This document shows positions 1-34,542 of a stretch of DNA of 34,542 bases, in pieces. How positions within the stretch are numbered: position 1 is the first letter of the stretch; the number at the start of each line of letters is the position of its first letter. The stretch spans positions 1 through 34,542 of the forward strand of contig CALJOK010000080.1 of assembly GCA_937981555.1 (NCBI GenBank), in the 5' to 3' direction. The notes under the pieces were generated by a model. That model ran no database searches, had not been told where the DNA came from, and saw nothing but the letters and a program-made list of their open reading frames with translations. This DNA comes from an uncultured Saprospiraceae bacterium (GTDB lineage: Bacteria > Bacteroidota > Bacteroidia > Chitinophagales > Saprospiraceae). Position numbers and translations under genes: made by a program.

Positions 1-10
1 GCACGGACGC

Positions 11-61
11 TGGAATTGTCACTCTGTGGCAGTTCCAAGCATTCAAGAAGGCTCCGCCTTC
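11..61. repeat. REP-like double hairpin next to a RAYT remnant
   Basis: Two consecutive hairpins. The first pairs 11-22 with 26-37 around a 3-nt loop (12 bp, two G-T wobbles). The second pairs 47-52 with 56-61 around a 3-nt loop (gaaggc/gccttc, perfect). Pairs of short GC-richer hairpins beside a Y1-type transposase gene are what REP/BIME sequences look like, and a Y1 transposase remnant follows at 187-384. The element may extend left of the window. That it is a REP element is inference; the hairpins themselves are directly visible. Confidence 0.5.
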
Positions 62-80
62 CATAGCCAAGAATAAAGAA

Positions 81-112
81 AGCTACCTCCCACGAGGTAG
101 CTTTTTCTTTTT
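81..112 (+). terminator. Rho-independent terminator
   Basis: A perfect 9-bp stem (81-89 agctacctc with 94-102 gaggtagct) around a 4-nt loop is followed by a T-rich tail from 101 (ctttttcttttt). It would terminate a plus-strand transcript coming from outside the window. Confidence 0.85.
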
Positions 113-186
113 CAATAGGTAAGTATTAACTTACGGAAAAGGAAAGAAATACCGAGACCTAGTAATAGAAAGTCTTCAATATTGTA

Positions 187-384
187 TTGATTACAAAGGG
201 CTACATGTACAATATAGCAAGGGTGATACAACAGAAATTGAATTATATTCACAACAATCCAGTTCGAGCAAATTGGGTAGGGATGCCGCAGCATTATATT
301 TATAGCAGTGCGTCTAATTATTTAGATGAGGGAAGAGGGATATTAAAGGTGAAAGTTTTGGATGAATTTTATGCTGTTAGTTAG
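187..384 (+). pseudogene. 3' remnant of a REP-associated (Y1/RAYT) transposase
   Basis: From about nucleotide 229 the frame encodes the typical end of REP-associated tyrosine transposases: QKLNYIHNNPVRANWV, then a YIYSSASNYL segment, ending in a stop at 382-384. In the family this region (KL.YIHNNPVRAGLV...YSSA..Y) is the C-terminal helix and tail of a protein of roughly 150-200 aa. The HUH motif and catalytic Tyr region are absent. The preceding 40-odd nucleotides do not resemble the family, and a terminator lies just upstream at 81-112. I read it as a truncated, inactive gene that could once have mobilised the hairpins at 11-61. Confidence 0.75.
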
Positions 385-577
385 GTGCATAGTTGGCAGA
401 GCCAAGTTGAATGCAAGGCGTGAAGCTAATACAACTAATCAGTTTAAGTTTTTCAATCAAAAACAAAAGTTTTCAATTATATGATATTTACCATTTCTAG
501 GGTACATTTCTAAAAAGAATATCCTGTAATTTGCAAGAGTAATTTATTCATTAATAACACTTAAACTTTTACGAATT

Positions 578-751
578 ATGAAAAAGCAATTTATACTATC
601 ACAAAAGGAAATGAAAAACATTAAAGGCGGAAACGGAAATGGTAATGCTCAAAATGTTTTTCCTGAATTACCAGCAGAAGGACAGGCTGGATTAGAAAAT
701 GTACCAGCTTTACCAGCAGAGCAAGCAGGTAATGGAAAGCGTCCTTTCTAA
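578..751 (+). CDS. Double-glycine leader peptide (natural-product/bacteriocin-like precursor)
   Basis: A 57-aa peptide. The first 18 residues (MKKQFILSQKEMKNIKGG) match the Bacteroidota double-glycine leader pattern MKK..LS.KE(L/M)K.IKGG, which C39-peptidase ABC transporters normally cleave after GG. The 39-residue remainder is rich in Gly, Asn, Ala and Pro, has no Cys, and contains an imperfect internal repeat (ELPAEGQAG and ALPAEQAG) before a basic end (GKRPF). It starts at the only in-frame ATG and ends 22 bp before a strong bidirectional terminator, so it looks like a monocistronic unit. No maturation or export gene is in the window. Without Cys or an obvious Ser/Thr-rich core, a lanthipeptide is unlikely; it could be an unmodified bacteriocin, a signalling peptide or another secreted small protein. 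The leader call is firm; the function is not known. Confidence 0.75.
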   Translation: MKKQFILSQKEMKNIKGGNGNGNAQNVFPELPAEGQAGLENVPALPAEQAGNGKRPF

Positions 752-773
752 TCAATAATTAGATACTAAGAAT

Positions 774-812
774 AAAAAAAGAGTCGTACTCAAATTGAGT
801 ATGGCTCTTTTT
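774..812. terminator. Bidirectional terminator
   Basis: A 13-bp stem (780-792 with 796-808, two G-T wobbles, 3-nt loop) has an A-tract on the left (774-780) and a T-tract on the right (808-812), so it can terminate both strands. It separates the peptide gene (plus) from the small membrane protein gene (minus). Confidence 0.85.
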
Positions 813-814
813 AG

Positions 815-1027
815 TTAAAATTCATTAATCTTTCTCCAATTATCCATTTGCCATTTTTGGCTAAAAGTTTTTCTTCGTTTTTCCAGTAAGCATTGTTGCC
901 AAGTATTTGAATGACAATCAATATTTTCACTTCTAATCGTATTAGAATACTCATTAGATTTGAATACAATGAAGACTAATATTACAACCAAAATTGGTAG
1001 CAATATTGCTAGGATGTGTTTTCTCAT
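815..1027 (-). CDS. Small membrane-anchored protein, unknown
   Basis: A 70-aa protein with a single hydrophobic segment at about residues 5-22 behind a basic start (MRKH), then a polar tail with two Cys (NIDCHSNTWQQC). It could be an inner-membrane-anchored periplasmic micro-protein or a secreted protein with an uncleaved signal. I recognise no family. The reason to believe it is real is context: its stop codon sits directly against the bidirectional terminator at 774-812, which has a T-tract on the minus strand. It converges on the double-glycine peptide gene. An immunity-type role for the neighbouring peptide is conceivable, since small membrane proteins often serve this way, but nothing in the sequence shows it and the two genes do not share an operon. 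Confidence 0.5.
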   Translation of the reverse strand: MRKHILAILLPILVVILVFIVFKSNEYSNTIRSENIDCHSNTWQQCLLEKRRKTFSQKWQMDNWRKINEF

Positions 1028-1461
1028 GTAGAATAGGTGTTTATAAAATAACCTGACAGTTTTGTAAATCTATATTTTCTATTTGAAAATAAAAAGAGAA
1101 AATTTACATTTTTATTTTTCAAATAATTGATAATAAATTATTGCTGTATTTAAATCAACCCGCTGGCCTTTAGTTTTACATAAAGGAATAAAAGTAGAAC
1201 GGTGGGAGAGACAAACCTTGCGTAACTTAAATTACTTAAGACAAAAACCCATAACATTTCATTAATTCAAATCCACTTTATTAACGATTCATTTATATAT
1301 CTCCAGAAACTCCACTTTATTTTAACACATCAAAAATGTTCCAATAACATTTCTTAACATAAAAAAGCTCTTCTTTTGTTTTATCATAATCAGAAAGAAA
1401 CATCTTCCTTTTAATCTCTTCCTTAATCTATATTTTCTAAAAAATTAAAAATTTGTCAAAG
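1028..1461. other. AT-rich intergenic region with an inverted repeat
   Basis: 434 bp without a gene, upstream of two divergent genes. It contains an imperfect inverted repeat (1081-1095 atttgaaaataaaaa against 1109-1124, one extra T) and two copies of tccactttatt (about 1270 and 1309). No clear TTG/TAnnTTTG promoter was found; promoters for both flanking genes must lie here. Confidence 0.5.
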
Positions 1462-2208
1462 ATGAAACGACCAACATTTTTTATGGCCTTGCTATGCCTA
1501 TTGGCAACCAGTCAACTTTTTGCGCAAAGCACTTCCATCTTTATTGGAACGGAAGGGGGATTTAATCTTTCAAAATTACAATACACCGAAGACTTAAAGG
1601 AACTTTACCCAACGTCCAATTTTCGAACGGGAATCAATGCTGGAGTTAAAGTTGGATTTGAAATGGAAGAATGGATTTTCACCACCGGATTGAGCTACCT
1701 CCAAAAAGGAGGAAATTACCAAACAGATAATTTTGATGATGGACAAGGGGTTGGTTTTATTTCCGCCAAGGAAAGATTAAATTTTTTAAGTATTCCAATT
1801 ACCGTCGGTTATCAAAAATGGTTTTATGAAAAAATCGGCGCTGCCATTTCTATCGGCCCTTCGATCAACTTTGGACTCAAAGGAAAGATTGATGAAACTT
1901 ACGAATATTTCGGCGTGGAGGAAGTGGACAAAGAACACTATGAGGTGAGTTTTGGAAAAGGGGTCAATGATGATTACAAAAAAACTCAAATTGGTTTTCA
2001 AATTATCCCTAGCCTTTTTTATAAAGTCAATGATAAAAGTAGAGTGCATCTCTCGGTAAATTGGGACATGGGAACGAGTGATTCATTTAATAAAAGATAT
2101 AAATCAGCCAATGATTTTTTCTCTGATTACAAAGGAAATCAAATGAATCAATCGGTGATGTTTACCATTGGATATACCCGTCATTTTAACTTCGAAGATA
2201 AATACTAA
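1462..2208 (+). CDS. PorT-like outer-membrane beta-barrel protein
   Basis: A 248-aa protein with a signal peptide (residues 1-21, ending SQLFAQ) and alternating amphipathic strands typical of the OMP_b-brl_2/PorT-like 8-stranded barrels of Bacteroidota. Signature stretches are the opening GTEGGFNLSKL, the GINAGVKVGFEM strand, FTTGLSYLQKGG, LSIPITVGYQKWF and the last strand ending in RHFNF. I start at ATG 1462 because it puts a basic n-region before the hydrophobic core; a TTG nine bases upstream is less likely. It is the first gene of a tight co-directional set: the zinc-ribbon gene starts 6 bp after its stop, then come an ExbD/MotB-like and an ExbB/MotA-like gene. That context suggests it is the outer-membrane partner of an energised envelope complex (inference). 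Confidence 0.85.
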   Translation: MKRPTFFMALLCLLATSQLFAQSTSIFIGTEGGFNLSKLQYTEDLKELYPTSNFRTGINAGVKVGFEMEEWIFTTGLSYLQKGGNYQTDNFDDGQGVGFISAKERLNFLSIPITVGYQKWFYEKIGAAISIGPSINFGLKGKIDETYEYFGVEEVDKEHYEVSFGKGVNDDYKKTQIGFQIIPSLFYKVNDKSRVHLSVNWDMGTSDSFNKRYKSANDFFSDYKGNQMNQSVMFTIGYTRHFNFEDKY

Positions 2209-2214
2209 ACAGCT

Positions 2215-2481
2215 ATGAAAAATTGCAATAACTGTGATACGATTAATATAGACTCAGCGGTGCAATGTGCCAACTGTAATATGGAAGGTCAATTTACCTT
2301 TCATAGTTTGCCCATAAAAAAAACGGAACGCAAGGAGAATATTCAATGCATCAACTGTGGTGCTTCGGATAGAGGAGAAGGAGCAAAATGTCATCAATGC
2401 CATTTTCCCATTCCGCAAAATGGAACGGACGAGGAAGTAAATGCCATCTCATTAAAACCTAATTTCAAAGCAGCTCAATAG
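2215..2481 (+). CDS. Small double zinc-ribbon protein
   Basis: An 88-aa protein with two CxxC-x10-CxxC units: Cys4, Cys7, Cys18, Cys21 and Cys45, Cys48, Cys59, Cys62. This is the spacing of zinc-ribbon/double-zinc-ribbon domains, so it probably binds two Zn ions. There is no signal peptide or membrane segment, so it should be cytoplasmic. It starts 6 bp after the barrel gene and ends 50 bp before the ExbD/MotB-like gene, so it is almost certainly co-transcribed. A cytoplasmic zinc-ribbon adaptor between a barrel gene and a proton-channel pair is unexpected; it may bind the cytoplasmic side of the channel or regulate the operon. The function is unknown. Confidence 0.85.
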   Translation: MKNCNNCDTINIDSAVQCANCNMEGQFTFHSLPIKKTERKENIQCINCGASDRGEGAKCHQCHFPIPQNGTDEEVNAISLKPNFKAAQ

Positions 2482-2531
2482 CCGCTAGAATTTGAAGTTG
2501 TTGTAAAACAACTTCTCTAAATAGAAATAAA

Positions 2532-3440
2532 ATGCCTAGGAGAAACACAGAACTTTTTAGTTTGTCGATGCTTGATCTACTGACAGGTGCATTGGGTGCG
2601 ATCATATTTTTGTTTATCATCACTCCAAAAGGAGAAGGCGCCGTCCCTGCAATGGCACAACATGCGGTCGTTTATTTTGATACGCTGGAAATGAAAATGT
2701 ATGGGACATTGCCTGATAGTTTGTTAGCCAAAACAAATGGCGATTCTTTGTTAGTGGTTTTAAAGGAGTATAAAAATTTACCGAAAAAAGAAAACTCCCC
2801 TTACAAGGTCTTGGCAAGTAATGAAGCCAAATTACCCAAGCCATCTCCTCGCAAGCAAACAGCTGATGTAGCTAAACCAAAACCTAAACAGGTGCCAAAA
2901 ACAAAGTCAACACCTCCTACTAAAAAACCACCCGTAAAAAAAGGAACGCTCAATAAAACGGATTCCAAATCCCAAAAATCAGAGAAGGAGTCTACCAAGT
3001 TTAAAGGCAGCCCTCCTTCTGTACCCGCAGCCGTTTCTTTTGAAATTAATTGGGCTGACAAAAATGACAATGTGGATTTGATTGTATGCAAAGATGGAAA
3101 ATGTGTCTATGGTGGAAAGAAACGAATTAAGGATGTTGGTCAATGGGATAGTGGGAAATCTCGGAATCGATTATTTGGAAATGACTTAAGGACTAATCAA
3201 GAAGCGGTTAGACAATACGATAAAATCATCCCTGGTCGATATCAAATTTACGCTCAATTTAAGGAGAGTAAAAAGAACAAAAAGACCACCACCATCAAAG
3301 GATTGATTTATACTAAAAATGCAAAATCACAAGAAAGGGGAGAGCACTTTACACGAAGTCTCCCAATTACGACCAACAGGTTTTTAATCGGTACCGTCCA
3401 GTTAAAAGCAGACGGCACTTATCAATTTATTAAAAAATAA
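2532..3440 (+). CDS. ExbD/MotB-like stator protein with periplasmic beta-domain
   Basis: A 302-aa protein. Residues 1-31 form a short cytoplasmic start (MPRRNTELFSLS) and one membrane helix with Asp15 at its beginning (LSMLDLLTGALGAIIFLFII). This matches the arrangement in ExbD/MotB/ZorB-type subunits, where one Asp at the start of the helix carries protons. A Pro/Lys-rich periplasmic linker follows (about 98-160). A globular domain (about 165-302) contains a W..(D/N)..VDLIV..DGK pattern resembling DUF2135/YfaP-like beta-sandwiches. It lacks the OmpA-type peptidoglycan-binding domain of MotB and is much longer than ExbD. The next gene encodes the expected MotA/ExbB-type partner. The channel role is inferred from the helix and the neighbour; the beta-domain assignment is weak. 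Confidence 0.75.
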   Translation: MPRRNTELFSLSMLDLLTGALGAIIFLFIITPKGEGAVPAMAQHAVVYFDTLEMKMYGTLPDSLLAKTNGDSLLVVLKEYKNLPKKENSPYKVLASNEAKLPKPSPRKQTADVAKPKPKQVPKTKSTPPTKKPPVKKGTLNKTDSKSQKSEKESTKFKGSPPSVPAAVSFEINWADKNDNVDLIVCKDGKCVYGGKKRIKDVGQWDSGKSRNRLFGNDLRTNQEAVRQYDKIIPGRYQIYAQFKESKKNKKTTTIKGLIYTKNAKSQERGEHFTRSLPITTNRFLIGTVQLKADGTYQFIKK

Positions 3441-3485
3441 ACCTTGAGATATTGTTAATCAACTTCTCATTTAAAAATATACATT

Positions 3486-4253
3486 ATGCTTAACTCAAAT
3501 AAAAATCAAATCATTTTTGCCATTATTTCAGGATTGGGATTATGGATCGTATTAATCTTTTTAGGTTCGATGTTTCCAACCGATTCTAATGGACTCCGCT
3601 TTATTGAATTGCTAGGAGGCTCATCGACCGGAGTGATTCAAGCCTTAATTTATATCGTGTTTTTTTACTGCTTGTTTGAATTACTAAAAAAACAAAAATA
3701 TATCCACACGCAATTCGATGGTTTTAAATTAGACTTGCTACCTACCAAAGATCAATTGGTACTGACACCTGATCAGGTAGCAGATATAAAATTACAAGCC
3801 ATTCAATATGAACGCCAAGGCCAACAATTCTTAGTCAATGATTTTATCAAAAAGGCGTGTACTCAATATCGAAATGACCAATCCATCAGCGAGACGCTGC
3901 AGGTCTTTCAATCTCAAGTAGATAATAGTAAAGAGGAAATGGAAGGAGATTTGGAAATGGTGCGATACTTATTAAGTACCGTCATCTCCTTAGGATTCAT
4001 TGGAACGTTGATTGGATTATCCACCTCCATCGGAATGGCACACTTGGCAAAAACGGCAGAAGGAATGCCTGAGATTACTCGAAGTTTATACCTCGCATTT
4101 GATACAACTTTGGTCGCGCTATTTATCGGGTTAGTGTTGAATTTTTTCTATCACAGCTATCTCAAATCTATGGATAACTTTTTTGCAAAATCTAAAACGT
4201 ATGTGATCAATAATTTAATCAGTCGAATTTATCATCCTAAATCGATGGGATGA
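3486..4253 (+). CDS. MotA/TolQ/ExbB-family proton channel subunit
   Basis: A 255-aa protein with four membrane helices at about 11-28, 47-65, 160-185 and 205-228. The MotA_ExbB signature lies in the last two: LSTVISLGFIGTLIGLSTS and, after it, DTTLVALFIGLVLNFFYHSY, including the Thr-rich start of the last helix that lines the proton path in ExbB/TolQ. A cytoplasmic helical region of about 95 residues separates the two helix pairs, and a basic tail follows. It is encoded 45 bp after the ExbD/MotB-like gene and is the last gene of the operon. In known families such pairs form a 5:2 proton-driven complex in the inner membrane that does mechanical work across the periplasm. Which force-using partner is served here is not known; no TonB, TolA or PomX-like gene is adjacent. 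Confidence 0.88.
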   Translation: MLNSNKNQIIFAIISGLGLWIVLIFLGSMFPTDSNGLRFIELLGGSSTGVIQALIYIVFFYCLFELLKKQKYIHTQFDGFKLDLLPTKDQLVLTPDQVADIKLQAIQYERQGQQFLVNDFIKKACTQYRNDQSISETLQVFQSQVDNSKEEMEGDLEMVRYLLSTVISLGFIGTLIGLSTSIGMAHLAKTAEGMPEITRSLYLAFDTTLVALFIGLVLNFFYHSYLKSMDNFFAKSKTYVINNLISRIYHPKSMG

Positions 4254-4301
4254 TTTTAGCTAGTTCGATTACTTAGAAAGAACTTATCTCCAAAAATATA
4301 A

Positions 4302-4369
4302 TTTCACCGGATAGGCACATATAAAGCAGAGTATTTCACCTCTGTTTTCTATGTGCCTATATGGTGAAA
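4302..4369. repeat. 68-bp composite palindrome, possible terminator
   Basis: Three nested arms: tttcacc (4302-4308) with ggtgaaa (4363-4369); ataggcacata (4311-4321) with tatgtgcctat (4350-4360), 11 bp perfect; and an inner cagag (4327-4331) with ctctg (4340-4344). Only a 2x2 internal loop separates the outer two arms. It lies 48 bp after the proton-channel gene and may end that operon, but it has no T-tract on the plus strand. It could also be a small palindromic repeat element. Confidence 0.65.
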
Positions 4370-4511
4370 AATTCTACCTGCTCTTTATTTTCTCATTTAT
4401 AAAAGATCCTTATAGCTTTTACACCTCATGCAAGGATCGAGGAATTATTTTTAAAAAGAATACAAATCTACCGGTAGAATTTTATTCCCCATTTATTTAT
4501 TTTATTTTACA

Positions 4512-4532
4512 TCGTTTTATATTTTAAAACGA
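4512..4532. promoter_or_regulatory. Perfect inverted repeat upstream of the sigma gene
   Basis: tcgtttta (4512-4519) and taaaacga (4525-4532) form an 8-bp perfect inverted repeat with a 5-bp spacer, ending 43 bp before the sigma-factor start codon. The position and size fit an operator. No regulator can be assigned. Confidence 0.35.
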
Positions 4533-4575
4533 GAGAACATACTTTTCGAGACAACTAAGCGTAAGGCATACTTTG

Positions 4576-5427
4576 ATGAATATTTTTTTCAAAAAAAAAT
4601 TAACAGAATCTGATTTAAGGGAACTGTTACTTTCTGGAAATGAAAGTAAGTGGAATCAACTGCGGAAGTATTTTATTCAGCAACTTCGTTTACAAGATCT
4701 TAAATCCTCTCCTAAAAAATATTTTTTCAACAACCTTAAAGCGCCTCATGAATCGAAAACATCTTTTGAAAAGGCTTTTCAAAATTTAATCAAGAATCCT
4801 CCTTTACCAGATCAATCCATCCTCAATTCATTTGAACGACATCTTGATTTTGAACTTATCCAATTGATGCAGACCAATGATCTAACTTTATTAAATCAAG
4901 CGGAAAACTATTTATTTTTTCGATTTTCAGAAATTCCTCATTTCCTAGAATTTAAAAATTTAGTTCCTGATGAAGAAAAAAGGTTGGATGCATTTGCAGA
5001 TGCTTTGGTTCATTTTTTTCAAAGAATTCAATTATATGGATTCGAACAAAGAGGTACCTTAAAAACTTTTTTCAATGTACTTTTCAAAAATGAATGCATC
5101 GATGATTATCGAAAAAAAGAAAATCCTACGCATCAAGTTTGGAACGGAGAGGACGAAGAATTACTGCTCCAACTTAATTCTTTTGAACAGTTAAAAAATA
5201 CTTTTTCGAAATATGATATAGAGGAACTAAGGTTTATTTTAAAGCAATTCGAAAAAGATAATCCAGGCTGCCATCAACAGATTGATGCATATTATTTAAA
5301 AGAAATTCCAACAACTGTTTTGGCAGAAGTGGCAGATAAAACGACAAGTAAAATTAGAGGCGCAAGATTTCGATGCATGGCTAAATTCAGAGCATTTTGG
5401 GAAAAAATGAAAAAAAGTGAGATATGA
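4576..5427 (+). CDS. ECF-like sigma-70 family RNA polymerase sigma factor
   Basis: A 283-aa protein. The C-terminal half has the two sigma domains. Region 2 is at about 135-182 (F..RIQLYGFEQRGTLKTFF, then KNECIDDYRKK, compare G.SLKTWLY.IARN.CID..RK). Region 4 is at about 215-275 (CHQQIDAYYLKEIPTTVLAE followed by a KIRGARFRCMAKFRAF helix). The first about 130 residues are a helical extension not found in ordinary ECF sigma factors of roughly 180-200 aa. I use ATG 4576 rather than the TTG just before it. Its stop overlaps the start of the next gene by 4 bp (ATGA), so the two are translationally coupled. The next gene looks like its anti-sigma factor, and a CHAT protein converges on the pair. 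The region 4 Cys-containing form is what I associate with Saprospirales sigma genes near CHAT/TPR proteins. Confidence 0.8.
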   Translation: MNIFFKKKLTESDLRELLLSGNESKWNQLRKYFIQQLRLQDLKSSPKKYFFNNLKAPHESKTSFEKAFQNLIKNPPLPDQSILNSFERHLDFELIQLMQTNDLTLLNQAENYLFFRFSEIPHFLEFKNLVPDEEKRLDAFADALVHFFQRIQLYGFEQRGTLKTFFNVLFKNECIDDYRKKENPTHQVWNGEDEELLLQLNSFEQLKNTFSKYDIEELRFILKQFEKDNPGCHQQIDAYYLKEIPTTVLAEVADKTTSKIRGARFRCMAKFRAFWEKMKKSEI

Positions 5428-6164
5428 AAGAATCTGTTTATAATAGAATTCAACGATTCTTAAATCGGGAAATGAGTTCTGAGGAAATAAAAAACTTTGA
5501 TCAAGATTTAGAAAAGAATGCTGATCTAATGGAAGGTCTAGCATCTGAACTAGCTATCCGTAAAGCGGCTAACGAGAATCGTAAAGCGGCAATTAAACAA
5601 AAACTCAAAACTCAAAATCAACGACCTACTAGAAATATGACAACAACGATTATCCGAGTCGCAGCAGTTTTTATTTTATTAATTGGTGCATTCGGATTGT
5701 TTCAAATTATAAATAGAGAACCAGCATTTTTATCTACTCAAGATCAAAATGCATTGGAAAATATTGTGGTAGAGGCGCAAGTCAACTTAAACACAGCCGG
5801 TGCTGATGATGAGGGAAGAAATGCTTTCAGAGAAAAAAAATACTTAAAGGCTATCCCTGCTTTTAACAGATTTTTAGATACCAAAGTAGCCGCTGGTGCT
5901 GATCGCTGTGACTATAATGAAATTAATTTCTACCTCGGTGCCATTTATCTTTATAGAACCAATGACTACCAAAAAGCAATTGAGCACTTCGCCTGTACGG
6001 AGGCAACCAAAAATAATGGAAAGAATTATAACAATGAAATTCCGTATTTTTTAATCGTGGCAAATCTTCGCGCGGGACAAGTCCAAGAGGCCAAGGTTCT
6101 GATGGGAAAATATAGAATTCAACCATCAGACCTTGAACCAAAAGAGGCAGATCTTTTAGAATAA
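5424..6164 (+). CDS. Anti-sigma-like membrane protein with periplasmic TPR region
   Basis: A 246-aa protein. Residues 1-70 form a charged cytoplasmic helical domain that starts like Bacteroidota anti-sigma factors (RIQRFLNREMSSEEIKNF: a Y.RI..FL...MS..E...F pattern). One membrane helix follows at about 74-95. The periplasmic part (about 130-240) has TPR-like helices (ARNAF.EKKYLKAIPAFNRF type and LGAIYLYRTNDYQKAIEHF). Basic residues before the helix place the N-terminus inside. It overlaps the sigma gene by 4 bp, the classic sigma/anti-sigma arrangement. Its 3' end overlaps the convergent CHAT gene by 9 bp. A likely role is to hold the sigma factor at the membrane until a periplasmic signal is received (inference). 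No ZAS zinc motif is present. Confidence 0.7.
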   Translation: MKESVYNRIQRFLNREMSSEEIKNFDQDLEKNADLMEGLASELAIRKAANENRKAAIKQKLKTQNQRPTRNMTTTIIRVAAVFILLIGAFGLFQIINREPAFLSTQDQNALENIVVEAQVNLNTAGADDEGRNAFREKKYLKAIPAFNRFLDTKVAAGADRCDYNEINFYLGAIYLYRTNDYQKAIEHFACTEATKNNGKNYNNEIPYFLIVANLRAGQVQEAKVLMGKYRIQPSDLEPKEADLLE

Positions 6165-8912
6165 TGGATCCGTATTGCCAATACAAATAATATTGGCCCA
6201 ATATTTTGGGTGAGCATTTTGAGGACTCGCTTTTTCCAAATAACCCTTTTTGGCATTTTTTAACGCCACATGAATTTCTTGCCCTGCAAATAAATTTTTA
6301 TAAAAATAACTCAATAAAATTGAAGTCGGTTCGTCTTCTAAATTATCCAATGCTGCCACCACCGTTGGACATCCTGAGTAATAAAATGCTCGAGCAATAC
6401 TTTGCAATCCTTCGTTTCCTCTTTGCTGTCCATCAGCTGTTTTACAACTACTCAAAACGGCTAGTTGGTTTTTCAATGGAAGATTATAAATATCCGCAGT
6501 CGTCAACCTTCCGTCATTTTCATCCATAGGAGTAAATTGTAAATAATTAGTAAGGGGATGATTATCTACTGAAAAACACCCATGCAAAATAAAATGTGAA
6601 ATCTTACAATTGATTCCTTTCTCTACAAAAAGGGGAGCAGTAGCCTTAGCTGGAAATATTAATTCTGTTGAATCAAAAACTGATTGAGTGACCTTTCTCA
6701 TTCCACTCTCCATAAAAGAGAGTGGAGTATTTCCTCCACAGCCCCAATCAGCTGAATGATAATTTTCAGCTGGATAGGCAACAAAAACACCCATCTCATA
6801 AAGAGGTTTCGCTTTATTTTTTTGGAGTTTATCTATGGCCACCTTACTTGCCAGAGAGTACGTGTACACTATGTTATATTTCTCCATCAAATATGGTTTT
6901 TCTTTCCAATTATCGTCAGCAGATGTTGATACTTCTGTAAGTAATGTTTGAAAAACTACATTATTCAAATCCTTATCTCTGATCATAATTAAATCAGTAA
7001 CATTATCTAGATGGGGTAGAAGTGGTTGAAAAATAGTTTGAAACAGTTCGCTTGAACTTTGTTCAAAATGAGGAGTATCCTCTTTGATGCTTTCAGAATA
7101 TTTAAAAATGATTTGATGAAAATCTTCGGGAATTTCTATCTCAACTGTATTCACTTCATTTTTTGAAATAACAAATGCGATCACTTTATTGCCAATCCAT
7201 TGGTATTCAATCAGGGCTTCTTTAGCTTTTAAAATGTTATGTTGAATATAATTGATGGAAGGAATTTCATCGTTAAATCTGTCGAGATAATAACTATAGT
7301 GGATGGAATTTAAATCTGCATTCTTTAATGTATCAATAAAATCGGCATACGATCGTCGAGCCAAAATTAAAGCGTCTCCATCGTTTTGACTAACTGCGTT
7401 TTTAGCGACCAACTCAATTATTCGATGCTTAAACAATTTCTCTTTTTCCCAAAGTTCTTTTTTCTCTCCTTTATAATTGAACTGCGCAAATTCAAACGAA
7501 GCCGCATTTCGAAGCAAAAAACTTTTCAATTTTTCTGACAATTCAAAAGCTATCGAAATATATTTTTCCTTTCCCGTCAGATCTTTTAACAATAATGCTA
7601 CCTGAATCGCTTCGCTTGCAAAATCTGAAAAAGTAATTCCGTTGGCTTCCATCGCAATTGGAGAAGGGTAGTCTATCCTGATTTTCTCTAAATAGGATAA
7701 TACGTAAATATATTGTTGTAAGCTTTTTTCCAATGATGGAATATGATTTGATTTCCGTCCACAGATCTCTGAAACCTTAGCTTGATGATAACTTAATTCC
7801 GCGAATGCATTAAGCTTTGAACTTAAAACAGTAGGATAATTCTCACCTGACCAATCCTTCTCTCCAGTCAATAATTCCATCCCCTGATCTATGTTTTGTT
7901 GTGCCGCTTCACATTCATTTTTAAGACTGTACCCTAAAGCTATCTTTCCATAAAGGTCAACAATTGATAACTGAGATTGGTCGGGAGTTTGATCAAAGAA
8001 AGTTTTTGATTGGTTGAAATAGTAAAGGATACTATCTGCTAAATCCACTTTATTTTCTTGAAGTAAATAAGTTAATCCGATTCCTCCATTATTCTTTGCT
8101 TGATATTCGCCTGCTTTATTTTGGTCTAACTTAGCTAACCAAGATTGTGTAAATCTACTCATCTCCATACTTTTACTAAATTGTTTTTGCGCCATTTCTC
8201 TATTCCCAATTCTAGCCCATCCTTTTCCTAAGTCTCTAAAAAACTTACTTTGTCCGTAGTAGCCACCGATGTAATTTAGAGAATCCATGCTTCCAATATT
8301 CACCGTTTTCCAGAGGCTGTCCACCATCAAATAGGATTGTTCTGCTTTCTCAAATTGATGGATACTTTTGTAAAGTGTACCTAAGTTAGTTTGAGCGGTA
8401 ATCATTCCTTTTACCACTCCATGTTCGTGGTAGATGTCAAATTGTTTTTGGTGATAACTAGCTGCTAACCCATAATTTTTTAAAATATTCTCATAATACA
8501 ACCCTAACAAATTGGAGATATGTGCTTGTTCTGCAATAACATTGAGGCTACTAGGTACACTTCCTAAAAATGCTTCTATTGCTTTATAAATTTTAAATGC
8601 CTCTTCAAATTTTCCTTGATTATATAAATCAATAGCCTTAAATCTTAATGCTTTTGCCTTTAGATATTCAACTCTAGTTATATCCAAGGTGTCCAGCTTA
8701 GTGATACTATTGTCAACCAACTCTCGAATCTCAGGGGAAAAACTTTTCCCAGGATCATTATGATAAACGGAATCTATCCGCAATAAATCTTGATCGATTG
8801 CTGACACTTCACCAGAAACGATAACCATATTATTGGCAATAAAATAAAGAAGAAAAACAATGGGAATAGCTACGACGGTAAAGATAACCGCCCGTTTTTT
8901 AAGTTTACTCAT
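6156..8912 (-). CDS. TPR-CHAT protein (caspase/HetF-type protease-like)
   Basis: A 918-aa protein. An N-terminal membrane anchor (about 9-28, after MSKLKKR) is followed by a long TPR region (about 60-480; for example TNLGTLYKSIHQFEKAEQSY), a linker, and a C-terminal CHAT domain (about 640-918). Both CHAT catalytic residues are present: His777 in SHFILHGCFS and Cys823 in LAVLSSCKTADG. The standard downstream blocks also follow: NEGLQSIARAFYYSGCPTVV, LLSYFYKNLFAG and HPKYWANIICIG. The active site is therefore intact. The charge rule puts the TPR and CHAT parts in the periplasm, the same side as the TPR part of the anti-sigma-like protein. The gene converges on the sigma/anti-sigma pair with a 9-bp 3' overlap. 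CHAT proteins are cysteine proteases of the caspase/separase group that cleave partner proteins. Here the anti-sigma protein or the KGG peptide at 9402 are candidate targets (inference). Confidence 0.9.
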   Translation of the reverse strand: MSKLKKRAVIFTVVAIPIVFLLYFIANNMVIVSGEVSAIDQDLLRIDSVYHNDPGKSFSPEIRELVDNSITKLDTLDITRVEYLKAKALRFKAIDLYNQGKFEEAFKIYKAIEAFLGSVPSSLNVIAEQAHISNLLGLYYENILKNYGLAASYHQKQFDIYHEHGVVKGMITAQTNLGTLYKSIHQFEKAEQSYLMVDSLWKTVNIGSMDSLNYIGGYYGQSKFFRDLGKGWARIGNREMAQKQFSKSMEMSRFTQSWLAKLDQNKAGEYQAKNNGGIGLTYLLQENKVDLADSILYYFNQSKTFFDQTPDQSQLSIVDLYGKIALGYSLKNECEAAQQNIDQGMELLTGEKDWSGENYPTVLSSKLNAFAELSYHQAKVSEICGRKSNHIPSLEKSLQQYIYVLSYLEKIRIDYPSPIAMEANGITFSDFASEAIQVALLLKDLTGKEKYISIAFELSEKLKSFLLRNAASFEFAQFNYKGEKKELWEKEKLFKHRIIELVAKNAVSQNDGDALILARRSYADFIDTLKNADLNSIHYSYYLDRFNDEIPSINYIQHNILKAKEALIEYQWIGNKVIAFVISKNEVNTVEIEIPEDFHQIIFKYSESIKEDTPHFEQSSSELFQTIFQPLLPHLDNVTDLIMIRDKDLNNVVFQTLLTEVSTSADDNWKEKPYLMEKYNIVYTYSLASKVAIDKLQKNKAKPLYEMGVFVAYPAENYHSADWGCGGNTPLSFMESGMRKVTQSVFDSTELIFPAKATAPLFVEKGINCKISHFILHGCFSVDNHPLTNYLQFTPMDENDGRLTTADIYNLPLKNQLAVLSSCKTADGQQRGNEGLQSIARAFYYSGCPTVVAALDNLEDEPTSILLSYFYKNLFAGQEIHVALKNAKKGYLEKASPQNAHPKYWANIICIGNTDPLF

Positions 8913-9401
8913 AGTATGTTTTTTAGGGGAATGAATGTGGTGATTAATTTTGTTTCAATCTTAAATTGAAGCAAATGATTATTCTGTTTTTTGTTTTCTC
9001 AGAGGTAAAGAAAGTGTTTTAAAAAACGAAAAGAAAATATTTTAAAAAAAAATTAAAAAAAACGAACGCTTTTAATTCTACTACGATAAAGGATAAATAG
9101 AGGCAAGAAGGAAAAAGAGAGGAATGGAGTATTAATCAAAAAAAGCAATTCACAAAAGTAGAAATGAATCAGAAGATGTACTGAAATGTATCAGTACGTC
9201 CCTGCCCATACTTTGTGTATTCACCTAGAAAATCGGAGACTCCAAAGCTTTTAAGGTCAAAGATAGAGGTCCATAACTATTGTGACAAACTGCAGAACGG
9301 CACAACAGGAAAGTGATACCAAAGGGTCGCGCTATTGGAAATAAGTTTTCCAAGGCGAGATTTTTTGAAACCAATTTCTTCATCAACTAAAATGTTGTGT
9401 C
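8913..9401. other. Intergenic region behind the CHAT gene
   Basis: 489 bp between the CHAT start (minus) and the 40-aa peptide (plus). It is very A-rich at 9000-9120. It contains a perfect 7-bp inverted repeat, gtactga (9178-9184) and tcagtac (9191-9197). No TTG/TAnnTTTG promoter was identified on either strand, although the divergent layout requires two promoters here. Nothing else was recognised. Confidence 0.5.
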
Positions 9402-9524
9402 ATGAAAAAAAGTATTAAAAAAACCATCAAGGATTTTAAAAATTCGCAAGGAACAATTTTAACGAAAGGAAAAAAATCCAAAATCAAAGGCGGAACAGTC
9501 TCCGAGGATATTATCATAATCTAA
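9402..9524 (+). CDS. Short KGG-containing peptide, leader-peptide-like
   Basis: A 40-aa peptide starting MKKSIKKTIKDFKNSQGTIL and ending KIKGGTVSEDIIII. It is strongly basic (about one third Lys) up to a KIKGG motif at residues 27-31, followed by a nine-residue acidic then Ile-rich tail. The KIKGG resembles the end of double-glycine leaders such as that of the peptide at 578-751, but the rest of the leader (LS.KE motif) is missing. It lies between two minus-strand genes and is followed by a hairpin at 9552-9586 that can terminate it, so it would be monocistronic. It is divergent from the CHAT gene. A substrate or signal for the CHAT protein is a guess from position. It may also be a chance ORF; the clean GG junction and the terminator favour a real gene. 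Confidence 0.45.
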   Translation: MKKSIKKTIKDFKNSQGTILTKGKKSKIKGGTVSEDIIII

Positions 9525-9551
9525 AGAAAATCGATGCCTTAATTTAGTATA

Positions 9552-9586
9552 ATGGGAAGTGATCCTAAAAGTAGATCACTTCCTAT
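9552..9586. terminator. Hairpin terminator between convergent genes
   Basis: ggaagtgatc (9555-9564) and gatcacttcc (9574-9583) form a perfect 10-bp stem, extended by three more pairs (9552-9554 with 9584-9586, one wobble), around a 9-nt loop. The plus-strand side is followed by tatttta. It overlaps the stop codon of the 494-aa minus-strand gene and lies 30 bp after the peptide stop, so it can serve both. Confidence 0.7.
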
Positions 9587-11067
9587 TTTAACCGCTCCTG
9601 AATTTTTTGAATTAACCAAGGCTTCATCATGATAGGTTTTGAATCCTCATTTACCTTGGCTAAAAATTCTGCCAATGCTAATTGTTCTTGCTTCGTGGAA
9701 GTAGAATATTCTAGAATTTGGTAGAAGTTTTTAATCACTCGACTCAGGTTTTGAAATCCTATATTTCTATCATGAGCATTGAGTTTATTTTTTCTAACAT
9801 AGTGCTGGAATCGATTAATCATCGAGATCAAGAATTTTTTAAAGGTTGGATCTATCAAGTATTGTTCAAAACTACTTCGTAGTAAAAAACAATTGACTTG
9901 CAATTTGGAAATGGCCGTTTTTTGATCAACTAGAGATAAAAATTCAATCGCTGATACAAACTTCTTTTGCGCCATGGCAATATAACCCTTCGCAAATTGA
10001 GCGGCATTCTTTTGGATGGAAGGGTTTAAATATTTCTTGTATTCCTCGACAAACAAATCTGATGCTGCAAATTTTTTACAGGCTAAATGAGTAGTCAAGA
10101 TATTAGAGAAGGTCGCATAAGTCATTATTTTTTTATGGTCCAAGAGAATTTCATGCTTTAATCCAAATTGGAAAAGGGACAATTGTAAGGGTAAAACCGC
10201 TCTATTTCCTTGATTAAGAAAGGAGGTGATATAGTTAATTAAAAACTGAATTAACATTCTTTGGTCCGTATGACTCCATGCGGTTAAGTTATTTTCAAAG
10301 ATGTCTTTGGTTAAAATAAATTGATCTTCTTGGTAATTTTTATCCCTAACCAATTGAAAGAGTTGAGTGTAAAATTGAAAATAGAAGGAGGTTTGTTTTT
10401 CACCATAATGGAGTGATTCATTTAAAGCAAAAAGAGGCTTGTCTTCATTGATGAAATTTTTACGCAAATGCATCTCGGTGCCTAAGCGCAATTTTGTCAT
10501 ACAAAAAAAGGAATCGAGGTGATCGAACATTTTATGTTGACTATCAATTTCGAAATGATGTTTATCAGTATAGGGATCAAGGTAAATGGTTTCTTGAAGC
10601 AAAAAATTATGGAGGTGATAAGTGTGATCGTAAATTTTATTTTTCCCAAGGTACGCCGCAGTTTTCTTAGCGGTCTTTTTAAAAAAGTCTGGTAAGCCTT
10701 GTTGAGAATATGATTTTAGCAATAAATGATTTTTTGTAAAATCGTCTTGGTCTAATTTTTTGATGACTAAAAATCGTTCTAAGGCCTTTGTCAGATTCAT
10801 CGGTGTTTTAGCATTCAAGAGAATGGAGGAGTTCTTTTCATCCTCTTTAAAAAGGGATGTCAAAGTAGCACTTTTAAAGCCGACAAAATTTTCATCATGG
10901 AGTCTGACTTGAATTAATTTAAACAATTTCTTTACATCGGCAGAGATGTTAAAGAAGTCAGCAGCTAAGAATGACTGGAAATTTTTAAACTGCGTTTTAT
11001 TAAAAGATCGTAATATTTCAACTGCACCTTTACATAGAATGGAATTTTTAACATTTTTTTCAATCAT
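9583..11067 (-). CDS. Helical protein of an uncharacterised Bacteroidota family
   Basis: A 494-aa, almost wholly alpha-helical protein without signal peptide or membrane helix, so cytoplasmic. Its start (EILRSFNKTQFKNFQSFL, then a FFN element and a KLF.LI helix) fits a pattern I know from many uncharacterised Bacteroidota proteins: L..L...E...F..FL.S.(Y/F)FN....L..L...L. Later parts look like irregular TPR/HAT-type helical pairs (QFAKGYIAMAQKKFVSAIEF). It is rich in Lys, Phe and Asn and has no catalytic motif I can see. It is a single minus-strand gene ending at the shared hairpin terminator. A scaffold or protein-binding role is the most that can be inferred. A link to the CHAT module upstream is possible by position only. 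Confidence 0.65.
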   Translation of the reverse strand: MIEKNVKNSILCKGAVEILRSFNKTQFKNFQSFLAADFFNISADVKKLFKLIQVRLHDENFVGFKSATLTSLFKEDEKNSSILLNAKTPMNLTKALERFLVIKKLDQDDFTKNHLLLKSYSQQGLPDFFKKTAKKTAAYLGKNKIYDHTYHLHNFLLQETIYLDPYTDKHHFEIDSQHKMFDHLDSFFCMTKLRLGTEMHLRKNFINEDKPLFALNESLHYGEKQTSFYFQFYTQLFQLVRDKNYQEDQFILTKDIFENNLTAWSHTDQRMLIQFLINYITSFLNQGNRAVLPLQLSLFQFGLKHEILLDHKKIMTYATFSNILTTHLACKKFAASDLFVEEYKKYLNPSIQKNAAQFAKGYIAMAQKKFVSAIEFLSLVDQKTAISKLQVNCFLLRSSFEQYLIDPTFKKFLISMINRFQHYVRKNKLNAHDRNIGFQNLSRVIKNFYQILEYSTSTKQEQLALAEFLAKVNEDSKPIMMKPWLIQKIQERLK

Positions 11068-11650
11068 AACTTACTGATAATCAATACTTAAATAATTTTA
11101 ACTACAATAAAAGTAATGATAAATAAGGAATTAATGGTTTTTTGGGAACAGATTTGTTTTGCTAATTTTCCAGTATAAATTAATATTTGTACCCATTACA
11201 ACCTGAAAAGACATTCAGGATATATTTCTACCCAAACAATTATAACAACATACTTACATTTTTATTAAATTCCATTTTTCGAATTTAATGCATATCCAGT
11301 AGAATCAGTTATTGATTTTATTCCCCCTTGAATATGCGAACGAACTCGATCGGGAGATGAATTTATTTATAAAGAATTAAACAACATACATACATTTTTT
11401 TTTAACCAGAAAGCAATTCAAAATGAGAATAACACCACCTATTGTTTTTACAACAATACATTTACCAACCTTACTATATTTCCCTCAAGAAAATTGCAAT
11501 GCATTTAGGAATATAAAATTCCTAAGATCGGAGTAACCATCAAAGTAGAACTGATGCTATGATCAGCTGCTAACCTTGGCCTCGATTATTTTTTTTTTGA
11601 ATAGAAGTACCATCCCAAATTCTTATTAAAAAGAAATACGAAATCTATTT
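11068..11650. other. Long AT-rich intergenic region with direct repeats
   Basis: No gene was found. It holds two near-identical 20-nt direct repeats (11244-11263 and 11380-11399, one mismatch: aacaacatac(t/a)tacattttt). Similarity extends about ten bases to the left (aaacaattat against aaagaatta). A weaker third copy is near 11451. A short inverted repeat (aggaat/attcct) lies near 11504-11520. The divergent genes on both sides need promoters here; only the one at 11660-11689 is clear. Confidence 0.55.
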
Positions 11651-11689
11651 GGAGAAGTGTTGACCTATCTTCTCCTTAGGATACCTTTG
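11651..11689 (+). promoter_or_regulatory. Bacteroidota-type promoter with overlapping inverted repeat
   Basis: A -33 element TTG (11660-11662) and a -7 element TACCTTTG (11682-11689) are separated by exactly 19 bp, matching the Bacteroidota housekeeping consensus TTG-N19-TAnnTTTG. Transcription would start near 11696 and give a leader of about 55 nt for the gene at 11750. A 7-bp inverted repeat, ggagaag (11651-11657) and cttctcc (11669-11675), brackets the -33 element, where an operator would block or recruit polymerase. Confidence 0.75.
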
Positions 11690-11749
11690 CCTATACGCTT
11701 TAGTACAAGGGAGAAATATTCAAATTTATCATTTTAAAACAAACTAATT

Positions 11750-12556
11750 ATGAAAAAAATGCAATCACAAATTTCCACTTTTTTAAAGGTTTTTACCATC
11801 GCTTGTTTATTGTTTCAATTTGGACAAGCATCAGCCCAAGAAGAAGATAATTCTTTGGCCAGAGGTGAAAAAGGTTTCTTCTATTTTGGCGTAACCGCTG
11901 AACCATTTGTCATCAAAAAAAATCAAGACTTACTTTTTATCACTAAAGATGATACGAATGATCTTTTCTTCTTCAACGATGTGCTAGATGAAACGGAACG
12001 CCTACTCGGTGCGAATTTTGGCTTTGAAAAATTTGGCGCTGGCTATGCGATCTCTCTGGAGAGTTCTCTTGGATGGAAGAAAAAGTTTTTCACCTATAAT
12101 GTCAATGTAGGGCTGGGCAAAGTGATTAATGTAGGAAACATTGCTGTTGTACCAAAAGTACTCGTAGGATTTGGAAGTGGTAATATTGAATTGGGACACA
12201 TGGATAATTGGGATTTATACATCGAGTTTGATGAGATACAATTTTATGGCGATAGTGTCGAAGTAAAACTTAAAACTCAAATGTTTCATGCGACTCCCCA
12301 GATTGATTTTATTTTTCCTCTTAAGAAAGCTGCTCTCCGATTGAGTGTTGGGTACCGAGTAGGATTAGCAGGTAAGAAACGAATAAAATATACTGGATAT
12401 AAAAATGAAGATAACACCGAAGAGGACAAAGTGCATAGACCTTTAGATCATGAAAATCATAACATTTCTATCAATGATTCTAAGGTCGATAAAAAAACAG
12501 ACATCATCGGTTTTAATGGGCTGAAAGCTCAACTTTCTTATATCCATAATTTTTGA
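11750..12556 (+). CDS. Exported beta-barrel-like outer-membrane protein, unknown
   Basis: A 268-aa protein with a cleavable signal peptide (about 1-29, ending QASAQ) and a body rich in alternating hydrophobic strands with Gly and aromatic residues (YFGVTAEPFVIKK, GAGYAISLESSLGWK, FTYNVNVGLGKV, LRLSVGYRVGLAG). It ends in a final strand with a C-terminal Phe (QLSYIHNF), typical of outer-membrane barrels. I cannot name a family. It is the first gene behind the promoter at 11660-11689. The next exported gene starts 32 bp downstream, so the two are probably co-transcribed. Confidence 0.7.
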   Translation: MKKMQSQISTFLKVFTIACLLFQFGQASAQEEDNSLARGEKGFFYFGVTAEPFVIKKNQDLLFITKDDTNDLFFFNDVLDETERLLGANFGFEKFGAGYAISLESSLGWKKKFFTYNVNVGLGKVINVGNIAVVPKVLVGFGSGNIELGHMDNWDLYIEFDEIQFYGDSVEVKLKTQMFHATPQIDFIFPLKKAALRLSVGYRVGLAGKKRIKYTGYKNEDNTEEDKVHRPLDHENHNISINDSKVDKKTDIIGFNGLKAQLSYIHNF

Positions 12557-12588
12557 GAAAACTAACATAATCTAAACATACTATCATT

Positions 12589-13932
12589 ATGAAAAAACTT
12601 ACCTACCTATGGTGCGCTACTATTTTGTTAAGCTGCTCTTGGAACTTAAATGCTGCTGATTACTCTAATACAGCATCAGAAATTAAAGTCCAACTTGAAA
12701 CGAAAACGTTAGCGACTCCTTATAAAAATATATTAGGGAAAAATTCGCAAGAAGAAATTAATGCCTTTTTAAAGGAGCAACCATCGGAGATCAACACTAC
12801 TGCTTTTTTAATAAAAATAAAATACAGCAAAGGATTGGAGACAATCCAATATGTAGAAAAACGAGTCGGTGAAAATTACTATTATGAAATTAACTTTTAT
12901 TCCCCCGAATATGAAGTGATTGTTTTGGATAGTAATCAGGTTTCGATTTTTGAAAAAAAATACGGTAAGGAAAAGGTGACAACTGATTTTGGAAAAGAAG
13001 ATAGCTACCAGTCTTCTAGTGATCTTTCCTCCGCTTGGCGGAAAGCGAAAAGACCGTTTTACAAAACAGAAGAAGAGAAATATAACAATGTAATTACATT
13101 CTTAGAAGATTTCGAAAAAGAGGTACTTCCTCAATTTACGATAGCATCAAAAGAAGAGGAAGAAGAAAACGCTATTCAGATAACCCATCCTAAATCGATA
13201 GAGAATTCGATGGCTGATACTGTCGAAGTTATCGTAGAAGAGGTGATGCTTCCGCAAGATACAATGGCTACTATTCAAGAAATCGTTCCAGTAGATTCTT
13301 CTGAAACAATACAAAATACAGACTCCACACAAATCAAAATTACGCAAATAGATACGCTCACTCAAGCCCCTATTGTTACCGCAAAGGGAGGTGATTCTAT
13401 AATCATTGCACCGATAGAAATAATCGACCAAAGGGATCTTCGAGATCATAATAAAATTATTTCGGTGGGAATGGGATTAGGAAATTTGAGAGGTTATCAA
13501 CTAGCACAACCATTAATTGGCGGTTCATTGGATCGATATTCATTTGATGATTTGCTTGGTGTGGATTGGTTCTTTGCAGGAGGATGGATTGGCTATGGAA
13601 AATACAAATTTGATTATGATGGATTTTATCCAAATACATTTGACGTTACAGAAATTTCCTTCACCAGTCGGTATGGTGTTTCCATTACTAGGATTTTACA
13701 AGACAAAGGCATTGCCACTAAATTAACTGAAAATTTTGATGTCTATGCTTTAATACAATTTGGCTATTCACTCATTCTGACCGATAATTTTATTTTCGGC
13801 GTAGATACTTCAGGAGCTCGAGGTGGACTAGCGATAGGTGGAAGGTATGAATGGAAAAACTTTGGCGTTTTTACAGAATTAGGAAAAACAGAAACGGGGT
13901 ATGCAAAAGCGGGACTCTTTCTAAAATTATAA
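12589..13932 (+). CDS. Exported protein with C-terminal beta-barrel, unknown
   Basis: A 447-aa protein. It has a signal peptide (about 1-22, ending NLNAA; a lipoprotein reading at Cys16 is possible but less likely with a barrel). A mixed domain at about 30-190 contains a strand-rich KYSKGLETIQYVEKRV stretch. An acidic, Thr/Ile/Asp-rich linker at about 195-285 looks unstructured. A predicted barrel at about 290-447 shows ISVGMGLGNLRG, FFAGGWIGYGKYKF, ALIQFGYSLIL, GGLAIGGRYEWK and a last strand ending AGLFLKL. The soluble N-terminal part would lie in the periplasm. It lies 32 bp after the previous barrel gene and upstream of a CsgG-like and a T9SS cargo gene, suggesting one envelope-building operon. 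No specific function can be given. Confidence 0.65.
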   Translation: MKKLTYLWCATILLSCSWNLNAADYSNTASEIKVQLETKTLATPYKNILGKNSQEEINAFLKEQPSEINTTAFLIKIKYSKGLETIQYVEKRVGENYYYEINFYSPEYEVIVLDSNQVSIFEKKYGKEKVTTDFGKEDSYQSSSDLSSAWRKAKRPFYKTEEEKYNNVITFLEDFEKEVLPQFTIASKEEEEENAIQITHPKSIENSMADTVEVIVEEVMLPQDTMATIQEIVPVDSSETIQNTDSTQIKITQIDTLTQAPIVTAKGGDSIIIAPIEIIDQRDLRDHNKIISVGMGLGNLRGYQLAQPLIGGSLDRYSFDDLLGVDWFFAGGWIGYGKYKFDYDGFYPNTFDVTEISFTSRYGVSITRILQDKGIATKLTENFDVYALIQFGYSLILTDNFIFGVDTSGARGGLAIGGRYEWKNFGVFTELGKTETGYAKAGLFLKL

Positions 13933-14003
13933 AAAATCTTTTCCCAAAGGAATGCCGATGCTTGACTTGAGGAGGAAAATCAAATTTGGAATTGCTTTTT
14001 TAT

Positions 14004-14032
14004 GGGTGGTTTTGACCTAGTTGAAATCACCC
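14004..14032 (+). other. Intergenic stem-loop
   Basis: gggtggttttg (14004-14014) pairs with the segment 14022-14032 ending in aatcaccc, giving 11 bp with three G-T wobbles and a 7-nt loop. It lies 71 bp after one gene and 43 bp before the next. No T-tract follows, so it may be a processing or attenuation structure within the operon rather than a terminator. Confidence 0.4.
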
Positions 14033-14074
14033 AATATTAAAATTAATTAACACCACTATTAAAAATAATTAACC

Positions 14075-15418
14075 ATGAAAAAATATATTTTTTTATTCAT
14101 AATGATCTCTTTCTTATTTCCCAATGAGACCATTTCTCAAACCTCCATTTTTCAACCCAAAAAAAATAGAAAGACCTTAGGTTATCTTACTTCCGCCAAA
14201 AAAGAATTAAAGAGTAAAAATTATTATAAAGCAATCGCTAATGCTAGTGCTGCTCTTAATTCAAAACCCAAAAAACGCCAAGTCAAAAAAATAAATAGCG
14301 TCATGGAAAAAGGGTATGCTTCCTTCTTGCAAAGCAATCAAGAGAAAATTGAAGCACTCCAAAAGACGTCCACCAAAATTGAAAAAGACGAACACATTAA
14401 TCAGCGAAAAAAAATCATAAATCATTACCTGGAATTCATTTATGTCCAAAATGAATTGGCAAAGGTTCCTGCTGATTTGATGGGAAAGATAGCCATTACG
14501 ATAGATCAAACTGATCATTCAGCGCATCTTACTACAGCTGAGGAAAGCTTAGCGGAAGGAAAAAAAGAAATGATGGAAATTCATTATGTCCTTGGAAAGG
14601 ATATGTTTGACAAGAGTACTACTCGAATAGAATTTAAACAGGCAGGTAGACAATTGGCAAAAATTTTCCGCTATGAATCCAAATATAAAGATGCAGCAGA
14701 TCTTTATCTAACCTCTAAAGAAAAAGGTAAGACTAAGATGAGTGTTCACTTTTTCCATAGACCTTCCCAAAAGGTGGTTACCAAAATGAAAGGGGCAGAA
14801 CTGGAAAATAAAATCACCCAAAAACTATATAAAAAAACTAACTCAAATCCATTCTTTTCCCTATACCCAAATGATAGCGGCGGGATGATCATCTACGATA
14901 CTGCTGATGGTATGGTAGGTTATAATAAAGCTGCTAATAAAAGTAATACGCTACGAGATAAAAGAGAAGGCGTACACTATCAACTAACTGGGTTGATCCT
15001 TGAATGTGAAATTGTCCACAATCAAAAAGACCTTGATCCAACTACTTCAACTAAAACCATCAAAAAGGAAGACTCTAAGAAAGATGGAAAAGATGATCCT
15101 GGGATTAAAGTAAGTGCAAAAGTTCAAGTGCATTCTAAGACGTCTTATGCCAACATTTCTGTCTCCTATAAAATAATAGATACTGCAACTGGAGAGGTCT
15201 TAAAGACCAGACGAATTGCTGGATCTGATCCATGGTTTTATGAATATGGAACTTATACTGGAGATAAACGAGCCCTTTCAAGATCGGATAAATTGTTTGT
15301 CGATAAGAAACCTAAAAGTCCTCCAAGTGATCAAGAATTAATCAAAGATGCTAGTATTAAATTAGCCGAAAGTATTGCTAAGGAAGTACAAGAAATTATT
15401 AATTCAAAAGATTTATAA
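14075..15418 (+). CDS. Exported helical protein with CsgG/LpoB-like C-terminal region
   Basis: A 447-aa protein with a signal peptide (about 1-22, ending ETISQ). An N-terminal helical, TPR-like part (about 30-230; YLTSAKKELKSKNYYKAIAN) is followed by an alpha/beta region at about 300-447. There, KVQVHSKTSYANISVSYKII, then DTATGEVLKTRRIAGS and a final amphipathic helix resemble CsgG/LpoB-type modules, in which a strand pair ends in (V/I)(V/I)D..TGEVL before a C-terminal helix. A Lys/Asp-rich insert (about 325-345) looks disordered. The next gene, encoding a T9SS cargo, starts 5 bp after its stop, so the two are certainly co-transcribed. It could be a periplasmic or outer-membrane accessory factor for that cargo (inference). 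The CsgG resemblance is by eye and weak. Confidence 0.6.
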   Translation: MKKYIFLFIMISFLFPNETISQTSIFQPKKNRKTLGYLTSAKKELKSKNYYKAIANASAALNSKPKKRQVKKINSVMEKGYASFLQSNQEKIEALQKTSTKIEKDEHINQRKKIINHYLEFIYVQNELAKVPADLMGKIAITIDQTDHSAHLTTAEESLAEGKKEMMEIHYVLGKDMFDKSTTRIEFKQAGRQLAKIFRYESKYKDAADLYLTSKEKGKTKMSVHFFHRPSQKVVTKMKGAELENKITQKLYKKTNSNPFFSLYPNDSGGMIIYDTADGMVGYNKAANKSNTLRDKREGVHYQLTGLILECEIVHNQKDLDPTTSTKTIKKEDSKKDGKDDPGIKVSAKVQVHSKTSYANISVSYKIIDTATGEVLKTRRIAGSDPWFYEYGTYTGDKRALSRSDKLFVDKKPKSPPSDQELIKDASIKLAESIAKEVQEIINSKDL

Positions 15419-15422
15419 AAGA

Positions 15423-16964
15423 ATGAAAAAGCCATTCAAAAACACCATAGCAATACTCTTTGTATTGCTATGGTGTAACAATACATTCACCTATTCTCAA
15501 GAAACCATTTGTTATCCGCTGGCCAATAGTTTTGAATCAGCAGAATGGATTAATCCTTCCTTGGAAGTATTGACCAATTCATCAGGAGCAACTGGGAATT
15601 TCACTACCCTTGCTGCTGCAAATAATCTATGCGACTCTGGTAATGCTATGGATTTGTATTTTTTTGAAAAAAATGCAGGTTTGAAATTTGATAACTCAGA
15701 TGATTTTATGGATAGCGTTTATACGATTGAAATGGTCTTTAATTTTGATGAGATTACTATTCCTTTTTTAAGTATCAATGGCTGGGCGAAGGTGCTTGGA
15801 TTTGCAGAAGATGATAGTGGTTTCTATGTCAATAAAATTAATTATCCTTTACAGCCTACAACTTACCAATTTGAAATATGGAATAATTTCTCTTCCTTAG
15901 CTCCGTGTTTATTTCCTACTTTTAGTGAAGGAGATTTTTATAAATTAACCATCGTGAGGAATGAAATGGGAATAGTTAATTGTTACGTCAACTGTAACTT
16001 AGTTTGTAATTTTGATGACTCAGAAACTCGTCTATTCTTTCCAAAATCTTCAACAGGAAATCAAATACTATTTTTTAAAGATTACAATACTGCCGGAACT
16101 GGTGAAGCCTCTGCTGGTCATGTAAAGAATATCAAGCTATCAAATTTTGCAAAATCAGTTTCAGAAATTACAGCTGAATGTGATTGCTTTTGTGAAGAAC
16201 TCACCTCCTGTGAAATGGTTTTTAATTCATTGTCTTTTTCCTGCGAACCTGATGACATAGGTGTTTTGACAGACACGTTTTTTAGTCATTGTTCTTGTGA
16301 TTGCCATTCTATTTTTATTAATGAAATTCAATTATTCGGAAGTGATTCTACCTTCCTGGAAGATACAACTTGCGACACGTCCACAGCGGGAACTTTTTAT
16401 CAAAACTTACAGAATATCAATGGATGTGATAGTATTGTTATTTTACATGTTTTATCATTAGGGTCACCTCAATTATTGGATTCCAATATCATGGCAGATT
16501 CAGGAAATGACGATGGGTTTATTTCTATTAATATTACAGGAGGAACTCCGCCTTATTCCTATTTATGGAATAATGGCGCGACTACTTTTTCTATAAATAA
16601 TTTGACAACGGGAACATATTCGGTAACTGTTGTAGATCAAAATGATTGTGAAGTCCAATTGGATTTTGAAGTAGATATGCTAAATGCAGTTGCGAAAATA
16701 CCTTCCTCCAGTTTTCAAATTTATCCTAACCCCATTAGTACGAATGAACCATTGCTGATAAAATGGATAGATACAAAAACAACCTATTTACAGGTTGAAT
16801 TATTCGATGTCTCAGGACATTTAATTTATAAAAACACCAGGCAATTTGATTCAGGAACGTCTAATTATTTTTTGGATCATAACTTGAAAGAGGGAATTTA
16901 TTTTTTAAAAATAAAAGATAACGAGGGGAGAAGTGCTGTTAGAAAAATTGTGGTTCTTGAATAA
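15423..16964 (+). CDS. T9SS-secreted multidomain protein (LamG-like, SprB-like repeat, type A sorting domain)
   Basis: A 513-aa protein. It has a signal peptide (1-26, ending FTYSQ), a jelly-roll region at about 30-245 resembling LamG/concanavalin-like lectins (YFFEKNAGLKFDNSDDF, GFYVNKINYPL), and a Cys-rich segment at about 255-300. A (N)GCDSIVILHV element typical of Bacteroidota surface proteins follows, then an SprB-like repeat (about 365-425: GTPPYSYLWNNGATTFSINN). A type A T9SS sorting domain occupies the last 80 residues (FQIYPNPI, then VELFDVSGHLIY, and a final LKEGIYFLKIKDNEG strand). The protein should be secreted across the outer membrane and left on the surface or released. I start at ATG 15423, 5 bp after the previous stop; an upstream in-frame start would overlap that gene and bury the signal peptide. 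A perfect hairpin lies in its signal-peptide codons. Confidence 0.88.
   Translation: MKKPFKNTIAILFVLLWCNNTFTYSQETICYPLANSFESAEWINPSLEVLTNSSGATGNFTTLAAANNLCDSGNAMDLYFFEKNAGLKFDNSDDFMDSVYTIEMVFNFDEITIPFLSINGWAKVLGFAEDDSGFYVNKINYPLQPTTYQFEIWNNFSSLAPCLFPTFSEGDFYKLTIVRNEMGIVNCYVNCNLVCNFDDSETRLFFPKSSTGNQILFFKDYNTAGTGEASAGHVKNIKLSNFAKSVSEITAECDCFCEELTSCEMVFNSLSFSCEPDDIGVLTDTFFSHCSCDCHSIFINEIQLFGSDSTFLEDTTCDTSTAGTFYQNLQNINGCDSIVILHVLSLGSPQLLDSNIMADSGNDDGFISINITGGTPPYSYLWNNGATTFSINNLTTGTYSVTVVDQNDCEVQLDFEVDMLNAVAKIPSSSFQIYPNPISTNEPLLIKWIDTKTTYLQVELFDVSGHLIYKNTRQFDSGTSNYFLDHNLKEGIYFLKIKDNEGRSAVRKIVVLE
15442..15476 (+). promoter_or_regulatory. Perfect 15-bp hairpin inside the signal-peptide codons
   Basis: acaccatagcaatac (15442-15456) is exactly complementary to gtattgctatggtgt (15462-15476) around a 5-nt loop. 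It begins 19 bases after the A of the start codon and 23 bases after the stop of the previous gene. It would be stable enough to slow initiating ribosomes or protect an mRNA end. No T-tract follows, so it is not a standard terminator. Confidence 0.8.
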
Positions 16965-17153
16965 ACTACCCCTAATAAAAATGATTGTATCGATTGCTTT
17001 AAATTTGATCCAACTAAAAAAGGAAAAAAACAAAAGCAACAAATTGAAAGCGGTTTAGGTTAAATCCAATCCTGCGGAAATCATCCAATTGATTAGCTTC
17101 TTTTTTACAACTCATTTTGTGTAAATTAGAATTTCTAAAACGAATCAATCAAT

Positions 17154-17963
17154 ATGAATTATCAATCAGAAAAAATAACCAAATGGAATATCTCCCTAAT
17201 TTTTATGCTCTTACTTCTAGTCTCTAGCTGTACCTTAAAAGGAAATAAAAAAACCAAACCCAAGGAAGATCATAATCCAAAAACAATCACTCCAGTAGGC
17301 AAAAGATTAAAAACAACACAAAATAATTTAACCTATAATCGAGGTGGTTATTGTATAGAAGGTCTACCGAGCTTTATTGCTCAAAATATCATTTTTCCAG
17401 AAATCAAAGATTCCACTTCTCGCCAATATCTAGTTCCTTTACTTTATCGGATCAAAGAAGATGGAACGATCTACAATATTGCCATTGAAAAGAATTTTGT
17501 CAATTCTAATCCTACTTATCAATTAACCACAGATCCCGAATTTGAAATGGAAGCCATTCGACTTTTGGGGACATCAGGAAAATGGAAACCTTATTCTTAT
17601 AATGAGAGCTATGTCAATCGAGAGGGAAAATATTCAATGCGTTTCGACTACCATCCGGAATACTTTAAAGATTCAAAAAATAATTTCGCTCTTAATCCTG
17701 ATACGCGATCAACATTTAATGGGGACCAAAATATATACGACAAGATCATGAATCCAAGAAATGGTGCGGATGGTATCGTAACCTTTTTGGCAATCATCGA
17801 AACAGATGGGAGTATGTCAAATGAACATTGCCTCCAAACAGTCGGCAAAACGAATTGCGAAATTGGACTTTCTTATTTAAAAAAATTAACGCCCTGGAAA
17901 CCTGCCATTAAAAACGGGAAGAAGGTTAGATCTCAAATTAAAATAACGGTTCAAACTCAATAA
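17154..17963 (+). CDS. Lipoprotein with two TonB-C-terminal-like domains
   Basis: A 269-aa protein with a lipoprotein signal (lipobox VSSC, Cys26) after a hydrophobic core at about 13-23. Two regions look like the TonB C-terminal fold: about 72-150 (FIAQNIIFPEIKD, PLLYRIKEDGTIYNIAI, a GKWKP turn) and about 205-269 (GADGIVTFLAIIETDGSM, a LTPWKPAIKNGKKV end). The pattern (V)..F.V..DG......V..S.......A...... W.P....GK.V is that of the Bacteroidota TonB_C family. A real TonB is anchored in the inner membrane by an N-terminal helix, which is absent here. It is therefore more likely a periplasmic or outer-membrane lipoprotein using the fold for binding. It is preceded by a 189-bp gap and appears to be transcribed alone. 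Confidence 0.7.
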   Translation: MNYQSEKITKWNISLIFMLLLLVSSCTLKGNKKTKPKEDHNPKTITPVGKRLKTTQNNLTYNRGGYCIEGLPSFIAQNIIFPEIKDSTSRQYLVPLLYRIKEDGTIYNIAIEKNFVNSNPTYQLTTDPEFEMEAIRLLGTSGKWKPYSYNESYVNREGKYSMRFDYHPEYFKDSKNNFALNPDTRSTFNGDQNIYDKIMNPRNGADGIVTFLAIIETDGSMSNEHCLQTVGKTNCEIGLSYLKKLTPWKPAIKNGKKVRSQIKITVQTQ

Positions 17964-17998
17964 GGAAGGAAAAAATTACTGTCTGATTTTTGAACCCA

Positions 17999-18664
17999 CT
18001 AAAACAGCCCTTTCTTCACCTTCTCATAATAACTATCACTTACTGGGATTTTCAGTTTACCGATAAATAGATCCTTCCCTTTCAAAGCCGTCACCAATTT
18101 TTTATTGACGATATAAGATCGATGCACTCTGGTAAAAATAGTAGCATCCAATATTTTTTCTAATGCTTTTAAACTTTGGTGACTCATGATTTTATTTCCT
18201 GTCGTATGAAAAACCACATATTCATTATCACTTTCAATATAAAGAATATCGGAAAATTTCAACTTATGTAAATTATAACCTGACTTCACGGTAATTGTAT
18301 CTGCAACTATTGCTGTAGGTGCAGTCATTTTATTAACAGCTATCAAAAAGCGGTCGAAGGTGATGGGCTTTAATAGATAGTCCAAAGCGTTTAGTTCAAA
18401 TCCTTTTAAAGCATATTCGGAATAGGCGGTGGTAAAAATAATTTGAGTACTCGTCCCTAGCATTTTCGCAAAATCTGTCCCCTTTAAATCGGGCATCTGA
18501 ATATCCAAAAAAATAAGGTCAATAGTTTGGCCTTTCAATATTGACATGGCCTCTAAGGGGCCTTCAAAATCTGCGATCAATTCTAAAAAATCCAATTTGT
18601 CGACATAAGACCTTAATAGTCCCCTTGCTAATTCTTCATCATCTATGATTATACATTTAAACAT
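17999..18664 (-). CDS. LytTR-family response regulator
   Basis: A 221-aa protein. The receiver domain (1-115) has Asp8/Asp9 (IIIDDEE), phospho-acceptor Asp54 (IDLIFLDIQMPDLKG), Thr79 and Lys99 (DYLLKPI), so it is complete. The LytTR DNA-binding domain (about 125-221) shows FSDILYIESDNEYVVFHT, LKALEKILD, FTRVHRSYIVN and a final LKIPVSDSYYEKVKKG. It is encoded downstream of, and overlaps by 8 bp, the sensor kinase gene, so the two form one two-component system. LytTR proteins bind pairs of 9-bp direct repeats about two turns apart. The kinase/YHYH intergenic region has two acgttt motifs 20 bp apart (19843 and 19863) that are candidates. A decayed copy of this gene's end lies at 21763-21795. Confidence 0.93.
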   Translation of the reverse strand: MFKCIIIDDEELARGLLRSYVDKLDFLELIADFEGPLEAMSILKGQTIDLIFLDIQMPDLKGTDFAKMLGTSTQIIFTTAYSEYALKGFELNALDYLLKPITFDRFLIAVNKMTAPTAIVADTITVKSGYNLHKLKFSDILYIESDNEYVVFHTTGNKIMSHQSLKALEKILDATIFTRVHRSYIVNKKLVTALKGKDLFIGKLKIPVSDSYYEKVKKGLF

Positions 18665-19685
18665 CTACTGGTGGTTTTATGGTTAACGCTACTTTAAAAG
18701 TATCCGCTTTTTCTGTTATTAATAATTCATGATTCCCAGGGTATATGATCGTTAATCTTTTTCTAACATTTTCCATTCCAATTCCTCCTACTTCGTCTTT
18801 ATTAATCGCCATTTCGGGAATGCTATTTTCTATTTCAAAAACGATCATTCCTTTTGTCACCTTAAGTACTATGCTAATAAAAGCATTTTTTATTTTTTCA
18901 ATATAACTATGTTTTAAAGCATTTTCCACAAAAGGAATTAATACCATCGGAGCGATTTTTTCGGAAGTGTCTAAAATTTGAATATCCATTTTGATAGGAT
19001 ATTGTCGACTACTTTTTAAAGAAAATAACTGAATATAATCTTCAATATATTTCACTTCTTTTTGAGGCGAAACAAAAGGTCGCTCACATTCATACAATAC
19101 ATACCTCAACATATCCGAAAGATAACTAATGCTTTTTTGAGTTTTACTAGCATCTATTACTGCCAAGGCATAAATATTATTTAAGGTGTTAAATAAGAAA
19201 TGTGGATTGATTTGGGACTTCAATAATTTGAGCTCAGATTGTAAAGCCTCGCTTTTTATTAAAACGGTTTCTTGTTCTTTTTTTTGTAAAAACCAGATTG
19301 CTTCTATAAATAATCCTAACAAATAAGCAATCAAAAGAAGTAAACTTTGAGATAGATGCACCAATATGGATGGTCTAAAATCTGGTCTTTTATTTCCCAA
19401 CATTTCAGGCGGAGGCAGTTTCGCAAAACTAAAAACAAAGTTAATGATTAAAGAAAATACAACAATAGAACCTATCGAAATCAGAAAAAATAACAAGTAC
19501 TTCTTCTTAAATAAAAACTTCGGTGCAGCATAGTAAATTAGGAGGCCAAGGAGTATGACTTGGAAAATAAAAGTAGGTACGCTTTCTAATAAAAAATGAG
19601 CTTCCAAGTTTTGTGCAAAACCTAAAATCATCCATACAACCAACCATAATGCACTCTGAAAAAGAAGCCGTTTTGATTTTTTCAT
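18657..19685 (-). CDS. LytS/YehU-type sensor histidine kinase
   Basis: A 342-aa protein with four membrane helices (about 7-24, 36-54, 62-88, 108-132). The His_kinase domain follows with phospho-acceptor His162 in LKSQINPHFLFNTLNNIY, an N box with Asn255 (MVLIPFVENALKHSY) and a G box (GGIGMENVRKRL, 300-311). There is no separate periplasmic sensor domain, so the signal is probably sensed in or near the membrane. It overlaps the regulator gene by 8 bp. Its upstream region (19707-19857) is divergent from a YHYH lipoprotein gene and is duplicated at 21805-21950 in front of a second YHYH gene, which suggests that these genes are the regulon. Confidence 0.92.
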   Translation of the reverse strand: MKKSKRLLFQSALWLVVWMILGFAQNLEAHFLLESVPTFIFQVILLGLLIYYAAPKFLFKKKYLLFFLISIGSIVVFSLIINFVFSFAKLPPPEMLGNKRPDFRPSILVHLSQSLLLLIAYLLGLFIEAIWFLQKKEQETVLIKSEALQSELKLLKSQINPHFLFNTLNNIYALAVIDASKTQKSISYLSDMLRYVLYECERPFVSPQKEVKYIEDYIQLFSLKSSRQYPIKMDIQILDTSEKIAPMVLIPFVENALKHSYIEKIKNAFISIVLKVTKGMIVFEIENSIPEMAINKDEVGGIGMENVRKRLTIIYPGNHELLITEKADTFKVALTIKPPVDV

Positions 19686-19706
19686 AACTCAATTTAGAAC
19701 AATTAA

Positions 19707-19857
19707 AATAAAGCCCCTCCTAAATTCATGCCTTTTTAAGCTTTAAAAAAAAGATCCACAGAACATAAATAGGCATTCACAGAATAGCTCCTACTATTGA
19801 CTGAAAAGTCCAATACCACAACAAGCATAGGTGTCTACATCAACGTTTAGTTATATA
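19707..19857. repeat. Kinase upstream region, copy A of a duplicated segment
   Basis: This segment aligns by eye with 21805-21950 (copy B). Shared stretches include aataaag(c/g)cc at the left, aaattcat, ctttaaaaaaaa, (g)gcattcacag(a/g)atag, attgactgaaa, and taggtgt...atc..cgttta at the right. It carries the promoter of the kinase operon and possibly that of the YHYH gene. Conservation of the block in both copies points to a shared regulatory site. Confidence 0.7.
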
Positions 19858-19895
19858 GTTTTACGTTTTAAAATTGTTCTTATTTTTTCATAAAA

Positions 19896-20056
19896 AAGTT
19901 CTAAGTCAGAATTATGAATAAGTTATTTCGAGATTTATCTTTTTCTACTTCTAGGCAAAAAACGTAGGCGAACCCTACGGTTCGACGAGGCTTTTTAACG
20001 ACGAAGGATGAAAATATAAGCCGAAATAGCTATTCAATAATTTTGTCATAGAACTT
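19896..20056. repeat. 161-bp long-hairpin element, copy 1
   Basis: The 35-bp ends are imperfect inverted repeats (19896-19930 with 20022-20056; 27 of 35 match ungapped, more with two 1-base gaps). Inside are two boxes shared with the element at 32493-32655: aggcaaaaaacg (19953-19964) and tttttaacga (19992-20001), 39 bp apart here and 40 bp there. Between them lie two mutually exclusive hairpins, cgtagg/cctacg and cgaacc/ggttcg. The element ends 24 bp before the ATG of the YHYH gene. A possible -7 box TAATTTTG (20038-20045) lies in its right arm. Confidence 0.75.
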
Positions 20057-20080
20057 AAGTCTTAAAATCTATACTCAAAA

Positions 20081-20968
20081 ATGAAATTTAAAAAAAATGT
20101 TCTGATTCCAACTACTATTTTATTTTCCCTATGTCTTCTCTTTTTTGTATCATGCAAAGATGATGATGATCTTCCTTGTACCGAAACGACTTGGTACGAA
20201 GATGCTGATGCTGACGGATTGGGTAACCCTGATGTTAGTCAATCTGCTTGTGACCAACCAACTGGCTATGTGGCAGACAATACAGATACCAATGATTCAG
20301 GTACAGTAACTCAACTTCATGCAGCCTTTGCTGAATTTGATGCTGATCGAGTTACTGTGATTTTGGATGGAAGTAATTATGTTGTTACAGCTACCGGACG
20401 ACCAAATCATGAAACGGAATATTACCCAGTAGATAATCCCTTACATATTGAAGAAGACATCGACCATACGGGGGCGGCTTTAGGTGATCCATCATATATT
20501 GAAGACGGAGGAGACTATGAAATAACCTTCACCATAGATGCAAGTCCTGACCTTACAGGTGATGCAGTTGCGACAAGCTTAGGGGCACAAGGTGTTGCCG
20601 TAAGTGGAGCATATATTTACAATAATTATGAAGGCCCGACTGTACTTTCAACAATGACTGCTGAATCTTTGGATTGGACTGGAGCACATATTGGAAATAT
20701 GGGAGCGTATCATTATCACTTAGAGCCTCATGCATTTTCTAGCGATGATAGTAATTTAATAGGGATTCTTGCAGATGGTATATTTATCTATGGAAGAAAA
20801 TGTAGTGCAACTGGAGATTATCCAACTGATTTAGATAGTTCAGGAGGACATACAGGTGTCACCCAACACAATGCTGCTGGAGAATATCACTATCATATGA
20901 TTAACGAAGAATTTTTTGCAGGAACTGAAAAATATTTAATTTTTGAGGGACCATTTATGGGATATTAA
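20081..20968 (+). CDS. YHYH-domain lipoprotein
   Basis: A 295-aa protein. It has a lipoprotein signal (FFVSC, Cys25) followed by an Asp-rich stretch (KDDDD) and a thrombospondin type 3-like calcium-binding segment (TWYEDADADGLGNPD, about 37-51). The YHYH domain carries its two signature sites, GAYHYHLEPH (about 207-217) and GEYHYHM (about 267-273), with LADGIFIYGR between them. YHYH proteins are secreted proteins of unknown function; the paired Tyr-His repeats suggest metal binding. It is the nearest target for the divergent LytTR/kinase pair and has the long-hairpin element directly in front of its start codon. A terminator follows at 20991-21041. Confidence 0.85.
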   Translation: MKFKKNVLIPTTILFSLCLLFFVSCKDDDDLPCTETTWYEDADADGLGNPDVSQSACDQPTGYVADNTDTNDSGTVTQLHAAFAEFDADRVTVILDGSNYVVTATGRPNHETEYYPVDNPLHIEEDIDHTGAALGDPSYIEDGGDYEITFTIDASPDLTGDAVATSLGAQGVAVSGAYIYNNYEGPTVLSTMTAESLDWTGAHIGNMGAYHYHLEPHAFSSDDSNLIGILADGIFIYGRKCSATGDYPTDLDSSGGHTGVTQHNAAGEYHYHMINEEFFAGTEKYLIFEGPFMGY

Positions 20969-20990
20969 TCCTTAGCATAACAATATAATT

Positions 20991-21041
20991 GTGAGATTGG
21001 AAATAATAGAATGATTAAACAACTGTTACTTTCAATCTCAC
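20991..21041 (+). terminator. Probable terminator after the first YHYH gene
   Basis: gtgagattg (20991-20999) and caatctcac (21033-21041) form a 9-bp perfect stem with a 33-nt loop, followed by ctatttt. It lies 23 bp after the YHYH stop. The large loop makes it weaker than a standard terminator. Confidence 0.5.
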
Positions 21042-21083
21042 CTATTTTAACAAAATCCAATGGTTAGCAAAAGAGTGTTACTA

Positions 21084-21710
21084 ATGAAAATATACTTTAT
21101 TTTAATTATTAGTTTGTTGTACGGTTGTCAAAATCAAACAGAACATTTAAACAAAGAGTTCCCCCACAAAGTAAACATTATCGAATCTACACAAACAGTT
21201 ATTACTGATACGTTATATGTAAATACTGATAGTATTACCATACAAACTATTGGTGGCAAGGGATTATATAAAGGTGAATTATTTACTGGCTACGCTGCTA
21301 AATTTTTCGAAAATAATCAGCCTGCTGAAAAAGTATTTTATTTAAATGGTAAAAAAGAAGGAATTGCCAAGTATTGGTTTGAAAATGGTACCATAAGAAA
21401 AACGAAAAACTTTGCTCATAACAGATTAAATGGTCGTACGATTATATATTTTGAGAATGGGCAAAAGGCATCATTAAGAAATTATTTAAATAATAAACTT
21501 GACGGTATTCAAGAGGAATGGTATGAGAACGGAAAGATCTTTAAACGTCAAAATTGTATCGCAGGTAAAGAGGAAGGCTTACAACAAGCTTGGACTCGCA
21601 ATGGTAAAATATTTGCAAATTATGAAGCTAGGAATGGACGTATCTTTGGTCTAAAGCGAACGAATTTATGTGTTAATGTAAAAGACGAGATTATCTCATT
21701 GGATGAGTAA
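21084..21710 (+). CDS. MORN-repeat lipoprotein (YwqK-like)
   Basis: A 208-aa protein. It has a lipoprotein signal (LYGC, Cys15 counting from ATG 21084) and a short polar stretch, then at least four MORN_2-type repeats of about 23 residues (for example YLNGKKEGIAKYWFENGTIR, YLNNKLDGIQEEWYENGKIF). The final GRIFGLKRTNLCVNV segment with a single Cys is the form I associate with MORN proteins found near YHYH proteins in Bacteroidota. I start at 21084; ATG 21060 would add eight residues before the signal peptide. Databases label such proteins antitoxin of a YwqK family, but nothing here shows a toxin; a surface or periplasmic binding role is more likely. It lies in the YHYH run and should act with those proteins. 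Confidence 0.78.
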   Translation: MKIYFILIISLLYGCQNQTEHLNKEFPHKVNIIESTQTVITDTLYVNTDSITIQTIGGKGLYKGELFTGYAAKFFENNQPAEKVFYLNGKKEGIAKYWFENGTIRKTKNFAHNRLNGRTIIYFENGQKASLRNYLNNKLDGIQEEWYENGKIFKRQNCIAGKEEGLQQAWTRNGKIFANYEARNGRIFGLKRTNLCVNVKDEIISLDE

Positions 21711-21762
21711 TTTTTTCCCAACAAATGAATTCTATAACCTAGCATTACTTCCGAACTATTCC

Positions 21763-21950
21763 TTCTTCTCCTTATCATAAGAACTATCACTCACTCAAAT
21801 CTCCAATAAAGGCCTCTCCAAATTCATCCCTTTTTACCCTTTAAAAAAAAATCACAGACCTCAATTAAGCATTCACAGGATAGTTACTACCATTGACTGA
21901 AAGGCCTGATTTTGACATAACACTAGGTGTATCATTCATCGTTTATAGAG
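21763..21950 (-). pseudogene. Relict of a second LytTR/kinase operon (internal deletion)
   Basis: On the minus strand, 21763-21795 matches 18012-18044, the end of the LytTR gene (29 of 33 bases). Translated it gives V-S-D-S-S-Y-D-K-E-K-K against VSDSYYEKVKK, with an in-frame stop just before. The next part, 21805-21950, matches the kinase upstream region 19707-19857. The equivalent of 18045-19706, nearly all of the regulator and the whole kinase, is missing. The order and orientation are those of the intact locus. This shows a duplicated regulator-kinase-promoter segment that later lost its genes but kept its promoter block in front of the YHYH gene at 22013. Confidence 0.75.
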
Positions 21951-22012
21951 AAAAATAAGCGAACATATTGTTTACCTTTTTTTTCAAAAAAAAAATCAAA
22001 CCCATATCAAAA

Positions 22013-22990
22013 ATGATAATTAGAAAAAAGATAATTATAGTGGCAACAGTTGGAATTTTGTGTTCCCTATTCATCTTTATGGCAGCAAGTCCTGAGAAAA
22101 GAATTGTTGTTGGGGATGAATTAATTCAAAAATCTTTTTTCAATAGTACTGCTTTGATTTCATACAAAAAAGTGGATTGTACGCTTGAAGATGGTTCAAG
22201 GGTAGATTGCTATGAATTAGTTTTTAATAGTAACCCTGTTAACCAAGGGCCATACTGTCCTGAAAAAATTGATGAGGCTGTAAGTCTGACTATTTATGAC
22301 GGGCCACATAACCCTGGTTTTCAATTGGTTACCAGAGCATTGTTTGAAGCAATGGAAGCAGATGGTTTTGATATTGTAGAAGATGATGGGGAGGTGCATG
22401 GCTTTGATTCTGAGCAGCGAAGTGATTGGGATTACTGCTTAGGCCCCAAAGCACCTCCACGTGATATTGGTTTGGAGTTGACCTTTCTTATTCCTGCAAT
22501 ACCAATAATGACTGAAACAATTAGTGTTGTCAGTACGACCGATTTTGATTTAGTTGGCTTAACGCTCGATGGCATTCCGATTGCAGGAGACCCGCCATCT
22601 ATATTTGACGGACCAGGCCGTGGTATCCCCGGTGGAAACATTCCAGCCTTAGATCCATGTGGTGGACATCCTGCCCCTGCAGGATATTATCATTTACATT
22701 TTATCCCTGAGACTATAAATAAGGTTTTGGATGCAAATGGAATTACCGAAGTCGCTTGCACCAATATTTCCCAAGCATCAGGTACTCAAATAATTGGATT
22801 TGCTAAAGATGGTTTTCCCATTTATGCTTACGATGAGGAGCCTTTGGATTTGGATGAATGTAGAGGACGAAATGCAAGTACTCCTGAATTTCCAAATGGT
22901 ACCTATCACTATGTAGCTAGTAATAAACTAACACCTAACGCTCCAGATTGTATCAAAGGATTGGCGGTAAAAAGAGGCTTTAGTTTTTAA
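22013..22990 (+). CDS. YHYH-domain exported protein, paralogue 1
   Basis: A 325-aa protein. A hydrophobic signal or anchor at about 6-22 follows MIIRKK; there is no lipobox Cys. The body is shared almost block for block with the gene at 23112 (for example NPGFQLVTRALFEAME, DGFDIVED, STTDFDLVGL, DGIPIAGDPPSI, GFAKDGFPIYAYD). The YHYH sites are AGYYHLHF and GTYHYVAS, so only the second keeps most of the canonical YHYH. I use ATG 22013; an upstream TTG at 21968 would place 15 extra residues before the signal. Its promoter region is the retained half of the deleted LytTR/kinase duplicate. Confidence 0.82.
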   Translation: MIIRKKIIIVATVGILCSLFIFMAASPEKRIVVGDELIQKSFFNSTALISYKKVDCTLEDGSRVDCYELVFNSNPVNQGPYCPEKIDEAVSLTIYDGPHNPGFQLVTRALFEAMEADGFDIVEDDGEVHGFDSEQRSDWDYCLGPKAPPRDIGLELTFLIPAIPIMTETISVVSTTDFDLVGLTLDGIPIAGDPPSIFDGPGRGIPGGNIPALDPCGGHPAPAGYYHLHFIPETINKVLDANGITEVACTNISQASGTQIIGFAKDGFPIYAYDEEPLDLDECRGRNASTPEFPNGTYHYVASNKLTPNAPDCIKGLAVKRGFSF

Positions 22991-23111
22991 AAAAATCAAG
23001 CAATCTTATTTTCAATAACAGCACTTCCTTAATAGAAATTCAAATTACAAAAAATAGAATACACCTTAATTCAGCTTTAATTTATTTACTAACTTATTTA
23101 AACAAAAGAAA

Positions 23112-24116
23112 ATGCAATTATCAAAAAATGCAATTTTAAAAATCACATTAGGTCTAGTATTATTTATGCTAACTTTTACAGCCTGCAAAGACGATGATGA
23201 AGTTATTGTTGAACCTGACCCGATAGAAGTTTCGGATAGTGATTTGGTTCAAGAATCCTTCTTTAACGCTTCTTCTTTGGTTTCGTTTGAAACAGTTGCC
23301 TGTACCCTTGAAGATGGCACCGCTACAGAATGTTATCAAATTACTTTTAATGCGAACCCTGTTGAACAAGGTCCATATTGCCCTAGCAACATTGATGAAA
23401 CGGTAAGTATTACAATTTATGATGGTCCAAACAACCCAGGATTTCAACTGGTTACAAGAGCTTTGTTTGAAGCAATGGAATTAGATGGTTTTGACATTGT
23501 AGAAGATAATGGCGATGTCCATAATTTTGATTCCCCTCAAAATGATGATTGGGATTATTGCTTAGGACCAACAGGAGTGATACAACCTACTACATTAGAA
23601 TTGACTTTTCTTATCCCCGTAACGCCAGTATTGGCAACTGCTAATAGTGTGATTAGTACTACTGATTTTGATTTGGTTGGACTTTCTCTTGATGGTATTC
23701 CTATTGCTGGCGACCCACCATCTATCTATGATGGGCCTGGGCACAATATCCCCGGTGGAAACATCCCAGCATTGGATCCTTGTGGTGGACACCCTGACCC
23801 TGCAGGTTATTATCACTTACATTTCTTTCCTGAAACTATGAATAAAGTATTGGACGCTAATGGTATAACTGAAATATCTTGTACCAATATTGGACAAGCT
23901 TCAGGTACGGAATTAATTGGTTTTGCAAAAGATGGTTTTCCAATCTACGCTTACGATGATGAGCCTACAGACTTGGATGATTGTAGAGGAAGAACGGCAG
24001 TTACGCCAGATTTTCCAAATGGAGTTTATCATTATGTAGCTAGTAATTCGCTTGCGCCTAATGCTCCTGATTGTATCAAAGGATTGGCTGCAAATGACTA
24101 CTTCAGTTATCAATAG
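23112..24116 (+). CDS. YHYH-domain lipoprotein, paralogue 2
   Basis: A 334-aa protein, a tandem paralogue of the preceding gene over nearly the whole length after the signal. It has a lipobox (FTAC, Cys25) and an Asp/Glu-rich spacer (KDDDEVIVEPDPIE), so it is lipid-anchored, whereas paralogue 1 is not. The YHYH sites are AGYYHLHF and GVYHYVAS. Conserved CTLEDG and GPYCP Cys residues in both copies suggest disulfides or metal ligands. It is 121 bp after paralogue 1. A 5'-leader of AT-rich DNA separates them, so a separate promoter is possible. An 11-bp inverted repeat follows its stop. Confidence 0.85.
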   Translation: MQLSKNAILKITLGLVLFMLTFTACKDDDEVIVEPDPIEVSDSDLVQESFFNASSLVSFETVACTLEDGTATECYQITFNANPVEQGPYCPSNIDETVSITIYDGPNNPGFQLVTRALFEAMELDGFDIVEDNGDVHNFDSPQNDDWDYCLGPTGVIQPTTLELTFLIPVTPVLATANSVISTTDFDLVGLSLDGIPIAGDPPSIYDGPGHNIPGGNIPALDPCGGHPDPAGYYHLHFFPETMNKVLDANGITEISCTNIGQASGTELIGFAKDGFPIYAYDDEPTDLDDCRGRTAVTPDFPNGVYHYVASNSLAPNAPDCIKGLAANDYFSYQ

Positions 24117-24130
24117 AAATAAACTTAAAA

Positions 24131-24173
24131 GGAATAGTGAAGTTTTGGGCATTACTCAACATTTCACTATTCC
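24131..24173 (+). terminator. Inverted repeat after YHYH paralogue 2
   Basis: ggaatagtgaa (24131-24141) and ttcactattcc (24163-24173) form an 11-bp perfect stem, with an outer aactt/aagtt pair (24122-24126 with 24175-24179). The loop is 21 nt. No T-tract follows, so it may be a pause or mRNA 3' end structure. Confidence 0.5.
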
Positions 24174-24230
24174 TAAGTTGAAAATAGCCTCCCTCATTAA
24201 ATAATTCATTCAGAATAAAGTCAAAAAAAA

Positions 24231-24821
24231 ATGAAAGAAATATTAATCTTTTGCGCTTTAATGTTTGGTCTACTCAATGTGAGCAATGCCCATAATCCAT
24301 TATCCGCAATGTATAATCTTGATGTCAAAGGAGACTTTGGAATATTGAATATTGGTCTTAGTCAAGATGGACTTAACCAAGCTTTGATTAAGTCTTTTCC
24401 TGATGTGGACATAGAAAACTTATCCTCTTTGGAATATAAAAAATTAGCGGTTAAATATATCAAAGATAATTTCACTTTAAGCATCAATGATCAAGACATC
24501 GCTATTTTAGATGGTGGAATTAAACTTGGAAACCATCAAACTGATTTGAAATTTATTACCTCTGAAATTCCAAAAGATTTCAAAACCTTAGCAATAGAAA
24601 TTGACGCTTATAGAGAAAATAAACATCATCAAACTATTTTCCTATTATCCTTAAATGGAAATTCCAGCAAGGTAATTTTATCCGAAAAAAATGAATACCA
24701 ATCATCATTAGTTCTTAGAGATAATAAAATGATTATCGAAGTGGAAGGATCAAGTGAAAATTATTTTTGGTACCTATTACTTATTCCGATGCTAATTATT
24801 GGAATGAAAGTTTTGAAATAA
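24231..24821 (+). CDS. DUF6702-like exported protein with C-terminal membrane helix
   Basis: A 196-aa protein. It has a signal peptide (about 1-20, ending NVSNA, then HNPLSA). The beta-rich body fits the layout of DUF6702 proteins of Bacteroidota: an opening strand after HP/HN, a LAVKYIKDNFTLSIND segment (compare Y....F.I..NG), then strand pairs (HHQTIFLLSLNGNSSKVIL). A final hydrophobic helix (about 178-193) with LK at the end would anchor it in the inner membrane, which is not usual for that family. It follows the YHYH genes 114 bp downstream and is probably part of the same group. The family match is by eye and moderate; the function is unknown. Confidence 0.65.
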   Translation: MKEILIFCALMFGLLNVSNAHNPLSAMYNLDVKGDFGILNIGLSQDGLNQALIKSFPDVDIENLSSLEYKKLAVKYIKDNFTLSINDQDIAILDGGIKLGNHQTDLKFITSEIPKDFKTLAIEIDAYRENKHHQTIFLLSLNGNSSKVILSEKNEYQSSLVLRDNKMIIEVEGSSENYFWYLLLIPMLIIGMKVLK

Positions 24822-24894
24822 TCAAAGATAAAAGTAGGTCTTATTAATGGAATATTGTCTTTAGTATGAACCCGAAAATATATTTTATTAATAA

Positions 24895-24946
24895 AAGTTG
24901 TTTAAAAATATTTTTCTGCAGATCAGCGAATATTTTTAAACAACTT
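24895..24946. terminator. 18-bp perfect inverted repeat, probable bidirectional terminator
   Basis: The 18-nt arms 24895-24912 and 24929-24946 (aagttgtttaaaaatatt and its complement) are perfectly paired with a 16-nt loop that itself holds ctg...cag. It lies 74 bp after the DUF6702-like gene. T-rich runs are within the arms, not after them. It is the longest perfect stem in the window. Confidence 0.65.
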
Positions 24947-24977
24947 CAATAAAATAAATAGGGTATAAAAGGTTTCA

Positions 24978-25067
24978 TTTGGTGAATAAGTGCCGGGATT
25001 AAAATTCCTTTTCTGCTCCTTTAGAGAGGAGAAAATGGATTTTTTAATCTCGGTAAATTCCACCAAA
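24978..25067. repeat. 90-bp long palindromic element
   Basis: Outer arms tttggtg/caccaaa (24978-24984, 25061-25067) enclose a 12-bp stem with one wobble (ccgggattaaaa, 24993-25004, with the segment 25042-25053). Inner pairing is between ttttct and agaaaa segments (around 25009-25014 and 25030-25035). The whole folds into one long hairpin 59 bp before the EF-hand gene. It may be a leader structure or a short mobile repeat. Confidence 0.6.
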
Positions 25068-25126
25068 CAACATTCCTTAGCTCTATAATTTAGCATTAAC
25101 ATAATTATACATTCAAAATAAACAAC

Positions 25127-25468
25127 ATGATTACAAAAATTTTAAAAACGGCAAGTGTGATAGTTTTCATTCTACTTTTAGCTTCTTGTTCCAACAAAAA
25201 TCAACAAGCAGATAGTGCTGAAAATGCTCGCCCAAGGCAACAAAATAGTTCAAGATCTGGCTCTCAAAAAGGAAAACAAGGGCCTCCTAATTTCGCTGAA
25301 TTATTAGCAAAAATGGATGCCAACAAAGATGGGAAATTAGCGAAAAGTGAAGTACAAGGTCGGTTGAAGGATGACTTTTCAAAAGTAGATACTAATAGTG
25401 ACGGCTTTATCACCGAAGCAGAATTGAAGAATGCCCCGAAGCCAGAACGTGGAGGTCGTAGAAACTAA
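25127..25468 (+). CDS. EF-hand lipoprotein
   Basis: A 113-aa protein with a lipobox (LASC, Cys21), a polar, Ser/Gln/Gly-rich linker (about 22-55), and two EF-hand calcium loops, DANKDGKLAKSE (64-75) and DTNSDGFITEAE (88-99). Both loops have all the usual ligands (D-x-N-x-DG-x-(L/I)-x-x-x-E), so both should bind Ca2+. It ends in a basic tail (PERGGRRN). The protein should sit in the periplasm on a lipid anchor. Its own terminator follows at 25477-25519, so it is transcribed separately from the TonB-dependent receptor behind it, though both probably belong to one functional group. Confidence 0.88.
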   Translation: MITKILKTASVIVFILLLASCSNKNQQADSAENARPRQQNSSRSGSQKGKQGPPNFAELLAKMDANKDGKLAKSEVQGRLKDDFSKVDTNSDGFITEAELKNAPKPERGGRRN

Positions 25469-25476
25469 ATAAATAA

Positions 25477-25519
25477 GGAGATGGCAGATTTTAAATTTTA
25501 ATCTGTCCTCTTTTTTTTT
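25477..25519 (+). terminator. Rho-independent terminator after the EF-hand gene
   Basis: cagatt (25485-25490) pairs with aatctg (25500-25505), extended by gg/cc across a 1-base bulge, and is followed by nine T (25511-25519). Confidence 0.75.
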
Positions 25520-25681
25520 CGTGACCATCGAATTTATTCGAAGGTTCGATAAAATAGAAATGGATAATAAATCCTGTCCAAAAAAAATGGGCGGTTACGA
25601 AAAAATTAAACAACTATTCTCATTTAATAAACACCGTTTCTCTTGTATCTTATTTTTTCAAAGCAGTACTAAAAAACAACT

Positions 25682-28399
25682 ATGGCAATTTTTACCAAAA
25701 GAATAAGTAGCCTTATGCTATTCTTCTTCTTTTTTTTTCAAACATCCTTTTCTCAAGACTTTCAAGATATAAAAGTAAAAGGGAGTTATGATAAACTTCC
25801 TATTGATTTAATTTTTTTGGATTTAAAAATAAACCATCGAGTCAATTTTGAATATGATCAATCATTGCTTGAAGATATTGAAGTGAGTGCTTCTTTCAAA
25901 ACTAAATTAAGCCAAGCTTTGCCTATCATTCTTCAGGGAACAGGATTGACTTTTGATTTAGTGCCTCCTCGGACAGTCAAAATTTATCAAGGGGTAAAAG
26001 AAATAGCGGCTGAAGTAGCCATGTCTGAACCTACTCGAAAAGATTTTTCTGCTACTGGAAAAATTAAAGATAAAAACACGGGCGAGTCACTACCTTTCGC
26101 TACTGTTTTTTTACATAATTCTACCAACGGCGTTTCTACCAACGTAGATGGCTTTTTTACTATTTTTAATATCCCCTCTGATACTTCTATTTTAGAAGTT
26201 CAATACTTAGGTTATCAATCTCGATTGTTTCGCCTCAACCCAAATATGGATATAGAAAACCTCGTCATTGATTTAGAAGATTTTAGTGAAAACCTTCAAG
26301 AGGTAATTGTTTCCGCTACCAAGCAAGAACAACTTATCAAAGCAAGTCAAGGAGTAAGTACGATTGGCTTTTCTCCTGCACAGTTGGATAAGTTACCGAG
26401 CTTTGGAGAGAAAGATATTTTTCGTTCATTGCAGTTGTTGCCCGGTATAAGTGGCAGTAACGAAAGTTCCTCAGGGTTATATGTTAGGGGTGGAACGCCT
26501 GATCAAAATTTGGTTTTATTTGATGGATTTACGGTTTATCATGTGGATCATTTATTTGGATTTTTTAGTGCATTTAATTCTAATGCCATCAAAGATGTGC
26601 AATTGCACAAAGGAGGTTTCGATGCAAAATTTGGTGGACGATTATCGAGCGTCGTGGAACTGACGGGCAAAGATGGAAATACCGAAGAATTCAATATGGG
26701 ATTAGGAATTAGTTTGGTCAGTTTTAATGCTTTTGCCGAAACGCCATTTGCCAAAGGTAAAGGTTCTATTTTGTTGGCAGGTCGTCGGTCTTTCCAAAGT
26801 AATTTTTACAATAACTTATTCGAATCATTTACAGGTGGCGAGGAAGCAGCCGACCAACCGCAAGGTGGTTTTGGTGGACGAGGTGGGCAACAACAAGTTT
26901 CTCCCAATTCTTATTTTTATGATTTGAATGCTAAAGTTTCTTACCGGCCTTCCAAAAAAGACTTGATCTCATTAAGTTTTTACAATGGTCAAGATGACTT
27001 GGATAATTCTAGAAATGAAGATGAAAATTCTTTTGGTGGCCCTCCACGTGGTGGTGCTGATCCTGATTTTACTTTTACTCGGGAATCTACTGATCTCACT
27101 CAATGGGGAAACTGGGGAACAAGTGCCAAATGGAGTCGAAAATGGACAGACCGTTTTTACTCCAATATGAACCTTTCTTATTCCAATTATTATAGCGAAA
27201 GAGACCAAAGTAATAATACTACTATCACAAGAGATGACAGTACAACGATTCGGAATAATGGAACTTACGAATATAACGACCTCCAAGATTATACTTTAAA
27301 AATTGATAATGAATGGAAAATTACTCCCAATAATCAATTGGAATTTGGAGCACAACTCACCTATAATGATATTCAATATGAATACATTCAAAATGATACG
27401 ACGCAAATCCTGAGTAGAGATGATCAAGGTTGGACCAACTCATTGTACGTTCAAGATAAACATACTTTTGGAGATAAATTAATTATCAAAGGGGGTCTTC
27501 GAACTTCGCATTATTCGGTAACGGATAAATTATATTTTGAACCTAGAGCAGCTATGACCTATTTGCTTTCTAATAGATTTAAACTTAAAGGTGCTTGGGG
27601 AAGATACAATCAATTTGCCACGAGAGTAGTCCGAGAAGATATCCAGCAGGGTAGTCGAGATTTTTGGTTGTTGGCAAATGACGTAACTGTACCGACCAGT
27701 TATGCGGAACATTTTATCGGTGGGGTGAGTTACGAAACGCCAACTTTGCTTTTTGATGTGGAAGCTTATTATAAAAATCTGGATGGATTATCTGAATATT
27801 CCACAAGGTTTTCTACCACAGGATTTGGGCCGAATCGAACCTTAAATTATGAAGAATTATTTTACTCAGGAACAGGCGTTGCCAAAGGAATAGAATTTTT
27901 GGTTCAAAAGAAATCAGGAAAATTTACTGGATGGTTAGGATATACTCTAGGAAGTGTAAAATATGATTTTGAGGCATTTGGCGACGAACCATTTTTTGCC
28001 AATCAAGATCAAACCCATGAGATAAAATTGGTAGGAAATTATTCTTTGGGGAAATTCACCTTCGGTGCTACTTTTATTTATGCTACTGGAAAACCATATA
28101 CTGCACCAACAGGATTTTATGAAATTGAATTGTTGGACGGGACGACTTCGGGCTTCTTTGAAGTAAGTGGGAAAAATGCAGTTCGCTATCCTGATTATCA
28201 TCGGTTTGATCTGTCTGCCACCTATGATATGAAATTGGGAAATAGTAAAGCAAGTTTGGGTTTGTCTGTTTTCAATTTGTATAACCGCCAAAATATTTGG
28301 TATAAAGAGTACAACGTGATCGAAGGAGAATTATTGGAAACCGATGTATCTCTTTTGAATTTTACGCCGAGTCTTTTCTTTAATTGGACGTTGCGATAG
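25682..28399 (+). CDS. TonB-dependent outer-membrane receptor with STN domain
   Basis: A 905-aa protein. It has a signal peptide (1-24, ending TSFSQ), an STN/secretin-like domain (about 28-100: LPIDLIFLDLKINHRVNFEY), and a carboxypeptidase-regulatory-like domain (about 120-205: GKIKDKNTGESLPFATVFL, GYQSRL). The plug (about 210-330: LPSFGEKDIFRSLQLLPGI, GLYVRGGTPDQNLVLFDG) is followed by a 22-stranded-type barrel to the end. The STN domain in a receptor usually signals to an anti-sigma factor or takes part in FecA-type control, but no sigma/anti-sigma pair is adjacent. The following DUF4249 lipoprotein is the common partner of this receptor type. The substrate is not deducible. With an EF-hand and YHYH neighbourhood, a metal or metal-complex substrate is a reasonable guess. 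Confidence 0.93.
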   Translation: MAIFTKRISSLMLFFFFFFQTSFSQDFQDIKVKGSYDKLPIDLIFLDLKINHRVNFEYDQSLLEDIEVSASFKTKLSQALPIILQGTGLTFDLVPPRTVKIYQGVKEIAAEVAMSEPTRKDFSATGKIKDKNTGESLPFATVFLHNSTNGVSTNVDGFFTIFNIPSDTSILEVQYLGYQSRLFRLNPNMDIENLVIDLEDFSENLQEVIVSATKQEQLIKASQGVSTIGFSPAQLDKLPSFGEKDIFRSLQLLPGISGSNESSSGLYVRGGTPDQNLVLFDGFTVYHVDHLFGFFSAFNSNAIKDVQLHKGGFDAKFGGRLSSVVELTGKDGNTEEFNMGLGISLVSFNAFAETPFAKGKGSILLAGRRSFQSNFYNNLFESFTGGEEAADQPQGGFGGRGGQQQVSPNSYFYDLNAKVSYRPSKKDLISLSFYNGQDDLDNSRNEDENSFGGPPRGGADPDFTFTRESTDLTQWGNWGTSAKWSRKWTDRFYSNMNLSYSNYYSERDQSNNTTITRDDSTTIRNNGTYEYNDLQDYTLKIDNEWKITPNNQLEFGAQLTYNDIQYEYIQNDTTQILSRDDQGWTNSLYVQDKHTFGDKLIIKGGLRTSHYSVTDKLYFEPRAAMTYLLSNRFKLKGAWGRYNQFATRVVREDIQQGSRDFWLLANDVTVPTSYAEHFIGGVSYETPTLLFDVEAYYKNLDGLSEYSTRFSTTGFGPNRTLNYEELFYSGTGVAKGIEFLVQKKSGKFTGWLGYTLGSVKYDFEAFGDEPFFANQDQTHEIKLVGNYSLGKFTFGATFIYATGKPYTAPTGFYEIELLDGTTSGFFEVSGKNAVRYPDYHRFDLSATYDMKLGNSKASLGLSVFNLYNRQNIWYKEYNVIEGELLETDVSLLNFTPSLFFNWTLR

Positions 28400-28485
28400 T
28401 TAAAAAAAAACGTTGAACATTAGTCGTTTTACGTTTTACGGACGGCAATTTAATTTAGTTTTACAAATCAAAAAAGCGCATTAAA

Positions 28486-29301
28486 ATGAAAAAAATTATC
28501 CTATCTATATCTTGTATTTTTATTGTTATAATTTTCTTTAGCTCTTGCGAAGAAACAACTCTTGAGGATTTTGAAACCGAATCGATGGTGATAGAAAGTT
28601 ACCTATTTGCAGGAAACGCTGTTGATTCATTTAGAGTTACTCAGTCGATTAGTTACTCTTCCACGAGTGATGAAATTATTACTTTAGATGACCTTACGAT
28701 TAGTTTAGAAGATGGAGCAGATACTTATTTCTTGGAATCTATTGGAGATGGCTATTATAAAAATTTTGATTTAATTATTTCCGCAGGGAAAAATTATACG
28801 ATGGAATTTCAAAAAGACAACACTACCATTTCAGCATCTACTTACATTCCGGAACAAAGAGAAATTGTCATTTCCACTACCTCTATTTCTGTGGAAAAAG
28901 TAGAAGCAGGAATAATGATGCCACCTACTCAAACTGACCCCATCACCATTTCTTGGGAAAATGACGAAGGAGATTATTATTATGTTTTGGTGGAAAATAT
29001 AGAATCAGATCCCGAGTACATCAATGATAACTTTGCTACTGGAAATTTTGGTGACCGAAAATTTATTACCGAACCAACGATTTCTTCAGAACATAATGTA
29101 GACACTCGCAGAGACATCCAATATTTTGGAACTTACCAAGTGGTGGTGTATCGAGTGAATCCTGAATATGCTGCTTTGTACTCTACTGCCGAAAGTACTT
29201 CTTCTTCGATCGTCGAGCCTTCAACTAATATTGAAAATGGATTGGGAATCATGACGGGGATAAGTACGGATACTATTTATTTTGAGGTGGTGGAATTATA
29301 A
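28486..29301 (+). CDS. DUF4249 lipoprotein
   Basis: A 271-aa protein with a lipobox (FSSC, Cys21). The typical start of DUF4249 follows: an acidic EETTLEDFETESMVIESYLF region, then a strand-rich ITLDDLTISLEDG stretch, GDGYYKNFDLIISAGKNYTM, and ISWENDEGDYYYVLVENIE. DUF4249 genes lie directly behind TonB-dependent receptors in Bacteroidota, and the protein is thought to serve as an outer-membrane surface lipoprotein partner. Here it starts 86 bp after the receptor. It is somewhat shorter than many family members (about 280-400 aa). Confidence 0.88.
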   Translation: MKKIILSISCIFIVIIFFSSCEETTLEDFETESMVIESYLFAGNAVDSFRVTQSISYSSTSDEIITLDDLTISLEDGADTYFLESIGDGYYKNFDLIISAGKNYTMEFQKDNTTISASTYIPEQREIVISTTSISVEKVEAGIMMPPTQTDPITISWENDEGDYYYVLVENIESDPEYINDNFATGNFGDRKFITEPTISSEHNVDTRRDIQYFGTYQVVVYRVNPEYAALYSTAESTSSSIVEPSTNIENGLGIMTGISTDTIYFEVVEL

Positions 29302-29387
29302 CATATCAATTCATAAGTACGGGGGCATAATAAATGATGTTTTGTCATGGAATCACAATTGAAACTGTTCAAATAACTGTGTCAAAA

Positions 29388-29933
29388 TTAAAAATTTCCA
29401 AATTCACTTTTCAATAAAGAAAATACCACCGAATCCTCCATCCGATCATTCACAGAATAATGCTCTCGCAAAACACCTTCCTTTTTAAAATTCATCTTCT
29501 CTAAAAGTCTTAAGGAAGGAACATTATAAGTAGCGGCTAACGCTTCGATCCGATGTAATTTCATTGTTATAAATCCAAACTCAATAATTGGAGGGAGCGC
29601 TTCAGACATCAATCCTTTTTGTTTAAAAGAGTCATCGAATAAACCGTAACCAATTTCTGCTCGATTATGCTCTGTGTACCAAGTGTGATAACCGCACCAC
29701 CCAATAATTTTCTCAGAAGCTTGATCTATTAATTGAAATACCCGAAAGGATTTATTAAACATAGAAAGTCCCTGATCATATTTATTTTTCTCCGTAGCCA
29801 ATTCCTCCGTTGAGGCTAAGCCAAGAAATTTCATCTGCGCTTCGGTGGTTAAATTTTGATAAATAAAATCATACACCTTTGGCGATAATATTCTTAAGGT
29901 CAATCTGTCTGTAGTTAATTGTTCAAATTCCAT
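29388..29933 (-). CDS. GNAT-family N-acetyltransferase (RimJ/RimL type)
   Basis: A 181-aa protein with the RimJ/RimL pattern: TDRLTLRIL at the start, IGWCGYH and AEIGYGLFDDSFKQKGLMSE (acetyl-CoA-binding strand and loop), and a RIEALAATYNVPSLRLLEKMNF helix with the N.(P/A)S..L.EK..F signature. Family members acetylate N-terminal or side-chain amines of proteins or small molecules; the substrate is unknown. I use ATG 29933 rather than the upstream in-frame start at 29984. Just before it lies a good ribosome-binding site (gaggag on the minus strand), which is rare in this phylum. It overlaps the end of the SGNH gene by 11 bp. Confidence 0.88.
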   Translation of the reverse strand: MEFEQLTTDRLTLRILSPKVYDFIYQNLTTEAQMKFLGLASTEELATEKNKYDQGLSMFNKSFRVFQLIDQASEKIIGWCGYHTWYTEHNRAEIGYGLFDDSFKQKGLMSEALPPIIEFGFITMKLHRIEALAATYNVPSLRLLEKMNFKKEGVLREHYSVNDRMEDSVVFSLLKSEFGNF

Positions 29934-31104
29934 TTTGACTCCTCTTTTTTGATTTACTTTGCATTTTTCTAAAAATAGCTTCACTTACTTTTTGATGGCC
30001 TAAGACATTAATATGTCCGTCGATAATAAAATAATCTTCCTGCTCTAAAATGGTGGACATATCAATCAACTGAATCTTTTCCAAATGATTTTCTTCCACA
30101 TATTTTTTGAAGGCTACATAATAGATGTCCGTCGTTTCAAAAGATTCTAAATTGAACATAATGATCTTTCCTTTGAATCCTGCTTGCATTAATTGTATGA
30201 TCCTAAAAAAATGATCGACTTGACTAGCTAACTCCAATGATGGAACACCTTCTTTTCTTCGCTTGGTCACTTTTCTAATTGGATGGGCCAAAGTTTCAAA
30301 ACAATATTTGAATGGATAATAGTTCGATTGGAGGAAATTTCTTTTGTACCTAAATTGATATTCCCTTTCTGACGAGATTTCTAGCTGGTCCCCATTTTCT
30401 ACAAATGATTTATTTTCTCTATCATCATTCGAGCAATATTGCCAAATGATCGTTTGACAAGAATCCGTTTTTAATTTTTGAAACAATAAAAACTCGCGAG
30501 CAGTTCCATAAGAAACGATGCCCGTATTTAATACTTTCTTTTTCACTTTTTGCTCCAACAAATTTGAAAACGTTTCTTCTTGTTCTACCCCCCAACCCAT
30601 CGTATGAGAATCTCCGAGCATAATTATTTCTGGAAAATCGAGGGACGTTTCGTCATCCCGTGTTCCTTGAGAATTGACTTGATAATGATTAGAATATTCA
30701 AAGTTAGAATTAACGGAATGGCCTGATTGAAGGGTATAAAATAGATCTCGATCATACTTCCCTAAACCCATTTGAAAGGAAGGAATATTTCGAAAATATT
30801 GGAAATACATATTTTTAGAAAACTGAAGAATAGCTGGAGATTTAATCTGCTGTTGTTTTACTAAAGTAAACGTTGAATAAATCCCAAGCTCCATCATTAA
30901 AACTATACTAAACAGGTATAAATAACTGATTTTCAATCTTTTAGATAAATAATACAAGACTATTAAAATACCTGATATAATCAATAAAACATACACTCCA
31001 ATCGGAACCCAACCGCCGTTAAAATTATCATTAAAAAATATGGGCAGCACTAATAATGCTAATCCAAAAAGGAATTTCCGTAAATCTGTTTTTAAAAAAT
31101 TCAC
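29923..31104 (-). CDS. Membrane-anchored SGNH/GDSL-like hydrolase
   Basis: A 393-aa protein with two or three N-terminal membrane helices (about 10-27, 32-52, 60-80) and a periplasmic SGNH domain. Block I is GDSHTMGWGVEQ (nucleophile Ser), block III the YCSNDDREN Asn, and block V DGHINVLGH with the Asp-His pair. The catalytic triad is therefore complete. Such proteins remove or add acyl groups on sugars and peptidoglycan. The start codon is GTG (31102-31104), 5 bp after the end of the glycosyltransferase gene. In an operon with a glycosyltransferase and a GNAT protein, modification of a surface polysaccharide is the most likely job (inference). Confidence 0.85.
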   Translation of the reverse strand: MNFLKTDLRKFLFGLALLVLPIFFNDNFNGGWVPIGVYVLLIISGILIVLYYLSKRLKISYLYLFSIVLMMELGIYSTFTLVKQQQIKSPAILQFSKNMYFQYFRNIPSFQMGLGKYDRDLFYTLQSGHSVNSNFEYSNHYQVNSQGTRDDETSLDFPEIIMLGDSHTMGWGVEQEETFSNLLEQKVKKKVLNTGIVSYGTAREFLLFQKLKTDSCQTIIWQYCSNDDRENKSFVENGDQLEISSEREYQFRYKRNFLQSNYYPFKYCFETLAHPIRKVTKRRKEGVPSLELASQVDHFFRIIQLMQAGFKGKIIMFNLESFETTDIYYVAFKKYVEENHLEKIQLIDMSTILEQEDYFIIDGHINVLGHQKVSEAIFRKMQSKSKKRSQNGI

Positions 31105-31109
31105 TTGGC

Positions 31110-32417
31110 TTAAACTTGTTTTTCAAGGTAATTTAGAAATTTTTCCATCTGATCATCCCAACGAAATTGTTGTAATGCTTCCCTTTTTATAGGACGAGTA
31201 ATGGTCCCATTCTCTAACCATTCTTGGTAATATTTTAGGATAAAGTCTTCTACTACTTTTTGGTAATCATCATGATCATAGGCAACTATACCTGCATTCA
31301 ATTCATCAAATATTTTCTCAAACTCAAAATCTTTCGAGCCTTTGATGATTAATAAAATTGGATTTTGCGCAGCAATATATTCATAAAACTTTGCCGTCAA
31401 AATACCTTGTTGATTTTCACTCGCCCAACTCAACAATAAATTAATCTGACTCTTTTGCTGAATCATTTTCGCTTCCTGCATCGACGTAATTCCATGTGTC
31501 ACATTTATTTTTTGTAGACCAAAATCATTAATCCATTGCATCCAAATCGCTTCCTCTTTTCCAGCGTAGTTGAGTTGAATTTTTTCTTTATCAATCTTTC
31601 CTTGAGCAATTAAAGTTTGCAGCGCTTTCATAAGCAACTCCGCTGAACGCAAATTGGCATAAATAGAACCGGTGTAGGAAATAGAAAATTTCTCAAAAAA
31701 AGGTGTTTCAATTGCTGGAGCTATGGCTGAAGAAATAGCATTTCGTAAAACATAAATGTTAGCATGATAAGCGGATAAATTTTTCGTCAACCCTTCCGAC
31801 ACCGTCGTAACCACATCTGCTTTTTTTAGAATTTTTCGATTAAACCAATGTTGTAATTTTGGAAAATAAACATTGCCTCGAATTTCATCAACATGCAAAT
31901 CCCGAAAGTCCGCAATCCAAATTAATTGAGGATTCCATCTTTTTAAAAGATAACAAATCAAGTGATTGGAATAAGGCTTAAAAGAAGAAAAGATGACTTC
32001 CATCTTATTTTCCTTAATCATCTTTTTTCCCTTAAAAAAACCTCCAAGAATAAAAGTAAGTGCACCGTCAGCGAGAATGAGATTGAAGGGAAAGGAGTAC
32101 GCTAGTTTTGTAATAAATTTTACGATTCGATTTTCTTTTACGCCTTCATTAATACTAGTTGACGCGTTATTTTTTTTACTTAAAAAAGTACGTAAGTCGT
32201 AAGTCCAAACTTCCACCGTATTAGCAACAGCATTATCGTCCAAAGGAAAATGATCTTTTTCGAAAAGTTGTCGATTGGAAGTCGTCAATCCAAATACTCC
32301 TGCAAAATGCTTTTGCGCTTCGACATGAAAATTATAAATACGAACCGTCGCTACCGTTTTGGTAGGAGGGAAATAGTAGGAACAAATCAATATCTTTTTG
32401 TCGGAAAAATTTTTCAT
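31110..32417 (-). CDS. Glycosyltransferase, GT4-like
   Basis: A 435-aa protein with the two Rossmann-type domains of GT-B enzymes. The N-terminal part begins ILICSYYFPPTKTVATVRIY, and DADVVTTVSEGLTKNLSAYH lies at the middle hinge. The C-terminal part contains ISYTGSIYANLRSAELLMKA and LLLSWASENQQGILTAKFYE, with the E..(A)..KFYEY motif where GT4 enzymes bind the nucleotide sugar. I use ATG 32417; a TTG two codons upstream is less likely. Gene order on the minus strand is glycosyltransferase, SGNH hydrolase (5-bp gap), GNAT (11-bp overlap), so it is one operon. The product sugar is unknown. Confidence 0.87.
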   Translation of the reverse strand: MKNFSDKKILICSYYFPPTKTVATVRIYNFHVEAQKHFAGVFGLTTSNRQLFEKDHFPLDDNAVANTVEVWTYDLRTFLSKKNNASTSINEGVKENRIVKFITKLAYSFPFNLILADGALTFILGGFFKGKKMIKENKMEVIFSSFKPYSNHLICYLLKRWNPQLIWIADFRDLHVDEIRGNVYFPKLQHWFNRKILKKADVVTTVSEGLTKNLSAYHANIYVLRNAISSAIAPAIETPFFEKFSISYTGSIYANLRSAELLMKALQTLIAQGKIDKEKIQLNYAGKEEAIWMQWINDFGLQKINVTHGITSMQEAKMIQQKSQINLLLSWASENQQGILTAKFYEYIAAQNPILLIIKGSKDFEFEKIFDELNAGIVAYDHDDYQKVVEDFILKYYQEWLENGTITRPIKREALQQFRWDDQMEKFLNYLEKQV

Positions 32418-32492
32418 AATCAATTTCGGAAGCCAAAAGTAAGCACTTCTTTTTAAAAAAAATCAACATTTATATTTTTCATTTGCTAGGAC

Positions 32493-32655
32493 TAAGCACT
32501 TGATCAAAATATCTATGAGTAAAATTTTGAAATTATTATTTTCTCTCGCGAGGCAAAAAACGCAAACCTAGCCTTATGCTATGGTGAGTATTTTTAACGA
32601 AGAGAAAGGAAGTAATAAATCAAAATTACTTATAGATACTTTGATCAAGTGTTTA
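32493..32655. repeat. 163-bp long-hairpin element, copy 2
   Basis: The 30-bp ends are inverted repeats with only three mismatches (32493-32522 with 32626-32655; the core is cacttgatcaaa/tttgatcaagtg). The two central boxes aggcaaaaaacg (32551-32562) and tttttaacga (32591-32600) are identical to those of copy 1 at 19896-20056 and sit at matching distances: 58 and 57 bp from the left end, and 55 bp from the right end in both. The arms differ in sequence from copy 1 while staying self-complementary. The element ends 21 bp before the start codon of the alkyl-sulfatase-like gene. Confidence 0.78.
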
Positions 32656-32661
32656 TATTTG
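32654..32661 (+). promoter_or_regulatory. Candidate -7 element for the alkyl-sulfatase-like gene
   Basis: TATATTTG matches the Bacteroidota -7 consensus TAnnTTTG at the right edge of the long-hairpin element, 15 bp before the start codon. No TTG lies at the standard 19-21 bp upstream; the nearest is only 10 bp away. The match may be fortuitous, or the element may supply the promoter in another way. Confidence 0.35.
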
Positions 32662-32676
32662 TAAAAAACAAACAAA

Positions 32677-34389
32677 ATGAAATTCTACCTCAACTTACTT
32701 TTTTGCCTCCTTTTTCTTTTCTCTTGCCAATCAAAAAAAGAAAACATCTCCTTTGAAAAACCGATTTCTTCGGTCGAAGACTTAATCAAACACTCGGAAG
32801 AATTTATTACCCCTGAAGTCATTGAGGTCGTCAAAGGGGTGCATGTTGCCATTGGATTTGGATTGGCTAATTCTATCTTGATTGAGGGAGAAAATGGCAA
32901 CATCATTGTCGATTGTATGGAAAGTAATGAGGCCGCGGCGAAGGTAAAAGCAGCTTTTGATCAGATTAGTAATAAACCAGTCAAAGCGTTAATTTATACC
33001 CACAATCATGCAGACCATATTTTTGGAGCTGGAACGATGGCAGGGGAGGACAACCCTGAAATTTATTCTCATGAGTTGACCAACTATTATATTGATCGAT
33101 TATTGAATGTCGTGCGACCAATTATAGGGGAACGAAGTGGGCGAATGTTTGGGACTAGTTTGGATGAGGATAGTCATGTCAATTGTGGAATTGGTCCAAG
33201 ATTAGATGCTAATGAAAATACGACTCGGACATTGTTGCGACCAACCGTTACTTTTAAAGAGGAATTGGCAATCGAAATTGAAGGGGTGAAAATAAAATTA
33301 ATCCATGCACCTGGCGAAACCAATGATCAGCTATTTGTGTGGATCGCAGATCGAAAAATTTTGTTGCCAGGCGATAATATTTATAAGGCATTTCCCAACC
33401 TCTATACCATTCGAGGAACTTCGTATCGAGATGTAAAAATGTGGTCAGCGAGTTTGGATAAAATGCGTTTTTTAAATCCAGAGATTTTAATTCCAAGTCA
33501 TACGCGTCCGATCAAAGGGGCGGAAAATATTCAAGGCATTTTGCGAGACTACCGAGATGCAATTCAGTTTGTGCACGACCAAACGATTCGACAAATGAAT
33601 AAAGGTTTGACTCCTGATGAGTTGGCAGAAAAAGTAGTTTTACCAAAACATTTAAGCGAGTCTCCTTATTTACAAGAATTTTATGGGCGAGTAGATTGGT
33701 CCGTCAAAAGTATTTTTAGTGGCTACCTGGGTTGGTTTGATGGGAAATCTTCTACACTACTTCCGCTTCCCGTAAAAGAAAAAGCGGAGAAAATGGCTGC
33801 CCTCGCAGGAGGTGAAAAACAACTATTGGAAAATGCCCTTGCTGCCATCGACAACAAAGAATACCAATGGGCCTTGGAGCTGGCAGATTATCTTAAACGA
33901 TTATCGCCTGATGATCCTAAGATTGATGAATTGCGCCAAACATGTTTAATTGCTTTAGGAGAAAAACAATCTAATCCGAATGCTCGAAATTATTATTTAA
34001 GTCAAGCTTTGGAAATAAAAGGGGAGTTAGCAAAAGTCGATGGCGTACGATCTTTAGAAATGATTCATCAAGTTCCTTTGGAGGCAATGTTTAATTCTAT
34101 GTCCGTTAGATTGGTTCCGGAGAAGAGTTTAGATTTTGATAAAAAAGCGGTTTTTAATTTTACAGATACAGGAGAGAAATGGTCGGTGCATGTGAGGAGA
34201 GGAGTAGCAGAAATTCAGTCCTTTGCTTTGGAAGATCCGGAGTTGACCATTTCAACTACGTCGATTATTTGGAAGGAGATTGTGGCTAAGGTGAGAAATG
34301 CGAAGATGGCGATAGCGAAAGGGGATTTGAGTATTGAAGGAGGCATGGGTGCCTTTGGAGAATTTATGGGGATGTTTGTGGAGGAGTAA
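32677..34389 (+). CDS. Alkyl-sulfatase-like metallo-beta-lactamase lipoprotein (SdsA1/BDS1 type)
   Basis: A 570-aa protein. Lipobox LFSC (Cys17) is followed by a metallo-beta-lactamase domain (about 50-290) with the dinuclear zinc motif THNHADH (His109, His111, Asp113, His114), APGETND (Glu214), LLPGDN (Asp233) and IPSHTRP (His275). A helical dimerisation region follows at about 290-440, then an SCP2-like C-terminal domain (about 450-570). That order is the one of class III alkyl sulfatases, which cut sulfate from alkyl chains; known members are about 650 aa, so this one is shorter. Signal and lipobox predict a periplasmic or outer-membrane lipoprotein, while SdsA1 is secreted. Another ester substrate, such as a sulfated polysaccharide-derived or phosphate ester, cannot be excluded. 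Confidence 0.88.
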   Translation: MKFYLNLLFCLLFLFSCQSKKENISFEKPISSVEDLIKHSEEFITPEVIEVVKGVHVAIGFGLANSILIEGENGNIIVDCMESNEAAAKVKAAFDQISNKPVKALIYTHNHADHIFGAGTMAGEDNPEIYSHELTNYYIDRLLNVVRPIIGERSGRMFGTSLDEDSHVNCGIGPRLDANENTTRTLLRPTVTFKEELAIEIEGVKIKLIHAPGETNDQLFVWIADRKILLPGDNIYKAFPNLYTIRGTSYRDVKMWSASLDKMRFLNPEILIPSHTRPIKGAENIQGILRDYRDAIQFVHDQTIRQMNKGLTPDELAEKVVLPKHLSESPYLQEFYGRVDWSVKSIFSGYLGWFDGKSSTLLPLPVKEKAEKMAALAGGEKQLLENALAAIDNKEYQWALELADYLKRLSPDDPKIDELRQTCLIALGEKQSNPNARNYYLSQALEIKGELAKVDGVRSLEMIHQVPLEAMFNSMSVRLVPEKSLDFDKKAVFNFTDTGEKWSVHVRRGVAEIQSFALEDPELTISTTSIIWKEIVAKVRNAKMAIAKGDLSIEGGMGAFGEFMGMFVEE

Positions 34390-34400
34390 CTAAACAGGCA

Positions 34401-34430
34401 ACGGGACTAGCCCATAAAGTGTGTCAAAAA
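34401..34430. repeat. Probable terminal inverted repeat of an IS256-like element
   Basis: The stretch ending ataaagtgtgtcaaaaa lies immediately behind the transposase stop, where IS256-family elements have their inverted-repeat end (commonly of the TTTGACACAC type). The exact end and the target duplication cannot be set because the other end is outside the window. Confidence 0.45.
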
Positions 34431-34542
34431 TTATTTATCAAGCCATTTAAGAAAACGGTCACCAAACATAAGACCTAAATTTTCTTGAATGGCTTTCCAT
34501 TTAAACGCCTTTCGCTTCCACGATTTTTCGTTTTGCATCAAG
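34431..34542 (-). CDS. IS256 (mutator) family transposase, C-terminal fragment at the window edge
   Basis: 36 codons plus a stop (34431-34433) on the minus strand, open at the window's right end. The sequence includes WKRKAFKWKAIQENLGLMFG and ends DRFLKWLDK. The W...A..W..(A/I)...L.(I/L).F..R pattern is that of the very C-terminus of IS256-type DDE transposases. Most of the gene lies beyond the window, so whether it is intact cannot be judged. Confidence 0.6.
   Translation of the reverse strand, partial: LMQNEKSWKRKAFKWKAIQENLGLMFGDRFLKWLDK

Follow-up and report, generated by a model that had tools for sequence, protein, structure and literature searches.

MITEs are usually regarded as decayed copies of one IS. 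ERIC, RUP and Correia/NEMIS are mobile palindromes of 100-170 bp that are repeated between genes; to our knowledge, each of them occurs only in related bacteria and has a single set of ends. The element described here is also a palindromic mobile repeat and, compared by description, would differ from them in both respects. Like the bacterial MITEs derived from IS5 and IS630, it is short and non-coding, has terminal inverted repeats and the ends of resident ISs, is flanked by target duplications and occurs in many copies. Unlike those MITEs, it has a conserved structured core that recurs in several phyla and beneath ends belonging to two transposase families, together with a near-constant length, pairing over its full length and strand-specific mismatches.

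The Beta-proteobacterial repeat element (BRE) is described as a repeat of ~90 bp in Polaromonas, Acidovorax, other Comamonadaceae and Bordetella that is suspected to be mobile, is often found in tandem and has one copy region transcribed as small RNAs (PMC3110155). BRE agrees with our core module in size and shares some of its hosts, but it is not described there as a transposon with ends. Judged by description, our core and the published BRE may be the same. The Coxiella elements QMITE1 and QMITE2 are reported as long palindromic MITEs with transcripts, and QMITE1 is presented as being without relatives in other genomes (PMC5896051). Our element is likewise a long palindromic MITE; set against these descriptions, its direct repeats differ. 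IStrons are outlined as a group I intron combined with an IS (PMC4227781). If read as RNA, our element resembles IStrons so outlined in joining a structured RNA to a DNA transposon; unlike them, it is ~160 bp long and has no Rfam match. A review of bacterial MITEs also describes stem-loop transcripts (PMC10969869). The literature covered, which was open-access with few subscription papers, yielded no element that combines a conserved core with exchangeable ends.

Two copies of a long hairpin share a conserved core

The window, i.e. the whole stretch of DNA analysed (34,542 bp of a contig from an uncultured Saprospiraceae bacterium), holds two copies of the element (Table 1). Two conserved boxes had been claimed at these sites in the initial annotation, and both are present: AGGCAAAAAACG at 19953-19964 and 32551-32562, and TTTTTAACGA at 19992-20001 and 32591-32600, with box starts spaced by 39 and 40 bp. 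The element limits given by covariance model R1, which was built from six copies including both of these, differ from those first proposed by no more than 1 bp. The core consists, in order, of an AGGC box, a short stem, an apical hairpin, a short stem and an AACG box.

Table 1. Coordinates of the element copies and their parts in the window.
Feature	Position	Strand	Details and basis
Element copy 1, full-length hairpin	19895..20057	+	163 bp including end dinucleotides, left AA, right TA; R1 163.3 bits
Element copy 2, full-length hairpin	32493..32655	+	TA at each end, 159 bp between; R1 144 bits
Core of copy 1	19953..20001	+	core alignment, model R2, cross-phylum pair counts
Core of copy 2	32551..32600	+	core alignment, model R2, cross-phylum pair counts
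Left arm, copy 1	19895..19952	+	partner 20002-20057; predicted folds and consensus structure
Right arm, copy 1	20002..20057	+	predicted folds and consensus structure
Left arm, copy 2	32493..32550	+	partner 32601-32655; predicted folds and consensus structure
Right arm, copy 2	32601..32655	+	predicted folds and consensus structure
Left TA of target duplication, copy 2	32493..32494	.	compared with G003 empty site
Right TA of target duplication, copy 2	32654..32655	.	compared with G003 empty site

Folded end to end as single-stranded DNA, copy 1 had a z of -3.78 (reached by 1 of 200 shuffles) and copy 2 a z of -8.01 (0 of 200). The two-box pattern gave four exact forward matches in the 7.25-Mb genome, versus none with a reversed-pattern control; a single box with one mismatch allowed matched at near the chance number within the window. 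The arms had been described as changed in sequence with pairing kept, and this agrees with what is seen in four copies, where 20 of 51 predicted pairs already carry both-sided changes. At the gathering score, Rfam gave no match in the window and none at 12 loci except one tRNA, while copy 1 searched alone gave weak matches, every one below gathering.

Copies are dispersed within genomes and across phyla

The initial annotation had named a lack of further copies, or arm changes that break pairing as often as they keep it, as grounds for rejecting it; instead, covariance-model searches recovered many further copies in which arm changes preserve pairing. With E up to 1, R1 listed 24 rows in the window's own genome, nine of them opposite-strand reads of the same places. 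This leaves 15 places, of which at least 10 are core-bearing (the six training copies among them) and five are altered or shortened (156, 144, 107, 67 and 48 bp). An extra R1 match of 42 bits, at L018:1282-1441, adjoins a training copy. Close pairs of elements were seen both there and at L103:4910-5003 and 5072-5166.

At E up to 0.1, R1 matched at least 19 of 40 relatives, with the window's own genome counted in; 72 candidates were scored per genome, which makes the counts lower bounds. Rows within the genus were very uneven (70 in G002, 52 in G004 and none in G003, both strands counted). The core model R2 was made from 33 copies in the window's genome and related ones. With E up to 0.01 it matched at least 16 of the 395 genomes that represent the phylum, a lower bound with 10 candidates scored per genome.

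A 30-letter core pattern was found in at least 119 stretches of the genome collection. Among 80 titles, the matches listed fall in Bacteroidota, Pseudomonadota, Gemmatimonadota and Krumholzibacteriota; those from Pseudomonadota include alpha-, beta- and gammaproteobacteria, and the genera among the matches listed include Martelella, Acidovorax, Polaromonas, Simplicispira, Tibeticola, Thiomonas and Endozoicomonas. When R2 was run on 60 of these loci, it recognized 53, with 60 matches overall (E up to 0.001), and gave none at the other seven, which do contain the pattern.

The core pattern was absent from viral contigs, and a Tibeticola copy had no match in phage records. Of 72,556 plasmid records, six matched the Tibeticola copy and six matched a piece from Simplicispira, none covering 80% of the query; an Endozoicomonas stretch gave no match. 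Element copies are present on plasmids, one of which is conjugative. Near-identical dispersed copies without a transposase gene were seen in Tibeticola and in MAG-117 (G435). A variant at L072, L083, L074 and L084 (G210 and G151) has AAGGC and AACG boxes and a longer inner stem, over a 113-letter match, with no long outer arms apparent by eye.

The element inserts with short target duplications

The same-genus genome G003, itself without any R1 match, provides the empty site of copy 2: both flanks match the window, with few letters between them. The window reads GGAC-TA-(159 bp)-TA-TATTTG and G003 reads AAAG-TA-TATTTG, by which copy 2 is a 159-bp insertion into TA with the TA duplicated. Its left edge rests on the TA and the matched flank beyond, because the four preceding letters differ. 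For copy 1, the genus offered no match to the flanks and hence no empty site to read.

Duplications are also found elsewhere. With up to two mismatches, the Tibeticola terminal repeat has 112 forward and 129 reverse matches, and identical 4-bp flanks were found for 22 of 27 distinct 161-bp copies; 13 of these 22 duplications are YTAR and the rest are AT-rich or similar, e.g. AAAA, CAAG and TTCA. The 161-bp copies of G436 sit in TNA. We also considered 109 core-pattern elements, a redundant set obtained with a finder that allowed only 152-172 bp and favours duplications. In 92 of them the two ends agree at no fewer than 11 of 14 positions; 75 of these 92 carry a duplication, of 4 bp in 23 cases (18 YTAR), 3 bp in 36 (35 TNA) and 2 bp in 16 (8 TA), and 17 carry none. 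Empty sites in relatives and target duplications had been named as signs of mobility, and both were found. Because of the empty site and the short duplications, we identify the mobile element as a MITE. It is a non-autonomous DNA transposon that inserts with TA, TNA or 4-bp (often YTAR) duplications.

Hairpin ends match those of two transposase families

Tibeticola carries a 1171-bp autonomous element with ends of the kind seen on its hairpins, TTAA on both sides and an IS5-family transposase (NF033581, 338 bits against a cut-off of 140). G217 has a 1.2-kb element in six copies whose ends, CTAGTGCTGCGTCAAG, are those of its hairpin; against the IS630 cut-off of 100, the second reading frame passes with 109.7 and the first falls below with 61.8. 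One core is found under the ends of two transposase families, IS5 in Tibeticola and IS630 in G217. The shared ends and the duplications support movement in trans by local DDE transposases.

No autonomous partner with the same ends was found at the PF01609 and PF13358 loci examined in the window's own genus, where the TA target would fit IS630. Similarly, 30 loci of G436 held no IS with the ends of its element. G236 had no PF13358 match. Neither G236 nor MAG-117, both of which bear copies, had a PF01609 match at E up to 1e-5, so other transposases must act there or have been lost. A separate observation concerns the Tibeticola IS5-family element at L240, whose right end holds AACGCAGCAGGCC; by eye this resembles the hairpin element's right-hand box and arm, as if the IS and the hairpin element had swapped sequence.

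A nearly identical center can carry unrelated arms

Two Comamonadaceae elements, at L138 and L142, are nearly identical over ~75 central letters and unrelated over the outer ~45 on both sides (core 0.95, arms 0.42; shuffled arms average 0.37). Their ends differ, as do the target duplications: CTAG for L142 and TAA for a second copy on the L138 contig, the latter read with a boundary finder that mis-set the ends of several palindromes. Arm identity was below 0.6 in 4% of element pairs with core identity of at least 0.95 (n = 150) and in 34.6% of those with core identity of 0.90-0.95 (n = 104). A conjugative Cupriavidus plasmid has a core that is 93.8% identical over 80 letters, yet other ends. 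As judged by sequence comparison, a nearly unchanged center of ~75 bp can carry unrelated outer arms on both sides. This joint difference of the two arms hints that an end acquired on one side may then be copied across through the hairpin.

Compensatory change and strand-specific mismatches suggest selection on one folded strand

The core can be aligned across phyla and the outer arms cannot. Both-sided change was seen in 22 of 24 pairs in the cross-phylum core alignment (59 distinct rows). Paired cells made up 93.9%, compared to a shuffle mean of 64.6% and at most 50.8% for slid versions, in an alignment that was fitted to the very structure under test and so leans toward pairing. The near-invariant apical pairs are not evidence, because the search pattern fixes the apical hairpin; the stems internal to the core are also altered by compensation. 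An integron attC site, a k-turn, a hammerhead and domain V of a group II intron were each considered and dropped on inspection by eye. One subtype carries CTGATGA, which bears on the hammerhead and which we took as chance.

Within Tibeticola, variation in the core was 0.039, compared to 0.017-0.052 in the arms outside the terminal repeats. The copies at L225, L229, L120 and L251 have TTTCG where the AACG box is expected, and short core-less derivatives have intact target duplications in three of five cases. With a Tibeticola core no better conserved than the arms, four copies that lack the AACG box and three core-less derivatives that still have duplications, movement does not obviously depend on the core.

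For the outer arms, the outer 52 letters of the left and right arm were aligned without favoring any mismatch class, in 71 elements kept from 157 after removal of similar ones. The core was left out because its conserved internal loops hold fixed unpaired letters; the balance is reversed in these innermost 25 letters, with 166 A.C versus 47 G.T. The 3471 aligned arm pairs comprised 2656 Watson-Crick, 274 G.T, 77 A.C, 357 purine-purine and 107 pyrimidine-pyrimidine pairs, while composition predicts 143 G.T, 105 A.C, 327 purine-purine and 240 pyrimidine-pyrimidine mismatches. By element (n = 71), G.T exceeded A.C in 57, fell short of it in seven and equalled it in seven. A double-stranded cruciform is indifferent to strand but a folded plus strand is not, and the G.T excess therefore points to one folded strand. 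The asymmetry points to selection on one folded strand, for which RNA is the most likely and simplest reading; a plus-strand mutation bias is the main alternative. The element showed no bias toward the G-rich flank strand (45 vs 49), which is a weak proxy for the replication strand, and its gene contexts are mixed.

A MITE that would borrow transposases

We consider it probable that the element is a MITE of ~160 bp that forms one long imperfect hairpin, borrows local DDE transposases, exchanges its arms and has a core selected for its fold. Local DDE transposases would move the element through its terminal repeats, and fold-back synthesis within the palindrome would copy an end newly gained on one side onto the opposite side. 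Least certain of all, a plus-strand transcript would fold, and the internal loop of its core (AGGC against AACG) might be recognized by a bacterial factor that is widely conserved, or might in some other way make insertions tolerable; the core and its pairing would be selected for one of these reasons. We propose that the core may have a role as RNA in persistence while transposases are borrowed. A bolder version, which we hold tentatively and would put at somewhat less than an even chance, is that the core lives off insertion sequences as a hyperparasite, in the form of a selfish structured RNA or of a single DNA strand that folds. It would repeatedly swap both arms for the ends of a resident transposase, with the palindrome copying the new end across, and would persist over phyla in this way. 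The initial annotation had offered a structured cis-RNA or a palindromic mobile element, and the two halves hold together: mobility is supported by the empty site, the duplications and the dispersal, and selection on the fold is favored by the sequence changes.

Three features are unusual: strong compensatory change in the core, outer arms that can both diverge completely around a nearly identical core, and strand-specific arm mismatches. A single structured core is found here with the ends of two transposase families unrelated to each other, in several phyla, and with arms that differ as a pair. How non-autonomous elements change transposase, and whether the hairpins of bacterial MITEs act as RNA, are questions that can now be tested. 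Such a core could also account for palindromic repeats that seem unrelated because alignment is confined to the core, as happened when plasmids were searched.

Paired exchange of the arms would fit one arm being copied onto the other in an ordinary MITE, i.e. an internally deleted IS with no selected structure, whose palindrome is matched by template-switch (quasi-palindrome correction) and whose core was spread by recent horizontal transfer. The core-less derivatives with duplications, the lack of special conservation of the Tibeticola core and the copies on plasmids, including the conjugative one, point the same way. However, arm copying does not account for one strand having more G.T than A.C, and the alignment of the core across phyla under unalignable outer arms, as well as compensatory change within the core stems, makes this account rather unlikely. 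We also find it unlikely that the element is a single-stranded DNA substrate, in which the plus strand would fold while being replicated or transposed and present a hairpin for a protein to act on. This would suit the strand-specific mismatches and the full-length hairpin, but not the ends and duplications, which are typical of double-strand DDE elements, and the even use of the G-rich flank strand gives it little encouragement.

A cis-regulatory RNA of adjacent genes, spread by transposition, would be consistent with the compensatory change, with the position of the copy outside open frames at 69 of 74 loci, and with the location of both window copies 19-21 bp upstream of a + strand ATG. We nevertheless judge it very improbable. 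Gene context is mixed (same-strand ++ 24 vs -- 15, convergent 20 and divergent 8, at the 67 loci where crude frame calling found both neighbors), copy 2 is absent at the same gene in G003, and Rfam gave no match. Finally, we give almost no credence to the earlier proposal of a REP-like element moved by a RAYT. By eye, the fragment at 187-384 looks like what we take to be a RAYT tail, the resemblance lying in the YIHNNPVRANWV that ends an open fragment at 169-384 (+ strand), but 187-384 has no Pfam match at E up to 0.001. REP elements with a RAYT are moved by a Y1 transposase and are not known to leave a target duplication, whereas the inverted ends here come with 2-4 bp duplications and are ends common to DDE elements. 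REP elements are described as palindromes of 20-40 bp (PMC3733652), compared to ~160 bp here. The duplications, the terminal inverted repeats shared with IS5 and IS630 elements and the 160-bp length are hard to reconcile with mobilization by a RAYT.

Sequences adjacent to copy 1

It should also be noted that a direct repeat of ~100 bp (83% identical) lies at 19707-19806, just before copy 1, and again at 21805-21902, ~2 kb further on. Three adjacent predicted proteins encoded at 20081-24116 (+ strand) have similar YHYH/YYHLHF stretches by eye.
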